A stretch of DNA of 64,000 bases, taken from NCBI RefSeq assembly GCF_003515945.1, contig NZ_QWLM01000008.1, positions 1 to 64,000 on the forward strand. Reading direction: 5' to 3'. The number at the start of each line of letters is the position of its first letter. The stretch's first letter is position 1. Shown here piece by piece: positions 1 through 64,000 of this stretch. The translations under genes were made by a program, and so were the position numbers. The notes beneath the pieces were generated by a model. It had not been told where the DNA came from. It saw only the letters and a list, made by a program, of their open reading frames with translations, and made no database searches. Source of the DNA: Dermacoccus abyssi. GTDB taxonomy: Bacteria > Actinomycetota > Actinomycetes > Actinomycetales > Dermatophilaceae.

Positions 1-680
1 GTCGACGAGGGTCGGGGACGCAGCGGTCCCAGTCGTCGCCGGACGGACGCAGCCGGAGCGGCTTCGGTCTCGGCGGGCTTGCTCTCGGTCTTCGCGGACG
101 CGTCGTCCACGGCCGGGGGCTCGGCGTCCCAGTCGTCGCCCGACGAGGCGGCAGGAGCCTCGTTCTTCGCTGCGGTGTCCTTGTCGGCAGCCTTGGCCGA
201 GTCGTCGACGGCGGGCGGGGCTGCGTCCCAGTCGTCGCCGGCAGCAGCCTGCGCGTCGTCGTTCTTCTCGGTGTTGGCCACCGGGGCCGGAGCGGCGTCC
301 CAGTCGTCGGAGCCGGAAGCGTTGTCGTCCTTCGAGGAGGCGGCAGCAGCCGCACCCGCGGCACCGGCAGCGCCGGCCGCGGCGGCGGTCTTCCCCTTGC
401 CGTCCTGCTTCTTCGCGTCCTTGCCGGAGGTCTCGTCGACCTCGGCCTTCGCAGGCTCGGCCCTGTCGGCGTCCTGCTCGGCCTTCGAACCGGCCGTCTC
501 GATCTCGTCGGACTCCCCGTCCGTTGCCTCGAGGGTCTCCGGCTCCTCCTCGGAGCCGATCTTGTTCTTGCCGCTCACGCCGTGGATGCCGACAGAGCCA
601 CCCTTCTTCGGGTCGCGCATCAGCAGCCATGCGATACCCGCCAAGGCGAGGAGCACGACGAGGAGGATCAGCCACTTCAT
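1..680 (-). CDS. Membrane-anchored acidic, Ala-rich repeat protein (5' part only; runs off the window start)
   Basis: No recognised family. From ATG 680 the protein opens with a hydrophobic anchor (about residues 3-20, WLILLVVLLALAGIAWLL) followed by RDPKKGG and then a long low-complexity tail of Ala, Asp, Glu and Ser. The tail holds in-frame DDWDA repeats near 290-310, 225-240 and 126-140. An in-frame ATG at 692 (MGRT before MKWL) is an alternative start; the inner ATG has a GGGA a few bases upstream. A probable -10 (TAGGTA) lies just beyond 700 on the minus strand. A fourth DDWD-coding copy at 26-40 is in another frame, so the last part may be frameshifted. It is transcribed away from the purF side. 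The anchored, charged-tail architecture is visible; any function would be a guess. Confidence 0.6.
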   Translation of the reverse strand, partial: MKWLILLVVLLALAGIAWLLMRDPKKGGSVGIHGVSGKNKIGSEEEPETLEATDGESDEIETAGSKAEQDADRAEPAKAEVDETSGKDAKKQDGKGKTAAAAGAAGAAGAAAAASSKDDNASGSDDWDAAPAPVANTEKNDDAQAAAGDDWDAAPPAVDDSAKAADKDTAAKNEAPAASSGDDWDAEPPAVDDASAKTESKPAETEAAPAASVRRRLGPLRPRPSS

Positions 681-813
681 GGTTCGTCCCATCGATGATT
701 GAGCAATGACATACCTACCGGCACCTTACCGCCGGGTCACTTCGCGTGGCTGGCTCCTCGGCGCAGCCGTTTCCTGGGCGTGACGCGGCTGCAGCGCCCG
801 TGCGCCGCGTTGC

Positions 814-819
814 TACCGT
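814..819 (+). promoter_or_regulatory. -10 hexamer TACCGT, leaderless start
   Basis: TACCGT is followed by 7 bases and then the GTG at 827, so transcription would begin on or next to the start codon. No Shine-Dalgarno sequence is visible before that GTG. Confidence 0.5.
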
Positions 820-826
820 TGGCATC

Positions 827-1120
827 GTGAGATCACGCAACGCGAAGAAGCCCGCCGCCGTCGCCGACCAGCGTCCGGTGCAGGGCGAGGACGGAATCCC
901 CCTCGCACGGGTGAGCCGTTCGCCGCGCATCCTGCCGTTCGTCCTCACGGGCCTCGTGCTGGGTGTCGTCGTCGGTCTCGTCATCGCCATCACCGGCGGC
1001 GAGGGCGGCAACTACACGGAGGGTTCCACCCTCGGTTACTTCGCCCTCCTCTTCGGCGGCATCGGCGCCCTCCTCGGCGGGGTCGGCTTCGCCCTCGCCG
1101 ACAAGCGCGCGCACCGCTGA
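827..1120 (+). CDS. Small two-helix membrane protein upstream of purF
   Basis: 97 residues, no catalytic motif. A basic N-terminus (VRSRNAKKPAAV) is followed by two hydrophobic segments, roughly residues 35-56 (LPFVLTGLVLGVVVGLVIAI) and 67-90 (LGYFALLFGGIGALLGGVGF), ending in ADKRAHR. GTG 827 is chosen because TACCGT stands 7 bases upstream and no ribosome binding site favours another codon. Small proteins of this shape are found beside purF in related actinobacteria, as far as I recall, but without a known role. The gap to purF is 90 bp and contains a hairpin and purF's own promoter, so it need not be co-transcribed. Confidence 0.6.
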   Translation: MRSRNAKKPAAVADQRPVQGEDGIPLARVSRSPRILPFVLTGLVLGVVVGLVIAITGGEGGNYTEGSTLGYFALLFGGIGALLGGVGFALADKRAHR

Positions 1121-1149
1121 CGGCATCAGCGCCCCGAACCTTCGAAGTC

Positions 1150-1167
1150 CTGAGACCGCCGTCTCAG
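1150..1167. terminator. Inverted repeat between the small membrane gene and purF
   Basis: CTGAGAC / CGCC / GTCTCAG forms a perfect 7-bp stem 30 bp after the upstream stop codon and about 32 bp before the purF -10. There is no T-run. It could be a weak terminator or an operator for purF; the sequence does not decide. Confidence 0.35.
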
Positions 1168-1198
1168 ACGCTCGTCGCACCGGGTAGCCGGCGCGTGA

Positions 1199-1204
1199 AA
1201 CAAT
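1199..1204 (+). promoter_or_regulatory. Putative purF -10 (AACAAT)
   Basis: AACAAT stands 6 bases before GTG 1211. The only ATG nearby (1203) runs into a stop after three codons, so the spacing helps fix the GTG as start. The hexamer departs from TANNNT at its first base. Confidence 0.35.
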
Positions 1205-1210
1205 GGCGCG

Positions 1211-2806
1211 GTGACACGCGGTGACGGAAAACTCACGCACGATCTCCTCCCCGGCGAGAAGGGGCCGCAGGACGCCTGTGGCGTCTTCGGCGTCTGGGCC
1301 CCCGGCGAGGACGTCGCGAAGCTGACCTACTACGGGCTGTACGCCCTGCAGCACCGCGGGCAGGAGTCCGCGGGCATCGCCACGAGTGACGGGCGAAGCA
1401 TCCTCGTCTACAAGGACATGGGCCTCGTCTCCCAGGTATTCGACGAGACGAACCTCGCCTCCCTCAAGGGCCACCTCGCCATCGGTCACTGCCGGTATTC
1501 GACGACCGGCGGTTCGACGTGGGAGAACGCCCAGCCGACGCTCGGTGACACGGCCAAGGGCACGGTCGCGCTCGCGCACAACGGCAACCTCATCAACTCC
1601 GCCGAACTGCGCGAGACGCTAGAGGACATCCACGGCGAGCTGGGCAACACCCAGGGCGAACTGCGTCGCGGCAACACCACCGACACGGCCCTCGTGACGA
1701 CGCTGCTCGGCTCGCACCCCGAACTCTCCCTCGAGGAGACCGCGCTCAAGGTGCTCCCGCAGCTGCGTGGTGCGTTCTGCTTCACCTTCATCGACGAGAA
1801 CACGCTGTACGCCGCGCGCGACCCCCAGGGCATCCGCCCGCTCGTCATCGGTCGCCTCGACCGCGGCTGGGTCGTCGCGAGCGAGACGGCCGCGCTCGAC
1901 ATCGTGGGCGCCAGCTTCGTGCGCGAGGTCAACCCCGGCGAGATGATCGCCATCGACTCCGACGGCCTGCGTTCGACGATGTTCGCCAAGCCCGAGCCGA
2001 AGGGCTGCGTCTTCGAGTACGTCTACCTCGCCCGCCCCGACACGACGATCAGCGGCCGTGAGGTCTACGAGAGCCGCGTCGAGATGGGTCGTCAGCTGGC
2101 CCGCGAGTTCCCCGTGGACGCCGACATGGTCATGCCGACGCCCGAATCCGGCACGCCTGCGGCCATCGGCTACGCCGAGGAATCCGGCATCCCCTACGGC
2201 ATGGGCCTCGTGAAGAACGCCTACGTCGGGCGCACCTTCATCGCGCCGAGCCAGACGATCCGTCAGCTCGGCATCCGGCTCAAGCTCAACCCGCTCAAGC
2301 CGATCATCAAGGGCAAGCGCCTCGTCGTGGTCGACGACTCGATCGTGCGCGGTAACACCCAGCGTGCGCTCGTGCGGATGCTGCGCGAAGCCGGTGCCCT
2401 CGAGGTGCACGTGCGCATCTCCAGCCCGCCCGTGCGCTGGCCCTGCTTCTACGGCATCGACTTCGCGACGCGCGCCGAGCTCATCGCGAACGGTGCCAAC
2501 GTCGAGGAGATCTGCACGTCGATCGGTGCCGACTCCCTGGGTTACATCAGCCCCGAGGGCATGATGGCGGCCACCCAACAGGAGCCGGAGAACCTGTGCT
2601 CCGCGTGCTTCACCGGCGAGTACCCGGTCGAGCTGCCGTCGTCCGACCGCCTCGGCAAGAACCTGCTCGAACTGCAGCTTCCCGTCGAGTTCGCCGGGGC
2701 CGACCCCACCGACGTCGGCACGGCCGACCTCGCCCGCACCAACCCCGACGGTGTCTCGCCGCTGGCCGGTGGCGGCGCGGTCGACCCGTCCCGCATCTCG
2801 CACTGA
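1211..2806 (+). CDS. purF: Amidophosphoribosyltransferase (PurF)
   Basis: Catalyses the first committed step of purine synthesis: PRPP plus glutamine to 5-phosphoribosylamine. 531 residues, normal for the Fe-S type of actinobacteria and bacilli. A 22-residue propeptide precedes Cys23 (QDACGVFGVW), the expected N-terminal nucleophile of the class II glutaminase domain. The C-terminal phosphoribosyltransferase half contains the PRPP loop VVVDDSIVRGNT (about residue 372). Cysteines at about 266 (GCVFEY), 411 (PCFYGID), 463 and 466 (LCSACF) match the 4Fe-4S ligand pattern. The C-terminal 50 residues are a less conserved tail. purM follows after 34 bp, so the two are very likely one operon. Confidence 0.97.
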   Translation: MTRGDGKLTHDLLPGEKGPQDACGVFGVWAPGEDVAKLTYYGLYALQHRGQESAGIATSDGRSILVYKDMGLVSQVFDETNLASLKGHLAIGHCRYSTTGGSTWENAQPTLGDTAKGTVALAHNGNLINSAELRETLEDIHGELGNTQGELRRGNTTDTALVTTLLGSHPELSLEETALKVLPQLRGAFCFTFIDENTLYAARDPQGIRPLVIGRLDRGWVVASETAALDIVGASFVREVNPGEMIAIDSDGLRSTMFAKPEPKGCVFEYVYLARPDTTISGREVYESRVEMGRQLAREFPVDADMVMPTPESGTPAAIGYAEESGIPYGMGLVKNAYVGRTFIAPSQTIRQLGIRLKLNPLKPIIKGKRLVVVDDSIVRGNTQRALVRMLREAGALEVHVRISSPPVRWPCFYGIDFATRAELIANGANVEEICTSIGADSLGYISPEGMMAATQQEPENLCSACFTGEYPVELPSSDRLGKNLLELQLPVEFAGADPTDVGTADLARTNPDGVSPLAGGGAVDPSRISH

Positions 2807-2840
2807 CCGCCGACACGCCCCCACGAAGGACGAACGACAC

Positions 2841-3953
2841 ATGACGCAGAACGAGGCCATCACCTACGCCGGAGCCGGTGTGGACGTCGAAGCCGGTGAC
2901 AAGGCCGTCGAGCTCATGAAGGAGTCGGTCAAGCGTGCGCAGCGCCCCGAGGTCCTCGGCGGCCTGGGCGGGTTCGCCGGGCTGTTCGACGCCTCGGTGC
3001 TCGGCGGAATGACGCACCCGATCCTCGCGACGTCGACCGACGGTGTGGGCACGAAGGTGGCCATCGCGCAGGCACTCGACAAGCACGACACGATCGGGTT
3101 CGACCTCGTCGGCATGGTCGTCGACGACATCGTCGTGTGCGGCGCGGAACCGCTCTACATGACCGACTACATCGCCACCGGCAAGGTCGTTCCCGAACGC
3201 ATCGCCGCGATCGTCTCCGGCATCGCTGCCGCGTGCCGCCAGGCCAATGTCGCTCTCATCGGCGGCGAGACGGCCGAGCACCCGGGCCTGCTCGCGGAGG
3301 ACGAGTACGACGTCGCGGGCGCCGCCACCGGCGTCGTCGACAAGAAGGACCTCATCCTGCCCGAGTCCGTGCGTGAGGGTGACGTCGTTCTGGGCCTCGC
3401 CTCGAGCGGCATCCACTCCAACGGGTACTCGCTCGTGCGCAAGGTCTTCTCCAGCGCCGGTTGGGGCTACGACAAGAACGTCGAGGAGTTCGGCCGCACG
3501 CTGGGGGAGGAACTGCTCGAACCGACGCGCGTGTACGCCGCCGACCTCCTGCGCCTCATCCGCACGGACGGAGTCGACATCCACGCCCTCTCCCACGTCA
3601 CGGGCGGTGGGCTCGCGGCCAACGTGGCGCGCGTCCTGCCCAAGGGCATGGGTGCGCGCATCGAGCGTGCGACGTGGACGCCGCCCGCGGTCTTCGACGT
3701 CGTCCAGCGCGTCGGCAATGTGCCGCAGAGCGACCTCGAGCGCACGCTCAACATGGGTGTCGGCTTCGTGGCCGTGCTGCCCGCGGAGCAGGCCGCCACG
3801 TCCGTCGAGGTCTGTGAAGAGATGAACCTGCCGGCGTGGCGCATGGGCGAGATCGTCGCCACCGATCGCCTCGACGCCGCCGAAGCCGAGGTGGTCTCCG
3901 GGGCCAAGGGCGTCGACGCGGGCGCCTGTCAGATCGTCGGCGACTACGCCTGA
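2841..3953 (+). CDS. purM: Phosphoribosylformylglycinamidine cyclo-ligase (AIR synthetase, PurM)
   Basis: ATP-dependent ring closure of FGAM to aminoimidazole ribotide, step five of purine synthesis. 370 residues, the usual size. Hallmarks seen: ITYAGAGVDVEAGDKAVELM at the N-terminus, GGFAGLFD, STDGVGTKV, DIVVCGAEPLYMTDYIATG, GETAEHPG, SSGIHSNGYSLVR and HVTGGGLAANVARVLP, in the order expected for the PurM/AIRS fold. ATG 2841 is preceded by GAAGGA at 2825-2830, a good ribosome binding site. It is downstream of purF and ends before a strong hairpin at 4031, so the transcription unit is purF-purM. Confidence 0.97.
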   Translation: MTQNEAITYAGAGVDVEAGDKAVELMKESVKRAQRPEVLGGLGGFAGLFDASVLGGMTHPILATSTDGVGTKVAIAQALDKHDTIGFDLVGMVVDDIVVCGAEPLYMTDYIATGKVVPERIAAIVSGIAAACRQANVALIGGETAEHPGLLAEDEYDVAGAATGVVDKKDLILPESVREGDVVLGLASSGIHSNGYSLVRKVFSSAGWGYDKNVEEFGRTLGEELLEPTRVYAADLLRLIRTDGVDIHALSHVTGGGLAANVARVLPKGMGARIERATWTPPAVFDVVQRVGNVPQSDLERTLNMGVGFVAVLPAEQAATSVEVCEEMNLPAWRMGEIVATDRLDAAEAEVVSGAKGVDAGACQIVGDYA

Positions 3954-4030
3954 GCCCGTCGCGGCCGACGCTGACCTGCCTCTTCCACCGAGGAGCGAAA
4001 GCGGACGGCGTCGGACGGGACGAGGGCATG

Positions 4031-4068
4031 ACGAATGCCTCCGACCCCGAAGGGTGGGAGGCATTCGT
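4031..4068. terminator. Bidirectional hairpin between purM and the DUF3073 gene
   Basis: Arms 4031-4042 (ACGAATGCCTCC) and 4057-4068 are perfectly complementary over 12 bp, with an inner ACCC/GGGT pair closing a CGAA loop. It lies between two convergent genes and can serve both. Confidence 0.8.
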
Positions 4069-4111
4069 TCACATCAACTCAGATGCGGGTTGAGCTACGA
4101 GAGGTGGGCGC

Positions 4112-4315
4112 TCAACGGTCGCCCGACGCCCACGTGTCGTACTCGTTGTACTCGTCGCCGTCGTTCACTCGGTCAGCCGACGAGTCTCGAGCGTCCGACG
4201 TGCTGCGCGAAGCGCGCAGTTCACGCTCCAGCGCCCTCAGGTCGGTGTCCGGAGTCGAGTACTTGAGCTCGCGAGCAACCTTGGTCTGCTTGGCTTTGGC
4301 CCGGCCGCGCCCCAT
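4112..4315 (-). CDS. DUF3073 family protein
   Basis: 67 residues beginning MGRGRAKAKQTKVARELKY, the signature opening of the actinobacterial DUF3073 family, followed by TDLRALERELR and an acidic C-terminus (NDGDEYNEYDTW). Function of the family is not known to me; the basic head and acidic tail suggest a nucleic-acid or ribosome associated small protein, which is inference only. The frame continues upstream to another ATG at 4372, but ATG 4315 matches the family start and has AGAGGGGG about 8 bases upstream. It is convergent with purM, an arrangement I recognise from other actinobacteria. Confidence 0.85.
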   Translation of the reverse strand: MGRGRAKAKQTKVARELKYSTPDTDLRALERELRASRSTSDARDSSADRVNDGDEYNEYDTWASGDR

Positions 4316-4395
4316 GGCGAGACCCCCTCTGTGTTTGCCAGGGCGGCCCCCATCGGTCCATGCACGCGGCATCGACCTCAGGAGGAGGGCCCTGG

Positions 4396-4401
4396 GGATC
4401 C
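4396..4401 (-). promoter_or_regulatory. Candidate -10 (TAGGAT) for the DUF3073 gene
   Basis: TAGGAT on the minus strand with GTTACC about 15 bases further upstream gives a leader of about 75 bases. The spacer is short for a classical promoter, so this is tentative. I see nothing else in the 4316-4537 gap. Confidence 0.25.
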
Positions 4402-4537
4402 TAAGTTTCTGTCGTGGGGGTAACGCTACCTCAGAACAGGGCCGGAACGCCCATCGGGTCGCCCGTCTAGGACGCGCTCTGACCGCGTCAGCCCGGCGCT
4501 GACGCGGTGGTTCGCCCTGCGCGAACGCGCCGGTGGG

Positions 4538-5143
4538 TCAGCGGGGGTCGTCCTTGGTGCGCTTGCGCATGACGAGGAACGTTCCCGCGACCGCCGCAGC
4601 AGCCGCCACGGTGCCTCCGATGACGAACAGGGGCATGTTGTCGCCGGGCTCGTCCGTAGTCGGGGTCGACGGGCCCTTCACCGTCGACGAGGACGCGGGG
4701 GAGCTGGGGTCGACGGGCTTGAGGGTGCCCGGCGCCTCGGAGCCGTTCGAGGTGCCCGTCGACGTCGAGGAGTTCGCCGCGCCCTTGAGCGTGAACGAGT
4801 ACGAACCGCTGATGGGGTGACCGTCGGAGGAGGTGACCCGCCACGTCACGGCGTACCTGCCGTTGCCGGTCGGCTCGAACGGCACCGTCACGCGCTGGCC
4901 GTCCGCCTTCGGCGTCCCCTGCTTGGTCTTGCCGTCCGGCCCCTTGACGGCGACCTGGCCGCCCACGTCGAGCACCGGCGCACTGAACGTCAGTGTCAGC
5001 CGCTGCGGAGCCGACGTGACGGTGGTGCCAGCGGCCGGCTGAGCACCCGTGAGGGAGTCGTGCGCGGATGCGGCGGGGGCGCACGCGAGAGCGATGAGCG
5101 CTGCGGCGCCGGGGATGAGGGCGCGAGAGGTACGTGCGGTCAT
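4538..5143 (-). CDS. CopC-domain protein, secreted and C-terminally membrane anchored
   Basis: 201 residues: signal peptide (SRALIPGAAALIALACAPAASA), then mature N-terminus HDSLTGAQPAAG with the His that binds Cu(II) in the CopC family, beta-sandwich domain to about residue 120, including TWRVTSSDGHPISGSYSF with its second conserved His, then a Ser/Thr/Pro-rich linker and a C-terminal helix (MPLFVIGGTVAAAAAVAGTFLV) followed by RKRTK. This is the YcnJ/CopC-like layout, acting outside the membrane. The partner CopD is not adjacent. ATG 5143 has CACAAT 6 bases upstream, consistent with a leaderless message. Copper handling is supported by family; no direct regulatory signal for copper is visible here. 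Confidence 0.85.
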   Translation of the reverse strand: MTARTSRALIPGAAALIALACAPAASAHDSLTGAQPAAGTTVTSAPQRLTLTFSAPVLDVGGQVAVKGPDGKTKQGTPKADGQRVTVPFEPTGNGRYAVTWRVTSSDGHPISGSYSFTLKGAANSSTSTGTSNGSEAPGTLKPVDPSSPASSSTVKGPSTPTTDEPGDNMPLFVIGGTVAAAAAVAGTFLVMRKRTKDDPR

Positions 5144-5149
5144 GCCCCC

Positions 5150-5155
5150 ATTGTG
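5150..5155 (-). promoter_or_regulatory. -10-like CACAAT before the CopC-like gene
   Basis: CACAAT is 6 bases before ATG 5143, the same hexamer and spacing as before GTG 8917. Confidence 0.4.
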
Positions 5156-5187
5156 GCGCGGCCGCGCTGAGTGTGGGCTTCCGGGCC

Positions 5188-5193
5188 TAGTGT
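5188..5193 (+). promoter_or_regulatory. -10 hexamer TAGTGT
   Basis: TAGTGT is 8 bases before ATG 5202, about 30 bp from the divergent CopC-like promoter. The two genes share a 58-bp intergenic region. Confidence 0.45.
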
Positions 5194-5201
5194 TGCGTGT
5201 C

Positions 5202-5846
5202 ATGGTGGAGCGCTACACGACGATCGCCCGCGCCGTGCAGGCCGAGATCGAGGCCAAGAGGTCACGTTTCCTGTGCGACCTCGTGCCGGTGGCGAGCGAG
5301 GACGAGGCTCGTGCCGTCGTCGAGAGGGCTCGCAAGGAGCACTGGGACGCCCGCCACCACTGCAGCGCGTTCGTGCTCGGGCCGGCCGCCGACATTCGGC
5401 GCTCCAACGATGACGGTGAGCCCTCCGGCACGGCAGGTACCCCGATGCTCGACGTGCTCACCGGCGCCGACCTGACGGACGTCGTCGCCGTCGTCACCCG
5501 GTGGTTCGGCGGCACGTTGCTCGGCACGGGCGGCCTCGTGAAGGCCTACTCCGACGCCGTGCGGGCGGCGCTCGACGAGGCGCGTGTCGTCCACTACGAG
5601 CGGCAGGTGCGACTGACCTGCCAGGTGACTCTCGCGGACGTCGGGCGCGTGGAGAACGCGCTGCGCGCAGCGGGTTTCGTCGTCGCCGACGTCGACTACG
5701 CCACGCACGCGGCCGCCGGGCGCGCCGGCCTGGAGGTCGCTGCACCGTCGGATGCGCTGGGGCGCGCCGACGCGGCTCTGGCGGAACTCACGTCCGGCGA
5801 GGCGGCGTTCGAGCGGGTCGGGCAGACCTGGGCGGCGAAGGGCTGA
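5202..5846 (+). CDS. yigZ: YigZ/IMPACT family protein (UPF0029)
   Basis: 214 residues, typical length. N-terminal IMPACT domain with the family core EIEAKRSRFLCDLVPV, ARHHCSAFVLG, SNDDGEPSGTAGTPML and VTRWFGGTLLGTGGLVKAYS, followed by a DUF1949-like C-terminal domain. Members are implicated in translation stress control in eukaryotes (IMPACT) and are of unclear role in bacteria. ATG 5202 lies 8 bases from a TAGTGT element. It is divergent from the CopC-like gene and is followed 90 bp later by the aminotransferase. Confidence 0.9.
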   Translation: MVERYTTIARAVQAEIEAKRSRFLCDLVPVASEDEARAVVERARKEHWDARHHCSAFVLGPAADIRRSNDDGEPSGTAGTPMLDVLTGADLTDVVAVVTRWFGGTLLGTGGLVKAYSDAVRAALDEARVVHYERQVRLTCQVTLADVGRVENALRAAGFVVADVDYATHAAAGRAGLEVAAPSDALGRADAALAELTSGEAAFERVGQTWAAKG

Positions 5847-5936
5847 CCAGCGGTCCGCCCGCCCGCGCGGACACCCGAGGGAAGTGCAGGTGAGACGAGG
5901 GTGGCGCCTGGCGTCGGCGTGGGAGAAGGTGAAGGC

Positions 5937-7246
5937 ATGAGCACGCCCAAGCTGAGCACCCAAGAAACGTACGATCTCGACCGCGCGCACGTGTTCCACT
6001 CGTGGTCCGCGCAGGGATCCCTCGACCCGATGGTCGTCACGCGCGCGCAGGGGACGCGCCTGTGGGACGGCGACGACAACGAGTACCTCGACTTCACCGG
6101 CCAACTCGTCTTCACGAACATCGGCCACCAGCATCCGCGCGTGGTCGAGGCGATCCAGGAGCAGGCGGCCACGCTGTGCACCATTGGCCCGAGCAACGCC
6201 AACGACCGTCGTTCGCAGCTCGCGTCGATGATCTCCGACCTGCTGCCCGACAACCTCAACAAGGTCTTCTTCACCAACGGTGGCACCGAGGCCAACGAGC
6301 ACGCCGTGCGCATGGCCCGCGAGTTCACCGGTCGGCGCAAGCTGCTGTCGGCCTACCGCAGCTACCACGGGGCGACGGCGCAGTCGATCCACCTCACCGG
6401 TGAGCAACGCCGCTTCGCCAACGACAAGGGCGCGAGCGAGGTCGTGCACTTCTTCGGGCCGTTCCTCTACCGCAGCGAGTTCTTCGCCGAGAGCCCCGAG
6501 CAGGAGCGCGAGCGTGCCCTCGCCCACCTCGAGCGCACCATCCAGATGGAGTCGCCCGACGCGTTCGCGGCCCTCGTGCTCGAGCCCGTCATCGGTTCGG
6601 CGGGCATCATTCCGCCGCCCGCCGGCTACCTCGAGGGCGTGCGCGAGATCTGTGACCGCTACGGCATCGTCTTCATCGCCGACGAGGTCATGGCCGGCTT
6701 CGGTCGTACCGGAAAGTGGTTCGGCCACCAGCACGCCGACGTCGTGCCCGACCTCATCACGTTCGCCAAGGGCGTCAACTCCGGTTACGTGCCGCTCGGC
6801 GCGTCGTCATCAGCGACGCCATTGCCGGGCACTTCGACGAGCGCGCCTACCCGGGCGGCCTGACGTACTCCGGTCACCCGCTCGCCTGCGCTGCCGGCGT
6901 CGAGACGATCACCACGATGAAGGACGAGGGCATCGTCGACAACGCCCGCCGCATCGGCGAGGACGTGCTCGGCCCGGGGCTGGCGAAGCTCGCCGAGACT
7001 CACGACATCGTGGGTGACGCTCGTGGCGTGGGGGTCTTCTGGGCCCTGGAGCTCGTCGAGGACGCCGAGACAAAGAAACCCGCCACGGAGGCTGCCGCCA
7101 CGGTGGCTGCCGCCGCGAAGAGGAACGGCCTGCTCGTCATCGCTGCGGGCAACCGCCTGCACATCGTGCCGCCGTGCACCGTGAGCGACGAGGAGATCTC
7201 AACGGCGCTTTCGATTCTCGACGAGGCGCTCGGCTCGCTGAGCTGA
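5937..7246 (+). pseudogene. Class III (PLP) aminotransferase interrupted by a frameshift
   Basis: Reads as one enzyme of about 436 residues in two frames. Frame 1 (5937 to about 6800) carries the class III hallmarks FFTNGGTEANEHAVRMAREF, FIADEVMAGFGRTGKWFGH and the PLP lysine in FAKGVNSGYVPLG. Frame 2 (about 6803-7246) continues VVISDAIAGHF, GGLTYSGHPLACAAG and the C-terminal domain. One base is missing near 6801: GGCG-CGTC where GGCGGCGTC is expected. Without it the product ends about 23 residues later, lacking the small domain. ATG 5937 follows GGAGAAGGTGAAGG, a strong ribosome binding site. The donor (taurine, beta-alanine, omega-amino acid or diamine) cannot be fixed from sequence. This could be a real mutation or a sequencing error. 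Confidence 0.85.
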
Positions 7247-7365
7247 CGCTCGCTCGATGGTTCTGCGTCGTCTCGTGCCCTTCGGGGTGCGGGGCGGCGC
7301 AGTTCGTCGTCCCGGGGGAGCGTCGAGCGTGGAGAGGCCGTCGGGCAAGACCTTGGAGACACGGA

Positions 7366-7395
7366 GAAGCCCCCGAGTGTGAACTCGGGGGCTTC
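7366..7395 (-). terminator. Hairpin terminator of the tRNA cluster
   Basis: GAAGCCCCCGAG (7366-7377), TGTGAA loop, CTCGGGGGCTTC (7384-7395): a perfect 12-bp stem just after tRNA-Phe on the minus strand. No T-run follows. Confidence 0.75.
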
Positions 7396-7407
7396 CTCGG
7401 TGGAGCG

Positions 7408-7480
7408 TGGCCAGAGACGGGGTCGAACCGCCGACCTAGCGATTTTCAGTCGCTCGCTCTACCAACTGAGCTATCTGGCC
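7408..7480 (-). tRNA. tRNA-Phe (GAA)
   Basis: 73 nt. Acceptor GGCCAGA pairs with TCTGGCC, anticodon arm AGCGA-CTGAAAA-TCGCT gives anticodon GAA, and the T loop is TTCGACC. The 3' CCA is not encoded. It is the last of three tRNAs in the cluster. Confidence 0.97.
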
Positions 7481-7493
7481 CTTGGGAAAGGGA

Positions 7494-7570
7494 TGGCGAC
7501 CCCGACGGGACTCGAACCCGCGACCTCCGCCGTGACAGGGCGGCGCGCTAACCAACTGCGCTACGGGGCC
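7494..7570 (-). tRNA. tRNA-Asp (GTC)
   Basis: Acceptor GGCCCCG pairs with CGGGGTC, D arm GCGCAGTTGGTTAGCGC, anticodon arm CCGCC-CTGTCAC-GGCGG (GTC), T loop TTCGAGT. CCA is encoded at 7494-7496. Confidence 0.97.
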
Positions 7571-7592
7571 TTGAAATAAGGCCGATTTGTGC

Positions 7593-7668
7593 TGGTATCC
7601 CCAACGGGATTCGAACCCGTGCCGCTGCCGTGAAAGGGCAGTGTCCTAGGCCGCTAGACGATGGGGAC
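7593..7668 (-). tRNA. tRNA-Glu (TTC)
   Basis: Acceptor GTCCCCA pairs with TGGGGAT, anticodon arm CTGCC-CTTTCAC-GGCAG (TTC), T loop TTCGAAT, encoded CCA at 7593-7595. It is the promoter-proximal member of Glu-Asp-Phe. Confidence 0.97.
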
Positions 7669-7734
7669 ATGCGCAAATCATCGAGCTTTGCTTTGCGATC
7701 TTCACCTCTCGGCGCCGCTCGAACTTGCGTAACT

Positions 7735-7761
7735 TTAGTACACGTCTCGGGGGCATTGCAA
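7735..7761 (-). promoter_or_regulatory. Candidate promoter of the tRNA cluster
   Basis: Minus strand TTGCAA (7756-7761) and TACTAA (7735-7740), 15 bases apart, 67 bases upstream of tRNA-Glu. The spacer is shorter than ideal. Confidence 0.35.
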
Positions 7762-7784
7762 AACGGCCCGATCTGCCCGGAATC

Positions 7785-8831
7785 TCAGGGAATCTCCTTG
7801 CGAGCGAACGCCCGGACGCGGTCGGCCGGCCACGTCGTGATGACCCGTTCAAGGGGTACGTCGAGCCGCTCGATGCGTTCGGCGCCGTAGGCGAGGAAGT
7901 CGAGCTGGCCGGGGGCGTGGGCGTCGGAGTCGAGCGAGAAGTAGCAGCCGGCGTCGAGAGCCTCACGGATGAGGTCGTCCGGCGGGTCACAGCGCTCGGG
8001 GCGCGCGTTGATCTCGACGGCGACACGGTGCTCGGCGCACGCCGCAAAGACCGCCTTCGAATCGAACGTCGACGGCGGCCTCGTGCCGCGCTCGCCCTCC
8101 ACGAGGCGGCCCGTGCAGTGCCCGAGGATCGTCGTCGCGGGGTTCTCGATCGCCCCGAGCATCCGCTTCGTCATGGCTGCCGGGCCGGAGCGCAGCTTGG
8201 AGTGCACGGACGCGACACGGACGTCGAGCTTGGCGAGTATCTCGTCGCTCTGGTCGAGGCTGCCGTCGTCCTTGATGTCCACCTCGATGCCCTTGAGCAG
8301 TTCGAAGTCGGTTCCGGTGGAGCGCAGAGCGTCGTTGAGGGCTTCGATGACGCCGAGCTGCTTCGTGAGGCGTTCGGCCGACAGGCCGTTCGCGACGCGC
8401 AGCGAGGGCGAGTGGTCGGTGAGCACGAGGTACTCGCGTCCGAGGCCGATGGCGGCCATGACCATCTCGTCGATGGGGGAGCCGCCGTCACTCCAGTCGG
8501 AGTGGCTGTGGCAATCGCCCCGCACGGCCTTCATGACGTCCTGCCCGCCCTCGACGAGGAACTCCGGGCTCGACTCCTCCAAGGTGGCGAGGTACTCGGG
8601 CGTCTCGCCGTCGAGTGCCTGCGTGATGACGGCGAGCGTCGTCTTGCCGATACCGGAAACGTCGCCGAGCGTGCCCGCGGCGTGTCGGGCGCGCACCTCG
8701 TCGTCCGACAGCTTCGCGAGGGCGCGTGAAGCCCCTCGGAAGGCCTTGACGCGGTACGTTCCGGCGCGTCGGCGCTCGAGGAGGAAGGCGATGCGATCGA
8801 GCGCCTCACGGGGGGTGGGCACGGTGTCCAT
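7785..8831 (-). CDS. PHP-domain phosphoesterase with N-terminal helix-hairpin-helix (PolX-like)
   Basis: 348 residues. The first 90 residues resemble the helix-hairpin-helix region of family X polymerases (GTYRVKAFRGASRALAKL, SGIGKTTLAVITQ). From about residue 115 a PHP domain runs to the end: GDCHSHSDWSDGG gives the HxH metal ligands, LVLTDHS, GIEVDI, ASVHSKLR, LGHCTGR, EINARPERCDPP and SLDSDAHAPGQLDF supply the others. This is the C-terminal half of bacterial PolX without the polymerase palm. Likely role: metal-dependent phosphoesterase or nuclease acting on DNA ends or nucleotides; the substrate is unknown. ATG 8831 is the natural family start. Its 3' end approaches the tRNA promoter. Confidence 0.85.
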   Translation of the reverse strand: MDTVPTPREALDRIAFLLERRRAGTYRVKAFRGASRALAKLSDDEVRARHAAGTLGDVSGIGKTTLAVITQALDGETPEYLATLEESSPEFLVEGGQDVMKAVRGDCHSHSDWSDGGSPIDEMVMAAIGLGREYLVLTDHSPSLRVANGLSAERLTKQLGVIEALNDALRSTGTDFELLKGIEVDIKDDGSLDQSDEILAKLDVRVASVHSKLRSGPAAMTKRMLGAIENPATTILGHCTGRLVEGERGTRPPSTFDSKAVFAACAEHRVAVEINARPERCDPPDDLIREALDAGCYFSLDSDAHAPGQLDFLAYGAERIERLDVPLERVITTWPADRVRAFARKEIP

Positions 8832-8904
8832 GCGAGTGAGCCTACGTGGAAGCCCCCACCGGTTCGTCTGCCTCGGCGTGGCGGGCCACTCACGCTCGGA
8901 CAGG

Positions 8905-8910
8905 CACAAT
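8905..8910 (+). promoter_or_regulatory. -10-like CACAAT
   Basis: CACAAT is 6 bases before GTG 8917; an ATG overlapping it (8909) is out of frame with the gene. Confidence 0.4.
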
Positions 8911-8916
8911 GGGTGC

Positions 8917-9375
8917 GTGAGATCGTGGTCGCTCGTCATCGTCATCGTCGTGCTCTGCGCGCTCGTCGTGTACCTGCGCAGCAAGATGCGCGAGGGCGTG
9001 ACCCGGTGGGCTGCCGAGCGCCTCGGCGTGGGAGCAGCACGCGCTCGCGCGAAGGCACTGCTGTGGTACGGATCGGCCACCGCGGCCGCGCTCGCTCTCC
9101 TCGTGGGCGGATATCTGGCGGCGCGCGCCGGAGGCTCCGTGGCGTACCTGCGGTTCGTTGCCGCGGTCCTCGTCTTCGTCCTCTTCGTTCCGGTGGCGAC
9201 GCTCGGCGCGCCGAAGCTCACCAAGTGGCAGAAGAACTTCGGGCGACGCCTGCACGAGGCAGGCGCCGCCCGAGATGCCGCAGAGGCGTTCGCGCGCGTG
9301 GCGCGAGTCTTCTCAGTGGTCGGTGTTCTGTGCGGCGTCGGCGCCGTTCTCCTGGTCGCTCACCACACGCCGTGA
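8917..9375 (+). CDS. Unknown four-helix membrane protein
   Basis: 152 residues, not recognised. Hydrophobic spans near residues 3-18 (WSLVIVIVVLCALVVYL), 48-70 (YGSATAAALALLVGGYLAA), 75-95 (YLRFVAAVLVFVLFVPVATL) and 130-148 (VFSVVGVLCGVGAVLLVA), with a basic loop between the third and fourth (KLTKWQKNFGRRLHEAG). GTG 8917 is the first usable start and sits at leaderless spacing from CACAAT. The last 63 bp overlap the 3' end of the convergent gene at 9313-9945, so the two messages are complementary at their ends. Confidence 0.6.
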   Translation: MRSWSLVIVIVVLCALVVYLRSKMREGVTRWAAERLGVGAARARAKALLWYGSATAAALALLVGGYLAARAGGSVAYLRFVAAVLVFVLFVPVATLGAPKLTKWQKNFGRRLHEAGAARDAAEAFARVARVFSVVGVLCGVGAVLLVAHHTP

Positions 9376-9945
9376 CGGGTCGCCCGCCTCGATCTGGGTG
9401 GACTGCGACGTGGAGCGCTGCTCGTTCGAGCCGAGCGGGTTCGCGAGCGTCGACTCGAGGGCGGGCTTCGGCATGGCCTTCTCCTGAAGCTTCGCCGTCG
9501 AGTTCTGGATCGCCTTCGTCACCCACGGCCCGGCGAGGCTGACGACGGCCGCGCCGGCCGCCATCCACAGGCGCGGGTTACGCACGCCGCGCTTGACGAG
9601 CATCTTCTCGACGGTCTTGTCGACGCGCAGCGCGAGGCCCGACGTCACGAGCGCCATGCCGGCCGACGAGGCCGAGACGAGGTTGGCGCCTGCGCGCGAG
9701 GCGGGGCGGCCGTCGACGAGGTTGATCGTGTCGTCGGTCTTGCCGGCGATCTGGGATCGCGCCGGGCGACGGTCACCCGCGACGGCGGCACCTACGGCCG
9801 TCAGGGTGTTCGACATCGCGAGGCCGCGACGCACCCAGCGGGGGAAGCGGGCGGGCCGGATGTAGGTCGTCGCCGCAGCGGTGAGAGCCGTGACGGCGGC
9901 TTGGCCGAACTGGGATTCGAGTGCGGGCACGGAGAATCGAGGCAT
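9313..9945 (-). CDS. Unknown protein with two hydrophobic helices and a polar tail
   Basis: 210 residues, not recognised. It begins MPRFSVPALESQFGQAAVTAL, has moderately hydrophobic stretches near residues 85-105 (AGANLVSASSAGMALVTSGLAL) and 126-145 (LWMAAGAAVVSLAGPWVTKAI), then a Gln/Ser/Asn-rich tail (NEQRSTSQSTQIEAG). ATG 9945 has TAGGCT exactly 6 bases upstream, so the message is probably leaderless. It lies 37 bp from the end of the MFS gene, with its own promoter in the gap, and overlaps the convergent membrane gene by 63 bp. Confidence 0.6.
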   Translation of the reverse strand: MPRFSVPALESQFGQAAVTALTAAATTYIRPARFPRWVRRGLAMSNTLTAVGAAVAGDRRPARSQIAGKTDDTINLVDGRPASRAGANLVSASSAGMALVTSGLALRVDKTVEKMLVKRGVRNPRLWMAAGAAVVSLAGPWVTKAIQNSTAKLQEKAMPKPALESTLANPLGSNEQRSTSQSTQIEAGDPSRRVVSDQENGADAAQNTDH

Positions 9946-9951
9946 GGTGTC

Positions 9952-9957
9952 AGCCTA
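9952..9957 (-). promoter_or_regulatory. -10 hexamer TAGGCT, leaderless start
   Basis: TAGGCT on the minus strand, then 6 bases, then ATG 9945. Confidence 0.55.
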
Positions 9958-9982
9958 GTTCGCGCGAGTGCCCGCGCAAGCG

Positions 9983-11185
9983 TCAGTTGGCGTGCGTGGT
10001 GCGTGAGAGGAGGCGCTTCGCCCCGACGGCCAGGACGAACGCGAGCGTGGTGGCGGCGAGCGTCACCTTGAACGCGGGGGCGACGCCGCCTTCGTCGACG
10101 AGGCGACCGGCGAGGGCGGCGCCTGTCGCGTAACCGAGACCGGTGGCGCCGGCGAGCAGCGTCATCGCCGTAGCTGTGCGCGAACGGTGCGTGATGAGTT
10201 CGCCGAGCGTGAACGTCGTGATCATGTACGGCGCGATGGCGAAACCGAGGATGACGAGCTCTGCGGCGAGCAGCGTGAGGTTGTCGACGGCGAGCAGCGG
10301 CAGGGAGAGAACCCACATCGCTGTGGCGAACAGGAGCAGACGCTTGGGGTGGTTCGGCGCCTTCGTCAGGCGGCCGAGGGCGATTCCGGCGCTCACCGAA
10401 CCGATGCCGAGCAGCGCGTGGAACAGACCCGAGCTCTCGGGGTGCCCGGCGAGTTGAGTGAGCAGCGTCGTGCCCGTCTGGATCGAGCCGAACAGGTTGC
10501 CGATGAAGAACTGCGCGGCTACGAGGACGGTGAACGCCGCGGTCCACAGCGGTGCCTTCGACGTGCCGACGGGCGTCGGCGCGAAGCGGCTGCTCGGGTG
10601 GCGGGCGAACTGGATGCCAAAGAGGCCGAGTAGCACGGCGGCGGCGAGGAGAGGCGCCCACGTGCCGAGAGCTGCCGCGGCGGCGCCGACGAGCACCGGT
10701 CCGACGACGAAGGACGCCTCGTCGGCTGCACCCTCGTAGGAGAAAGCGGTGCCGACGAGCCGGTCGTCGGCCTTGCGACCGACGATGATGGGGCGCCACC
10801 GCACACGGGCCAACTGGCCGACCTGCGGCAGGACGAACCCGGTGAGGGCAGCGACGACGGCAGTGGCGACCCAGTGAAGGTCGAAGTAGCGCGTGGCCAC
10901 GGTGGCGAACAGGCCGATCGTGCCCGCCACGCACTGGAACATGAGGACGCGCGACTGGCCGTGACGGTCGGTGAGCGACCCGAACCAAGGGGCGCCGACC
11001 GCGTTGCAGACGGCGAGCGCACCCGCGCAGATTCCGGCCTGGGTGTAGGACTTCGTCGTCGTCGCGACGAGCAGGAGCGTGCCGAGCTGGGACATGGCCA
11101 GGGGCAGGCGTGCGATGAAGGCGACGACGATGTAGCAGTAGCCGGTCAGCCCGAATAGCCCTGAATAACCCACTGCCGTACTCAC
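9983..11185 (-). CDS. MFS transporter
   Basis: 400 residues with about twelve hydrophobic segments. The loop 2-3 signature of the major facilitator superfamily is seen as GAPWFGSLTDRHGQSRVL (about residues 57-74). A large central segment with FVLPQVGQLARVRWRP and GTAFSYEGAADEASFVVGPVLVG is shared with a group of uncharacterised actinobacterial MFS permeases. Substrate unknown. GTG 11185 is chosen because TACACT stands 6 bases upstream; longer in-frame starts upstream would read through that promoter. The Nudix gene is divergent. Confidence 0.8.
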   Translation of the reverse strand: MSTAVGYSGLFGLTGYCYIVVAFIARLPLAMSQLGTLLLVATTTKSYTQAGICAGALAVCNAVGAPWFGSLTDRHGQSRVLMFQCVAGTIGLFATVATRYFDLHWVATAVVAALTGFVLPQVGQLARVRWRPIIVGRKADDRLVGTAFSYEGAADEASFVVGPVLVGAAAAALGTWAPLLAAAVLLGLFGIQFARHPSSRFAPTPVGTSKAPLWTAAFTVLVAAQFFIGNLFGSIQTGTTLLTQLAGHPESSGLFHALLGIGSVSAGIALGRLTKAPNHPKRLLLFATAMWVLSLPLLAVDNLTLLAAELVILGFAIAPYMITTFTLGELITHRSRTATAMTLLAGATGLGYATGAALAGRLVDEGGVAPAFKVTLAATTLAFVLAVGAKRLLSRTTHAN

Positions 11186-11191
11186 CGCGCA

Positions 11192-11197
11192 AGTGTA
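11192..11197 (-). promoter_or_regulatory. -10 hexamer TACACT
   Basis: TACACT, 6-base gap, GTG 11185 on the minus strand. Confidence 0.5.
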
Positions 11198-11318
11198 CGG
11201 GCGCGGACGACGGGGGCCGTCACCGTCGGGTTGCGTGACGTGTGAGCGTCGGCCCGTTCTGTGACCGGCGCAGCTCACGTAGTGGGCCAACGCTCACAGG
11301 GTGGGCCGGGGTGCGAGA

Positions 11319-11324
11319 TACGGT
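11319..11324 (+). promoter_or_regulatory. -10 hexamer TACGGT
   Basis: TACGGT, 6-base gap, GTG 11331; this excludes the longer in-frame start at 11301. Confidence 0.45.
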
Positions 11325-11330
11325 CGCAGG

Positions 11331-11738
11331 GTGAGTGCCGGAGTGAGAATCGCTGTCGTGGCGCTGGTGGCCCACGACCGCGTGCTTCTCGTGCATCGCC
11401 ATCCGAGTCGCCAAAACTTCCCCGACCTTTGGGATCTGCCGGGTGGTCACGTCGAGGACGGCGAGGACTGGTCGGACGCTGCTGCGCGCGAGTGCCTCGA
11501 AGAACTCGGGGTAGGGGTGAAGAACCTGCTGCAGGTTCCTGTCGGACTCGCCATTCCTGGGGTGGACGCACGGGCATTCGTCACCAGCTGTTGGTCGGGT
11601 TCTCCCGCGAATCTCGAGCCTGACGAGCACGATGACCTGGGGTGGTTCACCGCGGAGGAACTCGTCGGGCTGACGATGGTCCACCCCTCGACGCGTGCCG
11701 CCGTCGAAGGAGCGCTCGAGTTGGGGATTAGCTGCTGA
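11331..11738 (+). CDS. Nudix hydrolase
   Basis: 135 residues with a complete Nudix box: G-x5-E-x7-REUxEExGU is matched by GHVEDGE, DWSDAAA and RECLEELGV (about residues 42-64). N-terminal strand VRIAVVALVAHDRVLLVHRH and a C-terminal part with DEHDDLGWFTAEEL are standard for the fold. It would hydrolyse a nucleoside diphosphate linked to some other group; the substrate is not predictable. GTG 11331 fits a leaderless transcript. The following intergenic region contains several complementary arms that could end transcription. Confidence 0.85.
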   Translation: MSAGVRIAVVALVAHDRVLLVHRHPSRQNFPDLWDLPGGHVEDGEDWSDAAARECLEELGVGVKNLLQVPVGLAIPGVDARAFVTSCWSGSPANLEPDEHDDLGWFTAEELVGLTMVHPSTRAAVEGALELGISC

Positions 11739-11793
11739 ACTTCGCAACTCGCACGATGGCGAATGCGAACCGCGTTCCCCGTTACGTCGCGCC

Positions 11794-11867
11794 AGAAGGG
11801 GTGGTTTCTTCCCTTCTTGCGTCGAAACGGCGGCCTTGGGCACAGGAAGGGAAGAAATCGTCCCTTC
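11794..11867. terminator. Tandem, partly alternative hairpins between convergent genes
   Basis: Four related arms lie in order: AGAAGGG (11794-11800), CCCTTCT (11811-11817), GAAGGGA (11846-11852) and TCCCTTC (11861-11867). Arms 1-2 and 3-4 form two small hairpins, or TTTCTTCCCTTC (11805-11816) pairs with GAAGGGAAGAAA (11846-11857) in one longer stem. The region separates the Nudix gene from a convergent membrane gene, so a bidirectional terminator is the simplest reading. Confidence 0.5.
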
Positions 11868-11885
11868 GCGTGCGGACGTTCTCGG

Positions 11886-12488
11886 TCAGCGCGGCGAACC
11901 CCACTGAGCGCCGAGACCACGCTGCTGGTTCGGAGGCGGTGCGTAGGCACCCTGGCGCGGCGGAACGTCGTTTCGCTGGGGTGGGTACGTCGGCCCGCCG
12001 TGCGCGGCATCCCACGCCTGACGCTGCTCGGGCGTCTCCCAGCCGCGCTCCTCCGGCGTGCCCTGCGACATCCGGAGGTGACCGATGTTCGGCGGCACGG
12101 GGCTCGCGTTGATCTGTTCGGCGTAGCGCTTCGCCGCGCTCCATCCGGCGATCGACTCGTCGTGACGACGGTCGTCCACCGTCACCCGGACCGGCACCCG
12201 TGCCCGGCCGAGGCTGCGCACGAGCAATACCGGCAGCGCGAAGATCCACTGCAGCAGGCACTCCGCGAGGAAGAACGGCAGGATGAGCAGCGCTGGCACG
12301 AGCCAGGGCAGCACGAGTATGAACATGAAGCAGCCAATGGCGGCCGAGATCGGGTCGTCGCCGCCACCGTGATTGTCCGTCGGCACACGGTCCCACAGCC
12401 TCGCGTTGAGAGCGCGCGTTCGGCTGCGCCACGGCAGCCACAGCCGGCGTGCCTTGTGCCTCTGAGCCACGTCGTCCCTCCCTGTCAT
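11886..12488 (-). CDS. Unknown two-helix membrane protein with Pro/Gln-rich tail
   Basis: 200 residues, not recognised. A basic N-terminus (RHKARRLWLPWRSRTR) precedes two adjacent helices (about residues 48-90: ISAAIGCFMFILVLPWLVPA and LLQWIFALPVLLV). The C-terminal half is soluble with SIAGWSAAKRYAEQINAS and ends in a Pro/Gln-rich stretch (PPQRNDVPPRQGAYAPPPNQ). A TAGGCT at 12529-12534 on the minus strand would give a leader of about 35 bases. Divergent from the ABC exporter operon. Similar small membrane proteins occur in Streptomyces-like genomes but I know no function. Confidence 0.6.
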   Translation of the reverse strand: MTGRDDVAQRHKARRLWLPWRSRTRALNARLWDRVPTDNHGGGDDPISAAIGCFMFILVLPWLVPALLILPFFLAECLLQWIFALPVLLVRSLGRARVPVRVTVDDRRHDESIAGWSAAKRYAEQINASPVPPNIGHLRMSQGTPEERGWETPEQRQAWDAAHGGPTYPPQRNDVPPRQGAYAPPPNQQRGLGAQWGSPR

Positions 12489-12642
12489 CGAGCACGAGCA
12501 ACCTGGTGTGGCCCTCGCGATCTGGTTCAGCCTAGGTCCGACGCAGCCGAACGCTCGTCGGCTCCACGACGTGGTGGGCGTTCCCGACCGCGTCGGCCCC
12601 GGGCCGGCTGAAATGCTCGCGCGGCGTGCGCGGTTGCGGGGC

Positions 12643-12648
12643 TACGCT
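12643..12648 (+). promoter_or_regulatory. -10 hexamer TACGCT
   Basis: TACGCT, 7-base gap, GTG 12656 of the first exporter gene. Confidence 0.45.
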
Positions 12649-12655
12649 CGAGGCC

Positions 12656-14389
12656 GTGCTTCTTCGCCTTCTGCGCGAGCGCCTCGCGCCCTACCGAGGC
12701 CTGCTCGCGGGCATCGTCGTCGCTCAGCTCGTCAGCGTCCTGACGTCGCTGTACCTGCCGAACCTCAACGCCCACATCATCGACCGCGGCGTCGTCACCG
12801 GCGACACCGACTACATCTGGCGCACCGGCGGATGGATGCTGCTCGTCAGCTTCGTCTCCGTCATCGCCTCGATCAGCGCGGCCTGGTTCGCCTCGCGCAC
12901 GGCCATGAGCGTCGGGCGCGACCTGCGCAGCCGCGTGTTCCACACCGTGCTCGGGTTCTCCTCACGCGAGGTCGGCCAGTTCGGCGCTCCGTCGCTCATC
13001 ACGCGCTCGACGAACGACGTGCAGCAGGTGCAGATGCTCGTACTCATGGCCTGCAACCTCATGGTCATGGCGCCGATCATGATGATCGGCGGCATCACGA
13101 TGGCGCTACGTCAGGACGTCGGGCTGTCGTGGCTCGTCGTCGTGGCCGTGCCCACCCTCGCCGTGCTCATCGGGCTCATCGTCGTGCGCATGGTGCCGGG
13201 CTTCCGACTCGTGCAGGAGCGCCTCGACGTCGTCAACCGCGTCATGCGAGAGCACCTCTCGGGCATCCGCGTCATCCGTGCCTTCGTGCGGGAGCCGCAC
13301 GAGCTCGAGCGCTTCGGGGAAGCGAACGACAACCTGGCCCGCACGAGCCTGCGCGTCGGCAACCTCATGGCGCTCATGTTCCCGTCGGTCTTCCTCGTCA
13401 TGAACGTCTCGACCGTCGCCATCTGGTGGTTCGGCGGGCACCGCGTCGCCGCCGGAGACATGCAGATCGGCGCGCTCACCGCGCACATGACCTATCTCAT
13501 CCAGATCCTCATGGCCGTCATGATGGCGACGTTCATGTTCGTCATGATCCCCCGCGCCTCCGTGGCCGCGGAGCGCATCGGCGAGGTGCTCGGGACGTCG
13601 CCGTCGGTGGTGCCACCCGCCGACCCGCAGCGCCCGACCGAGAGCCATGGCGTTGTCGAACTCGACGGCGCGACGATGTGCTACCCCGGCGCCGACGCGC
13701 CGGTGCTGCGCGGCATCACCCTGCGCGCCGAGCCCGGAACGACGGTCGCGATCGTCGGCTCGACCGGTTCCGGCAAGTCGACCCTGCTCTCCCTCGTGGC
13801 CCGCCTCATCGACGTGACGGACGGGGCGGTGCGCATCGACGGCGTCGACGTGCGCGACCTCGACCCCGAGGCCCTGTGGGGCCGCATCGGCATCGTGCCG
13901 CAGCAGGCCTACCTCTTCAGCGGCACCGTCGCGACGAACCTGCGCTACGGCAACCCGGACGCGACCGACGACGAGCTGTGGCAGGCCCTCGAGATAGCCC
14001 AGGCGCGTGACTTCGTCGAACGCATGGACGGCGGCCTCGACGCCGCGATCGACCAGGGCGGCACGAACGTCTCGGGCGGCCAGCGTCAGCGCCTGTGCAT
14101 CGCCCGCGCGCTCGTCGCGTCGGCGAACATCTACCTCTTCGACGACTCCTTCTCCGCACTCGACGTCGCCACGGACCGGCGCCTGCGCGAGGCCCTCGCA
14201 CCCCACGTGCGGCACGCGACGGTCTTCGTCGTCGCGCAGCGCATCTCGAGCATCCGTGACGCCGACCAGATCCTCGTCCTCGAGGACGGCGCCGCCGTCG
14301 GGTTGGGTACTCATCACGAGTTGCTCGAGAGCTGCCCGGAGTACCGGGAGATCGTCGAATCCCAGCTCGGTTCGCGGGACGCGGCATGA
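12656..14389 (+). CDS. ABC exporter half-transporter with degenerate ATP site (subunit 1)
   Basis: 577 residues: six-helix transmembrane domain (about 1-320) fused to an ATPase domain. Walker A GSTGSGKST, Q-loop PQQAYLFSGTV, signature [16 protein letters not shown], Walker B IYLFDDSFSALD. The catalytic Glu after Walker B is Asp (FDDS) and the switch His is Gln (VVAQRISSI), marks of the non-hydrolysing site in heterodimeric exporters such as TM287/288 or BmrCD. GTG 12656 fits a TACGCT promoter at leaderless distance. Its stop overlaps the next ATG (ATGA), so both subunits are translationally coupled. Likely exports drugs or lipids; the cargo is unknown. Confidence 0.92.
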   Translation: MLLRLLRERLAPYRGLLAGIVVAQLVSVLTSLYLPNLNAHIIDRGVVTGDTDYIWRTGGWMLLVSFVSVIASISAAWFASRTAMSVGRDLRSRVFHTVLGFSSREVGQFGAPSLITRSTNDVQQVQMLVLMACNLMVMAPIMMIGGITMALRQDVGLSWLVVVAVPTLAVLIGLIVVRMVPGFRLVQERLDVVNRVMREHLSGIRVIRAFVREPHELERFGEANDNLARTSLRVGNLMALMFPSVFLVMNVSTVAIWWFGGHRVAAGDMQIGALTAHMTYLIQILMAVMMATFMFVMIPRASVAAERIGEVLGTSPSVVPPADPQRPTESHGVVELDGATMCYPGADAPVLRGITLRAEPGTTVAIVGSTGSGKSTLLSLVARLIDVTDGAVRIDGVDVRDLDPEALWGRIGIVPQQAYLFSGTVATNLRYGNPDATDDELWQALEIAQARDFVERMDGGLDAAIDQGGTNVSGGQRQRLCIARALVASANIYLFDDSFSALDVATDRRLREALAPHVRHATVFVVAQRISSIRDADQILVLEDGAAVGLGTHHELLESCPEYREIVESQLGSRDAA

Positions 14390-16380
14390 GCGCCCCGGCA
14401 GGACGCGGCGCCCCCGCGAACGCGCAGCGCGGCCCGGGCCACGGCCCCGGCGCCGGAATGGCGCCCGCCGCCAAGACGATGGACTTCAAGAACTCGTCCC
14501 TGCGCCTGCTCGGACTGCTGCGTCCCCACCGCCTCAAGGTGATCGCGGTGCTCGTGCTCAGCGTCGCCTCCGTCGCGATGAACGTGCTCGGCCCCCGCAT
14601 CCTCGGTAAGGCCGTCGACGCGATCTTCTCCGGCTCGGTTTCGATGCGCCTGCCCACCGGGCAGACCAAGGAACAGGTCGTCGCCGGGCTGCGCGCCTCC
14701 GGCAACACGAAGTTCGCCGAGATGGTCAGCGCCATGGATCTCGTGCCGGGTCAGGGCATCGACTTCGGTCACGTGGGTCGGATCCTGCTCGCCGTCCTCG
14801 GCCTGTACATCGCGGCATCGCTGTTCCAGGTCGTCCAGGCGCGGCTGCTCAACTCGCTCGTGCAGCAGACGGTGAAGAAGCTGCGCGCCGACGTCGATGC
14901 CAAGCTGACGCGCGTACCGCTCGCCTACGTCGACGGCCGCCCGCGCGGTGAACTCCTCTCGCGCGTGACGAACGACATCGACAACGTCGGTCAGTCGATG
15001 CAGCAGACGATGAGCCAGCTGCTCGTCTCGATCTGCACCGTCGTCGGCGTCGTCGTCATGATGTTCACCGTCTCGTGGATGCTGACGCTCATCGCGCTGC
15101 TCACGATCCCGCTCGTCATGCTCGTGGCGAGCCGCATCATGAAGAAGTCGCAAGGTCACTTCATCGCGCAGTGGCAGCACACGGGTGAACTCAACGGTCA
15201 GATCGAAGAGGCCTTCAGCGCGCACGCCCTTGTCAAGGTGTTCGGCCGCGGCCCGCAGGTCGAGGCGGCCTTCGACGATCGCAACGAGAAGCTCACCGAC
15301 GTCAGCCGACGGGCGCAGTTCCTCTCCGGCCTCATGATGCCGATCATGATGTTCGTCGGGAACCTGCAGTACGTCGTCATCTGTGTCGTCGGTGGTCTGC
15401 GTGTGGCGTCGGGGCAGATGACGCTCGGTGACGTCACCGCGTTCGTCCAGTACTCGCGCCAGTTCACGCAGCCGGTGACGCAGATCGCGTCGATGGTCAA
15501 CCTCCTGCAGTCCGGCGTGGCCAGCGCCGAGCGCGTCTTCGAGGTGCTCGACGCGCCCGAGGAATCGCGCGATGAGCCGGGCAAGCTGCCGCGCCCGACG
15601 CAGGGGCGCGTTGCCTTCGACGGCGTCGCGTTCGGCTACACGCCCGAGCGGCGCCTCATCGACGGTCTCGACCTCACCGTGGAGCCGGGCCAGACCGTCG
15701 CGATCGTCGGGCCCACCGGCGTGGGCAAGACGACGCTCGTCAACCTGCTCATGCGCTTCTACGAGATCGACGCCGGCCGCATCACGCTCGACGGCGTCGA
15801 CATCCGCCACGTGCCGCGCCGCGAACTGCGTGAGCGCCTCGGCATGGTGCTGCAGGACAGCTGGGTCTTCCACGGCACGATCCGCGACAACCTGCGCTAC
15901 GGCAACCTCGACGCCACTGACGACCAGCTCCAGGCGGCGGCCGAGGCCACCTTCGTCGACCGTTTCGTGCGGTCGCTGCCCGACGGCTACGACACGATCA
16001 TCAGCGACGACGGCGCCAGCCTCTCCAGCGGCGAGCGTCAGCTCATCACGATCGCGCGGGCGTTCCTCGCCGAGCCGGACGTGCTCATCCTCGACGAGGC
16101 CACGTCGTCGGTCGACACGCGCACCGAGGTGATGCTGCAGCAGGCCATGGCGGCGCTGCGCCGCGACCGCACGAGCTTCGTCATCGCCCACCGTCTCTCA
16201 ACGATCCGCGACGCTGACGTCATCCTCGTCATGGAGAACGGCGACATCGTCGAACAGGGCTCGCACGACGAACTGCTCGCCGCGCGCGGCGCCTACTGGC
16301 GGTTGTACGAGGCACAGTTCGCCGGGGCGGCGCAGACCGACACGGACGAGGGAATTGCAGCGGACGTGCGACCGGCCTGA
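14386..16380 (+). CDS. ABC exporter half-transporter (subunit 2)
   Basis: 664 residues: about 60 residue Gly/Ala/Pro-rich N-terminal extension, transmembrane domain, ATPase domain. Walker A GPTGVGKTT, Q-loop LQDSWVFHGTI, Walker B VLILDEATSSVD with the catalytic Glu and FVIAHRLSTI with the switch His are canonical, but the signature reads LSSGERQ rather than LSGGQ. This is the exact complement of subunit 1: the degenerate site uses subunit 1 Walker motifs with this subunit's signature, and the active site uses this subunit's Walker motifs. Overlaps the upstream gene by 4 bp. A hairpin at 16430 ends the operon. Confidence 0.92.
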   Translation: MSAPAGRGAPANAQRGPGHGPGAGMAPAAKTMDFKNSSLRLLGLLRPHRLKVIAVLVLSVASVAMNVLGPRILGKAVDAIFSGSVSMRLPTGQTKEQVVAGLRASGNTKFAEMVSAMDLVPGQGIDFGHVGRILLAVLGLYIAASLFQVVQARLLNSLVQQTVKKLRADVDAKLTRVPLAYVDGRPRGELLSRVTNDIDNVGQSMQQTMSQLLVSICTVVGVVVMMFTVSWMLTLIALLTIPLVMLVASRIMKKSQGHFIAQWQHTGELNGQIEEAFSAHALVKVFGRGPQVEAAFDDRNEKLTDVSRRAQFLSGLMMPIMMFVGNLQYVVICVVGGLRVASGQMTLGDVTAFVQYSRQFTQPVTQIASMVNLLQSGVASAERVFEVLDAPEESRDEPGKLPRPTQGRVAFDGVAFGYTPERRLIDGLDLTVEPGQTVAIVGPTGVGKTTLVNLLMRFYEIDAGRITLDGVDIRHVPRRELRERLGMVLQDSWVFHGTIRDNLRYGNLDATDDQLQAAAEATFVDRFVRSLPDGYDTIISDDGASLSSGERQLITIARAFLAEPDVLILDEATSSVDTRTEVMLQQAMAALRRDRTSFVIAHRLSTIRDADVILVMENGDIVEQGSHDELLAARGAYWRLYEAQFAGAAQTDTDEGIAADVRPA

Positions 16381-16429
16381 CGGGAGCCGGATGATTCCGG
16401 CGTCGTCGTCCGCATGCTTCGGCCGGGAA

Positions 16430-16463
16430 GACCGCCCCGACGTTCTCGAGGGTCAGGGCGGTC
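16430..16463. terminator. Hairpin between the ABC operon and the convergent oxidoreductase
   Basis: GACCGCCC (16430-16437) pairs with GGGCGGTC (16456-16463) across an 18-base loop. A smaller GCCGGA/TCCGGC hairpin lies just upstream near 16386. Confidence 0.55.
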
Positions 16464-16472
16464 GACGGCATC

Positions 16473-17567
16473 TCAGCCCCGGGCGTGCTCCCACGCGCCG
16501 CGCGTGTACTGCGCCGGATACGGGGTCTCGCGCCACGTCAGACCCAGTTCGGCGGCGGCGCGAAGCGGCCAGTACGGCTCGCGCAGGCCTGCTCGTCCGA
16601 TGAGGACGGCGTCGGCGTCGCCCTCGGTGAGGATCGCCTCGGCCTGCGCGGGCTCCGTGATGAGTCCCACGGCTCCGGTCGCAATATCGGCCCCGCGTCG
16701 GATCTCGGACGCGAACCGCACCTGGTAGCTGGGGCCGACGGGGATGTCGGCGGGCACGTTGCCGCCGGTGCTCGTGTCGACGAGGTCGACGCCGACGGAC
16801 TTGAGCTCGCGAGCGAGGCGGACGGTCTCGTCGATGTTCCAGCCCGTCTCGGCCCAATCGGTGGCCGAGACCCGCACGAAGAGCGGCTTCGCCTCCGGCC
16901 AGGCCCCGCGCACCTCGGTCGCGATGCGTAGCAGCAGACGGGTGCGGTTCTCGAAGGAGCCGCCGTACTCGTCGTCACGGCGGTTCGAGGCAGGGGAGAG
17001 GAACTCGTGCAGCAGGTAGCCGTGCGCTGCGTGGAGCTCGACGACGTCGAAACCGGCCTCGTCCGCGCGTCGGGCGGCGTCGACGAAGGCGTCCACGACG
17101 TCGTCGATGTCGGCGAGCGTCATGGCGCGGGGCGTTGCGTAACCGTCGAAGGCGACCGCGGACGGGCCGATGGCCTCCCAACCGCCTGCGTCGACGGGCA
17201 CGCTGCCGGAGGGCTCACCCGCGAAGGGGCGGTAGGTCGACGCCTTGCGTCCGGCGTGCGCAAGCTGGACTCCGATCTTTGCGCCGTTCGCGTGGACGGC
17301 GTCGACGACGCGGCGCCATGCGGCCATCTGGTCGTGGTTCCACAGGCCGGCGTCCTGGGGGCTGATGCGCCCCTCGGGCGCGACGGCGGTGGCCTCTGTC
17401 AGCACGAGCCCGAAACCACCGACGGCGCGCGTCGCGTAGTGGACGAAGTGCCACGCGGTCGGGATACCGTCGCACGCCTCGCAGCTGTACTGACACATCG
17501 GCGTGAGCCAGATGCGGTTGCGGAACTCGACGTCGCGCAGGGTGAGGGGTTCGAACAGCTGGGGCAT
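16473..17567 (-). CDS. NADH:flavin oxidoreductase, Old Yellow Enzyme family (YqjM-like)
   Basis: 364 residues forming a FMN-binding TIM barrel. Seen in order: LFEPLTLRDVEFRNRIWLTP, MCQYS, WHFVHYATRAVGGFGLVLTE, QLAHAGRKA, VVELHAAHGYLLHEFLSP, NRRDDEYGGSFENRTRLLL and the C-terminal GRAGLREPYW. The MCQYS and HAAHGYL motifs are those of the thermophilic-like/YqjM class, which reduce activated C=C bonds with NADPH. Physiological substrate unknown. ATG 17567 is preceded by GAAAGG, so the longer upstream reading frame is not needed. Confidence 0.92.
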   Translation of the reverse strand: MPQLFEPLTLRDVEFRNRIWLTPMCQYSCEACDGIPTAWHFVHYATRAVGGFGLVLTEATAVAPEGRISPQDAGLWNHDQMAAWRRVVDAVHANGAKIGVQLAHAGRKASTYRPFAGEPSGSVPVDAGGWEAIGPSAVAFDGYATPRAMTLADIDDVVDAFVDAARRADEAGFDVVELHAAHGYLLHEFLSPASNRRDDEYGGSFENRTRLLLRIATEVRGAWPEAKPLFVRVSATDWAETGWNIDETVRLARELKSVGVDLVDTSTGGNVPADIPVGPSYQVRFASEIRRGADIATGAVGLITEPAQAEAILTEGDADAVLIGRAGLREPYWPLRAAAELGLTWRETPYPAQYTRGAWEHARG

Positions 17568-17688
17568 GCGGGGGCCTTTCGTCAGGATCGGGCGCGGCCA
17601 CGGACCGCGCCTCGTGGGGCCCATGCGACAACGGTGGTTAGGGACGCGATATTTCCTCGGCCCGTTGTCCTGGCCGCGAACCGCTCCG

Positions 17689-18594
17689 TCAGAACGCCGC
17701 CGATACCTCGCCGCGCTTGACGTCGGCGCGCCATCGCGTGAGGAACGCGGCACCGGCGGCGTCGTTCGTCAGCGCCGGATCGGGCGTGACCTCGACGGGG
17801 TAGGTGCGCTCGAGCAGGCCGTCGGCGGGGCGAACGTCGCCGTGGCGCACGACGAATCCACGCTCGTGCAGACGATCAGCCATCGCGTAGTCGCTGCGAG
17901 AATCGCCGAGGGTGCGCCACTCGCGCGGGGTGATGTCGAGACCTGCGAGGTAGGCGACGGCCTTGTCGGCGCCGACCTGTTTGCCCGTGCCGATGTGTTC
18001 GACGTCGGTGGAGATGATCGTCGGGTCGATGCGCAACGCGACGTCGTCGCTGTCGTTGAGCGCCGTGCGGTCCTCCCATGCGACGCCGATCTCCTGCTCG
18101 GCGAGGAAATCCCAGATGCGCTGCTCGATCTCGTGCTGCCGGCGCCCGTAGGTCTCGAGGTCGATCCCGTGCAGCGCCTCGAAGCTGACCATCGCCTTCT
18201 TCGTCGCGTCGAAGAACATCGCGTCCTCGAAGTCGGGGGCAATGCTGCGGCAGAACTCGACGAGCCCCGTTGGCACGCGCAGACGCTCGTCGACCTCGAG
18301 ATCGTCGCCCGCGCCGTCGAGGTGCTCGGGCTTCGGCACGAACCAGGTCGAGCCCTTCTCGCACACGGCGAGGACGACGGCGTCGTCAGGCAGTCCGGCT
18401 GCGACGAGCGACGGCATGACGGTGCGCGCGACGAAGACGTCGGAACGGCCCGTGTTGAACACGAGCGGGACGCCCGCCCGGGCCAACGCGACGAGATCGG
18501 CGGCGATGGAATCGATCGCGAGGGTGCGCGTCACCGGGCTCGCGACGGGGCCGTCGACGTCGAGCAGGAGCGCGTAGAGGGGCTTGGAGGTCAT
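17689..18594 (-). CDS. HAD-superfamily hydrolase
   Basis: 301 residues. Motif I DVDGPVAS (about residues 12-19) supplies the two aspartates, motif II is FNTGRSD, a conserved Lys lies in the GKQVGADKAVAYL region, and the C-terminal GDSRSDYAMADRL is motif IV. The DxDG and GDSxxDxxMA pattern is that of Cof-type HAD phosphatases with a type II cap between. Substrate unknown. ATG 18594 has CAGACT 6 bases upstream. It is divergent from scoA, with about 140 bp between them. Confidence 0.8.
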   Translation of the reverse strand: MTSKPLYALLLDVDGPVASPVTRTLAIDSIAADLVALARAGVPLVFNTGRSDVFVARTVMPSLVAAGLPDDAVVLAVCEKGSTWFVPKPEHLDGAGDDLEVDERLRVPTGLVEFCRSIAPDFEDAMFFDATKKAMVSFEALHGIDLETYGRRQHEIEQRIWDFLAEQEIGVAWEDRTALNDSDDVALRIDPTIISTDVEHIGTGKQVGADKAVAYLAGLDITPREWRTLGDSRSDYAMADRLHERGFVVRHGDVRPADGLLERTYPVEVTPDPALTNDAAGAAFLTRWRADVKRGEVSAAF

Positions 18595-18736
18595 GGATGC
18601 AGTCTGGCACCACGCACTGGCAGGGCATCACGCCCCACAGTTTCGGTTAATGGTGATTAACTGGATTCGGATGTGAGGTGGATCTCACGGCCACATGGTC
18701 GCGTGCCGCCCGAAGTCTTCGAGTGCAGGAGGAGAA

Positions 18737-19522
18737 GTGGACAAAGTCGTGGCGTCTGCCGCGGAAGCGGTCGCGGACATCGGGGACGGTGCTTCGCTCG
18801 CCGTCGGAGGATTCGGCCTGTGCGGCATCCCGAGCGTGCTGATCGGCGAGCTGCACAAGCTCGGATCGACGAACCTCGCGGTCGTGTCGAACAACTGTGG
18901 CGTCGACGACTGGGGCCTCGGGGTTCTGCTGCGCGACAAGCGCCTGCGTCTCGTCACCGCCTCCTACGTCGGCGAGAACAAGGAGTTCGCGCGCCAGTAC
19001 CTCGAGGGCGAACTCGAGGTGCATCTGACGCCACAGGGCACGCTGGCGGAGAAGCTGCGTGCCGGCGGCGCCGGCATTCCGGCGTTCTTCACGGCCACGG
19101 GCGTGGGCACGCAGGTGGCTGACGGTGGTATGCCGTGGAAGTACGGCGCTGACGGCCAGGTCGAGAAGGAGTCGGAGCCCAAGGAGACGCGCACCTTCGG
19201 CGAGGGTGACGACGCCAAGGACTACGTGCTCGAGGAGAGCATCGTCACCGACTTCGCGCTCGTGCACGCGGCCAAGGGTGACCGTCACGGCAACCTCGTC
19301 TTCAACCTGTCTGCCCGCAACTTCAACCCGCTGTGCGCCATGGCCGGCAAGACGGTCATCGCCGAAGTGGAGGAACTCGTCGAACCCGGCGACATCCATC
19401 CGGACCAGGTGCACCTGCCGGGTATCTACGTGCAGAGGGTGGTCGCGTTGACGCCGGACCAGGTTGAGGACAAACGGATTGAGAAGCGCACGACCCGCGA
19501 TGCGGAAGGCGGCGCGAAGTGA
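18737..19522 (+). CDS. scoA: 3-oxoacid CoA-transferase subunit A
   Basis: 261 residues. Transfers CoA from succinyl-CoA to acetoacetate or a related 3-oxoacid together with ScoB. N-terminal VDKVVASAAEAVADIGDGAS, the glycine loop GGFGLCGIPSVLI and VVSNNCGVDDWGLGVLL are typical of subunit A. GTG 18737 follows GGAGGAG at perfect distance. The C-terminus ([12 protein letters not shown]) ends inside the first copy of an 83-bp repeat. In the last repeat copy the same codons run on to GGN and a TGA one base before scoB ATG, so the native end was probably there and the repeat insertion truncated and separated the genes. Confidence 0.93.
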   Translation: MDKVVASAAEAVADIGDGASLAVGGFGLCGIPSVLIGELHKLGSTNLAVVSNNCGVDDWGLGVLLRDKRLRLVTASYVGENKEFARQYLEGELEVHLTPQGTLAEKLRAGGAGIPAFFTATGVGTQVADGGMPWKYGADGQVEKESEPKETRTFGEGDDAKDYVLEESIVTDFALVHAAKGDRHGNLVFNLSARNFNPLCAMAGKTVIAEVEELVEPGDIHPDQVHLPGIYVQRVVALTPDQVEDKRIEKRTTRDAEGGAK

Positions 19523-19678
19523 GTAGGCGAGAGTTCGCGGGGCGAGCGTTCGACCATGAGTACGAGAAGCGCACGACCCGCGATGCGGAAGGTGGCGCGA
19601 AGTGAGTAGGCGAGGGTTCGCGGGGCGAGCGTTCGACCATGAGTACGAGAAGCGCACGACCCGCGATGCGGAAGGCGG
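19481..19678 (+). repeat. 83-bp tandem repeat, about 2.4 copies, spanning the scoA stop
   Basis: Copies begin with GAGAAGCGCACGACCCGCGA at 19481, 19564 and 19647 (third copy partial, to 19678). Copies 1 and 2 differ at two or three bases (GAGAGTTCG/GAGGGTTCG, GGCGG/GGTGG). 83 is not a multiple of three. Each unit contains GACCATGAGTACGAGAAGC, so copies 2 and 3 create ATGs: the one at 19556 opens a 17-codon frame and the one at 19639 is in frame with scoB. Confidence 0.95.
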
Positions 19679-19686
19679 TAACTGAC

Positions 19687-20331
19687 ATGGCGTGGACACG
19701 TGAACAGATGGCGGCGCGAGCCGCGACGGAGCTGGCCGACGGCGACTACGTGAACCTCGGCATCGGCCTGCCGACGCTCGTGCCGAACTACGTCGACGAT
19801 GACGTCGAACTCGTGCTGCAGTCCGAGAACGGTCTCCTCGGGGTGGGCGCCTACCCCACGGATGAGGCGGTCGACCCCGACCTCATCAACGCGGGCAAGG
19901 AGACGGTGACCCTGCGTCGTGGCGCGTCGATCTTCGACTCTGCGACGTCGTTCGGCATGATCCGCGGCGGCAAGGTCGACGCGGCCATCCTCGGGGCCAT
20001 GCAGGTCTCGACGAAGGGCGACATCGCGAACTGGATGATCCCCGGGAAGATGGTCAAGGGCATGGGCGGCGCGATGGATCTCGTCCACGGTGCCAAGAAG
20101 GTCGTCGTCCTCATGGAGCATTGCGCGAAGGACGGTTCGCCGAAGATCCTGCCCGAGTGCACGCTGCCGATCACGGGCCTCGCCGTCGTCGAGCGCATCA
20201 TCACGGACCTGGCCGTCATCGACGTGACGGACGATGGGCTCGTGTGTATCGAGCTGGCCCCCGACGTCACCTTCGACGAGGTCGTCGAGAAGACGGGCGC
20301 GCCGCTCAGCGCCGGGGCGGGCATCGCCTGA
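19687..20331 (+). CDS. scoB: 3-oxoacid CoA-transferase subunit B
   Basis: 214 residues. [20 protein letters not shown] and [14 protein letters not shown] open the protein; [12 protein letters not shown] carries the catalytic glutamate of CoA-transferases (SENG), with [20 protein letters not shown] and [15 protein letters not shown] following. ATG 19687 matches family starts and has GGAAGGCGG upstream, supplied by the last repeat copy. An in-frame ATG at 19639 inside the repeat would add [16 protein letters not shown]. With ScoA it forms the heteromeric enzyme of ketone body or beta-ketoadipate type metabolism. Confidence 0.93.
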
Positions 20332-20400
20332 CGTTTCGCTGCCCCGCGCGGGCTTTCCTGTGTGCCAACGATGTAGCGTGAAACCAGGAGGTGTTCGTTC

Positions 20401-20763
20401 ATGGGAACGTGGAATTACGTGGTGAACCAGCAGCAGTTCACCGACCAGTACGGAGAGGGTGCCGCGGTGCGGTATGCCAAGGTCATCGGAGACATTGCCG
20501 CGCGGATGACACCGGGTGATCGTGAGGGTGCTCTGGAGATCGTCAACGCGGCGTTCGACGAGCACGGTTTCGACATGCCGGAGATGATGCGCGACAAGAT
20601 CGCCGAGAACCTGACGCTGGCGGAGCACGACCGCGTCGTCATCCGCGACGAGTTCGACAACGTCATCGCCGAGCACTCGCTGCCGAGTGACCGCGAAGCC
20701 CTCGACGAGGAGAACCGTCCTCACATCGATCCGGAGAGCGACTCGCGCCCGACGTACAGCTGA
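20401..20763 (+). CDS. Unknown 120-residue soluble protein
   Basis: No recognised domain. Acidic, helical-looking protein beginning MGTWNYVVNQQQFTDQYGEG, with VRYAKVIGDIAARMTPGDREG and IAENLTLAEHDRVVIRDEF and an Asp/Glu-rich end. ATG 20401 has a near-perfect AGGAGGT 8 bases upstream and a TAGCGT about 25 bases upstream, so it has its own leadered promoter rather than reading from scoB. A strong terminator follows 15 bp after the stop, making it a single-gene unit. Confidence 0.65.
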   Translation: MGTWNYVVNQQQFTDQYGEGAAVRYAKVIGDIAARMTPGDREGALEIVNAAFDEHGFDMPEMMRDKIAENLTLAEHDRVVIRDEFDNVIAEHSLPSDREALDEENRPHIDPESDSRPTYS

Positions 20764-20778
20764 CGTCGGTCAACGCCT

Positions 20779-20813
20779 GACTGCGGAGCACCCACGCCGG
20801 GTGCTCCGCAGTC
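20779..20813 (+). terminator. Strong hairpin after the 120-residue gene
   Basis: GACTGCGGAGCACCC (20779-20793) pairs perfectly over 15 bp with 20799-20813 across a 5-base loop. No T-run. Confidence 0.85.
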
Positions 20814-20893
20814 GCGCGTTCCGGTCGTCGTTGCGCGAGCCGCGCGCAACGACGACGCGGCGGGACGTTGTGCGCGGGTGTGGCCCGTCGGGC

Positions 20894-20899
20894 TAGGCT
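20894..20899 (+). promoter_or_regulatory. -10 hexamer TAGGCT of tRNA-Lys
   Basis: TAGGCT lies 32 bases upstream of the mature tRNA 5' end. A TTGTGC about 20 bases further up is the nearest -35-like sequence, too distant for a confident pair. Confidence 0.45.
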
Positions 20900-20931
20900 G
20901 GCCCACGCGCTGCGCGAACTCGCCGGCGCCA

Positions 20932-21004
20932 GGGCCTTTAGCTCAATTGGCAGAGCTGCGGACTTTTAATCCGTAGGTTGTGGGTTCGAGCCCCACAGGG
21001 CCCA
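20932..21004 (+). tRNA. tRNA-Lys (TTT)
   Basis: 73 nt. Acceptor GGGCCTT pairs with AGGGCCC, D arm GCTCAATTGGCAGAGC, anticodon arm CGGA-CTTTTAA-TCCG gives TTT, T loop TTCGAGC. CCA is not encoded (ACC follows). Confidence 0.97.
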
Positions 21005-21103
21005 CCGACCTGACAGAGTCGATGGATCAGATTCATCGACACCGACGAGACCGCGAGCCTCGGCAGCGGTGGGGTCGTGGGTGCCGAACACATTGGGGGC
21101 ACC

Positions 21104-22483
21104 ATGACTCATCTCGAGTGCTGTGGGTACATTTCACGCCGTACCCTGCTCGCGGCAGGCACGGGGGCGGGGCTGCTGGGGGTGGCAGGGTGGTCACCTG
21201 TCTCGGCGGCAACCGGTGACTCCAAGTTGCCGAACAAGGGCGACTCCCGGTACTCGGTGAGTCACTACTCCATCGGTGACACCGTTCGCACCGGCGCCAG
21301 CGGCACACATGCCCGGGTCTACGGAGCGACGACGATGACGTGTCGTGCCGAGGTCGCCACGACATCACTCCTCATCGATTTCGCGCTCGTACCGAAGAGC
21401 GTCACCGTGAACGGTGTGAGCAAGCCGTTCAAGGCGGCCGGAACGCGGTATCAGTGGTCGATCACGGGCGTTTCTCTGGCGAAGGGGCAGTCGTTCACGC
21501 TCCAGGTCAGGTACGACGACATCCCCTGGAACCGGGTTCTCCTCAACCGAGGCACCCGTGGCGTCATCGAGAACGGCACCGTGACGACGTTCTCCGGTGA
21601 GCCCGAGGTGGCCGTGTTCTGGTACCCGAGCAACGACCGCATCGACAACAAGGCCACGTACGCGATCAGCATCTCGACGCAGAAGGCCAACCAGATCATC
21701 GCCTACGGCGCGCCTGCCCCGCACACCTTCGGCGACGGCAGCATGGTCAACACGCGCATCGTCATTCCGGAGCGGGTCTCGTCCTACAACCCCGGGCTCA
21801 CCGTCGGGCCGGGTCTCGCCGTGAAGCGCGGCAAGCTCACCGCGGCAGGCGTGAGCGTCCCGTACCTGTACGCGGGCATGGCGAGCGTCCCGGCCAACCT
21901 CGTCACCCACACCGCGAAGTCGCTCGACTACTTCGCCCGGTTGTACGGCCCGTACCCGTTCTCGCAGTCCGGTGGGCTGACGCTGACGAATTTCCCCGTC
22001 GGTGGCCAGGAGCAGGTCGGTCTCGTCCAGTACAAGCGTTCGCTCGTCGACGGGTCCCCGAGCTTCATCGCGCACGAGAACGCGCACATGTGGTTCGGCA
22101 ACTCCGTGACGGCCAAGGACTGGCGTGACGTCATGTTCATCCACGAAGGTCTCGCCGTCCTGCTGCAGAACGACTACGCACGTCACGCGGGCATCGCGGG
22201 GGCCTACACGCCCGTGAAGTCGACGCTCGCGGGAAGCAGCGGGCCGGAGTACCTCGCGACGAGCCGCTACAACTACGTCTACGGTGCGCAACGCGCCATC
22301 CGCTACGCCATGGACCGCTCGTACCTGCGCGAGAACGCGCCGCGTCACACGGCGTTCCTCAAGGAGCTCGCCACGACGTATCGCCACGCGAACATCACGC
22401 GTGGGCAGTACAAGGCGTTGGCGCAGAAGCACTCGCCCGTCAGCCTCGCGTCGGTGTGGGCGGACTACGGAATCAGCGGTTAG
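21104..22483 (+). CDS. Tat-exported M1-type (gluzincin) metallopeptidase
   Basis: 459 residues. Twin-arginine signal peptide: ISRRTLLAAGTGAGLLGVAG with SAATG-like cleavage region. An N-terminal beta domain is followed by the catalytic domain: HENAHMWFGN gives HEXXH (His324, Glu325, His328) and DVMFIHEGLAV gives the third ligand Glu348. The usual GxMEN exopeptidase motif appears as GGQEQVGLVQYK, unlike canonical GAMEN. The gap between His328 and Glu348 is 19 residues rather than the canonical 18. Secreted aminopeptidase-like activity is likely but the altered motifs make specificity uncertain. ATG 21104 is chosen over a GTG at 21077 because it gives a proper Tat leader. Confidence 0.85.
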   Translation: MTHLECCGYISRRTLLAAGTGAGLLGVAGWSPVSAATGDSKLPNKGDSRYSVSHYSIGDTVRTGASGTHARVYGATTMTCRAEVATTSLLIDFALVPKSVTVNGVSKPFKAAGTRYQWSITGVSLAKGQSFTLQVRYDDIPWNRVLLNRGTRGVIENGTVTTFSGEPEVAVFWYPSNDRIDNKATYAISISTQKANQIIAYGAPAPHTFGDGSMVNTRIVIPERVSSYNPGLTVGPGLAVKRGKLTAAGVSVPYLYAGMASVPANLVTHTAKSLDYFARLYGPYPFSQSGGLTLTNFPVGGQEQVGLVQYKRSLVDGSPSFIAHENAHMWFGNSVTAKDWRDVMFIHEGLAVLLQNDYARHAGIAGAYTPVKSTLAGSSGPEYLATSRYNYVYGAQRAIRYAMDRSYLRENAPRHTAFLKELATTYRHANITRGQYKALAQKHSPVSLASVWADYGISG

Positions 22484-22522
22484 CTCGGGTCGGGGGCGCG
22501 CTCGTTCAACCCGCAGGCACGA

Positions 22523-24583
22523 TCAGTCGTCCGCGGGGGAGCGCTCTGCCCACGTTTGCGGTCGCAGGTCGAGTCGGCGAAGCAGCTGTGCGTTGAGCGC
22601 CACGACGACCGTCGAGGCAGACATGAGGACGGCACCGACGCTCATCGGCAGCACGAACCCGACGGGTGCGAGCACGCCCGCAGCCAATGGCACCGACACG
22701 AGGTTGTAGCCGGCGGCCCACCACAGGTTCTGCTTCATCTTGCGGTACGTCGCGCGCGACAACTCGATGACCGAGAGCACCGAACGCGGGTCGGAACTCG
22801 CGAGCACGACGCCCGCCGACCCGATCGCCACGTCCGTTCCCGCGCCGATCGCGATGCCCACGTCGGCCTGCGCGAGAGCCGGTGCGTCGTTGACGCCGTC
22901 GCCGACCATGGCCACCTTCCGCCCCTCGCCCTGGAGTTCGCTGACCTTCGCAGCCTTGTCCTCGGGGCGTACGCCGGCAAAGACACGGTCAATACCGAGC
23001 TCGTCCGCCACGTGGTGCGCGACGGCCTCGGCGTCACCGGTGATCATGACGACCTGCGCGCCTCGAGCGTGAAGGGCATCGATCGCGTCGCGGGATTCCG
23101 GACGCACGGCGTCGGCCAACTTGAGTGCGCCGATGATCTCGCCGTCTGCGAGGACGTGGAGGATGATCGCGCCCTCGGTACGCCACTCGTCGGCGACGGG
23201 CAGCTCGCGGGCGCCCTTCTGTTCGAGGAGGTGCGGCCCACCCACCTCGACGACGGCGCCGTCGATGTCCGCGCGCACTCCGACGGCCGGTGACGAGGTG
23301 AAGTCGCCGCCGCGCGGAACGTCGAGCCCGCGTTCGTCGGCCGCTGCGACGATGGCCCGCGCGAGGGGGTGCTCGCTGTCCGCCTCGGCTGCGGCGGCCA
23401 GCCGCAGCACGTCGTCCTCGCTGCGGCCCTCGACCGGTTCCACGCCCGTGACGGTCGGTTCACCCTTCGTCAGCGTGCCGGTCTTGTCGAACAGCACGGT
23501 GTCGACGGTGCGCATCGACTCGAGCGCCCGGCGATCGGTGACGAGCACGCCGGCGCGCGCCGCGCGCTCCGTCGCGATCGAGATGACGAGCGGGATGGCG
23601 AGGCCCAGAGCGTGCGGGCACGCGATGACGAGCACCGTGATGGTGCGGATGACGGCCTCGTTGGGGCGGTCGGCGACGAACCACACGATCGCCGTGAGAA
23701 CGGCCGCGCCGAGGGCGTACCAGAACAGCCACGCGGCGGCCTTGTCCGCGAGCAGCTGAGCGCGCGACGAGGAGTTCTGCGCCTCGCTCACGAGCTTGCT
23801 GATGCCGGCGAGGGCCGTGTCGTCGCCCGTTGCCGTGATCTGCACGCGCAGACCGGAATCGGTGGCCACGGTGCCCGCGACGACGGTGTCGCCCTTCGCG
23901 CGCCGCACCGCGCGGGACTCGCCGGTGACCATCGACTCGTCCATCGACGCGCTGCCGTCCACGATGCGCCCGTCCGCAGGCACCGAAGCGCCGGGGCGGA
24001 CGATGACGACGTCACCGACGACGAGGTCGTCGGGGGAGACCGTGACGACGCGGTCGCCGTCGACCTTCTCGGCCTCGTCGGGCAGCAGTGCGGCGAGGGA
24101 GTCGAGTGCCGAGGACGTCTGCGCCAGCGAACGCATCTCCACCCAGTGGCCGAGCAGCATGATGACGACGAGGAGCGCGAGTTCCCACCAGAACGACAGC
24201 TCGTCGTCGAGAACACCGAGGCTGGCACCCCAGGACGAGACGAACGCGACAGTGATCGCGAGAGCGATGAGCAGCATCATGCCGGGCTTGCGCGAACGCA
24301 CCTCGCTCACGGCGCCGGACAGGAACGGCTTGCCGCCCCAGACGTACATCACGGTGCCGAGTGCCGGCGCGATCGCGAGCGTCCAGCCCGAATCGGGCAG
24401 CGAGTAACCCACGAGGTGGGCGAACATCGGGTCGAACGCGATGACGGGGATCGCGACGACGCTCATGATCGCGAACAGGCGCCGGAACATCGTGACGTGG
24501 TCGCCGTGGCCCGCGTGGCCTCCGTGCCCGGAGTGGTCGTCGTGCCCCGCGTGGTGGTCGTGGCCAGATGTCTCGTGTTCCAT
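22523..24583 (-). CDS. Copper-translocating P-type ATPase (CopB type, P1B-3)
   Basis: 686 residues. N-terminus is His-rich (GHDHHAGHDDHSGHGGHAGH), a metal-binding tail in place of CxxC domains. Then the transmembrane core, actuator loop MVTGES, intramembranous metal site CPH (about 322-324), phosphorylation site DKTGTLTKGEP (about 366), ADSEHPLARAI nucleotide site and GDGVNDAPAL hinge. CPH with a His-rich N-terminus is the P1B-3 class, which exports Cu (often Cu(II)) or Ag. A palindromic CsoR-type operator lies 74 bp upstream, so copper induction is likely. No csoR gene is in the window. Confidence 0.93.
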   Translation of the reverse strand: MEHETSGHDHHAGHDDHSGHGGHAGHGDHVTMFRRLFAIMSVVAIPVIAFDPMFAHLVGYSLPDSGWTLAIAPALGTVMYVWGGKPFLSGAVSEVRSRKPGMMLLIALAITVAFVSSWGASLGVLDDELSFWWELALLVVIMLLGHWVEMRSLAQTSSALDSLAALLPDEAEKVDGDRVVTVSPDDLVVGDVVIVRPGASVPADGRIVDGSASMDESMVTGESRAVRRAKGDTVVAGTVATDSGLRVQITATGDDTALAGISKLVSEAQNSSSRAQLLADKAAAWLFWYALGAAVLTAIVWFVADRPNEAVIRTITVLVIACPHALGLAIPLVISIATERAARAGVLVTDRRALESMRTVDTVLFDKTGTLTKGEPTVTGVEPVEGRSEDDVLRLAAAAEADSEHPLARAIVAAADERGLDVPRGGDFTSSPAVGVRADIDGAVVEVGGPHLLEQKGARELPVADEWRTEGAIILHVLADGEIIGALKLADAVRPESRDAIDALHARGAQVVMITGDAEAVAHHVADELGIDRVFAGVRPEDKAAKVSELQGEGRKVAMVGDGVNDAPALAQADVGIAIGAGTDVAIGSAGVVLASSDPRSVLSVIELSRATYRKMKQNLWWAAGYNLVSVPLAAGVLAPVGFVLPMSVGAVLMSASTVVVALNAQLLRRLDLRPQTWAERSPADD

Positions 24584-24656
24584 TCACTCCTCCTCACGAG
24601 CTACGCCGCCCCACACCCTGCGTCCGGCGGAGCCGTAGCCCTCACCCGCGTCATCT

Positions 24657-24675
24657 TATACCCCTTGGGGGTATA
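24657..24675. promoter_or_regulatory. CsoR-type copper operator before the copper ATPase
   Basis: TATACCCC (24657-24664) and GGGGTATA (24668-24675) separated by TTG make a perfect 8-bp dyad matching the ATACCCC...GGGGTAT class of CsoR/RicR sites. It sits 74-92 bases upstream of ATG 24583 and is strikingly AT-containing against its GC-rich surroundings. Confidence 0.75.
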
Positions 24676-24710
24676 TTGCGCGACGCCGGAGACGGGCCGA
24701 AGCAACGAAA

Positions 24711-24742
24711 AGATCCCCCGGCCCACACGGGCCGGGGGATCT
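24711..24742 (-). terminator. Intrinsic terminator of the aldehyde dehydrogenase gene
   Basis: AGATCCCCCGGCCC (24711-24724) pairs perfectly over 14 bp with GGGCCGGGGGATCT; on the minus strand the hairpin is followed directly by a TTTT run. It also insulates the copper operator. Confidence 0.9.
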
Positions 24743-24755
24743 CACGCAAAGCGCA

Positions 24756-26117
24756 TCACTCGATGACGCGGATGAGCTTCTTGTTGAGGAACTCCTCGAT
24801 GGCGTAGCGGCCGAGTTCACGGCCGAAGCCGGAGCGCTTCACGCCGCCGAAGGGCAGTTCTACGCCGTCGGCACCGACGCCGTTGACGAAGACCATGCCG
24901 ACCTCGAGCTGATTGGCGATGCGCTCGGCCTGCTCGGAGTCCGTGGTGAAGACGTACGAGCCGAGGCCGAACGGGGTGTCGTTCGCGAGTTCGACGGCCT
25001 CCTCCTCGGAGCCGACCTTGAAGACCATGGCGACCGGGCCGAACAGCTCCTGGTAGTAGGCCGGGTTGTCCTTCGTGACGCCCGTGAGGACACCTGCGGG
25101 GTAGTAGGCGCCGTTCGCGTCGACGTCGTCGTTCTCGGAACCGACGAAGGTGGCGCCGCCACTGACGGCCTCGTCGACCTGGGAGGCGAGGTTGTCACGC
25201 GCGGCGACGGACGACAGCGGGGAGGCGCCCGAGGTCTCCTTCATCTTCTCGGTGAAGGCGGTGACGAACTCGTCGTAGAGGCCGTCGGCGACGATGAAGC
25301 GCTTACCGGCGTTGCATGCCTGGCCGGTGTTGTAGGCGCGTGCCTCGACGGCGGCCTGGACCGTGGCGTCCATGTCGTCGGTGCTGAGGAGGATGAACGG
25401 GTCGGAGCCGCCGAGCTCGAGCACGACCTTCTTGAGGTTGCGTCCGGCGATCTCGGCGACGGCGGAGCCGGCGCGCTCGGAACCGGTGAGCGAGACGCCC
25501 TGGATGCGCGGGTCGGCGATGATGTCGGCGCACTGCTCGTTCGTGGCGTTGAGGTTGACGTAGGCGCCCTCGGGGAACCCGGCCTCGGAGAAGATCTGCG
25601 CGATCGCGGCTGCCGACTCGGGGCACTGCGGAGCGTGCTTGAGGATGATCGTGTTGCCCGCCACGAGGTTCGGGCCCGCGAAACGGGCCACCTGGTAGTA
25701 GGGGAAGTTCCACGGCATGATGCCCAGCAGCGGGCCGATGGGGAAGCGGCGGATGAGGGCGCTGCCCTCGCCGTCGAGAAGGTCGATCGGCTCGTCCTTG
25801 AGGAACTCGGTGCCGTTGTCAGCGTAGTAGCCGAGGATGGCGGCCGAGAACTCGACCTCCTCGACGCACTCGGCCGTCGGCTTGCCCATCTCGCGCTCGA
25901 TGATGGCGGCGAGCTCGTCGGTGCGCTCGGAGAACAGCTCGGAGGCGCGCTTCATGAGCGCAGCGCGGTCGGCGACGCTCGTGGTGCGCGACCAGCTCTT
26001 GTACGCGGACGACACGGCGTCCAGGGCGCGCGAGACGTCGGACGCGTCGGCGGTGGGGTAGGTCTCGACGACGTTGCCGTCATGCGGGTCGGTGACGGCG
26101 TACTGCGAGGTGCTCAT
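24756..26117 (-). CDS. NAD(P)-dependent aldehyde dehydrogenase, succinate-semialdehyde type
   Basis: 453 residues, the shorter length seen in Sad/YneI-like succinate-semialdehyde dehydrogenases. MPWNFPYYQVARFAGPNLVA, ILKHAPQCPESA, SLTGSERAGSAVAEIAG, catalytic glutamate in LELGGSDPFIL (about 230) and nucleophile Cys in NTGQACNAGKRF (about 264) are all present, and the C-terminus ends PFGGVKRSGFGRELGRYAIEE. It probably oxidises succinate semialdehyde or a similar short semialdehyde to feed the TCA cycle. ATG 26117 has GAGGAGA upstream. A tandem 27-bp repeat lies right before that site and an intrinsic terminator follows. Confidence 0.9.
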   Translation of the reverse strand: MSTSQYAVTDPHDGNVVETYPTADASDVSRALDAVSSAYKSWSRTTSVADRAALMKRASELFSERTDELAAIIEREMGKPTAECVEEVEFSAAILGYYADNGTEFLKDEPIDLLDGEGSALIRRFPIGPLLGIMPWNFPYYQVARFAGPNLVAGNTIILKHAPQCPESAAAIAQIFSEAGFPEGAYVNLNATNEQCADIIADPRIQGVSLTGSERAGSAVAEIAGRNLKKVVLELGGSDPFILLSTDDMDATVQAAVEARAYNTGQACNAGKRFIVADGLYDEFVTAFTEKMKETSGASPLSSVAARDNLASQVDEAVSGGATFVGSENDDVDANGAYYPAGVLTGVTKDNPAYYQELFGPVAMVFKVGSEEEAVELANDTPFGLGSYVFTTDSEQAERIANQLEVGMVFVNGVGADGVELPFGGVKRSGFGRELGRYAIEEFLNKKLIRVIE

Positions 26118-26127
26118 GATTCTCCTC

Positions 26128-26181
26128 GGTGGGGGATGTGATCAGTCTCAGTCTGGTGGGGGATGTGATCAGTCGCAGTCT
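26128..26181 (-). repeat. 27-bp tandem repeat (two copies) in the aldehyde dehydrogenase leader
   Basis: Two adjacent 27-bp units (26128-26154 and 26155-26181) differ at one base (CTCAG/CGCAG) and each contains the palindrome TGATCA. They begin 11 bp upstream of ATG 26117, so they occupy the promoter or 5' leader. A third partial GGTGGGTGAGG follows. Confidence 0.9.
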
Positions 26182-26297
26182 GGTGGGTGAGGCGGCCTCG
26201 ATCGGCTCTCGCGCTCACCCCATTTCTACCGGGTCGCCCCGCCGCCGGTGGATGAAACGACTGCGGGGCAGGTGCAGATCGGCCGGGGCGGCGTGCG

Positions 26298-27309
26298 TCA
26301 GCGGAACGCGGGCAGACCGGTGAGTGCCTGGCCGACGACGAGCGTGTGCATCTCGACGGTGCCCTCGTAGGTGAGGACCGACTCGAGGTTGTTCGCGTGC
26401 CGGATGACCGGGTACTCGAGCGAGATGCCGTTCGCGCCGAGGATGGTGCGCGCGGTGCGGCAGATCTCCATGGCCTCGCGCACGTTGTTGAGCTTGCCGA
26501 GGCTGATCTGCTCGGGACGCACGGTGCCCGCGTCCTTGCGGCGCCCGAGGTGCAGGGCGAGCAGCACGCCCTTGACGTACTCGAGCTCCATGTCGGCCAG
26601 CTTGGCCTGCGTCAGCTGGAAGCCGCCGATCGGCTTGCGTTCCTTCGAGTAGTCGATCGCCGCTTCGAGCGACGAACGAGCCGCGCCCATGGCGCCCCAG
26701 ACGATGCCGTAGCGGGCCTCGTTGAGGCAGGAGAGGGGGCCCTTGAGGCCGATGACCTCGGGGAAGACCGCGTCCGCGGGCAGACGCACACCGTCGAGGA
26801 CGAGCTCGCTCGTCACGGACGCGCGCAGCGACATCTTGTGCTTGATCGTGTTCGCGGAGAAACCGGGGGTATCGGTCGGCACCACGAAGCCGCGGATGCC
26901 CTCGTCGGTCTGCGCCCACACGACGGCGACATCGGCGACAGCGCCGTTCGTGATCCACATCTTGCGGCCGTCGAGCACCCAGTCGTCGCCGTCACGACGG
27001 GCGCGCGTGCGCATCGACGCGGGGTCGGAGCCGTGGTCGGGCTCGGTCAGGCCGAAGCAGCCGATGGCCTCGCCGGCGGCCATGTTCGGCAGCCACTGCT
27101 GCTTCTGCTCCTCGCGGCCCCAGCGGTGGATCGCGAACATCGCGAGGGAGCCCTGGACGGAGACGAGCGAACGGATGCCGGAGTCCGACGCCTCGAGCTC
27201 GAGGCAGGCCAGGCCGTACGCGGTGGCGCTCATGCCGAGGCAGTCGTAGCCCTCGAGGTGCATGCCGAGGAAGCCGTTGCGGCCGAACTTGCGTGCCAGT
27301 TCGCGCAGG
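26298..27309 (-). pseudogene. Glutaryl-CoA dehydrogenase lacking its N-terminus
   Basis: From ELARKFGRNGFLGMHLEGYD onward this is a highly typical glutaryl-CoA dehydrogenase: GLACLELEASDSGIRSLVSV, CFGLTEPDHGSDP, KMWITNGAVADVAVVWAQT, KMSLRASVTSELVLDGVRLP, LNEARYGIVWGAMGAA, and ANNLESVLTYEGTVEMHTLV with the catalytic glutamate. About 337 of roughly 395 residues remain. The first 55-60 residues of the FAD-domain helices are absent, and the frame upstream of about 27308 turns into unrelated sequence that, in another frame, encodes the start of an aldehyde dehydrogenase. No start codon with a ribosome binding site lies in frame at the break, so the protein is probably not made intact. Confidence 0.85.
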
Positions 27310-27541
27310 CTCGCAACATCTCCCGCCGCTCGGCGGGCGAGGTATGCGCGAAGCGCTCCTCGACAGCCCCGGCAGCGGCGACGACCTGCTCCACCTGCGC
27401 GGCCGGGGTGTGGGCGATCGCGCCGTTGGTACCCCCCGTGCGCGCGTCGAAGCCCGCGTCGCTCGCGGCGGATGCTCCTGCTTCGAGACGGGGGGTGTGA
27501 CGCGCCCCGCCCGGCGATCCGGGAAGGTCGAACTGAGTCAT
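27305..27541 (-). pseudogene. N-terminal remnant of an aldehyde dehydrogenase
   Basis: ATG 27541, with GAAGGA 8 bases upstream, opens about 78 codons: MTQFDLPGSPGGARHTPRLE, then FDARTGGTNGAIAHTPAAQV, EERFAHTSPAERREMLRACA. The FDARTG and SPAERREMLR blocks are the standard entry of the NADP-type aldehyde dehydrogenase fold. After about 27310 the sequence belongs to the glutaryl-CoA dehydrogenase gene in a different frame, and this frame stops about 100 bp later. A deletion that removed the rest of the aldehyde dehydrogenase and the head of the next gene explains both halves. The divergent PucR regulator probably controlled it. Confidence 0.75.
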
Positions 27542-27670
27542 GCTGACGTCCTTCGTTGCCTGAGTGAGCCGCAACGGCCTTGCCTGCCACGGTATGCAGG
27601 GCCGGCTGCGCATGTAACTGGACGAATTGGCGTGTCCGGACGTTCTTGTTCGACACAATGGATACTCGCG

Positions 27671-29101
27671 ATGGCGCCCGCGGGCAGGAGCCCGATGCAA
27701 CTCACGCTGCGCGCCCTGCTCGGGCGGGACGAGCTGCGTCTGCGGCTGATGAACGGCGACCCCGACACGCCGTTGACGTGGGTGCACGGCATCGAGCTCT
27801 TGGACCCCACGCCGTACCTCAGCGGCGGTGAACTCGTCCTCGCCACGGGGCAACGGCTTCCTGCGGAGCACGACGAGTGCCGCGCGTACGTCCAGCGCCT
27901 TGCAGCCCACGACGTCGGTGCGCTCGGCTTCGGCGTGGGTGTCGGGCACGACACCGTGCCGGACGGGGTGGCCCGAGCCTGTGTCGAGTTCGGACTTCCG
28001 CTGCTCGTCGTGCCCGAGCCCACCCCGTTCGTCAGCATCGTGCGCGTCGGCGCGGATTACGTGGCCGAAGCGGAACGGCGCGCGCTGCGTCACACGGTGG
28101 AGTTCCAGCGTCGTCTGACACGCGTCGCACTGCGTGACGGCGCCGAGGCGGTGGTCAGTGCGGCCCGAACGTTCCTCGAGCGCCCTGTCGTGGTGCTCAC
28201 CGCGGATGGCGCGGCCGTCGGCGAGGGGCCAGTCTCCGACAAACTACTCCACCTGCAGGCTGCGGGGCGCCTCCCGCGTGGTCGTCGTGTGCTCAGCGCC
28301 GACGACGTGGAGGTGCACCCCCTCATCGGTCAGGCCCACGAGCACGGATGGTTGGCCACAGCGTCGACGCCGCCGCTCGGGCCCTCGGAGCGGTTCGCGC
28401 TCCAACACGTCGTCTCGTGCCTGTCGCTGCTCATGGAAACGCCGCAACGGCTGACGCAGCTCCGTGACGACCTGGGCAGGGCGTTGCTCCACCAGCTCGA
28501 GGAGGGCCGCGACTCCCCCGAGGAGTTGACCCACTTCGGCCTGTCCCCGGACACGGCTGTCGCCCTCGTCGCGTACCCCACCGCGACGGCGCGGCCCGAC
28601 GTGTGGCGAGCACAGGCCGAACGGGCGTCGGCCGAGGCCAACGCTATCTTCCGCATTGACGGCGACGAACTCGTTGCCGTCGCTCCGAAGCCGATCACAG
28701 TGCCCGAGAGCCACCTCGGACATGCGGGGTTGGGCGGTGACGCCGCGGGGGCGCTCGAGCGCGCGCGTTTTGCCGCGCGAGCCGCGCGGCGCCGCGGAGT
28801 GCCTGTTGTCGACGGCGAGGCAGCCCTTGACGTCGTTCTGGCCCAACCCGCGATAGAGCGCGCCGTCGACGCGTGGGCGGGGCCGGTGCTCCAGCGGCTC
28901 AGCGACGACGGATCGGAGTCTCTACGCGTCACGGTGACGGCCTTCCTGCGTCACGGTGGGTCGTTCGATGCAACGGCGCGGGAGCTGAAGGTCCACCGGC
29001 ACACGGTGTCCTCGCGGGTGCGGCGAGCTCAGGAGGCGATGGGGCTCGACCTCGCCGACCCTGACGTGCGCGCCCTCCTCTGGCTCGCCCTGGCGAGGTG
29101 A
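27671..29101 (+). CDS. PucR-family transcriptional regulator
   Basis: 476 residues. N-terminal PucR domain (LTLRALLGRDELRLRL, TWVHGIELLDPTPYLSGGEL, VLATGQRLP), a middle region of GGDEF-like/CdaR type, and a C-terminal PucR helix-turn-helix: AFLRHGGSFDATARELKVHR followed by HTVSSRVRRAQEAMG and LADPDVRALLWLAL. Members activate adjacent catabolic genes in response to a small molecule such as an amine, amino acid or purine product. It is divergent from the broken aldehyde dehydrogenase with a 129-bp shared control region. ATG 27671 or the in-frame ATG 27695 could be the start. Confidence 0.9.
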   Translation: MAPAGRSPMQLTLRALLGRDELRLRLMNGDPDTPLTWVHGIELLDPTPYLSGGELVLATGQRLPAEHDECRAYVQRLAAHDVGALGFGVGVGHDTVPDGVARACVEFGLPLLVVPEPTPFVSIVRVGADYVAEAERRALRHTVEFQRRLTRVALRDGAEAVVSAARTFLERPVVVLTADGAAVGEGPVSDKLLHLQAAGRLPRGRRVLSADDVEVHPLIGQAHEHGWLATASTPPLGPSERFALQHVVSCLSLLMETPQRLTQLRDDLGRALLHQLEEGRDSPEELTHFGLSPDTAVALVAYPTATARPDVWRAQAERASAEANAIFRIDGDELVAVAPKPITVPESHLGHAGLGGDAAGALERARFAARAARRRGVPVVDGEAALDVVLAQPAIERAVDAWAGPVLQRLSDDGSESLRVTVTAFLRHGGSFDATARELKVHRHTVSSRVRRAQEAMGLDLADPDVRALLWLALAR

Positions 29102-29123
29102 GCGCAGCGACATCCGTCGGTCC

Positions 29124-29786
29124 TCAGGAACCCTCGCGCCGAACGGGCAACGCCTGAGCGCTTCCGGAGGACGTTCCGGCGGACGACCCACCCGACGGCG
29201 TTGCCAGCCGTTGCGCGTAGTGCGAGGTGCGATCCCGGATTTTGACGACGTAGTCCTCCGTCTCCGGGTACGGAGGGATGCCCTTGAACTTCTGCACGGC
29301 TCCGAAGCCGGCGTTGTAGCCGGCGAGCGCGAGCTCGTACGGGTGGCGGTCGTAACCGGAGTTTCGCGACTGCTCGAGCAGATGTTTCATGAACCGCCCC
29401 TGCGCGGCGATGGCGTCCTTCGGGTCGTAGACGTCACCGCCACGGCCGTAGGTCTCCCACGTCTCGGGCATGAACTGCGCCAGACCCTGCGCCCCGACGG
29501 ACGAGCGAGCCTGCGGGTCCCACTTGGACTCCGCTTCCAACTGGGCCGCGAGAACCGGTGCGGGAACGCCGGATTCACGAGACGCCGCCTCGATGTAGGG
29601 CGCCCAGCCGTTCGGCACCATGCGGGCGTCGAGCGGGCCGATCGGGTTGTCGAAGGACGACGGAGGACGCGGCTCCGGCTTCAGCGCGACGTACGCCTTC
29701 GCTGCGATGAACGGCAGCGAGAGCACGAGAAGCGTGACGGCGACGACCGTCACCCAGCGGGTCCGTGATGCGCGAGTCGCCGGCAC
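29124..29786 (-). CDS. Lytic transglycosylase (SLT domain), membrane anchored
   Basis: 220 residues. N-terminal signal anchor (WVTVVAVTLLVLSLPFIAAK), then an SLT/goose-lysozyme-like domain: APVLAAQLEAESKWDPQARS carries the catalytic glutamate (AES), SSVGAQGLAQFMPETWETYG and ALAGYNAGFGAVQKF complete the fold, followed by a Ser/Gly tail. It would cleave peptidoglycan to 1,6-anhydroMurNAc ends outside the membrane. GTG 29786 has a strong GAGGAGGA 4-5 bases upstream. Its end is 22 bp from the convergent PucR gene. Confidence 0.9.
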   Translation of the reverse strand: MPATRASRTRWVTVVAVTLLVLSLPFIAAKAYVALKPEPRPPSSFDNPIGPLDARMVPNGWAPYIEAASRESGVPAPVLAAQLEAESKWDPQARSSVGAQGLAQFMPETWETYGRGGDVYDPKDAIAAQGRFMKHLLEQSRNSGYDRHPYELALAGYNAGFGAVQKFKGIPPYPETEDYVVKIRDRTSHYAQRLATPSGGSSAGTSSGSAQALPVRREGS

Positions 29787-29878
29787 GTTTCCTCCTCGGC
29801 TCGGTGCGCGGGACGGGCCCGCTCGCTCCCCATGGTGGCGGATCGACCTGACGTTTCACTGCACGTCAGAAAGCGGGC

Positions 29879-30849
29879 TCAGCGCGTGGCGCGCTCCAGA
29901 ACGACCTGGGCGACCGCGAGATCCTGCCACGGCATCCCGACCGTCTTGAAGACGAGCGGACGGCTCGGGTCGAGTTCCGCATCGCCGCGCACGACGTCCT
30001 TCATGAGGAGCAGGTCGTCGCGCGAGAGATCGCCGTCGGCGATGGCGAGCACGACGTCGCCCGCTTCGCGCAGGGCGGTCTCCACGTCCTCGACGACGAC
30101 CTGCGCGCGGGCCATGAGAGCGCCCGGCACCTCGCGGGCGCCGGGGGAGTGCGATCCCATGGCGATCACGACGACGTCGCTGCGCACGGCGTCGGCGGAG
30201 AAGAGCGGTTCCTCGGCAGGAGTGGCGCACACGACGACGTCGGCTCGGGTGAGAACGGCGTCCAACTCGGGGCTGCCGGCGGCGACGACCGAGCCACGTG
30301 AGATGACGTCGTCGCCCACGTTCTCGGGGGCGCGGCTGACGAAGGTGACGTCGTCGCCCACGTTCTCGGGGGCGCGGCTGACGAAGGTGACGTCGGCGAA
30401 CGGCTCGGAGACGACATCGGCGAGGGTGTCGACGTGCGACGTGCCCTGCGGGCCGGTGCCGAACACGACGAGACGCAGCGGGCCGTCGAAGCGCTCGAGC
30501 GCCGGGCGGATGCCGACAACGGAGACGGCCGGGGTGCGCAGCGTCGTGAGGGCGGCGCCGTCGAGGACGGCGGTCGGCGCGAGGGTGTCGCCATCGAACA
30601 TGAGGTAGCTGCCCTGGATGACGGGCAGGCCGCGTTCGGGGTTGTCGCGCCCGAGCGTCATCACCTTGATGCCGATGCCGGTGCCCACCTCCGACGGCAT
30701 GAGGAGCAGCTGCCCCTTGTCGATCGGGTTGACGACGCGCGAGAGGTCGTCGGCCGGGTCGAAGCCCGCGACGAGCGCCGAACTGAGCGCGTTCACGGCG
30801 TCGGCCGGCGACATGACGGAGAAGATGCGGTCTGCGTCGAGGAGAGCAT
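29879..30849 (-). pseudogene. Ornithine cyclodeaminase/mu-crystallin family gene with 5' frameshift and internal duplication
   Basis: The main frame reads LLDADRIFSVMSPADAVNAL, GQLLLMPSEVGTGIGIKVMT, TLRTPAVSVVG, Rossmann loop VVFGTGPQGTSHVDTL and VVVCATPAEEPLF, clear ornithine cyclodeaminase family features (about 320 residues). It has no good start: the only ATG in frame (30943) overlaps the divergent gene's ATG and adds 36 odd residues. ATG 30849, with GGTGGA upstream, would read MLLDADRI if two bases (TC) were removed, so a frameshift near 30843 is likely. In addition a 42-bp exact duplication repeats DVTFVSRAPENVGD in the nucleotide-binding domain. Substrate could be ornithine or another imine or amino acid. 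Confidence 0.75.
30304..30395 (-). repeat. 42-bp in-frame tandem duplication inside the cyclodeaminase gene
   Basis: Every base from 30304 to 30353 is repeated 42 bases later, up to 30395, without mismatch. It adds exactly 14 codons (DVTFVSRAPENVGD twice). Perfect identity suggests a recent event or an assembly artefact. Confidence 0.95.
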
Positions 30850-30941
30850 GGGCGCTATTCCACCACGACCCGCTGAGGTCGCGCCGGACGCGAGATCCGC
30901 GCGGATTCGGCCTTGTCGGTGCCTTGTGATTGGCTGGAAAC

Positions 30942-31457
30942 ATGACGACGACATGGCGTGACGAGGCCTCTCCGCAGGCTCAGGCCGACCTCGACGAGCT
31001 GCTCTCCGCAGCCCTTGGCGCGGCGATGGAACACCTCGAGAAGAACGGCGAGTTCTACCCCTTTGCCATGTCGGTCGACGGCGAACCCACGGTCGACGCC
31101 GACGGCGAGCCCACCGCCGCGAGCAGCGGTGTGAAGGCGCCCGACGTCGACATCGTCTTCGCCGACCCGGCTGCGCTCGGCGAGCAGCCAGAGCCAGAGG
31201 TGGTGCTCGCCGAACTGCGCCGCCTGCTCAAGGTGCGCGCGGAGAACGAGAACCGCACGGTGGCGCAGCGCGCCACGGCCATCGTCCTGCAGGTCGTCGT
31301 GCCGCAGTTCGGTGACGCGGTGCGCGTCGACCTCGAGCACGCCGAGCAGATCCAGCTCATGGTGCTCGCGCCCGTGCTCTCGAAGGGCAAGGCCCGCAAG
31401 CGCACCTTCGACTTCGGCGAGCTGCGCCTGCTGCCCGGCCAGCGTCACATCTGGTGA
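30942..31457 (+). CDS. Unknown 171-residue protein paired with the DUF3516 helicase
   Basis: Not recognised. Soluble, alpha/beta-looking: MTTTWRDEASPQAQADLDEL, MEHLEKNGEFYPFAMSVDGE, an Ala/Asp linker, DVVLAELRRLLK-like helix and TAIVLQVVVPQFGDAVRVDL with EQIQLMVLAPVLSKGKARKR. The EFYPFAM opening is typical of small immunity/stress-type proteins, but I cannot name a family. ATG 30942 is used; a TTG at 30930 is in frame. The helicase GTG follows 4 bp after its stop, so the pair is translationally linked and may act together. Confidence 0.65.
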   Translation: MTTTWRDEASPQAQADLDELLSAALGAAMEHLEKNGEFYPFAMSVDGEPTVDADGEPTAASSGVKAPDVDIVFADPAALGEQPEPEVVLAELRRLLKVRAENENRTVAQRATAIVLQVVVPQFGDAVRVDLEHAEQIQLMVLAPVLSKGKARKRTFDFGELRLLPGQRHIW

Positions 31458-31461
31458 TCCG

Positions 31462-34182
31462 GTGAACGATTCTTCCGACGCCTCCGGCACCGCCGGCGAG
31501 GCGGTCACACCCGGCCACGAGGATTTCGCCGGAGACTTCGCGGCCGAGGCCGACGCGGCCGCCCGCGAAGCGAACCCGAAGGTCAAGACCCTCACCCAGC
31601 GTCTACCCAAGACACCGGACGCCGACCGCGTCTACGAGGCGTTCGGCGCCTGGGTGGGCGATCGCGGCCTGAGCCTCTACCCCCACCAGGAAGAGGCCAT
31701 CATCGAGGTGCTCGACGGCAAGAACGTCATCCTCGCCACCCCCACAGGCTCGGGTAAGTCGATGGTGGCCACGGCTGCGCACTTCGCGGCGCTCGCCGAC
31801 GACCGCGTCAGCTTCTACACCGCCCCCATCAAGGCGCTCGTGAGTGAGAAGTTCTTCGCGTTGTGTGAGATCTTCGGCGCCGAGCACGTCGGAATGCTCA
31901 CCGGTGATGCGTCCGTGAACCCGGACGCTCCGATCATCTGCTGCACCGCCGAGATCCTCGCCAACATCGCGCTGCGCGAGGGCAAGACCGCCGACGTCGG
32001 GCTCGTCATCATGGACGAGTTCCACTTCTACTCCGAGGGCGACCGCGGCTGGGCGTGGCAGGTGCCGCTGCTCGAGTTGCCGCAGGCGCAGTTCCTTCTC
32101 ATGTCGGCAACCCTCGGCGACGTCACGCGGTTCGAGACGGACATGACGCGTCGCACGAGCCGCGAGTCGGTCACCGTCGCGGGCGCTGAACGTCCCGTTC
32201 CGCTCAGCTACTCCTGGTCGACGACGCCGCTCAACGAGACCATCGAGGAACTGCTCGAAACGCGTCAGGCGCCCGTCTACGTTGTGTTCTTCACGCAGGC
32301 CCAGGCTCTGGAGAACGCGCAGGCGCTCATGTCGCTCAAGGTCGCGAGCCGCGAGGATCGCGACAAGATCGCCGAGATGATCGGCGACTTCCGTTTCTCC
32401 TCGGGGTTCGGCAAGACCCTCAGCCGTCTTGTGCGCCACGGCATCGGCGTGCATCACGCCGGCATGCTGCCCAGGTACCGCCGTCTCGTCGAGACGCTCG
32501 CGCAGGCGGGCCTCCTCAAGGTGATCTGCGGCACCGACACGCTCGGTGTCGGCATCAACGTGCCCATCCGCACCGTCGTCCTTTCGGGCCTGACGAAGTT
32601 CGACGGCACCCGTCAGCGTGTGCTCAAGTCGCGCGAGTTCCACCAGATCGCAGGACGCGCCGGGCGCGCGGGCTTCGACACGAGCGGCTCGGTCGTCGTC
32701 CAGGCACCCGAGCACGTCATCGAGAACACGCGCAACCTCGCGAAGGCCGGCGACGACCCGAAGAAGCTCAAGAAGGTGCAGCGCAAGAAGCCGCCCGAGG
32801 GCTTCGTCAACTGGAGCGAGGAGACGTTCGACAAGATCGTCGCCAGCGAGCCCGAGCCGCTCGTGTCGCGCCTGCGCGTCACGCACTCGATCCTGCTCAA
32901 TCTCATTGCGCGCGAAGGCGACCCGTTCGTCGCCGTGCGCGACCTCGTGCGCGACAACCACGAGGACGCGAAGAAGCAGACCCGCCTGGCCAAGCAGGCC
33001 ATCGGCCTCTACCGGGAGATGCTCGCTGCGGGCGTCGTGCGTCGCCTCGACGAGCCGCAGGCCGACGGACGCCAGGTCGATCTCACGGTGGACCTGCAGG
33101 ACAACTTCGCGCTCAACCAGCCCCTCGCGCCGTTCGCGCTCGCGGTGCTCGACATGCTCGACCCCGACGAGGCAGCGCCTGCTCGCGGTAACGCCGAGCC
33201 GTCCGACGCTCCGGCGCGCACGACGCTCGCGCAGGACTACGCCGTCGACGTCGTGAGTGTCATCGAGTCGATCCTCGACGACCCGCGCCCGGTGCTCATG
33301 CAGCAGCAGTTCAAGGCGCGCGGCGCTGCCGTGGCCGAGATGAAGGCCGAAGGCATCGAGTACGAGGAGCGCATGGAGCGCCTCGAGGACGTCACGTGGC
33401 CGAAGCCGCTGGCCGACTTCCTCGAAGCCGCGTTAGAGACGTACGCGCAGACGCAGCCGATGGTCTCGATGTACGAGCTGTCGCCCAAGTCCGTCGTGCG
33501 TGAGATGTACGAGAACGCTTGGAGCTTCGGCGATCTCATCCGCTACTACGACCTCGCGCGCAGCGAGGGCGTCGTGCTGCGCTACCTCACCGACGCCTAC
33601 CGCACGCTGCGTCAGACCGTGCCGGAGTCGAAGAAAACCGAAGAACTGGCCGACCTCATCGAGTGGCTCGGCGAAGTCATCCGCCAGACCGACTCGAGCC
33701 TGCTCGACGAGTGGGAGGCGCTCACGCACCCGAGCGACGGGCCCGTCACGGCGGAGAAGGCGCTCAAGCCGCGCCCGCTCACGGCGAACCCGCGCGCCAT
33801 GAAGGTGGCCATCCGCAAGGCGATGTCCCGGCGCGTCGAGCTCGCCGCCAAGGACGACGTCGACGGACTTGCCGCCCTCGACAAGGCGGTCGCGGCGAGC
33901 ACCGATCCCGCCACGGACATCGTCATGGACGCCGACGCGTGGGACGCCGACCTCGGCGCCTACTACGACGAGCACGACGAGATCGTTCTCGACGCCGACG
34001 CCCGCGGGCCCAAGATGCTGCGCATCACCGAGCACCCCGACAAGTGGGAGGTGCGCCAGGTCATCGTCGACCCCGACGGCGACAACGACTGGGGCATCGA
34101 CGCGGAGGTCGATCTGGAGGCCTCGAACGAGGCCGGCGTGCCCCTCGTCGTCGTGGTGGGCCTCAACCGCCTCGACGGCTGA
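31462..34182 (+). CDS. DEAD/DEAH-box helicase with DUF3516 C-terminal domain
   Basis: 906 residues. Superfamily 2 core: Q-motif-like YPHQEEAI, motif I ATPTGSGKS (about residue 95), motif Ia TAPIKALV, motif II MDEFHFYS (DEFH box), motif III SATLGD, and C-terminal RecA motifs HHAGMLPRYR, CGTDTLGVGINVP and QIAGRAGRAGFD, as in Ski2/MTR4-like enzymes. The last 400 residues are DUF3516, found in actinobacteria. Probably an RNA or DNA helicase; the substrate is not known. GTG 31462 is 4 bp after the preceding gene. Confidence 0.92.
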   Translation: MNDSSDASGTAGEAVTPGHEDFAGDFAAEADAAAREANPKVKTLTQRLPKTPDADRVYEAFGAWVGDRGLSLYPHQEEAIIEVLDGKNVILATPTGSGKSMVATAAHFAALADDRVSFYTAPIKALVSEKFFALCEIFGAEHVGMLTGDASVNPDAPIICCTAEILANIALREGKTADVGLVIMDEFHFYSEGDRGWAWQVPLLELPQAQFLLMSATLGDVTRFETDMTRRTSRESVTVAGAERPVPLSYSWSTTPLNETIEELLETRQAPVYVVFFTQAQALENAQALMSLKVASREDRDKIAEMIGDFRFSSGFGKTLSRLVRHGIGVHHAGMLPRYRRLVETLAQAGLLKVICGTDTLGVGINVPIRTVVLSGLTKFDGTRQRVLKSREFHQIAGRAGRAGFDTSGSVVVQAPEHVIENTRNLAKAGDDPKKLKKVQRKKPPEGFVNWSEETFDKIVASEPEPLVSRLRVTHSILLNLIAREGDPFVAVRDLVRDNHEDAKKQTRLAKQAIGLYREMLAAGVVRRLDEPQADGRQVDLTVDLQDNFALNQPLAPFALAVLDMLDPDEAAPARGNAEPSDAPARTTLAQDYAVDVVSVIESILDDPRPVLMQQQFKARGAAVAEMKAEGIEYEERMERLEDVTWPKPLADFLEAALETYAQTQPMVSMYELSPKSVVREMYENAWSFGDLIRYYDLARSEGVVLRYLTDAYRTLRQTVPESKKTEELADLIEWLGEVIRQTDSSLLDEWEALTHPSDGPVTAEKALKPRPLTANPRAMKVAIRKAMSRRVELAAKDDVDGLAALDKAVAASTDPATDIVMDADAWDADLGAYYDEHDEIVLDADARGPKMLRITEHPDKWEVRQVIVDPDGDNDWGIDAEVDLEASNEAGVPLVVVVGLNRLDG

Positions 34183-34329
34183 GGTTTCGACCCGCGCCGG
34201 CTCTCACCGGGGGTGACGCGGCACACCCGGACAGTGACCAGCTGCCTCGAAACCCGGGCGTATCCTCGAACTTTGGCGACGAGCGGCTGCCATAGGCCCG
34301 CTCGCGCCCAGACGCGACGAGGAGATTCG

Positions 34330-35700
34330 ATGACGCAGCCCGGCGGCTTGGCCCGCACGTTGAGCCACCGCACGATGCTCATGATCGGCCTCGGGTCGGC
34401 GCTGGGCACGGGGTTGTTCTTCGGATCCGGCGCGGCCATCGGTGTCGCGGGTCCCGCGGCCGTCGTCAGTTACGCCCTCGGCGCCCTGCTCATCGCCGTC
34501 ATCGGCCTCGCCATGGCCGAAATGGCGACGGCGCGGCCCGAACCGGGCAGCTTCGGCGCGGCTGCCGGTCGCTACCTCGGCGAATGGGCCGGCTTCGTCT
34601 CGCGCTGGTGCTACTGGGCGGCCAGCGTCATCGCCCTCGGCGGTGAGGTGGTCGCCGCGGGCGCCTACCTCACGTACTGGTGGCCCGACGTGCCGCTCGT
34701 CGTCTTCGTCGCGCTCGTCGGGCTGACGATCGTCGTCATCAACCTCCTGTCGGTCGGCTCCTTCGGCCGCGCCGAAGCGGCGTTCTCCACGCTCAAGGTG
34801 ACGGCGCTCATCGCCTTCATCCTCATCGGTCTCGTGCTCGTCCTCTTCGGCGCCCCGGGGCGCGCGGCCACGGGCTGGGGCAACCTCACCGAGCACGGCG
34901 GCTTCCTGCCCAACGGGCTCGAGTCGATCTGGCTGTCGATGGCCATCGTGATGTTCGCCTTCGTCGGCGTCGAGGTCATCCCGATCGCCGCCGCCGAGGC
35001 CGAGAACCCGCGCCGCAGCGTCCGCACCGCGATGCGTGCCCTCGTCGCGCGCCTCGGCCTGTTCTACGTCGTCGCCGTGCTGCTCATCGTCACGCTCAAC
35101 GCCTGGACGGCGACCGCCTCGGCCAAGGGTCTCGAGGCCAGCCCGTTCGTGCGCGCCTTCGACGCCGTCGGCACCCCGGCGGCCGCGGGCGTGATGAACT
35201 TCGTCATCCTCGTCGCAGCTCTGTCGACCGGCAACGCGCAGCTCTACGGCGCGGGCCGCCTCGTCCACTCGCTCGCCGTCGACCGCCTCGCGCCGGCCTT
35301 CCTCGCTCGCACAAACATCAAGGGCGCACCCATCGTGGCGACGCTCGTCTCGGCGCTGGGGCTGCTCCTCGCCGTGTGGCTCGCCGAGACGGGTGTGGCC
35401 GACGCGTTCACCAAGCTCGTCTCCATCGCCACGTTCTCCGTGCTCATCACGTGGCTGCTCGCCCTCGCGAGCTACATCGTGTTCCGTCGGACGGGCGACG
35501 TGCACGGCAGCGTCCACCTGCCTGGCGGCGCGGCGGTCGCGGGGGTCGGCATCGCCGGCATCCTGGCCGTCATGGCCACTGCGTTCAAGGTGCCCGACAT
35601 GCGTGACGCCGCCCTCGTCGGAGGCCTCTGGCTCGTCGTGTTGCTCGTGGGCTACGCCCTGACGCGCGGGGTGCGGCGCACCAAGGTCACGATCAGCTGA
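34330..35700 (+). CDS. APC-superfamily amino acid permease
   Basis: 456 residues with about twelve membrane spans. Opening LSHRTMLMIGLGSALGTGLF and FGSGAAIGVAGPAA is the TM1 substrate-binding signature of AAT-type amino acid permeases (GlnP/ProY/AnsP-like). FAFVGVEVIPIAAAEAENPR with RRSV is the conserved TM6-loop. Specific amino acid cannot be told. ATG 34330 follows GAGGAG. It stands alone between the helicase and treY. Confidence 0.9.
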   Translation: MTQPGGLARTLSHRTMLMIGLGSALGTGLFFGSGAAIGVAGPAAVVSYALGALLIAVIGLAMAEMATARPEPGSFGAAAGRYLGEWAGFVSRWCYWAASVIALGGEVVAAGAYLTYWWPDVPLVVFVALVGLTIVVINLLSVGSFGRAEAAFSTLKVTALIAFILIGLVLVLFGAPGRAATGWGNLTEHGGFLPNGLESIWLSMAIVMFAFVGVEVIPIAAAEAENPRRSVRTAMRALVARLGLFYVVAVLLIVTLNAWTATASAKGLEASPFVRAFDAVGTPAAAGVMNFVILVAALSTGNAQLYGAGRLVHSLAVDRLAPAFLARTNIKGAPIVATLVSALGLLLAVWLAETGVADAFTKLVSIATFSVLITWLLALASYIVFRRTGDVHGSVHLPGGAAVAGVGIAGILAVMATAFKVPDMRDAALVGGLWLVVLLVGYALTRGVRRTKVTIS

Positions 35701-35747
35701 CGCCGGAGGGTGGGCGAACTCGATTTTCGCCCCGTTTGGTGGTGGGC

Positions 35748-35753
35748 TAAGGG
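35748..35753 (+). promoter_or_regulatory. -10-like TAAGGG before treY
   Basis: TAAGGG is one base before ATG 35755 and 7 bases before the in-frame GTG 35761. If transcription is leaderless the true start would be GTG 35761. Confidence 0.3.
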
Positions 35754-35754
35754 C

Positions 35755-38418
35755 ATGAGTGTGCCTGTGACGTCCACCTACCGGTTCCAACTGCACGCCG
35801 ACTTCACCCTCGACGACGCTCGGGCCCAGCTGCCCTACCTCAAGAAGCTGGGCATCTCGCACGCCTACTGCTCGCCGATCCTCGCGGCGGTGCCCGGCTC
35901 GGTGCACGGCTACGACGTCCTCGACCACACGCGCGTCAACCCCGAGATCGGTGGGCGGGAGGCCTTCGTCGCCTTCGCCGACGCCGCACACGAGATGGGC
36001 CTGGGCGTCATCGTCGACGTCGTGCCCAACCACATGGCCTTCGTCGCGCCCGAGTCGGGCAACCGTCCGCTGTGGGTGCTGCTCAAGGGCGGCCAGGACG
36101 CCCCGACGGCGCACTGGTTCGATGTCGACTGGGCGGCCGGTGACGGCAAGCTCGGCGTGCCGATCCTCGGCAACTCGCTCGAGCAGGAGATCGCCGACGG
36201 CGCCATCACGCTCGACCGCAGCGGCGACGAGCCCGTCATTCGCTACTACGAGCACGACTTCCCCGTCGCGGACGGCACCCTCGACGGCGTCTCTGAGGAA
36301 CCGACGGGCGACGAACTGCGCTCCCTCCTCGACGCCCAGCACTACCGCCTGGCCTTCTGGCGCGAGCGCGACACGGTGCTCAACTACCGCCGCTTCTTCG
36401 AGGTGAACGAGCTCATCGCCGTGCGTGTCGAGGTGGCCGAGGTCTTCGACGCCACCCACGCGTTGCTGCTCGAGCTCCACCACGCCGGCCACATCGACGG
36501 TTTCCGCATCGACCACCCCGACGGCCTCGCCGACCCGCGCGGTTACCTCGCGCGCCTCGCGAAGGAGTGCCGCAAGGACACCCCGATCTGGGTCGAGAAG
36601 ATTCTCGAGCCGGGGGAGGACCTGCCGAAGGACTGGGCGTGCGCGGGCACGACCGGTTACGACGCGATGGCGGCGATCACGGCAGCGCTCGTGGACGACG
36701 CGGCGGCACCCGTTCTCGACGAGGTGTGGCAGCGAGCCCTCGCCGAGGGCGACGCCCACGACGTCCACGAGGCAGCGGCCGACGCGAAGCGCTTCGTCGT
36801 CGAGAACGGCCTGGTGGCGGAGGTCGAGCGGCTCACCCGCCGCGCGAGCGAGGTGCGCCCCGACCTCGAGCGCGCTCGTCTGCGCGCCGCCATCGTCGAA
36901 CTGCTCGTCGCCGCGCCGGTGTACCGCGCCTATCTCGTGCCGGGTGAGCGTATGGACGCACGGGCGAAGGCCCACCTCGACGACGCCCTCGCGGCAGCGC
37001 GCGAGAGCCGTCCCGACCTCGTGACGGAGATCGACGCCCTCAAGCCCATCGCGCTCGTGCGCCCGACGGCCGGAGCCGACGAGTTCGTCGACACCGAGAG
37101 TTCGTCGGCCGACTTCGCCGTCCGTCTCCAGCAGACGTGGGGCCCGGTCATGGCGAAGTCGATCGAGGACACGCTCTTCTACCGCTGGCACACGCTCACC
37201 GCGCTCAACGAGGTGGGTGGCGACCCTGCGGTGCTCACCGACGCGGGCCCGCACCGCCTCCACGCGTGGGCGCAGCACAACGCCAAGCAGTGGCCGCGCA
37301 CGATGACGACGCTCTCGACGCACGACACGAAGCGCAGCGAGGACGTCCGAGCCGCACTGCTCGCCCTCGCCGGCGACACCGACGGGTGGCGCGAGTGCTC
37401 CGAGGCCGCCTTCGCGCTCGCCGACGCCGCGGGCGTCGACAGGGGGGCGGTTCACCTCGTGTGGCAGACGATCGCCGGGTTCTCCACGGCCTTCGGTGTC
37501 GACGACGACGGCTCGCACGACCTCGGCATCGACGCCCAGCGCCTCGACGACTACCTGACGAAGGCGCTGCGCGAGGCCAAGGTGTTCACCGCCTGGATCG
37601 ACGGTGACGAGACGTACGAGGAGCAGGTGCTCGGCCTCGCCCGCCTCGTGCTCGACGCGCCGGCGAACGACAAGCAGGGCGAAGCTGCAGCGTCAGCGGA
37701 TGCGAAGTCGACCCTCGCCGCCGATCTGCGCGAGCGCATCCTCGCCGCGCGTCGCGACAACGCCGAGGCCATCCGCCTCACCGGTGACTCGCAGAAGGTG
37801 CTCCAACTGTTCCTGCCGGGCGTGCCCGACACCTATCAGGGCAGCGAACGCCCGACGCTCAGCCTCGTCGACCCCGACAACCGTCGCAGCGTCGACTACG
37901 CCGAGCTCGAGCGCCGCCTCGACGTGCCGGGTTCGCGTCCGCGCCTCGTGGCGCAGTGCCTCGCGGCCGATGTGCACGACCCTGCGAACCCCGGCTCGAC
38001 CTACAGGGCGCTCGAATCCGACAACGAGTTCGTCGTTGCCTTCGAGCGTGCGCTGCCGGCCGGCTCGGTCGCGCGCCGCCACCTCGCGGACGCGGGTCGA
38101 CGCGTGTCCGACGCCGGACGCAGCGTCCAGCGTCTGGTGAACCGCGACAAGGGAGCCAAGGCGGACGCGACGGACCACGCCTTCGAACATGCCGAGCACG
38201 GCGCCCCGTTCGCCGTTGCGGTGGTCGGGGTGCGCGCGGCCTCGCGCGCCTTGCGCGACAACACGCTCGCCGACGCGGACGTGCCCCTCTCGGCGGGCAC
38301 GTGGCGTCACGCCTTCAGCGGTCAGCGCGTCGTCGTCACGGACGGCCAAGCGCTGCGTCTGGGCGACCTCGAACCCCACGAGTTCGGGAACGTGCACGTG
38401 CTCGTGCAGGAGAAGTGA
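35755..38418 (+). CDS. treY: Malto-oligosyltrehalose synthase (TreY)
   Basis: Isomerises the reducing-end glucose of maltodextrin to a trehalose linkage. 887 residues, longer than many TreY (about 770-830). GH13 barrel: STYRFQLHADFTLDDA, PYLKKLGISHAYCSPIL, GSVHGYDVLDHTRVNPE, VVPNHMAF, nucleophile region GFRIDHPDGLADPRGYL, acid/base WVEKIL and LSTHDTKRSEDVRAAL with the third acid. The C-terminal part includes PDTYQGSERPTLSLVDPDN-type sequence. ATG 35755 or GTG 35761 is the start. Its TGA overlaps the treZ ATG, so the two are one operon. Confidence 0.95.
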   Translation: MSVPVTSTYRFQLHADFTLDDARAQLPYLKKLGISHAYCSPILAAVPGSVHGYDVLDHTRVNPEIGGREAFVAFADAAHEMGLGVIVDVVPNHMAFVAPESGNRPLWVLLKGGQDAPTAHWFDVDWAAGDGKLGVPILGNSLEQEIADGAITLDRSGDEPVIRYYEHDFPVADGTLDGVSEEPTGDELRSLLDAQHYRLAFWRERDTVLNYRRFFEVNELIAVRVEVAEVFDATHALLLELHHAGHIDGFRIDHPDGLADPRGYLARLAKECRKDTPIWVEKILEPGEDLPKDWACAGTTGYDAMAAITAALVDDAAAPVLDEVWQRALAEGDAHDVHEAAADAKRFVVENGLVAEVERLTRRASEVRPDLERARLRAAIVELLVAAPVYRAYLVPGERMDARAKAHLDDALAAARESRPDLVTEIDALKPIALVRPTAGADEFVDTESSSADFAVRLQQTWGPVMAKSIEDTLFYRWHTLTALNEVGGDPAVLTDAGPHRLHAWAQHNAKQWPRTMTTLSTHDTKRSEDVRAALLALAGDTDGWRECSEAAFALADAAGVDRGAVHLVWQTIAGFSTAFGVDDDGSHDLGIDAQRLDDYLTKALREAKVFTAWIDGDETYEEQVLGLARLVLDAPANDKQGEAAASADAKSTLAADLRERILAARRDNAEAIRLTGDSQKVLQLFLPGVPDTYQGSERPTLSLVDPDNRRSVDYAELERRLDVPGSRPRLVAQCLAADVHDPANPGSTYRALESDNEFVVAFERALPAGSVARRHLADAGRRVSDAGRSVQRLVNRDKGAKADATDHAFEHAEHGAPFAVAVVGVRAASRALRDNTLADADVPLSAGTWRHAFSGQRVVVTDGQALRLGDLEPHEFGNVHVLVQEK

Positions 38419-40265
38419 TGACGATGACCACCTACGCATCGCCCGACTTCACCGGGTCGGCGCAGACCATCTCGGTCTGGGCGCCCAACGCCGAGCGCAG
38501 CGTCCACCTCGTGGCCGACGGCGTACGTTCCCTCATGCGCTCCGGTGACGACGGCTGGTGGCACTCGCGCGAGCCGCTCGCCGTCGGCAGCGAGTACGCG
38601 TTCAGCGTGGACGGCGGCGACCTGCGTCCCGATCCGCGCAGCCTGCTGCAGCCCGAGGGCGTACACGGCCCGAGCCAGGTCGTCGACCTCGGTGAGTACG
38701 AGTGGAGCGACGCCGAGTGGCAGGGCCACCACACGCGCGCCGGCGGCAACGGTCTCGAGGGCGCTGTCTTCTACGAACTGCACATCGGCACGTTCACCGA
38801 GGAGGGCACGTTCGAGGCGGCGGCTGCTCGCCTCGACCACCTCGTCGACCTCGGCGTGACGCACGTCGAGATCCTGCCGGTGAATGCCGTTCCGGGCCGC
38901 TGGAACTGGGGTTACGACGGCGTCAACTGGTACGCCACGAGCAGCATCTACGGCGGCCCGCAGGCGTTCCAGGCGTTCGTCGACGCGTGCCACACCAAGG
39001 GCCTCGCCGTGTGCCTCGACGTCGTCTACAACCACCTCGGGCCGAACGGCAACTACCTGCCGGTCTTCATGCCGATCTACAACGAGGCCCGCCAGTCCCC
39101 GTGGGGCACGGCCATCAACCTCGACGGCCCGAACAGCGACGAGGTGCGTCGCTTCATCATCGAGAACGCGCTCATGTGGTTCGAGCGCTTCCACGTCGAC
39201 GCCTTCCGCCTCGACGCCGTGCACGCGCTCGTCGACGAGTCGGCCGTGCACATCCTCGAGGAGATCGTCGCCAACCTCGAAGCCGCAGCCGAGCGCCTCG
39301 GACGCCGCGTCGTCGTCGTGGCCGAGTCCGACCGCAACGACCCCGCCACTGTGACGCCGCGCCGGCGCGAGCCGGTGACCGGCGAAATCGCCGTGGCCGA
39401 CGGTGGCTCCTCCGGCCTGGGCCTCACGGGCCAGTGGGCCGACGACATCCACCACGCCCTGCACGTGCTGCTCACGGGCGAGACCCAGGGCTACTACGAG
39501 GACTTCGCCGATCCGGAGGCGCTCGCAAAGGTCTTCACGACGCCGTTCTTCCACGACGGCACGTACTCGAGCTTCCGCGGACGCCGTCACGGGCGCCCCG
39601 TGGACCCCGCGCAGACGCCGGGCTGGCGCTACGTCGCATCGCTGCAGACGCACGACCAGGTCGGTAACCGCGCCTCCGGCGATCGTTTGTCGCACCTGCT
39701 CTCGGTCGGCCGGTTGGCCTGTGGCTCAGCGCTTCTGCTCTCCTCGCCGTACACGCCGATGCTCTTCATGGGGGAGGAGTACGGCGCCCGCACGCCGTGG
39801 CAGTTCTTCACCGACCACGACGACCCCGAGATCGCTGCGGCGACGTCGCGCGGTCGCGCCGAGGAGTTCGCCGCGCACGGATGGGGCGACGAGGTGCCCG
39901 ACCCGCAGGAGGAGTCGACGTTCACCAACTCGACCCTCGACTGGAGCGAACTCGACGACACCGAGGGAGAGTCTGCGCTCCTGCTCGACTGGTACCGCAC
40001 CCTCATCCGCCTGCGCCGCGACGAGCCGTCGCTCGCCGCCGACGATCTCGGCACGACGCGGGTGGAGCGCCGCGGGAAGGGTTCGAGCAGCGTCGTCGTT
40101 GTCCACCGAGGCGACCTTCGTGTGGTCGTCAACCTCAGCGACGAGCCCGTCACCGAAGCGGGCGAGGTCGTCGCGGCCTGGCACACGGTCGACGTGCGTG
40201 AAGGCCGCGACGGCAGCGGCTCGAGCGTCGTCATCCCGACGGACTCGGTCGCGCTCCTGCGCTGA
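38418..40265 (+). CDS. treZ: Malto-oligosyltrehalose trehalohydrolase (TreZ)
   Basis: Releases trehalose from the product of TreY. 615 residues. N-terminal beta domain (ISVWAPNAERSVHLVADG), then GH13 barrel: YELHIGTFTEEGTFEAAAAR, VEILPVNAVPGRWNWGYDGV, CLDVVYNHLGPNGNYL, nucleophile in DAFRLDAVHALVD, acid in VVAESDRNDP, QTHDQVGNRA and LLLSSPYTPMLFMGEEYG. ATG 38418 overlaps the treY stop (TGATG) and has AGGAG upstream. Together with TreY this gives the OtsAB-independent trehalose route; no debranching enzyme (TreX) is in the window. Confidence 0.95.
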   Translation: MTMTTYASPDFTGSAQTISVWAPNAERSVHLVADGVRSLMRSGDDGWWHSREPLAVGSEYAFSVDGGDLRPDPRSLLQPEGVHGPSQVVDLGEYEWSDAEWQGHHTRAGGNGLEGAVFYELHIGTFTEEGTFEAAAARLDHLVDLGVTHVEILPVNAVPGRWNWGYDGVNWYATSSIYGGPQAFQAFVDACHTKGLAVCLDVVYNHLGPNGNYLPVFMPIYNEARQSPWGTAINLDGPNSDEVRRFIIENALMWFERFHVDAFRLDAVHALVDESAVHILEEIVANLEAAAERLGRRVVVVAESDRNDPATVTPRRREPVTGEIAVADGGSSGLGLTGQWADDIHHALHVLLTGETQGYYEDFADPEALAKVFTTPFFHDGTYSSFRGRRHGRPVDPAQTPGWRYVASLQTHDQVGNRASGDRLSHLLSVGRLACGSALLLSSPYTPMLFMGEEYGARTPWQFFTDHDDPEIAAATSRGRAEEFAAHGWGDEVPDPQEESTFTNSTLDWSELDDTEGESALLLDWYRTLIRLRRDEPSLAADDLGTTRVERRGKGSSSVVVVHRGDLRVVVNLSDEPVTEAGEVVAAWHTVDVREGRDGSGSSVVIPTDSVALLR

Positions 40266-40295
40266 GACGCCGACCTGACGAAGGGAAACCCGCTC

Positions 40296-40922
40296 TTGGC
40301 TCGCGCCCACCACAAGCCGCTGTTCTTCACCGATCGTGACTTCCAGTCGTTCGCCGGCGCACCCGACCCGGCGGACGTGACGGCGGTGGCGCACGAGAGC
40401 GCGGCCGTGCTCGTGGGCGCGGGGCGCACCAACTCCGACCCCGAGGTGACGCGTCGACTCATCGCGCTCACCGACGAGATCGGCCTGTCGACGCTCGCGC
40501 AGCTGTGGTCGGGGCGTCCCGCAGTGTCCCTCCCGGGCGCGATGTGGCGCCTCTACACGCTGCGCGAGTGGGTGCGGCGGGCGTCGGTCGAGGCGTCGGC
40601 GGACTACACGGCCGGAATCCGGCACGCGCAGGTTTCGCACGCGGTCGCTGGGTCGGCCGACCCGTACGGCCCGAAGGAGATCGAGCACCTCGTCGACCGC
40701 ATTCTCGAGGGCGCGTTCACGGGTGACTTCGCCGTAGCGCTCGAGCGGGCTGCCGCGTTCTGCCGCGTCGTCGCGAGCGGACGGGCCGAGCGCGCGGAGC
40801 GTCACGACGGACACGACGATGCTCGAGCCGACGGTGAGGCGCGTAGCGCTGCGCTCCTCGGTGACACGGCTCGTGACCTGACGAAGTGCGCCGCCGTTTG
40901 GCGCATCGGATCGCTCGACTGA
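40296..40922 (+). CDS. Unknown 208-residue protein after treZ
   Basis: Not recognised. Helical, soluble: MARAHHKPLFFTDRDFQSFA, ESAAVLVGAGRTNSDPEVTR, STLAQLWSGRPAVSLPGAMW, LYTLREWVRRASVEASADYT and a C-terminal Asp/Arg-rich linker. The length, charge and lack of membrane helices suggest a cytoplasmic regulatory or adaptor protein, which is inference. TTG 40296 has GAAGG about 11 bases upstream. It starts 30 bp after treZ and may be part of the trehalose operon. A long hairpin follows at 40947. Confidence 0.6.
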   Translation: MARAHHKPLFFTDRDFQSFAGAPDPADVTAVAHESAAVLVGAGRTNSDPEVTRRLIALTDEIGLSTLAQLWSGRPAVSLPGAMWRLYTLREWVRRASVEASADYTAGIRHAQVSHAVAGSADPYGPKEIEHLVDRILEGAFTGDFAVALERAAAFCRVVASGRAERAERHDGHDDARADGEARSAALLGDTARDLTKCAAVWRIGSLD

Positions 40923-40946
40923 TGTGGAGCGCCTGCTCGACGACGG

Positions 40947-41009
40947 TGGGCAGACTTTCCTGCGCTCGGGCAGCGTCTCCCTCGGCCCGACTGCAGGAAA
41001 CCCTGCCCA
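40947..41009. repeat. 63-nt long imperfect hairpin after the treYZ unit
   Basis: Outer arms TGGGCAGACTTTCCTGC (40947-40963) and GCAGGAAACCCTGCCCA (40993-41009) match at 15 of 17 positions; an inner TCGGGC/GCCCGA stem continues it over a 13-base loop. It is far longer than the other terminators here. It could be a terminator of the upstream operon or a miniature inverted-repeat element. Confidence 0.7.
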
Positions 41010-41092
41010 GCGATGACGCCGGCGGTAGGGGCGGTCCCAAGGTCGTGGCACATGCCACCCGTTCGGGGAATGAAATCGCCGCACTCAGTCGT

Positions 41093-41098
41093 TAGGCT
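41093..41098 (+). promoter_or_regulatory. -10 hexamer TAGGCT of a putative small RNA
   Basis: TAGGCT stands 5-6 bases before the first base of a 13-bp outer stem, with no convincing coding sequence downstream. Confidence 0.45.
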
Positions 41099-41103
41099 TG
41101 AAC

Positions 41104-41233
41104 GTGCGCTGGGCCGCGGTAGCCCCGGGTCCCAAATTCAGCCGCCACGAGCGGCCACGTGCCGAGAGGCGCTCCCGGCCCAGCGTGCTTCACGTCGGAA
41201 CGCTCACCTCGCTGCTGCGGGGTGAGCGTTTTC
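41104..41233 (+). ncRNA. Putative structured small RNA (about 130 nt)
   Basis: Framed by a TAGGCT -10 and a hairpin terminator followed by TTTT. Bases 41104-41116 pair with 41176-41188 (perfect CGCTGGGCCG core, wobble pairs at the base). Inside lie GCCGC-CACGA-GCGGC and GTGCC-GAGA-GGCGC, the latter with a GNRA tetraloop. The start of the outer stem coincides with the expected transcription start. It does not show the GGAAGC asymmetric loop of SRP RNA nor a tRNA-like end, and I cannot assign a family. The only sense reading frame (GTG 41104) is Arg/Pro-rich and unconvincing. Confidence 0.4.
41199..41230 (+). terminator. Intrinsic terminator of the putative small RNA
   Basis: AACGCTCACC (41199-41208) pairs with GGTGAGCGTT (41221-41230), a perfect 10-bp stem whose end runs into TTTT on the plus strand. 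It also lies 25 bp beyond the stop of the convergent gene at 41255. Confidence 0.75.
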
Positions 41234-41254
41234 ATGGGGACGGAACCATGGGCC

Positions 41255-41506
41255 TCAGTGCTCGAGCAGGTAGTGCTCGGCGGCGTCCCGACGCGCCTTC
41301 TCGCGGGCCCGTCGTCCCTTGCCGCGCCACTCGCAGACGTGACACACGCCGAAGCTGAAGTTGCCGTCGTCGATGATGCCGGGGGTGTCGGAGAACACGA
41401 TCTCGTCGGGGGTCGGCTCGGCCCCTCGCTCGATGACCTGCTTCTTGCGTCGCTTGAGGATCTTCTTGCGCGACGTTCCCCCGAGCGCGATTGCTTCATT
41501 CGCCAC
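41255..41506 (-). CDS. Small Cys-pair protein (possible zinc-binding)
   Basis: 83 residues. MANEAIALGGTSRKKILKRR and KKQVIERG are very basic; the C-terminal part GVCHVCEWRGKGRRAREKAR has a CxxC that could bind one metal with other ligands, and ends AAEHYLLEH. Conserved in related actinobacteria as far as I recall, without known function. GTG 41506 is supported by CACACT 7 bases upstream. The protein is transcribed toward the putative small RNA and ends shortly before its terminator. Confidence 0.6.
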   Translation of the reverse strand: MANEAIALGGTSRKKILKRRKKQVIERGAEPTPDEIVFSDTPGIIDDGNFSFGVCHVCEWRGKGRRAREKARRDAAEHYLLEH

Positions 41507-41667
41507 GCCCCCAAGTGTGCATGACGTCGTGGTGAACGACAGGCGAAGAGGCCCCGGATATCCGTGTAATGATCATCACGCTTGTGGACGCTTGTCCAAC
41601 TAGGTTGCTTCACCGGTTGGGGTGAGACGCGGGTACGGCTGCAGGCGGACGCTGTTCGAGAAGGACG

Positions 41668-41701
41668 AAGGCCTCCGACACGCGCAGTGTCGGAGGGCCT
41701 T
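41668..41701. terminator. Hairpin in the pstB-41506 intergenic region
   Basis: AAGGCCTCCGACAC (41668-41681) pairs with GTGTCGGAGGGCCTT across a 5-base loop. A -10-like TAGGTT near 41610 on the plus strand would make this the end of a roughly 90-nt transcript; in the minus direction it would be the last of several hairpins after pstB. Confidence 0.55.
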
Positions 41702-41726
41702 GCCGAAGCCAGAGGTAGTGAACCTC

Positions 41727-42087
41727 GCTCAGCGATTCTTTCCTGGCTGAGCTCGGTGCGGCGCTCCGGTCCGGTGCTCGCTACGCTGCGCTCCGATCCT
41801 CACGCCGCTTCGATGCGCGACTCCGTACGCCCGGAGCCCGGGGCACCATCCTCGCTTCGCTGCGGTGGTACCCCGGGCTCCGTTCTTCGTCGACACGACC
41901 TCCGCTCAGCCGATTCCTTCTTGGCTGAGCTCGGTGCGGCGCTCCGGTCCGGTGCTCGCTACGCTGCGCTCCGATCCTCACGCCGCATTCGCTCAGCCGA
42001 TTCCTTCTTGGCTGAGCTCGGTGCGGCGCTCCGGTCCGGTGCTCGCTACGCTGCGCTCCGATCCTCACGCCGCATTCGCTCAGCCGA
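41727..42087 (-). repeat. 87-bp hairpin-bearing repeats downstream of pstB
   Basis: Two identical 87-bp units (41904-41990 and 41991-42077) plus the first 10 bases of a third that includes the pstB stop codon, and a diverged single copy at 41727-41808. Each unit carries GCTCAGCC-N11-GGCTGAGC, a perfect 8-bp hairpin, and further GC-rich dyads. Between the diverged and tandem copies lies another perfect hairpin, CGGAGCCCGGGG (41832-41843) with 41871-41882. The whole 41507-42079 stretch has no gene. Likely serves as tandem terminators or as 3' protection of the pst message. Confidence 0.9.
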
Positions 42088-42856
42088 AGCGGCCCGAGAT
42101 GTAGTCCTCCGTCGCCCGCTGATCCGGGTTCGAGAACATCTTCTGCGTGTCGTTCATCTCGACGAGCATGCCCGGCTTGCCGGTGGCCTCGAGGTTGAAG
42201 AACGCCGTGCGGTCGGCCACGCGGGCGGCCTGCTGCATGTTGTGCGTGACGATGACGATGGTGTACTCGCTCTTGAGCTCGTTCATCAGGTCCTCGATGG
42301 CGAGGGTCGAGATGGGGTCGAGCGCCGAGCACGGCTCGTCCATGAGGAGCACGTCGGGGGAGACCGCGATCGCGCGGGCGATGCACAGACGCTGCTGCTG
42401 ACCACCGGAGAGGCCGGCGCCCGGCTTGTCGAGGCGGTCCTTCACCTCGTCCCACAGGTTCGCGCCGCGCAGCGACTGCTCCATCTTCTCCTTGAGCACC
42501 TTCTTGTCCTTGACGCCGTTGAGGCGCAGGCCCGCGACGACGTTGTCACCGATGGACATCGTCGGGAACGGGTTCGGGCGCTGGAAGACCATGCCGACGG
42601 TGCGGCGCACGGCCACCGGGTCGACGCCCGGGCCGTAGAGGTCTTCGTTGTCGAGGAGCACCTTGCCCTCGACGCGACCGCCCGGGATCACCTCGTGCAT
42701 GCGGTTGAGGGTGCGCAGGAACGTCGACTTGCCACAGCCGGACGGGCCGATGAAGGCCGTGACCGAACGGGGCTCGATGACCATCGACGCATCCTTGACG
42801 GCGAGGAAGTCACCGTAGAAGACGTTGAGGTTCTGAACGTCGATCCGCTTGCTCAT
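42080..42856 (-). CDS. pstB: Phosphate ABC transporter ATPase (PstB)
   Basis: 258 residues. Walker [10 protein letters not shown], PstB-typical [34 protein letters not shown], signature [15 protein letters not shown], Walker [14 protein letters not shown], switch [17 protein letters not shown]. Energises PstCA for high-affinity phosphate uptake. ATG 42856 is 42 bp after the pstA stop in the pstS-C-A-B order. Its stop codon lies inside the first bases of an 87-bp repeat unit. Confidence 0.97.
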
Positions 42857-42898
42857 ATGACTCAGTTTCCTTCGAAGTCGTATCCGACGATGCGGATG

Positions 42899-43804
42899 TC
42901 AGTTCTTGACCTTGCTGAAACGGCCCACGAGGCGGCCCAGCAGGTTGAGGATGAGAACGAGGAGGATGAGGGTGCACGCGGCAGCCCAAACGCGCTCGTT
43001 CGTTGCCGGAACGGCCATGTTGTCGCGGCCCTCGTTGATCATCGTCGGCAGCGTTCCCATGAGGCCGTCGAAGAGGTTCGTCGAGAGCGACTTGAAGTAG
43101 GGCCCGAGGATGATGAGCGGTGCCGTCTCACCCATGACGCGGGCGAGGCCGAGCAGGATGCCCGTCACGATGCCGGAGAAGGCAGTCGGGAGCACGATCT
43201 TCATGATCGTCTTCCACTTCGGCACACCGAGCGCGTACGAGGCCTCACGCAGTTCGTTCGGCACGAGCTTGAGCATCTCCTCCGTCGAGCGCACGACCAC
43301 GGGGATCATGAGCAGGACGAGGGCGAGGCAGACCGCGAACGGGATGCGGTCGAGGCCGAAGGTCGTCACCCACAGGGCGTAGACGAACAGAGCCGCGACG
43401 ATCGAGGGAATACCCGTGAGGATGTCCACCATGAAGCTGACAGCCTTGGCGAGGCGGCCGCGGCCGTACTCGACGAGGTAGACAGCGGTGAAGACACCGA
43501 TCGGAACGGCGATGAGAGCCGTGACGAAGGCCTGGATGAGCGTGCCCTGGATCGCGTGGGCAGCACCGCCGGCCTGTTCGCGGCGGCCGACACCGCGCTG
43601 GCTCTCGGTCCACCAACCCACGTCGAGAAGCAGACGGCCGCCCTTGGAGATGACGGTCCACATGATCCAGACCAGCGGGACGAGCGCGATGAGGAACGCG
43701 GCCCACATGACCACCTTGGCGATGGTGTTCTTCGCCGCGCGGCCACCGGACTGGCCCTTCTTGCCCAGGCTTCCGGAAGCCTGGTCCACAGTTGCCGTGC
43801 TCAT
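42899..43804 (-). CDS. pstA: Phosphate ABC transporter permease (PstA)
   Basis: 301 residues with six membrane helices after a 30-residue Gly/Lys head. Permease EAA-type loop: EMLKLVPNELREASYALGVP and KWKTIMKIVLPTAFSGIVTG. The longer periplasmic insert after helix 1 (GWWTESQRGVGRREQAGGAA) is common in actinobacterial PstA. ATG 43804 overlaps the pstC stop by 4 bp, so translation is coupled. Confidence 0.96.
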   Translation of the reverse strand: MSTATVDQASGSLGKKGQSGGRAAKNTIAKVVMWAAFLIALVPLVWIMWTVISKGGRLLLDVGWWTESQRGVGRREQAGGAAHAIQGTLIQAFVTALIAVPIGVFTAVYLVEYGRGRLAKAVSFMVDILTGIPSIVAALFVYALWVTTFGLDRIPFAVCLALVLLMIPVVVRSTEEMLKLVPNELREASYALGVPKWKTIMKIVLPTAFSGIVTGILLGLARVMGETAPLIILGPYFKSLSTNLFDGLMGTLPTMINEGRDNMAVPATNERVWAAACTLILLVLILNLLGRLVGRFSKVKN

Positions 43805-44832
43805 TCGGAGAAGGCCTTCCTGCGTTCGATGACGATGCGGGCGAGCGAGTTGACGATGAACGTCAGGATGAACAGCACGAGACCCGCCGCGATGTAGGCG
43901 CCGGTCTTCGTCGGGTTGTCGAACTCACCTGCGTTGTTGGCGATCTTCGAGGCGAAGGTCTCACCGCCGGTGAACAGCGACCAGCTCCAGGGTGCGTTCG
44001 GGGCGAGCGCCGACACGATCATCATGACGGCGACGGTCTCACCGAGCGCGCGGCCGAGACCGAGCATGGAGGCCGAGATGATGCCGGGCTTGCCGAAGGG
44101 GAGCACCGCGGTGCGGATGACCTCCCACTTCGTCGCACCGAGCGCGGTGGCAGCGTCCTTGTGCGCCTGCGGCGTCTGCGCGAAGACCTCGCGCGAGAGT
44201 GCCGTGATGATCGGCAGGATCATGATGGCGAGGATCACGCTGACGAAGAAGATCGTGCTTCCCGCACTGGTCTGCGTCTTCTCGAAGAAGGGCAGCCAGC
44301 CGAGCACCGACGTCAGGACGTTCTGTACGGGCTGGAAGTGCGGGCCGATGGTGAACACGCCCCACAGGCCGTACACGATCGACGGGACCGCGGCGAGCAG
44401 ATCGATCAACGCTGCACCAGGCTTGGCCAGCCACGACGGGGCGTACTGGGTGAGGAACAAAGCGATGCACACCGAGAACGGCACCGCGATGGCCATAGCG
44501 ACCAGCGAGGTGGCGACGGTGACCCACAGCAGGCGGGCGATACCGAACTGCAGCGGGTTGGTGTCGACGTTCCAGTCCTGCGAGAGCAGGAAGTTCGAGT
44601 CGTTGTTCGTCAGGGCGGGGATCGCCTGGATGACGAGGAAGGCGCCGACGAGGGTGACGAGGGCGACGACGAGGATGCCTGCGCCCGACGCGAGTCCGGC
44701 GAAGATCTTGTCGCCCAGACGGCCGGTCGAGGCACCGTCGCTAGAGGGTGTGCGCCCTTCCGGGCCGCCCTCGTGCAGGTCGTCGTCCGGGCCGGGAGTG
44801 TCGGCCGCGGAGACGCCGGTGATTGAACTCAT
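43801..44832 (-). CDS. pstC: Phosphate ABC transporter permease (PstC)
   Basis: 343 residues. A 50-residue charged N-terminal extension precedes six membrane helices; IVYGLWGVFTIGPHFQPVQN and the EAA loop AHKDAATALGATKWEVIRTA with VLPFGKPGIISASMLGLGRA identify PstC. It pairs with PstA to form the channel. ATG 44832 is 137 bp after pstS with a strong hairpin in the gap, so pstC expression is likely lower than pstS. Confidence 0.96.
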   Translation of the reverse strand: MSSITGVSAADTPGPDDDLHEGGPEGRTPSSDGASTGRLGDKIFAGLASGAGILVVALVTLVGAFLVIQAIPALTNNDSNFLLSQDWNVDTNPLQFGIARLLWVTVATSLVAMAIAVPFSVCIALFLTQYAPSWLAKPGAALIDLLAAVPSIVYGLWGVFTIGPHFQPVQNVLTSVLGWLPFFEKTQTSAGSTIFFVSVILAIMILPIITALSREVFAQTPQAHKDAATALGATKWEVIRTAVLPFGKPGIISASMLGLGRALGETVAVMMIVSALAPNAPWSWSLFTGGETFASKIANNAGEFDNPTKTGAYIAAGLVLFILTFIVNSLARIVIERRKAFSE

Positions 44833-44919
44833 GAGGTATTCCTGCCTCTTGCGTACTGATCGATCGGTCGAAGGTGACGCCCATATCTGCAGTCGATCCG
44901 TGTGCTCGGAACGTGCCGC

Positions 44920-44954
44920 GGGGTGCTCGGGGCGGAAACCCCCCCGAGCACCCC
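44920..44954 (-). terminator. Attenuating hairpin between pstS and pstC
   Basis: GGGGTGCTCGGGG (44920-44932) and CCCCGAGCACCCC (44942-44954) form a perfect 13-bp stem 15 bp after the pstS stop. Placed inside the operon, it would let most transcripts end after pstS and protect the pstS message. Confidence 0.75.
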
Positions 44955-44969
44955 GTCAGGCGTCAACCG

Positions 44970-46094
44970 TCACTTGATGGCGTTGACGGCCGTCTTGACC
45001 TTCTCCTGGACGGAGGACGGCAGCGGAGCGTAGCCCTGCTCCTCGAGGCCCTTCTGCACGTCCGCGCTCGCGAAGTGGTTGAGGAAGGCCTTGACGGACT
45101 TGCCCGTCTCGGCGTCCGCGTACTTCGAGCAGACGATTTCGTACGTGACGAGGACGATCGGGTAGGTGCCCTTCTCCTTCGTCGTGTAGTCCAGCTTCAG
45201 GCGAAGGTCGTTGCCCTTGCCGTCGATCTTGGCGGCCTCGACGGCCTTACCGGCCGACTCGCCCGTGAGCTCGACCGCGCCGGCGCCGTTGTCGATCTTG
45301 GCGACCTGGAGGCCGTTGTCCTGCGCGGCCGACCACTCGGCGTACGTGATGCCACCGTCGGTGGACTTCACGGCGGAGGCGACACCGGCGGTCTTGGCCT
45401 TGCCCTCACCCTTACCCGTCCACTTCTTGGCGGGCTCGGCCGTCCAGTTGTCCTTGGCCGCACCGTTGAGGTACTTCGTGAAGTTCTCCGTCGTACCCGA
45501 CTCGTCGGAACGGAAGAAGACCTTGATGTCCTTGGACGGGAGGGTGACGCCCGAGTTGATCTTGGCGATCGCCGGGTCGTTCCACTTCGTGATCTTGCCG
45601 TTGAAGATGTCGGCGAGGACGGCCGGCGTCAGCGTGATCGGGTCCTTGACGTCCTTGAGGTTGTACGACACGGCGATCGGGCCGGTCACCATCGGGATGT
45701 TCCAGGCGTCGGAGCCACAGGCCGTCTTGGCCTCGTTGACCTCGATCTTGCCGTCCTTCTCCTTCGTCTTGAGCGCGGAGTCGGAGCCGGCGAAGTTGAC
45801 CTGCTTCGCGATGAACTGCTTGATGCCGTTACCCGAACCGGTGCCGTTGTACGTCACGGTCGCGTCGGAGCAGTTCTCGCCGTAGGAGTTGATGGCCTCC
45901 TGGATGGCGTTGTCCTGGGCGGTCGAACCCTCGGCCTTGAGGGCCTTCGTGCCGCACTCGGAGGCGGCCGAGTCGCCGCCAGAAGCCTCGGAGGACGAGT
46001 TGTCGGAGCCTGACGTCTCGCTGCCACAGGCGCTCAGGGCGAGGGCGCTCGCGAGGGCGACGCTGGAGATGCGGGCAATGCTCGTGATCTTCAC
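44970..46094 (-). CDS. pstS: Phosphate-binding lipoprotein (PstS)
   Basis: 374 residues. Lipoprotein signal peptide VKITSIARISSVALASALAL with lipobox LSAC, then a Ser/Gly-rich linker with acidic residues. Phosphate site motifs: GSTAQDNAIQE, VTYNGTGSGNGIKQFI, NFAGSDSALK, VFFRSDESGTTENFTKYLNG. It captures phosphate outside the membrane for PstCAB. GTG 46094 gives a proper signal peptide and has AGAGGT upstream; an ATG at 46130 is also in frame. A PHO box lies 92 bp upstream. Confidence 0.96.
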   Translation of the reverse strand: MKITSIARISSVALASALALSACGSETSGSDNSSSEASGGDSAASECGTKALKAEGSTAQDNAIQEAINSYGENCSDATVTYNGTGSGNGIKQFIAKQVNFAGSDSALKTKEKDGKIEVNEAKTACGSDAWNIPMVTGPIAVSYNLKDVKDPITLTPAVLADIFNGKITKWNDPAIAKINSGVTLPSKDIKVFFRSDESGTTENFTKYLNGAAKDNWTAEPAKKWTGKGEGKAKTAGVASAVKSTDGGITYAEWSAAQDNGLQVAKIDNGAGAVELTGESAGKAVEAAKIDGKGNDLRLKLDYTTKEKGTYPIVLVTYEIVCSKYADAETGKSVKAFLNHFASADVQKGLEEQGYAPLPSSVQEKVKTAVNAIK

Positions 46095-46146
46095 GGTAGG
46101 AGTACCTCTCGAAAACTGGATTCCGGGCATGCGCCTGGACGTGATG

Positions 46147-46152
46147 GAACAT
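46147..46152 (-). promoter_or_regulatory. Candidate pstS -10 region
   Basis: A TATGTT on the minus strand near 46150 lies about 34 bases downstream of the PHO box and 53 bases before GTG 46094, the expected position for a PhoP-activated promoter. No good -35 is present, as expected for an activator-dependent promoter. Confidence 0.35.
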
Positions 46153-46185
46153 AGGCGTCGAGAGTGACCGGATGGCCCTGCTTCG

Positions 46186-46202
46186 GTGAACGGAGCGTGA
46201 AC
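46186..46202 (-). promoter_or_regulatory. PHO box upstream of pstS
   Basis: On the minus strand GTTCACGCTCC is followed directly by GTTCACCGAAG: two 11-bp direct-repeat units with the GTTCAC core of actinobacterial PhoP sites, 11 bases apart. This predicts induction of pstSCAB under phosphate limitation. Confidence 0.75.
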
Positions 46203-46261
46203 GTGACGCCCGCCCGAATGAGATGTGCATCACATCCGTTTCCGACCGGCGGTTGGCCGCG

Positions 46262-47245
46262 TCAGCGTTCGAGCACAGGCGTGCGCAACCGCTCGACCGA
46301 GATCACCTGAGCGTTCGCTCCCGAGCCCAGCATCTGACACACGAGAACCTCGCCCTTGTCCATGCCGTTGGCCTTGATACGACCGAGCAGGCGACGGGCC
46401 GGAGATCCCTTCGGAGCGTGCTCGGACAGCGTTGCGACGAGCGCCGGCAGGAGTGGGCGGTGGGTGCACAACGCGACCGGTAGACCGCGTTCGAACGCCT
46501 TGACGAGCTGTCGCCCGGCCTTGGCGGGGGAGACCTCGAAGGTCTCCTCGGACAACGCGGCCTTCGTGCGAAGCGGCGTGCCCGTGGCGTTCGTGAACGG
46601 CTTGACCGTCTGGACGCAGCGGGCCGACGACGACGAGACGACGCGCTCGGGCGTCCACGCACGGAGGACCGGAACGAGGGCCTTCGCGCGCTGCTTGCCG
46701 CGATCACTCAGGGGGCGTCGAGCGTCGTCGGAACCGCGGTAGGCAGAGCGGGCTTGAGCGTGAGAGTGACGTACGAGCAGCAACGGCCACGTCTCGAGGC
46801 GCCCGGTGAGCTCCGCTTCGACGAGCGCGTCGAGTGGCAGGTGATCCCGCGAGTAGCTCAGCTTGCGCCGGGCATTCTCAACGGTGAGCCAGCGGACCTC
46901 GTCGACCTCGTGGTCGAGCGCGCCACTGCCGCCGACGACCTCGGCCGCCCAGTAGCGCACCACCTTGGTGCTGCCGTTGGCGAGGCCGTAGACGAGTTCG
47001 GGCAGCGGAATGCCGAGACGGACGGCCAGACCCGTCTCCTCGAGCACCTCGCGCACAGCCGCCTCGGCGAACGTCTCGCCGGGGTCGAGTTTGCCCTTGG
47101 GCCAGGACCAGTCGTCGTAGCGGGCGCGGTGGACGAGCGCCACCTCGAGGCGTCCCTGACGGCGGCGCCACACGAGCGCGCCGGCGGCAGGAACGACCTG
47201 GGGGTTGCCGCGCCGGGCGTGGTTCACCCGGTTCGCCGGGCTCAC
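46262..47245 (-). CDS. MutT1-like Nudix hydrolase fused to a histidine phosphatase domain
   Basis: 327 residues. N-terminal Nudix domain with the full box [20 protein letters not shown] followed by TGL; C-terminal histidine phosphatase domain starting [20 protein letters not shown] (RHxH) with a second His in [11 protein letters not shown]. This two-domain layout is that of mycobacterial MutT1, which degrades 8-oxo-(d)GTP and diadenosine polyphosphates. GTG 47245 overlaps the ppk stop codon (GTGA), so it is translated together with ppk. Confidence 0.92.
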
Positions 47246-49635
47246 CGGCGGCGGCCCTTGCGGCGACGCTTGGAGTAGGCCTCGATGAGGTCGGCTTGGT
47301 AGTCGTGCTTCGGCTCGCCGTTGGCGAGGAGATTCTCACGGTGCCAGCGGCCCTCGGCGTCGAGACGCCACGACGACGTCTCGTCGCTCATGCCTGCGGC
47401 GACGAGGTCCACGAGCGTTGAGACCTGGCGCTCGTCCGTGAGCCCGACGAGAGCCTCCACGCGCCGGTCGAGGTTGCGGTGCATCATGTCGGCGCTGCCG
47501 ATATAGACCGTCGGCTCCTTGCCCTCGATCTCGAAGATGAAGACGCGGCTGTGCTCGAGGAAGCGACCGAGAATCGAGCGGACCTCGATGTTCTCGCTGA
47601 GACCCGGCACACCGGGGCGCAGGGCGCAGATGCCGCGTACGAGCACGTTCACCTTCACGCCGGCCTGCGAGGCGCGGTAACAGGCGTCGATGATCTGCTC
47701 GTCCACGATCGAGTTCACCTTGATCGAGACGGTGGCCTTCTTGCCCGACTTGGCGGCCTCGATGCAGGCGTCGATGCGTTCGAGCAGCCCGCTGCGAACC
47801 GAGCGCGGGGCGACGAGCAGGCGCTTGAACTTGGCGCGCGGGGCCATGCCCGAGAGCTGGTTGAACAGGCGTCCGATGTCCTCGCCCACGTCCGGGTCGG
47901 TGGTGAGCAGGCCCAGGTCTTCGTACAGGCGCGCCGTCTTCGGGTTGTAGTTGCCGGTGCCGACGTGGCAGTAGCGGCGGATGCCGTCGCCCTCGTGACG
48001 CACGACGAGGCACAGCTTGGCGTGCGTCTTGAGCCCCACCATGCCGTAGACGACGTGGACGCCCGCGCGCTCGAGCTTGCGGGCCCAGGAGATGTTGTTC
48101 TCCTCGTCGAAGCGGGCCTTGATCTCGACGACGGCGAGCACCTGCTTGCCGGCCTGCGCGGCGTCGATGAGCGCCGTGATGATGGGGGAGTTTCCGCTCG
48201 TGCGGTAGAGCGTCTGCTTGATCGCGAGGACGTCCGGGTCGGCGGCGGCCTGCTCGACGAACGCCTGCACCGACGTCGAGAACGAGTCGTACGGGTGGTG
48301 CAGCAGGATGTCGCTGCTGCGCATCGCGCCGAGGATGTCGGGGGCTTCGGAGCGCTCGACGGGTGCGAGCAGCGGGTGCGTCTTCGGCAGGAAGCGCGGC
48401 CACTGCAGCTCGCTGCGGTCGAGATCGGCGATGTCGCCGAGGCCACGCAGGTCGAGCGGTTCGGGCAGGCGGAAGACCTCGTCGTCGCTCACGCCGAGTT
48501 CGCGGGTGAGCAGTTCGAGGACGTGGGCGTCCATGTCGTCGGCCACCTCGAGGCGCACAGCCGCACCGAAACGACGACGCGTCAGTTCCTTCTCGAGAGC
48601 CGTGAGGAGGTTCTCCGCGTCGTCCTCCTCCACCTCGAGATCCTCGTTGCGGGTGACGCGGAAGGTGAAGTGCTCTCGCACCTCCATGCCGGGGAAGAGC
48701 ACGTCGAGGTGCTCGGCGATGACGTCCTCGAGCGTGACGAAGCGGGCGTGGTAGAGCGCGTCCTCGTCCGGCCCTGCAGGCAGCTTCACCATGCGGGGCA
48801 GCAGCGGCGGCACCTTGACGCGGGCGAAGTGCTCGCGCTCCGTCTTCGGATCGATGAGCAGGACGGCCAGGTTGACCGACAGGCCCGAGATGTAGGGGAA
48901 CGGGTGCGCCGGGTCGACGGCGAGCGGCGTGAGGACGGGGAAGACCTGCGACTCGAAGTAGCGGCGCAGGTACTCGCGGTCGGCCTCCGTCAGCTGTGTC
49001 GGCTTGAGCAGCTGGATGCCCTCGTCCTCGAGCGCCGGGCGCACCTGGCGCTGAAAGACGCCCGCGTGGAGATCCATGAGGTCGTGCGAGGCGCGGGTGA
49101 GGTCGTCGAGGAGCTCGCGCGGTTCGAGGCCGGACGCCGAACGCACGGCGAGACCAGCAGCGATGCGGCGCTTGAGGCCGGCGACTCGCACCATGAAGAA
49201 CTCGTCGAGGTTGCTCGAGAAGATCGACAGGAAGCGGGCGCGCTCGAGCAGCGGCACGTTCGGGTCGGTGGAGAGCTGCAGGACGCGCTCGTTGAACTGC
49301 AGCCACGACATCTCACGGTCGAGGAAGCGATCGCCCGGCAGATCGTTCGGAGCCTTGTCGCGTTCGGCGTCAGGGCGGGGAGCGTTCTCGGCGGCCCGCG
49401 GGCGTGCGGCGGCGCGGGGCTTGAACCGGGCGACGGCAGCCGACGACGTGGTGTTCGGCGCGGGTGGCGCCACCTCGCCGGTGCCCGTTGCTGCATCCAG
49501 CGTGGCGTCGGCGCCGGCCGGAGTGGCGGTACGTGCACTTGCCGGCGTCTGCTTGCCGGAGCCGCTCTTGGCCGGCGTGCGCTTGCTCGCGGAGGCCTTC
49601 GGGGTGTTTTTCGAACCGGAGGTCGAGGCAGTCAT
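47242..49635 (-). CDS. ppk: Polyphosphate kinase (PPK1)
   Basis: 797 residues; the first about 95 residues are a Ser/Thr/Ala/Lys-rich extension, and the conserved enzyme starts at [53 protein letters not shown], and the active-site region [16 protein letters not shown] plus [20 protein letters not shown] carry the two catalytic histidines. It makes polyphosphate from ATP reversibly. ATG 49635 has TAACGA 7 bases upstream. It sits between mutT1-like and mshD genes, next to the pst operon, consistent with phosphate storage. Confidence 0.96.
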
Positions 49636-49642
49636 GCCCCTA

Positions 49643-49648
49643 TCGTTA
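49643..49648 (-). promoter_or_regulatory. -10-like TAACGA before ppk
   Basis: TAACGA, 7-base gap, ATG 49635. The sixth base is A instead of T. Confidence 0.3.
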
Positions 49649-50548
49649 CAGGCTCTCGGCGCCGGTGTGAACGTAGAGGACGTCCTGAGCCGATTTGTGG
49701 AATCCGCGACGTGTGTAGGTGGCCTTGGCGGGCTCGTTGTCGCCCTCGACGTAGAGCTCGACCTCGTGGACGCCGAGCCCGGCGAGGTGGGCCAGCCCGA
49801 GGTTCGTCAGCGGTCCGGCGAGCCCGCGGCCCTGGTAGGCCGGTGCGACGGCGACGACGTACACCTCGCCCGTGTCGCTGCCGGGCTCACGCTTCGTCCA
49901 GTGCGACGCGGCCAGTTCGCCGCTCGGCTCGTGCCACACGAGAATGAGCCCTTCGCGCTCGAACCACTCCTCTGCCATACGCGCGCGCAGGTCGTCCATC
50001 GTCATACGGCCCTGCTCGGGGTGGTGGACGAAGGCCGCCGCGTTCACGTCGAGCCAGGCCCGGGCCTGGTCGTCACTGCCGTCGAAGGGACGGGCGACGA
50101 ACCCCCCGGGGAGCTCGACGTCGAACGTCTCCTCGGGGCTGACCTCGCGGCTCATCTGCCACAGGTCGCGCACGCGTTCCAGACCGAGCGCCTCGGCCAG
50201 GGCGCGCGCACTCTCGAAGTCGCCGTGGGCCCACACGCCGTAACGCTCGACGTTCTCCCCTTCGGCAGCGAGCAGCGCCGTGGCGACGCCCCGGCGGCGA
50301 TGCTCGGGGTGCGTCACGAGATCGCACGCGGCGCCGTCGCCCTCGGCGTCGACGAGGACGCCCACGATCGTTTCGTCGCTGTCGCCCTCGGCAACGCGCA
50401 CCACGCTGTCGCCGGCGCCACGCTGGATCGCCAGGCGCGACTCCTCGTTGAGCGCGCCGACACCGTCGACCGCCTCGGCGCTCGCGGCGAGGGCGAGGAT
50501 CGCGGCGGAGTCGTCTGGAAGATCGGCGGGGCGTACGCGAAAGATCAT
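49646..50548 (-). CDS. mshD: Mycothiol synthase (MshD)
   Basis: 300 residues, two tandem GNAT domains. It acetylates Cys-GlcN-Ins in the last step of mycothiol synthesis. N-terminal domain includes [21 protein letters not shown]-terminal acetyl-CoA site [20 protein letters not shown] with [20 protein letters not shown] and RGFH. ATG 50548 has TAGGGT 6 bases upstream, so the message is probably leaderless. It lies 10 bp from glnR on the same strand, an order also known from mycobacteria and streptomycetes. Confidence 0.94.
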
Positions 50549-50554
50549 GCAACC

Positions 50555-50560
50555 ACCCTA
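50555..50560 (-). promoter_or_regulatory. -10 hexamer TAGGGT of mshD
   Basis: TAGGGT, 6-base gap, ATG 50548. It overlaps the last codons of glnR, so mshD can be transcribed independently. Confidence 0.5.
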
Positions 50561-51247
50561 ACGAGCGGCATCGGGGCGCCTCGTTTGCTCGACGAAGCGG
50601 TAGCCGACGTTACGCACGGTGCCGATGAGGGCGTCGTGTTCGGGGCCGAGCTTCGCGCGCAGGCGCCGCACGTGGACATCGACGGTGCGGGTGCCACCGA
50701 AGTAGTCGTAGCCCCACACCTCCCGCAGGAGCTGATCGCGCGTGAACACACGGCCGGGGTGGCCGGCGAGGTGTTTGAGCAACTCGAACTCCTTGTACGT
50801 GAGATCGAGCGCAGTGCCGCGGATGCGTGCCCAGTAGGCGTCCTCGTCGATGACGAGTTCACCCGCGGTGATGCGCGCCGTGCGCTCCTCGTCGGCGCCC
50901 GAGCGAGCGAGGGCGAGCCGGATGCGAGCGTCCACCTCGGCCGGCCCGGCGGTGTCGACGAGAACGTCGCTGACGGCCCACTGCGTGGTCAGCGCCACGA
51001 GGCCGCCCTCGGTGAACACGCCGATGACGGGCAGATCGGGCAGCAGCTTCTCGAGCGACGTGGAGACGCCCCGCATGGCGACCAGATCGGAGCGCGCGTC
51101 GAGCAGGACGAGGTCGGTGTCGGTGCGGGTGGCAACCGCCGAAGCCTCCGGGGCGATGACGCGAACCCGGTGGGCGAGCGCCCCCAACGCGGGCAGAACC
51201 TCGACGCTCGCACCGCGTGCGTTCGTCAGCAGGAGGAGGTGCGCCAC
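50558..51247 (-). CDS. glnR: GlnR-type OmpR-family nitrogen regulator
   Basis: 229 residues. Receiver-like domain begins [20 protein letters not shown] with [16 protein letters not shown]-type sequence (here [13 protein letters not shown]) and [20 protein letters not shown]; the phospho-acceptor pocket is incomplete, as in orphan GlnR. C-terminal winged helix: [40 protein letters not shown] and [15 protein letters not shown], ending NVGYRF. GlnR controls glnA, amt and other nitrogen genes. The mshD neighbour and the moaD-like gene opposite agree with actinobacterial synteny. No sensor kinase is adjacent. Confidence 0.9.
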
Positions 51248-51253
51248 GCGTCA

Positions 51254-51259
51254 AGACTA
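51254..51259 (-). promoter_or_regulatory. -10 hexamer TAGTCT of glnR
   Basis: TAGTCT, 6-base gap, GTG 51247 on the minus strand. Confidence 0.5.
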
Positions 51260-51299
51260 CGGTTGGTGCAGGTAAGCTACCGAAAGGAAGGGCCGAAGA

Positions 51300-51560
51300 A
51301 TGGACACGACGAGCGTCCGAGTTCGCTACTGGGCCGGCGCCGAAGCGGCCGCCGGTGTGCAGACCGAAGACCTCGACGTCTCGGGTGCGAACCCTGTCAC
51401 CGTGGGACACGTGCGCCGCGCGGCGCTCGCAGCGCACCCGACGATGGGTGACGTCCTGGCGCGCTGCAGCGCCCTGGCCGACGGTCGGCGTCTCGACGAC
51501 GACGCCGTGGTGGCCGAGGGCGTCACGGTGGAACTTCTCCCGCCGTTCGCCGGGGGATGA
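51300..51560 (+). CDS. MoaD/ThiS-type ubiquitin-like sulfur carrier
   Basis: 86 residues with a beta-grasp pattern (SVRVRYWAGAEAAAGVQTED, VTVGHVRRAALAAHP, VTVELLPPFAGG) and the diagnostic C-terminal Gly-Gly that is thiocarboxylated by an E1-like enzyme. Either molybdopterin synthase small subunit or a related sulfur carrier; no other molybdenum cofactor gene is in the window. ATG 51300 has GGAAGGG about 8 bases upstream. It is divergent from glnR and starts a two-gene unit with the membrane gene at 51583. Confidence 0.85.
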   Translation: MDTTSVRVRYWAGAEAAAGVQTEDLDVSGANPVTVGHVRRAALAAHPTMGDVLARCSALADGRRLDDDAVVAEGVTVELLPPFAGG

Positions 51561-51582
51561 GCGAGGGTGGAAGGATGGGCGC

Positions 51583-52341
51583 GTGAGCGTACTGACAGCC
51601 CCCACGCCGTCGCTGCGCGCCTCGGGCGCCCTGGCCGGTGTCCTCGCCGGCGGCGCGGTTGCGGTCTCGAGCGCCCTGCCCGTCGGAGGGGTCGCCTTCG
51701 TCAGCCTCGCGCTCGGTCTCGTGCTCGCTTGGGGCTGGCCCCGGTTGGTCAATCTGCCGAGCCCTCGCGGTACGAGTACCGTCCTCGCCCTCACGGCCGT
51801 GGCCCTCACGGCGACGATGGTGGCCGGCGACGCAGGTGATCGAACCCGCTGGGCCGGCGCGGTCGTCTCGCTCGGACTCATCGCGAGTTTCCTGCACCAG
51901 CTCATGCGCCAGGACGGGCGTCCGCGCCTCGTGATGTCACTCGCCGGCACCGCCCTCGGGCTCGGTGTACTCGGCGCCGGTTCCTACCTCGTGCCGGCCG
52001 CTGACGACGTGACCTCGCACCGCCTGCTCGTGAGCGTCGGCGTCGCGGCGGCGCTCGGTTGCCTCATCGACGGCATTGCCGGGGCGACGTCCCGACGCCT
52101 GGAGATGGGGATGGGCCAGACGATTCTCGGTGGCCTCGTGGGTGCCGTGGGTGCCGTTGCGGGCCTCGACCCGGTGGTCGCGATCGCGGCGGGTGCCCTC
52201 ACGGGTCTTCTGTCGTGGGCCTGCCTTCGCACGACCGTCACGATCGCGACGTCGGCGCATCGGCGCGCACAGCTGGCCGCAGGCAGTGCCTGCGTGCTCG
52301 TGTGCGGATTCCTGCCGGTGGCTCTCGCCCAACTCGTCTGA
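51583..52341 (+). CDS. Unknown multi-span membrane protein
   Basis: 252 residues, about eight hydrophobic segments (for example LAGVLAGGAVAVSSALPVGG, VAFVSLALGLVLAWGWPRLV, GQTILGGLVGAVGAVAGLDP, AQLAAGSACVLVCGFLPVAL). Not recognised; similar membrane proteins are found next to glnR/moaD in streptomycetes, as I recall. GTG 51583 follows GGAAGGA, 22 bp after the MoaD-like gene. A small hairpin follows the stop. Confidence 0.7.
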   Translation: MSVLTAPTPSLRASGALAGVLAGGAVAVSSALPVGGVAFVSLALGLVLAWGWPRLVNLPSPRGTSTVLALTAVALTATMVAGDAGDRTRWAGAVVSLGLIASFLHQLMRQDGRPRLVMSLAGTALGLGVLGAGSYLVPAADDVTSHRLLVSVGVAAALGCLIDGIAGATSRRLEMGMGQTILGGLVGAVGAVAGLDPVVAIAAGALTGLLSWACLRTTVTIATSAHRRAQLAAGSACVLVCGFLPVALAQLV

Positions 52342-52361
52342 CGGCTCGCGCCAGAACCGCA

Positions 52362-52382
52362 GCGCGGCGAAATCTGCCGCGC
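52362..52382. terminator. Short hairpin between convergent genes
   Basis: GCGCGGC (52362-52368) pairs with GCCGCGC (52376-52382) across GAAATCT, 20 bp after the membrane gene and 20 bp before the nitrobindin stop. Confidence 0.6.
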
Positions 52383-52401
52383 ACAGCTTGGGATCAGACG
52401 C

Positions 52402-52899
52402 TCACTCGACGCGCTTGAGCTCCGCCGAGGCGTAGCTCTGCAACGGGTTGCCCCCCTGGGCGATGTCGTAGGCCCACATGAGGTTGCTGTTGACGTAGCC
52501 GAGCAGACGAGCGCCGGCGCTGTACTCCGGCGCCTGCGGCGAGCGGATGACGCCGTCGGTGCGCAGTTCGATCTTCGCGGGCGACGTGGTGCCGTAGTAC
52601 ATCTCGACGATGCCGGAGGGATGGGTCACCATGAACTCCACCTCGTTGTTCGCCAGCGGCCGCCAGTAGCCGAACTCGGTGTCGATCGGTTCGACCTTGT
52701 TGCCCTCGTCGTCGAGCTTCCACATCTTCGAGTGCCACTCGAGGAAGGGGCGGTCGTCGTGGCTGACGACGACCTCCTGGCCGAAGTTGGCCGACTCCCG
52801 GCCGGGGTAACCGATGACTCCGGCACCTTCCCAACGGCCGATGAGCCAGGCGAGGGGTGCGAGTTCCTTGGGCATGTTCACATCAAGTTCGAAGGGCAC
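52402..52899 (-). CDS. Nitrobindin-like heme-binding beta-barrel protein (FABP/DUF1794 family)
   Basis: 165 residues. N-terminal barrel signature LAWLIGRWEGAGVIGYPG with G21-x-W23-x-G25-x-G27, then FGQEVVVSHDDRPFLEWHSK, EFGYWRP and EVEFMVTHPSGIVEMYYGTT, as in the nitrobindin family that binds ferric heme and may isomerise or scavenge peroxynitrite. GTG 52899 is supported by TAGCCT 6 bases upstream. Promoter and start codon both lie within a 45-bp palindrome. The gene is 48 bp from the LCP gene on the same strand. Confidence 0.88.
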   Translation of the reverse strand: MPFELDVNMPKELAPLAWLIGRWEGAGVIGYPGRESANFGQEVVVSHDDRPFLEWHSKMWKLDDEGNKVEPIDTEFGYWRPLANNEVEFMVTHPSGIVEMYYGTTSPAKIELRTDGVIRSPQAPEYSAGARLLGYVNSNLMWAYDIAQGGNPLQSYASAELKRVE

Positions 52900-52932
52900 G
52901 CGACCAGGCTAGTCTGTCGCGTGCCCTTCGAA
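52888..52932. repeat. 45-bp palindrome with perfect 17-bp arms over the nitrobindin start
   Basis: Arm 52888-52904 (TTCGAAGGGCACGCGAC) is the exact reverse complement of 52916-52932, with an 11-base centre CAGGCTAGTCT. The arm contains the GTG start and first codons of the nitrobindin gene, and the centre contains its -10 (TAGCCT). It begins 16 bp after the LCP stop, so it may also terminate that message. Confidence 0.95.
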
Positions 52933-52947
52933 GGTGCTCGGGGAGCG

Positions 52948-54042
52948 TCAGCCGCCCTTGCGGCCGTTCGGGACGCCCGTCATGTCGTCCTTGCGCAGAC
53001 CGTCGCTCAGCTTCTTCAGAGCGGGTTCGTCGACGTAGTCGACGGAGCCGGCGCCCGGCTCGTTGCCGAAGCCGGTGATGGGCGCGGTGTAGAAGGTGAT
53101 GTTCTCCTGCTTGAGGCCCCGCAGGCTGTAGGCCAACGACGTCATGTAGTTCGTCGTGAAGTCCTTGTCGACCGCGAGGTTGTTCGAGATGTCCTTGGTG
53201 ATGTTCGTGATCGTCATCGGGTTGGACAGGACGCCGCGTGACTTCGCCTTCTGGAAGATCGCGAGGATCCACGCCTGCTGGTTCTTGCCGCGGTCGATGT
53301 CTCCCTGCGCGAGCTGCTTGCGCTCCTGGACGTAGCGGCGCGCCTGGAGGCCCGTGAAGTGGTTCATGCCCTGCTCCCACTTGCCGTCCTTGCCGAGGTC
53401 GACCGGCTGCTGGACGTACATGTCGACGCCGCCCATGTGGTCCGTGAGCTTCTCGAAGCCGGAGAACCCTATCTGTGCGACGTGGTCGATGCGCACGTTC
53501 GTGGCCTTCTCGATCGTCTGCACGAGCAGCGTCGGGCCACCGTAGGCGTAGGCGGCGTTGATCTTGTTCCTGCCGTGCCCAGGGATGTCGACGTACATGT
53601 CACGCGGGAAGTGCACGACCTCGACCTTCTTGCGGTCGTTGCTGATGTGCACGAGCTGGATGACGTCGCTTCGGCTGCCGTCGCGAAGGTTCGTGTCGCG
53701 GCTGTCCGAGCCGAGCAGGAGGATGTTCTGTGAGTCGCCTGCCGCGTCGTCGCGCTTCACGGTGCTCGAGGGGAGCAGGTCCTCGCGCGAGATGTCCTTG
53801 TCGAGGATGTACTTGAGGTACAGCAGGAAGCCGCCCACGGCAAGGATGACGACGAGCAGCATGGCGAGCAGGATGTAGAGCAGCGTGCGTAGCTTGCCGC
53901 GCTTCTTGCGACCGGCAGCCTGCGCGCCCGCGCGCCTTTCGGTGTGGTGTGAGGAGGCAGCATCCGAGGAGCGAGTGCTTCGCTCCTCGGCGGGCTCGTC
54001 GTCCATGGCGTGACGAGGCGTATGTGGCGGCTGCTCGGACAT
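52948..54042 (-). CDS. LytR-CpsA-Psr (LCP) family cell-wall glycopolymer ligase
   Basis: 364 residues. Cytoplasmic charged head of about 48 residues, one membrane helix (TLLYILLAMLLVVILAVGGF), then the extracellular LCP domain: ILLLGSDSRDTNLRDGSRSD with the conserved Asp/Arg residues, VVHFPRDMYVDIPGHGRNKI, NAAYAYGGPTLLVQTIE, GFSGFEKLTDHMGGVDMYV, and a late KQENITFYTAPI. LCP enzymes transfer glycopolymers from polyprenyl carriers to peptidoglycan. ATG 54042 has TATGCT 6 bases upstream. Divergent from the YgfZ-like gene. Confidence 0.93.
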   Translation of the reverse strand: MSEQPPHTPRHAMDDEPAEERSTRSSDAASSHHTERRAGAQAAGRKKRGKLRTLLYILLAMLLVVILAVGGFLLYLKYILDKDISREDLLPSSTVKRDDAAGDSQNILLLGSDSRDTNLRDGSRSDVIQLVHISNDRKKVEVVHFPRDMYVDIPGHGRNKINAAYAYGGPTLLVQTIEKATNVRIDHVAQIGFSGFEKLTDHMGGVDMYVQQPVDLGKDGKWEQGMNHFTGLQARRYVQERKQLAQGDIDRGKNQQAWILAIFQKAKSRGVLSNPMTITNITKDISNNLAVDKDFTTNYMTSLAYSLRGLKQENITFYTAPITGFGNEPGAGSVDYVDEPALKKLSDGLRKDDMTGVPNGRKGG

Positions 54043-54048
54043 GGTTCA

Positions 54049-54054
54049 AGCATA
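54049..54054 (-). promoter_or_regulatory. -10 hexamer TATGCT of the LCP gene
   Basis: TATGCT, 6-base gap, ATG 54042. Confidence 0.55.
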
Positions 54055-54086
54055 GGCGGGGCGCCTGGGGATTTCGTGTGCTGGCG

Positions 54087-54092
54087 TACCGT
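54087..54092 (+). promoter_or_regulatory. -10 hexamer TACCGT of the YgfZ-like gene
   Basis: TACCGT, 7-base gap, GTG 54100. It is the same hexamer and spacing as at 814. Confidence 0.5.
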
Positions 54093-54099
54093 GGCGGGT

Positions 54100-55179
54100 G
54101 TGAACGAGGACGTATGCAACGAGACCCCGAACGAGTCGACGTCAGGGCCGGCGTCGCCCGCTCTCACCTGGCCGGGAGCGGTCGCGGCGGACGGCGTCTG
54201 GTCGAACGTGGCAGCCCACTACGGCGACCCACTGCGCGAGCAGAAGATGCTCGAGGACGGTGTCGGTGCCGTCGACCTCTCGTCGCGGGGTGTCGTTCGG
54301 GTGAGCGGACCAGACCGCCTCAACTGGTTGCACTCCATGACGACGCAGCACCTGGCGAACCTCGCGCCGTTCACCTCGACGCAGGCTCTCGTACTCGGGC
54401 CCAAGGGGCACGTCGAGTACGACCTGCACGTCGTCGACGACGGAGAACGCACTTGGATCACGACCGACCCCGGCAAGGCCGCGGGTCTCGCCGAGTTCCT
54501 CGAGCGGATGCGGTTCATGTTGCGGGTCGAGGTCGAGGACCTCACGGATTCCTACGCTGTCATCGGTGAACCCACCGCAGCGCCGTCCACCCCCGAGGAG
54601 TTGCGTGAGCGCGGTGTCATCGCCTGGGTCGACCCGTGGCCGCGGATGGGGGAGGACTCTGCCGATTACTCGGGCGGTGTCGAGCACCCGGGCGCCGACT
54701 GGTCCTGGCGGGAGCTCGTCGTCCCGCGGGAACGCTTTGTCGAGGAGTTCGGCGACCGCGCCCCGGTGGGCCTGTGGGCACTCGAGGCGCTGCGCGTCAA
54801 TGCGTGGCACCCGGACGGCTTGGCGGAGGTCGACCACCGCACCATCCCGCACGAACTCGATCTCCTGCGCACGGCGGTTCATCTGCACAAGGGGTGCTAC
54901 CGAGGTCAGGAGACCATCGCGCGCGTCCACAACCTCGGCCGTCCGCCGCGTCGACTGGCCTTCGTCCACCTCGACGGAAGTGGGCACACTCTGCCCGACG
55001 TGGGGGCCGACGTCACGGTGGCCGGAACGGAACGGCCCGTCGGGCGCCTGACGTCGGTGGCTCGTCACCACGTCGACGGCCCCATCGGTCTCGTCGTGCT
55101 CAAGCGGTCGACGCCAGTCGATGCGGAACTGTACGTCGGAGGGGTGGCTGCGGCTCAGACGCCGATCGTCCAGCCGTGA
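54100..55179 (+). CDS. YgfZ/GcvT-domain folate-binding protein
   Basis: 359 residues. GcvT-like folate fold with the family signature KGCYRGQETIARVHNLGRPP (KGCYxGQE) at about residue 265, preceded by GVGAVDLSSRGVVRVSGPDR and LNWLHSMTTQHLANLAPF. YgfZ proteins support iron-sulfur enzyme repair (for example MiaB) using tetrahydrofolate. GTG 54100 agrees with a TACCGT leaderless promoter; the reading frame extends further up but only through the LCP promoter. The next gene is 340 bp away. Confidence 0.9.
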   Translation: MNEDVCNETPNESTSGPASPALTWPGAVAADGVWSNVAAHYGDPLREQKMLEDGVGAVDLSSRGVVRVSGPDRLNWLHSMTTQHLANLAPFTSTQALVLGPKGHVEYDLHVVDDGERTWITTDPGKAAGLAEFLERMRFMLRVEVEDLTDSYAVIGEPTAAPSTPEELRERGVIAWVDPWPRMGEDSADYSGGVEHPGADWSWRELVVPRERFVEEFGDRAPVGLWALEALRVNAWHPDGLAEVDHRTIPHELDLLRTAVHLHKGCYRGQETIARVHNLGRPPRRLAFVHLDGSGHTLPDVGADVTVAGTERPVGRLTSVARHHVDGPIGLVVLKRSTPVDAELYVGGVAAAQTPIVQP

Positions 55180-55519
55180 CACGCCCGGGCTGTCCGCCCG
55201 CGACCCATAATGTGACATAAATCACATTTGCTGTCGCGGTGCGGCCCGCTTGGACTCCGTCGGATGGCCTGACCACCTTTGGGGATGAGTTGCGCCACCC
55301 CTAAGCCTGGCCGCGTCGTTCCCGAGGGTGGATCGGCGGGTGGTCTTCGACGCCCCGCTCAAGCTGAGGTTGCATGCGTTTTCGCACCCCTAGCGACGGA
55401 GCCTGGTGACAGGGGCCACCAAAAGTGGTTGCGTGGTGAGCAAGACGCACGGTCGGTGAACTCCGGTTCGTTCCAGGACGATCCGGCGCGTGCACACCTT
55501 TATCGATAGGAGATTGCAC
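55180..55519. other. Gene-free region upstream of the stress protein gene
   Basis: Holds one perfect Crp/GlxR-type site (55211-55226) and the ribosome binding site TAGGAGA at 55507-55513. I see no convincing reading frame, no clear -35/-10 pair and no strong hairpin in the rest. A small frame at 55279-55509 has no family features and no binding site, so I leave it out. Confidence 0.5.
55211..55226. promoter_or_regulatory. Perfect Crp/GlxR-type binding site
   Basis: TGTGACATAAATCACA fits TGTGA-N2-TA-N2-TCACA, the consensus of GlxR and related cAMP receptor proteins of actinobacteria, with perfect 5-bp half sites. It lies 32 bp after the YgfZ-like stop and about 294 bp before ATG 55520. Confidence 0.7.
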
Positions 55520-56536
55520 ATGCTTTCCGTTGACGATGTTCTGGCAGCCCGTTCCGGCAAGGCCTACGACAGCGACGGCGACAAGGTCGGCTCCGTGGGC
55601 GAGGTTTACCTCGACGACCAGACCGGTCAGCCGGCCTGGGTGACGGTCAACACCGGCCTGTTCGGCACCTCCGAATCCTTCGTTCCGCTCGAGGGCGCCC
55701 GGGTTGAGGGCGATGACCTCCACCTGCCGTACTCGAAGGCCAAGATCAAGGACGCTCCGCGTCAGGACGCCGACAAGCACCTCGACGTCGAGCAGGAAGA
55801 GGCGCTTTACCACTACTACGGCCTCGGCAACAGCGCCGGTGACCGCCGCGACTTCGACGGCGACCGTGACCGCGACGCCGCCGTCGGTGGCGCTGCGGGT
55901 ACCGCTGGTGCTGCAGGTGTGGCAGGCGCTGCCGGCCGCGACCGTGACTTCGACGGCGACCGCCGTGACGTCACCGCGGACCGTGACCGCGACGGCCACA
56001 CGGTCGACGACAAGGCGCGCGACATCGCGGACAACCGTGACGGCCGCGATGAGGCCTTCGTCGATGGTGACCGTGACCGCCGTGACGTCGACGGTGACCG
56101 TGACGGCGAAGGCGTCGTGCGCCACGAGGAGCGTGTCAACGTCGGCACCGAGCGTCGCGAGAGCGGCAAGGCCCGCCTGCGCAAGTACGTCGTCACCGAG
56201 CAGCAGCAGGTCGACGTGCCGGTGAGCCGCGAAGAGGTCAACGTCACGCGCGAGCCGATGAACGAGCGTGCGTCGAACGTCACCCTTGGCGAGCAGACCG
56301 AGACGGTCACGCTCCACGAGGAGCGCCCGGTCGTCGACAAGGAGACCGTCGCAGTCGAGCGCGTCGGCCTCGATGTCGACGAGGTTCGTGACACCGAGCG
56401 TGTGCAGACCGAGGTTGCCCACGAGGAGGTCGAGGTCGAGGTCGACACCGACGGCACGCGCGGTCGCACCGCTGACCGTGACGGTGACGGCCACACGATC
56501 GACGACAAGGCTCGTGACTTCAAGAACAAGCACTGA
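55520..56536 (+). CDS. PRC-barrel and DUF2382 (YsnF-like) stress protein with D/R-rich linker
   Basis: 338 residues. N-terminal PRC-barrel: YDSDGDKVGSVGEVYLDDQT, AWVTVNTGLFGTSESFVPLE (to about residue 80). Then a linker of repeats such as RRDFDGDRDRDAAVG and TADRDRDGHTVDDKARD. From about residue 205 a DUF2382 domain (VVRHEERVNVGTERRESGKA, RLRKYVVTEQQQVDVPVSRE, VTLHEERPVVDKETVAVERV). The protein ends with TADRDGDGHTIDDKARDFKN, a near copy of the linker segment. DxDxDG-type stretches resemble calcium loops. YsnF-like proteins are linked to general stress in firmicutes and Deinococcus. ATG 55520 follows TAGGAGA. Confidence 0.88.
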   Translation: MLSVDDVLAARSGKAYDSDGDKVGSVGEVYLDDQTGQPAWVTVNTGLFGTSESFVPLEGARVEGDDLHLPYSKAKIKDAPRQDADKHLDVEQEEALYHYYGLGNSAGDRRDFDGDRDRDAAVGGAAGTAGAAGVAGAAGRDRDFDGDRRDVTADRDRDGHTVDDKARDIADNRDGRDEAFVDGDRDRRDVDGDRDGEGVVRHEERVNVGTERRESGKARLRKYVVTEQQQVDVPVSREEVNVTREPMNERASNVTLGEQTETVTLHEERPVVDKETVAVERVGLDVDEVRDTERVQTEVAHEEVEVEVDTDGTRGRTADRDGDGHTIDDKARDFKNKH

Positions 56537-56588
56537 CGTCCACGAACGTCTCGGGCGGCATCCTGACGCAGCATTGATGCCGTGAGGC

Positions 56589-56626
56589 CGCAGGCCCCGT
56601 ACCGCTTCGGCGGTGCGGGGCCTGCG
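56589..56626 (+). terminator. Strong hairpin with TTCG tetraloop
   Basis: CGCAGGCCCCGTACCGC (56589-56605), TTCG, then the complementary 17 bases (one T-G wobble). It follows the stress gene by 52 bp. Confidence 0.9.
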
Positions 56627-56664
56627 TCGTCTCCGCCGGGCTGCCGGTTGTCGGTGTCCGCCCC

Positions 56665-56670
56665 TAGGCT
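56665..56670 (+). promoter_or_regulatory. -10 hexamer TAGGCT of the asparaginase gene
   Basis: TAGGCT, then GGAGGT, then GTG 56677. GGAGGT directly touches the start codon and so cannot act as a Shine-Dalgarno site; leaderless spacing (6) fits better. Confidence 0.55.
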
Positions 56671-56676
56671 GGAGGT

Positions 56677-57705
56677 GTGAACCCTCTTGATGCGCAGACC
56701 GTCTCCGCCGCCCTCGCCTCGGCGCCCGTGCTCGCACGGGTCGACCGGTCGGGCTTCGTCGAATCCGTGCACCACGGCCTCGTCACCGTCACGGGTTCTG
56801 ACGGGGGCGTCGAAGCGGCGTGGGGACCGAGCGACGCGGTGATTTTTCCGCGCTCCTCGAACAAGCCGTTGCAGGCGCTCGCGATGGTGCGCGCCGGGCT
56901 CGACCTACCCGACGAACTTCTCGCCCTCGTGTGTTCGAGCCACTCCGGTGAGCAGTTCCACATCGACGGTGTGCGCGCGATCCTGGAGCGTCACGGCCTG
57001 AGCGAGGCCGACCTGCAGAACACCCCCGACCTGCCCTACGACGACGTCGACCGCAAGCGGTGGACCCGAGAGGGGCATGAGCCCGTCCCGATCGCCCAGA
57101 ACTGTTCGGGCAAGCACGCGGGCATGCTCGCGACGTGCACGATCAACGGTTGGGACACCACGACGTACCGCGATCCCAACCACCCGGTTCAGCAGCTCAT
57201 GGCCGAGGCCCTCGCCGAGATCGCCGATGACGAGGTGGCAGCCATGGGCGTCGACGGGTGCGGCGCCCCGGTGATGTCGCTGTCGATGGCGGGCCTGGCG
57301 CGGGCCTTCGGTCGTCTCGGTGCTGCCCCCGAGGGCACGCACGAGTGGCGGGTTGCTCGAGCCATCCGCAACGCTCCGGCCTTCCTCGGCGGCTCGCGAC
57401 GTGACGTGTCCACCCTCGTCGCCGGCGTGCCCGGGCTCATCGCCAAGGACGGCGCGGAGGCCTGCTATGCCATCGGCCTGCCCGACGGTCGTGGGGTCGC
57501 AGTGAAGATCGCCGACGGCGCTCAGCGCGCCCGGCCCGTCGTGGCGGCGGCGGTTCTTCGTCGCATGGGCATCGATTCGCCTGCGCTCGACGAGTTGGCC
57601 AAGGCCGACATCCTCGGTCACGGTAAGCGCGTCGGCGGGGTCACCGAAGCCTTGGGCGAGCCGACGACCGGTCGCCTCTTGGTGCCCGGAGCGGGCGCCG
57701 AATGA
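56677..57705 (+). CDS. L-asparaginase (asparaginase II, PF06089 type)
   Basis: 342 residues. Opens with APVLARVDRSGFVESVHHGL, then FPRSSNKPLQALAMVRAGL, VCSSHSGEQFHIDGVRAIL, QNCSGKHAGMLATC, MGVDGCGAPVMSLSMAGLAR and VPGLIAKDGAEACYAIGLPD. These SSHSGE and NCSGKHAGML motifs mark the Rhizobium-type thermolabile asparaginase family, which converts asparagine to aspartate and ammonia. No signal peptide, so cytoplasmic. Its stop overlaps the dtd start by 4 bp, making a dtd operon. Confidence 0.92.
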   Translation: MNPLDAQTVSAALASAPVLARVDRSGFVESVHHGLVTVTGSDGGVEAAWGPSDAVIFPRSSNKPLQALAMVRAGLDLPDELLALVCSSHSGEQFHIDGVRAILERHGLSEADLQNTPDLPYDDVDRKRWTREGHEPVPIAQNCSGKHAGMLATCTINGWDTTTYRDPNHPVQQLMAEALAEIADDEVAAMGVDGCGAPVMSLSMAGLARAFGRLGAAPEGTHEWRVARAIRNAPAFLGGSRRDVSTLVAGVPGLIAKDGAEACYAIGLPDGRGVAVKIADGAQRARPVVAAAVLRRMGIDSPALDELAKADILGHGKRVGGVTEALGEPTTGRLLVPGAGAE

Positions 57706-58142
57706 GGGCCGTGGTTCAGCGCGCCCTCGAGGCGTCGGTGACGGTCGATGGTGAGGTCGTCGGAGCACTGCCCGGGCCGGGTCTCGTCGCCCTCGTCGGA
57801 GTCACCCACGACGACGGTGACGCTCAGGTCGAGGCCATGGCGCGCAAGATCGCCGGGCTGCGCATCATGCCGGGCGAGGTCTCCGTGAGCGACCTCACAG
57901 AACGCGGCGAGAGCACCGGCGTGCTCGTCGTCAGCCAGTTCACGCTGTACGGTGACGTGCGCAAAGGGCGACGACCGTCGTGGGGCCGGGCGGCCCCGGG
58001 TGACGTCGCCGAACCACTCGTTGATGCTCTCGCCGACGCTCTCGTCGCTTCGGGAATCGCGGTGGAAACCGGGCGTTTCGGCGCCGATATGAAGGTGGCA
58101 TTGACCAATGACGGACCTTTCACGGTCATCATCGACGTCTGA
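57702..58142 (+). CDS. dtd: D-aminoacyl-tRNA deacylase (DTD)
   Basis: 146 residues, normal length. MRAVVQRALEASVTVDGEVV, GLVALVGVTHDDGD, the catalytic SQFTLYGDVRKGRRPSW, and the Gly-cisPro region with MKVALTNDGPFTVIID (motif NxGPxT) are all present. It hydrolyses D-amino acids from tRNA. ATG 57702 is in ATGA overlap with the asparaginase; the MFS gene starts 35 bp before its end. Confidence 0.96.
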   Translation: MRAVVQRALEASVTVDGEVVGALPGPGLVALVGVTHDDGDAQVEAMARKIAGLRIMPGEVSVSDLTERGESTGVLVVSQFTLYGDVRKGRRPSWGRAAPGDVAEPLVDALADALVASGIAVETGRFGADMKVALTNDGPFTVIIDV

Positions 58143-59625
58143 GACGACGCCCGCGGCCCCGCGACGCGAGAACACGACCCGCGACAACCCCTGGCCGGCC
58201 CTGTGGGCCCTGTGCCTGGGGTTCTTCATGATCCTGCTCGACACGACGATCGTCGCCGTGGGTACGCCGGCCATCATGAACGGTCTGCACGCCGATCTCG
58301 GTGCGGTGGTCTGGGTGACGAGCGCGTACCTGCTCGCCTACGCGGTGCCACTGCTCGTCTCGGGGCGTCTCGGTGACCGGTACGGGCCGAAGAACGTCTA
58401 TCTCGTGGGCCTCGCGGTGTTCACGCTCGCCTCGTTGTGGTGTGGCCTCACCGGGTCCATCGAGGGGCTCATCGCGGCCCGCGTTCTGCAGGGCCTTGGC
58501 GCTGCGGCCATGTCCCCTCAGACGATGGCCGTCATCACGCGCATCTTCCCCGGTGAGACCCGCGGGACGGCGATGGGTCTGTGGGGCTCGGTGGCCGGTG
58601 TCGCGACGCTCGTCGGCCCCATCCTCGGCGGTGTGCTCATCGACCACGTCGGCTGGGAGTGGATCTTCTTCATCAACATTCCGGTCGGCATCATCGCCTT
58701 CGTGATGGCACTCAAGCTCGTGCCGAGCTTGCCGGTCCACACGCACACGTTCGACTGGATCGGCGTGCTGCTTTCCGGCATCGGCATGTTCCTGCTCGTC
58801 TTCGGCCTGCAGGAGGGCAACCGCTACGACTGGGGCACGATCACGGGTGTCATCTCGGTGCCGCTGCTCATCGTGGCCGGTATCGCCGTCCTCGTCGCCT
58901 TCGTCGTGTGGCAGCGCCTCACGCGTGCGGAGCCGCTCATTCCGCTCGTACTCTTCACGTTCCGCAACTTCTTGCTCGCCAACGTCGCGATCTTCGGCGT
59001 GGGCCTCGCCATCACGGCGATGAACTTCCCGATCATGGTGTGGGCCCAGAGCGTACGCGGTTGGACGCCGACTCAGGCAGCCCTCCTCATGGCTCCGACA
59101 GCGGTGCTGACGCTCGGGCTGGCGCCTGTTGCTGGTCGCCTCGTCAACCGGATGCACCCGCGCCTCATCGCAGGCTTCGGGCTCACGTGCTTCGCGGTGG
59201 GCATCGTCTGGTACGGCCTCGCTCTCCACTCCGACACCCCGTGGTGGCAGCTCGTCGCCCCGGCCCTCGTGCTCGGTCTGGCCAACGCCTTCATGTGGGC
59301 GCCGATCTCCGTGACGGCCACGCGGACCCTCCCGCCCGCGCGAGCGGGTGCAGGCTCCGGAGTCTTCAACGCGACGCGCCAGCTCGGTGCGGTGCTCGGT
59401 TCGGCCGCCATTGCAGCCCTCATGGAATCGCGATTGGCGTCCCACCTCGGGGGCTACTCGATGCCCGCGGGTGAAGCGGGGGGCGGCGCTCGCGTCCCCG
59501 CCGTGGCTGCGGAGTCCTTCTCCCGTGCGATGGGCGAGTCGCTCTACCTTCCCGCGGCCGTCGTCGCGGTCGGTGTCGTGGCCGTCCTGTTCTTCGACAA
59601 CCCGCATCAGGCAGAGCGCCGCTGA
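58108..59625 (+). CDS. MFS multidrug exporter, DHA2 (EmrB/QacA) type
   Basis: 505 residues, about fourteen membrane helices. Motif C/D1 features: FFMILLDTTIVAVGTPAIMN, VWVTSAYLLAYAVPLLVSGR, LGDRYGPKNVYLVGL, ARVLQGLGAAAMSPQTMAVI, GPILGGVLIDHVGWEWIFFI and NIPVGI. These mark the 14-TMS drug:H+ antiporter class. ATG 58108 overlaps dtd by 35 bp; its first 25 residues are a polar Ser/Thr/Arg tail. Likely last gene of the asparaginase-dtd unit. Confidence 0.9.
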   Translation: MTDLSRSSSTSETTPAAPRRENTTRDNPWPALWALCLGFFMILLDTTIVAVGTPAIMNGLHADLGAVVWVTSAYLLAYAVPLLVSGRLGDRYGPKNVYLVGLAVFTLASLWCGLTGSIEGLIAARVLQGLGAAAMSPQTMAVITRIFPGETRGTAMGLWGSVAGVATLVGPILGGVLIDHVGWEWIFFINIPVGIIAFVMALKLVPSLPVHTHTFDWIGVLLSGIGMFLLVFGLQEGNRYDWGTITGVISVPLLIVAGIAVLVAFVVWQRLTRAEPLIPLVLFTFRNFLLANVAIFGVGLAITAMNFPIMVWAQSVRGWTPTQAALLMAPTAVLTLGLAPVAGRLVNRMHPRLIAGFGLTCFAVGIVWYGLALHSDTPWWQLVAPALVLGLANAFMWAPISVTATRTLPPARAGAGSGVFNATRQLGAVLGSAAIAALMESRLASHLGGYSMPAGEAGGGARVPAVAAESFSRAMGESLYLPAAVVAVGVVAVLFFDNPHQAERR

Positions 59626-59667
59626 CCTCGCGGTGGGCGCCCTCAGCGGGTTGTCGGGCAGCGCCTC

Positions 59668-59673
59668 TACAGT
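59668..59673 (+). promoter_or_regulatory. -10 hexamer TACAGT
   Basis: TACAGT, 6-base gap, ATG 59680. Confidence 0.5.
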
Positions 59674-59679
59674 GAGGGC

Positions 59680-59994
59680 ATGGATTTCCTGTTCGAGCTC
59701 CAGATGGGCGCGATGCTCATCCTCAGCGTCATCCTGTTGGGCGTCGAGGTCTGGGCCTTCGTCGAGGCGTTGCGCGGGCGAGCCGACCTCTTCCAGGCGC
59801 ACGGCAAGCTGACGAAGCCCGCGTGGGTCGCCATCACCGGTGTCGCCGCGCTGCTCGGCTTCATCTCACTCGGGCGTCCGGTCAGTCTGCTCGGCATCAT
59901 CGGCGTCGTCGCCGCGGGCGTTTTCCTGGCCGACGTCCGCCCGCTCGTGCGGCCCGGCAAGGGCAACTCGAGCGGCCCCTACGGGCCGTGGTGA
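59680..59994 (+). CDS. DUF2516 family small membrane protein
   Basis: 104 residues with three hydrophobic helices (LFELQMGAMLILSVILLGVE, WVAITGVAALLGFISLG, LLGIIGVVAAGVFLADV) and the family sequence ADLFQAHGKLTKPAWVAITG, ending ADVRPLVRPGKGNSSGPYGP. DUF2516 is an actinobacterial family of unknown role. ATG 59680 fits a leaderless promoter. The hydrolase GTG follows 6 bp after the stop. Confidence 0.88.
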   Translation: MDFLFELQMGAMLILSVILLGVEVWAFVEALRGRADLFQAHGKLTKPAWVAITGVAALLGFISLGRPVSLLGIIGVVAAGVFLADVRPLVRPGKGNSSGPYGPW

Positions 59995-60000
59995 CCAGCT

Positions 60001-60798
60001 GTGGCAGCTGAGTTCATCGACGGCCCGTCGGGGGCTCTCGAGGTCGTCAGGGCAGGGCGAGGCGAACCCGTCACCGTGTTCGCGCACGGTATGGGAGCCT
60101 CGATTCCCTCGACGCGGCCCTACGCGTCGGGCGTCGACGGCACGCGCGTCTTCTTCCACTTTCGCTCGCACGGTCGCTCGGCGCCCGCGTTCGACGGCTG
60201 GGACTACGACCACACGGCTGACGAGCTGCTCGCCGTCGCCGACGCCTGCGGAGCCACGCGCGCGCTGGGCGTCTCGATGGGTGGCGGGTCGATCCTGCGC
60301 ATCCTGCAACGCGACCCGAGCCGGTTCGAGCGCGTCGTCCTCGTCATTCCGGCCGTCATCGACTCACCTCGCAACAGCGAGGGACTCGAACGGTACAGTG
60401 CCATGGCCGAGGCGTCGGCGCGCGGTGACGCCGGCTCGATTCGTGCTCAACTCGAAGCCGAGCTACCCGAGGCCGTGCGCGGCGACGACGCGGCGCGGGC
60501 ATGGGTCGAGCAGCAGACCGAGGTCTTCCTCGGCCCCGGGATGGCTGAGGCGCTGCGCGACCTGCCCCACGCCGTGCCGGTACCCGATGTCGAGCGCTTG
60601 CGCGATCTCACGCTCCCCGTACTCGTGCTCGCGCAGGAGGGCGACACCGTGCATCCCGTCTCGTCGGCGGAGCGCCTCGTGGAGTATCTGCCGAACGCCC
60701 GGCTCGAGGTGTTCGACGAGAACGGGCTGCTGTGGGGCCATCGCAGCCGCGTGCGCCAGGTCGTCGGCGCATTCCTCTCTGACGACCATCAGAACTAG
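60001..60798 (+). CDS. Alpha/beta hydrolase
   Basis: 265 residues. Oxyanion region FAHGMGASIPS, nucleophile elbow GVSMGGGSIL (Ser about 98), acid in LAQEGDTVHPVSS and catalytic His in LLWGHRSRV. The lid is a short helical segment. Substrate unknown. GTG 60001 is 6 bp downstream of the DUF2516 gene, so co-transcribed. manA follows 54 bp later. Confidence 0.87.
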   Translation: MAAEFIDGPSGALEVVRAGRGEPVTVFAHGMGASIPSTRPYASGVDGTRVFFHFRSHGRSAPAFDGWDYDHTADELLAVADACGATRALGVSMGGGSILRILQRDPSRFERVVLVIPAVIDSPRNSEGLERYSAMAEASARGDAGSIRAQLEAELPEAVRGDDAARAWVEQQTEVFLGPGMAEALRDLPHAVPVPDVERLRDLTLPVLVLAQEGDTVHPVSSAERLVEYLPNARLEVFDENGLLWGHRSRVRQVVGAFLSDDHQN

Positions 60799-60852
60799 AC
60801 TCGGTTCCGAGTTGCCCGACCGGGTGGCCGGGAAGAAGGTCGAGGAAGAGCG

Positions 60853-62031
60853 TTGCACCGCATCCAACCCGTGATCAAGGACTACGCCTGGGGCTCGCAC
60901 GTCGCCCTGGCGCAGCTTGCCGGGCGCGAACAGCCGAGTGCCACGCCCGAGGCTGAGCTCTGGGTCGGCGCCCACGAAGCCGGCCCGGCCCGTGTCGACC
61001 TCGACGACGGGCACTTCTGCGGTCTCGACGAACACATCGCCGGAGACGACGAACGCCACCTCGGCACAGGGTCGCTCGACGCCTTCGGTCGGCGTCTGCC
61101 GTTCCTGCTCAAGATCCTCGCCGCCGACAGAGCGCTTTCCATCCAGGCACATCCCGACGCAGCGCGGGCGGCGTCGGCCCCCGAGGGTGTCTACGGAGAC
61201 TCCTGGGCCAAACCGGAGGCGTGGGTACCGCTCACCGAGTGCGAAGCCTTCGCCGGCTCGTTGCCGTTCGACGAAGCGAGCGCGCTCCTTGTCGGCCTCG
61301 ACGTGCCCGCGCTCACCGATCTCGTGGATCAGGCGAGGGGCGCGGCTGATCCGGCGCACGCGTTGTTGGCGGCCCTGCTCCACGTTCCTGCCGATGACCG
61401 GGCCGAGTTCGTGGCTGCTGTCGTGGCCGCCGTCCGGGCGCTCGTCGACGCAGGTTCGGCCGACGAAGCGACCGCGCGGGCACTGAGCACCGTGCTCGAC
61501 GTGCACGAGCAGTTCCCAGGTGACGTGGGCGTCGTTGTTCTGCTCACGATGCGCCACCTCGTCATGACGCCCGGGCGCAGTTACTTCATCGGAGCGGGGG
61601 TTCTCCACTCGTTCGTGCACGGTACGACGATCGAGGTGCTGGCCAACTCCGACAACGTCGTGCGCGGTGGGCTCACGCCCAAGGAGACGAACGTCGAGGA
61701 ACTGCTCACGATCGTCGATGTCAGGACGCCGGTCGAAGCCCAGGAGCCGCGGCGCCTGGGAGACGGAGATGGGTCGACGCTGCATCACCCCACAGCAGCG
61801 CCCCATTTCGAGCTGTTCGAGGTACGGCCGAACGAAACACCGACGGCGCTGCCGATCGGCGGCGCTCCCGCCGTCATGCTCGCGCTCGACGCACCGGTCA
61901 CGGTGCGCTGCGGTGACGAAGCCATCCGTCTGGAGCGTCTCGAATGTGTGTGGTCGTCGGCCTCGGACCCCGACGCCGTCGTCACCGGCGTACCCGGCTC
62001 GCGGCTGTTCGTCGCGAGCGTCGACATCTGA
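60853..62031 (+). CDS. manA: Mannose-6-phosphate isomerase (type I)
   Basis: 392 residues. IQPVIKDYAWGSHVALAQLA, ELWVGAHEAGPARV, LPFLLKILAADRALSIQAHP (metal site QAHP), KPEAWVPLTECEAFAG, YFIGAGVLHSFVHGTTIEVL (metal and active site His) and SDNVVRGGLTPKETNVEELL match ManA. It links fructose-6-phosphate to mannose-6-phosphate, feeding GDP-mannose and cell-envelope mannosides. TTG 60853 has GAGGAAGAG just upstream. Confidence 0.95.
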   Translation: MHRIQPVIKDYAWGSHVALAQLAGREQPSATPEAELWVGAHEAGPARVDLDDGHFCGLDEHIAGDDERHLGTGSLDAFGRRLPFLLKILAADRALSIQAHPDAARAASAPEGVYGDSWAKPEAWVPLTECEAFAGSLPFDEASALLVGLDVPALTDLVDQARGAADPAHALLAALLHVPADDRAEFVAAVVAAVRALVDAGSADEATARALSTVLDVHEQFPGDVGVVVLLTMRHLVMTPGRSYFIGAGVLHSFVHGTTIEVLANSDNVVRGGLTPKETNVEELLTIVDVRTPVEAQEPRRLGDGDGSTLHHPTAAPHFELFEVRPNETPTALPIGGAPAVMLALDAPVTVRCGDEAIRLERLECVWSSASDPDAVVTGVPGSRLFVASVDI

Positions 62032-62043
62032 CGCACGTCCCCG

Positions 62044-62853
62044 TCAGGCGCGGGGCGCGACAGCCGACCAGTCGACCGTGATCTCACCCAGACGCCATCG
62101 CGTCGGGCCGTCGAGCAGTGGCCATCCGTCGTCCTTGAGAGCCCGGGCGCTCGCCACGAAGCGCTGGCGCGCGCCGTGAGGAGCGAGCGGGGCATTGATC
62201 GTCCACGCGCGTGAGAGCGCTGCGAGGTAGGCATGCACCGGTTCGCCCGGCACGTTGCGGTGGATGAGCGACTTCACGAGCCGCGGTGCGACGTCCATGG
62301 GGTCGCCGAGGCCTGCCAAACGCAGCGAAATCGTGAAACTCACCGGGCCGTCGGGGGTGACGGCCACCCACGTGGAGAGCCGCCCGAGCTCGTCGCAGGT
62401 GCCGTCGAGGAGGAGGCCGTGCGGGGCCAGGCGCGAGCAGATCCGCTCCCACGCGCCGGCCACCTCGGACTCGTCGTACTGACGCAGGACGTTCGCGGCG
62501 CGCACGATCGTCGCGCTGCGGCCGGCGTCGAGGGGTATCTCGAAACCGCCGCGACGGAACGACAGGCCTGCGAGACCGGGGTCGTGCGCGAGCAGCTCAC
62601 GCCCCTGCGCGACGCGTGAGGCCTCGATCTCGATGCCGACCGTCCGCACGTCGGGACGTACCCGCCGCAGTCGGTCGTGCAGTTCGACGGCCGTCACGGG
62701 GGAGGCGCCGTATCCGAGGTCGACGACGATCGGCGGATCGTCACTCCGGCGCAGTCGCCAGGCCTGCGGGCCGGTCAACCAGCGGTCCTGGCGGCGCAGA
62801 CGGTTGGGGTTCGTCGTCCCCCGCGTCACGGCGCCAACAGGTCGGGAATGCAC
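62044..62853 (-). CDS. Class I SAM-dependent methyltransferase-like protein, divergent from mshA
   Basis: 269 residues. Motif [21 protein letters not shown] (SAM loop, GYGA), then [40 protein letters not shown] and [20 protein letters not shown]. Substrate unknown. The gene next to mshA in streptomycetes is of this kind, as I recall. GTG 62853 has TACGTT 6 bases upstream, a leaderless arrangement. Only 26 bp separate it from mshA. Confidence 0.8.
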
Positions 62854-62859
62854 GGCCCC

Positions 62860-62869
62860 AACGTATCGT
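62860..62869. promoter_or_regulatory. Overlapping divergent -10 elements of the methyltransferase and mshA
   Basis: TACGTT (62860-62865, minus) stands 6 bases before GTG 62853; TATCGT (62864-62869, plus) stands 10 bases before GTG 62880. The two hexamers share two bases, so the promoters should exclude each other. Confidence 0.45.
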
Positions 62870-62879
62870 TCGACCGTTC

Positions 62880-64000
62880 GTGGACGAATCTCGCACCAAG
62901 CCCTTCGGTAGCGCTCCCGCGGCCCGCGACTGCAGCGGTCCCGTGCGGCACGTGGCCATGGTGAGCGTCCACACCTCCCCGTTGTCGCAGCCCGGAACGG
63001 GCGACGCCGGCGGTCTCAACGTCTACGTCGTCGAGACGGCGAAGCGGTTGGCCGAGCGCGGCGTCGAAGTCGACATCTTCACGCGCCGCACGAGCGCAGC
63101 CCTCGGCGAGCAGGTGCAACTCGTGCCGGGCGTCACCGTCCACCACATCGCGGCCGGGCCGTACGAGGGCCTCGGCAAGGAGGACCTGCCGGGCCAGCTC
63201 TGTGCGTTCGCCGCAGGCATGATGCGCGTCGGGGCGTCGAAGCCGGAGGGTCACTATGACCTCGTGCACTCGCACTACTGGCTCTCGGGCCAGGTGGGTT
63301 GGCTCGCCGCCGACCGCTGGCGGGTGCCGCTCATCCACACGATGCACACGATGGCGCGCGTCAAGAACGCCCAGCTCGCTGACGGCGACACCCCCGAGCC
63401 CGCCGGGCGCGAGATCGGCGAGGAGCAGGTCGTCACCGCGGCGACGAAGCTCGTCGCCAACACGCCGGGTGAAGCGCGCGAACTCATCGAGCTCTACGGC
63501 GCCGACTCGTCGAAGGTCGAGGTCGTCACGCCCGGCGTCGACCTCGACGCCTTCTCACCGACCGACGGCGCCGGTCGCCGCGAGGCACGCGTACATCTCG
63601 GCGTCGAGCCGGACGCGCAGGTCGTGCTGTTCGTCGGGCGCATCCAGCCGCTCAAGGCCCCTGACGTGCTCGTGCGTGCGGTGGCCGAACTCGTGGCCGA
63701 GCAGCCGGAGCGGCGCTCGCGGCTCCGACTCGTCGTCGTCGGTGGCCCGTCGGGTTCCGGCCTCAACAAGCCGCTCGCGCTGCAGACCTTGGCCCGCGAC
63801 CTCGGCGTCAAGGACGTCGTCGACTTCGTGCCGCCCGTCAACCGCAGCGCGCTCGTTCGGTGGTTCCACGCGGCCGACGTCGTTGCGGTGCCGTCGCACA
63901 GCGAGTCCTTCGGGCTCGTCGCGATCGAGGCGTCGGCTTCGGGTACGCCCGTCGTCGCCGCCGCTGTGGGCGGGTTGCCCACAGCCGTCGGTGACGGGGG
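62880..64000 (+). CDS. mshA: D-inositol-3-phosphate glycosyltransferase (MshA), 5' part
   Basis: First 373 codons; the gene runs off the window. GT4 family: [20 protein letters not shown] with [20 protein letters not shown] (N-terminal UDP-GlcNAc/Ins-P domain), [53 protein letters not shown] and the C-terminal domain [20 protein letters not shown] with [20 protein letters not shown] (donor-site EX7E). It makes the first mycothiol intermediate. GTG 62880 is the only start before the conserved core with a promoter (TATCGT) in place. mshD lies 12 kb away. Confidence 0.95.

Follow-up and report, generated by a model that had tools for sequence, protein, structure and literature searches.

Results

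The window analysed here, a 64,000-nt stretch of the Dermacoccus abyssi genome, carries a compact predicted RNA on the + strand with a promoter in front of it and a terminator behind (Table 1). An earlier first-pass annotation, made from the letters alone, had placed this element between a trehalose operon and a small gene with a cysteine pair. That position is right, but a gene for a 208-aa protein also stands between the trehalose genes and the RNA. Elsewhere in the window, an 87-nt repeat occurs in three copies at 41725-42076, two of them identical and adjacent and the third 86% similar, immediately after the phosphate-type ABC transporter genes end.

Table 1. Features of the RNA locus and its two neighbouring genes, in window coordinates
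Feature	Position	Strand	Description
Gene for 208-aa protein	40296-40922	+	Function unknown, all-helical model; upstream neighbour, outside the RNA
Predicted ECF (sigma-H/SigR-type) promoter	41067-41093	+	GGAAT 41067-41071, 19-nt spacer, GTT 41091-41093
Predicted transcript	41101-41233	+	About 130 nt; start (~8-10 nt after GTT) and end (terminator T-run) deduced from the promoter and terminator, without transcript data
P1 closing helix, 5' strand	41104-41116	+	Partner 41176-41188
Inner P1 extension, 5' side	41118-41122	+	GG, bulged U, AG; partner 41172-41175; covariation
J12 junction strand	41123-41134	+	CCCCGGGUCCCA; near-invariant, single-stranded; columns 37-48 of the 76-member alignment
P2 hairpin	41141-41155	+	GCCGC-CACGA-GCGGC; one pair CG in 53 members, UA in 23
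P3 hairpin	41159-41172	+	GNGA tetraloop GAGA; abuts P1; 4 core pairs within 41160-41171, 100% paired
P1 closing helix, 3' strand	41176-41188	+	Partner 41104-41116
Intrinsic terminator	41199-41232	+	14-bp hairpin, one mismatch, then TTTT
Gene for 83-aa small protein	41255-41506	-	Cysteine pair CHVC; convergent to the RNA

The stretch 41093-41233 has a folding energy of -80.8 kcal/mol, beating 200 of 200 dinucleotide shuffles (z -4.4). The 13-bp closing stem of the first-pass annotation is present, with 13 contiguous pairs of which two are G-U, and it continues further inward than had been claimed: GG/CC at 41118-41119/41174-41175 is followed by A41121-U41173 and G41122-C41172. These inner pairs extend P1 as far as P3, giving a three-way junction in which P1 is stacked coaxially on P3 and P2 forms the third arm. 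Both internal hairpins had also been recognised correctly, the second with its GAGA loop of GNRA type, as had the perfect 10-bp terminator running into TTTT; the terminator arms lie at 41199-41212/41217-41230, their outer 10 pairs are perfect, and the TTTT occupies 41229-41232.

Comparison of relatives supports this fold. An alignment of close relatives has a long near-identical core, and the sequence of the closing stem drifts while its pairing is kept, with double-sided changes at 10 predicted pairs. Across 76 diverse members, 95.7% of cells are in standard pairs, compared with 78.7% in shuffles; double-sided changes occur at 18 of 25 pairs and in 303 cells, against 77.6 cells in shuffles; and the covariation score reaches 0.490, compared with 0.163 +/- 0.008 when shuffled and at most 0.089 with partners slid by 1-3 columns. 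Covariation above both composition and offset controls was our criterion for a structured non-coding RNA, and it is satisfied. The first-pass annotation had suggested looking for covariation in the closing stem in particular, and here all 12 pairs counted (41105-41116/41176-41187) have double-sided changes among the 76 members, with 95.4% of cells paired. This alignment was fitted to R1, a covariance model of closer relatives described below, so the P1 result leans on that model. Pairs 41118-41175, 41119-41174, 41121-41173 and 41122-41172 covary as well (GC/CG/AU/UA), the last two though they are missing from R1, and G41122-C41172 is found in all four Watson-Crick forms.

Two further pairings were discarded. 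RNAalifold draws a CCC/GGG hairpin inside J12, which has no support given its three-base loop and near-invariance. We also preferred the inner P1 pair of columns 36-93, formed in 56/74 and in four Watson-Crick types, to a competing fifth P3 pair (columns 79-93, paired in 53/75).

We assign function to the + strand, as G-U and U-G cells exceed A-C and C-A cells across the structure (120 against 13). The antisense strand folds too (z -3.35), but these counts, the promoter and the terminator disfavour it as the functional strand. Only one overlapping reading frame had been noted before, and it was judged not to look like protein; in fact several frames overlap the RNA. One-base changes in linker length between close relatives, together with the compensatory pair changes, argue that none of them encodes a conserved product, and to that extent the earlier judgement stands.

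The same annotation had read TAGGCT as a -10 element. The hexamer is there, at 41093-41098, but a better promoter, of the ECF form GGAAT-N19-GTT, overlaps it. Sigma-H promoters of Corynebacterium glutamicum follow GGAAT-N18-19-GTT, a consensus that the window's promoter fits, and those of the GGAAC type are common to sigma-H and sigma-E; the Streptomyces orthologue of sigma-H is SigR (PMC10012870). A sigma-70 promoter scan of the + strand at the RNA locus gave no match. Judged by motif alone, the ECF consensus is likelier than sigma-70 to describe the promoter region, and an extra SigA -10 at TAGGCT, overlapping the ECF promoter, is not excluded.

The motif recurs at other copies of the RNA. 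GGAAY-N18/19-GTT lies shortly before P1 in 47 of 124 non-redundant loci, against a background of 0.017% at random positions of these loci, an enrichment of about 2200-fold, and the looser GGAAN-N17-20-GTT in 53 of 124, compared with 0.1% of random positions. As a perfect GGAAN-N17-20-GTT is missing in 71 of the 124, stress control is not universal; a SigA-like promoter form was found at 12, for example in Arthrobacter. RsrA, the sensor anti-sigma factor expected with a SigH/SigR regulon, has a family member in the Dermacoccus abyssi genome and in 194 of 198 genomes of the class, and its co-occurrence with the RNA is uninformative because it is nearly universal. At the other end of the RNA, 21 of 118 loci have a terminator-like hairpin with a T-run no more than 90 nt downstream, compared with 0.4% of control positions. 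Transcription from a SigH/SigR-type ECF promoter is strongly indicated by these predictions in many lineages, including that of the window, and there are no induction data.

A nucleotide search recovered the element at about 80-95% identity in most of 58 relatives. R1, which was built from 30 of the 58 relatives' copies, matches 54 of the 58, and all 51 near-complete genomes (at least 90% complete, at most 5% contaminated) from the family and order. In an even sample of 198 genomes across the class, R1 matches 119 and R2, a second covariance model built from the 76 members, matches 131, covering 60 of 90 genera; the 67 genomes without an R2 match include some that are large and complete. A phylum sample of 296 genomes yielded 22 with R2, all from the same class; no copy was seen in the other classes of this sample, under strict filters that weak relatives might escape.

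A DNA pattern scan of named genomes found at least 120 stretches. The 80 matches listed are all actinobacterial, and R1 recognises the RNA in each of them. Hosts among these listed matches are Streptomyces, Kitasatospora, Nocardia, Gordonia, Williamsia, Mycobacterium, Modestobacter, Geodermatophilus, Nocardioides, Aeromicrobium, Cellulomonas, Isoptericola, Arthrobacter, Kocuria, Rothia, Brevibacterium, Microbacterium, Leifsonia, Clavibacter and Curtobacterium; Microbacteriaceae are thus among the hosts. Genomes with the RNA usually have one copy. The window's RNA is one copy of a family spread through the actinomycete class and, since sequence, fold, promoter and terminator recur class-wide, it is not a chance element. 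We conclude that 41101-41233 (+) is a real stand-alone structured RNA gene with start and stop signals of its own.

Conservation within the RNA is uneven. The junction strand J12 is near-invariant across the family, CCCCSGGNYYCA, with columns C38-C40, G42, G43 and A48 identical in all 76 members; its general form is CCCC, C or G, GG, one variable base, usually pyrimidines, and then CA or UA. P3 reads GCC-GNGA-GGC in 76 of 76 members. In the loci found by pattern, parts of P2 and P3 were fixed by the search itself, while J12 and P1 were left unconstrained; the invariance of P2 and P3 can therefore be judged from a part of the sample only, namely the model-found loci (L088-L107) and a set of long forms, neither chosen by pattern. 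Dimerisation through a palindrome CCCGGG was considered for J12 and is not general, several lineages having CCCCCGG followed by U or A.

In these long forms, P2 is swapped for a longer hairpin, and J12, inner P1 and P3 are retained in those examined, four of which have GGAAC-N18-GTT directly upstream. Some genomes, Streptomyces-like ones included, have a second copy of the RNA of 122 nt, and certain other families have the RNA solely as forms of about 121-138 nt. From the aligned sequences, P1 and P2 look like a replaceable scaffold, and J12 and P3 like the putative working part. The long paralogue lies at about position 2000 of loci L236-L241; several Streptomyces-like genomes have it as their second copy, and another family has it as a pair.

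Neighbouring genes differ between lineages. Of 119 loci examined, 57 have the gene for the 208-aa protein no more than 2.5 kb from the RNA; the protein is encoded in 63 of the 198 class genomes, and all 63 have the RNA. This nesting of the gene within RNA carriers may reflect shared ancestry and old synteny. We rejected the protein as an obligatory partner, as many genomes (such as those of a Streptomyces-like family, f37) have the RNA without it; it has no match in Pfam, NCBIfam or PDB, and its AlphaFold model has no convincing match among solved folds. The convergent 83-aa protein belongs to the fourth-largest neighbour cluster, present in 15 of 30 close loci (single-linkage clustering, in which frames may mix), and resembles Pfam DUF6349 only weakly, below threshold. 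At loci L115 and L141, from Streptomyces and Kitasatospora, the RNA is flanked by helD and a malic enzyme gene, both identified from translated sequences, and in Kitasatospora its orientation relative to these genes is reversed. Linkage to helD was observed in these two genera only.

Catalogued families do not account for the RNA. With Rfam 15 at gathering scores, the whole window contains four tRNAs and nothing at the RNA, and its homologues in 30 loci are likewise without a match (one tmRNA lies elsewhere in a locus). Permissive scans gave chance-level scores only for 40900-41600 and nothing convincing for one Streptomyces copy. The best Rfam score in the stretch, 17.2 bits (E 4.1), is for the c-di-GMP-II-GCG riboswitch (RF03170), from which it differs in falling far short of the gathering score of 47.9 and in lacking a consistent downstream gene. 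RF02829 is Scr4115 and unrelated. The proposal of a new structured small RNA, and the Rfam search that the first-pass annotation had put forward as its check, are borne out by this absence together with the class-wide homologues and the covarying fold.

Discussion

We suggest that the RNA is a stand-alone trans-acting RNA, made in many lineages from an ECF stress promoter, whose scaffolded core binds a conserved partner. We regard this account as somewhat probable, with partner and action both inferred. The ECF promoter (GGAAT, with GGAAC variants also read by SigE) would raise the RNA under thiol-oxidative, heat or envelope stress; P1 would act as a replaceable scaffold presenting a rigid core of J12, the P3 GNGA loop and inner P1; this core would bind a partner conserved in the cell, probably a ribonucleoprotein or a protein; and binding would tune gene expression under stress. 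No partner has been identified and there are no binding data. We favour a core-binding scaffold because the sequence of the presumed working part, with its loops, stays constant while the scaffold varies.

It is doubtful whether more can be said of the target. The RNA may be induced by SigR/SigH and, unlike 6S, Ms1, 6C and tmRNA, use its invariant junction to modulate a central machine such as RNA polymerase, the ribosome or a global RNA-binding protein, a proposal that we consider speculative. In Streptomyces, SigR controls tmRNA and further factors linked to the ribosome (PMC4921905). In a rough test, pairing of J12 with 16S and 23S rRNA is no better than that of shuffles, and no site is common to the lineages.

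The rival explanation that survives best, and that we keep as a tentative possibility, is an antisense sRNA that represses many mRNAs under stress, its C-rich J12 pairing with their G-rich ribosome-binding sites. The actinobacterial 6C RNA and RoxS/RsaE of Firmicutes are thought to act as antisense sRNAs on ribosome-binding sites. J12 is C-rich, conserved and predicted to be unpaired, its variable positions mostly exchange C and U, which preserves pairing to G, and the pyrimidine swaps seen in it (UCCC, CUCC, CCUC) are equally compatible with pairing to G-rich RNA. At putative start regions of Micrococcales genes, the pairing of J12 slightly exceeds that of shuffles, but it has no such gain in Streptomyces start regions, and positions 90 nt into genes pair nearly as well as start regions; gene starts were guessed throughout, which makes this a weak test. 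Nor would antisense pairing require the invariance of P3 and its GNGA loop.

A 6S- or Ms1-like RNA that occupies RNA polymerase is improbable. The RNA is widespread in actinobacteria, and the Streptomyces copy neighbours helD, which encodes a protein acting on RNA polymerase (PMC8655204), but linkage to helD was observed in Streptomyces and Kitasatospora only. At about 130 nt the RNA is shorter than even the smallest 6S RNAs, which have about 160 nt (PMC9130861); it folds into a three-way junction and not into a long helix with a central bubble, and it has no Rfam match; there are no binding data for such a role. Least credible is a cis-acting riboswitch or leader of a downstream gene, which the compact junction fold, aptamer-like invariant core and following terminator might recall, since the window's downstream gene is on the opposite strand, neighbours change by lineage and orientation flips so that there is no conserved same-strand downstream gene, the terminator stands directly behind the RNA, and no alternative antiterminator fold is apparent.

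To our knowledge, few small RNAs are conserved across the actinomycetes, and those that are (6C, Ms1, tmRNA, SRP RNA, RNase P) are housekeeping machines or still puzzling. Here, a covarying family present in about two thirds of sampled class genomes, including Streptomyces and mycobacterial relatives, is missing from Rfam and often has a predicted stress-type promoter. Such a family would add an RNA component to the SigR/SigH response, one that could readily be tested in laboratory Streptomyces. Even without a mechanism, the alignment and covariance model permit class-wide annotation of the gene. We found no account in the literature of the family beyond Streptomyces, of its fold or of its promoter, many subscription papers lying outside the search, and in the literature found its class-wide range and stress-type promoter had not previously been brought together.

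One earlier report probably concerns the same RNA. One article describes scr2952 as an S. coelicolor sRNA of confirmed expression and unknown function, with conservation in over half of the Streptomyces examined (PMC8388888, citing Vockenhuber 2011). Because SCO2952 is HelD (PMC8655204) and SCO2951 is malic enzyme (PMC7494193), the name points to the RNA locus, and scr2952 is probably the Streptomyces homologue; this identification rests on the name and the shared helD/malic enzyme position, without coordinates. The article also states that scr2952 is in Rfam, whereas the Streptomyces loci of the RNA have no Rfam 15 match; a list of Rfam matches in S. lividans does not contain scr2952 (PMC8079986). 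In that article scr2952 differs from the family described here in being presented as a Streptomyces RNA and not as a class-wide family.

Among other known systems, 6C RNA (RF01066) is likewise small, C-rich and spread through actinobacteria, but consists of two hairpins with C-rich loops, and a search of the genome with RF01066 matches only a separate locus (C17:45934-46008, -), so we do not equate the two. At 45.3 bits that 6C copy narrowly misses the Rfam cut-off of 47, and routine annotation would overlook it. Ms1/6S-like RNA (scr3559) is also widespread, stand-alone and actinobacterial, but is longer, with another fold and another gene neighbourhood (PMC9130861). The SigR-dependent tmRNA (ssrA) of Streptomyces is likewise a structured RNA and a member of the SigR regulon (PMC4921905), without relation to the present family in sequence or fold. 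We conclude that the family is new in catalogue terms, probably glimpsed once, as scr2952, and that family and fold are new while their general kind, the stand-alone bacterial structured RNA, is familiar.
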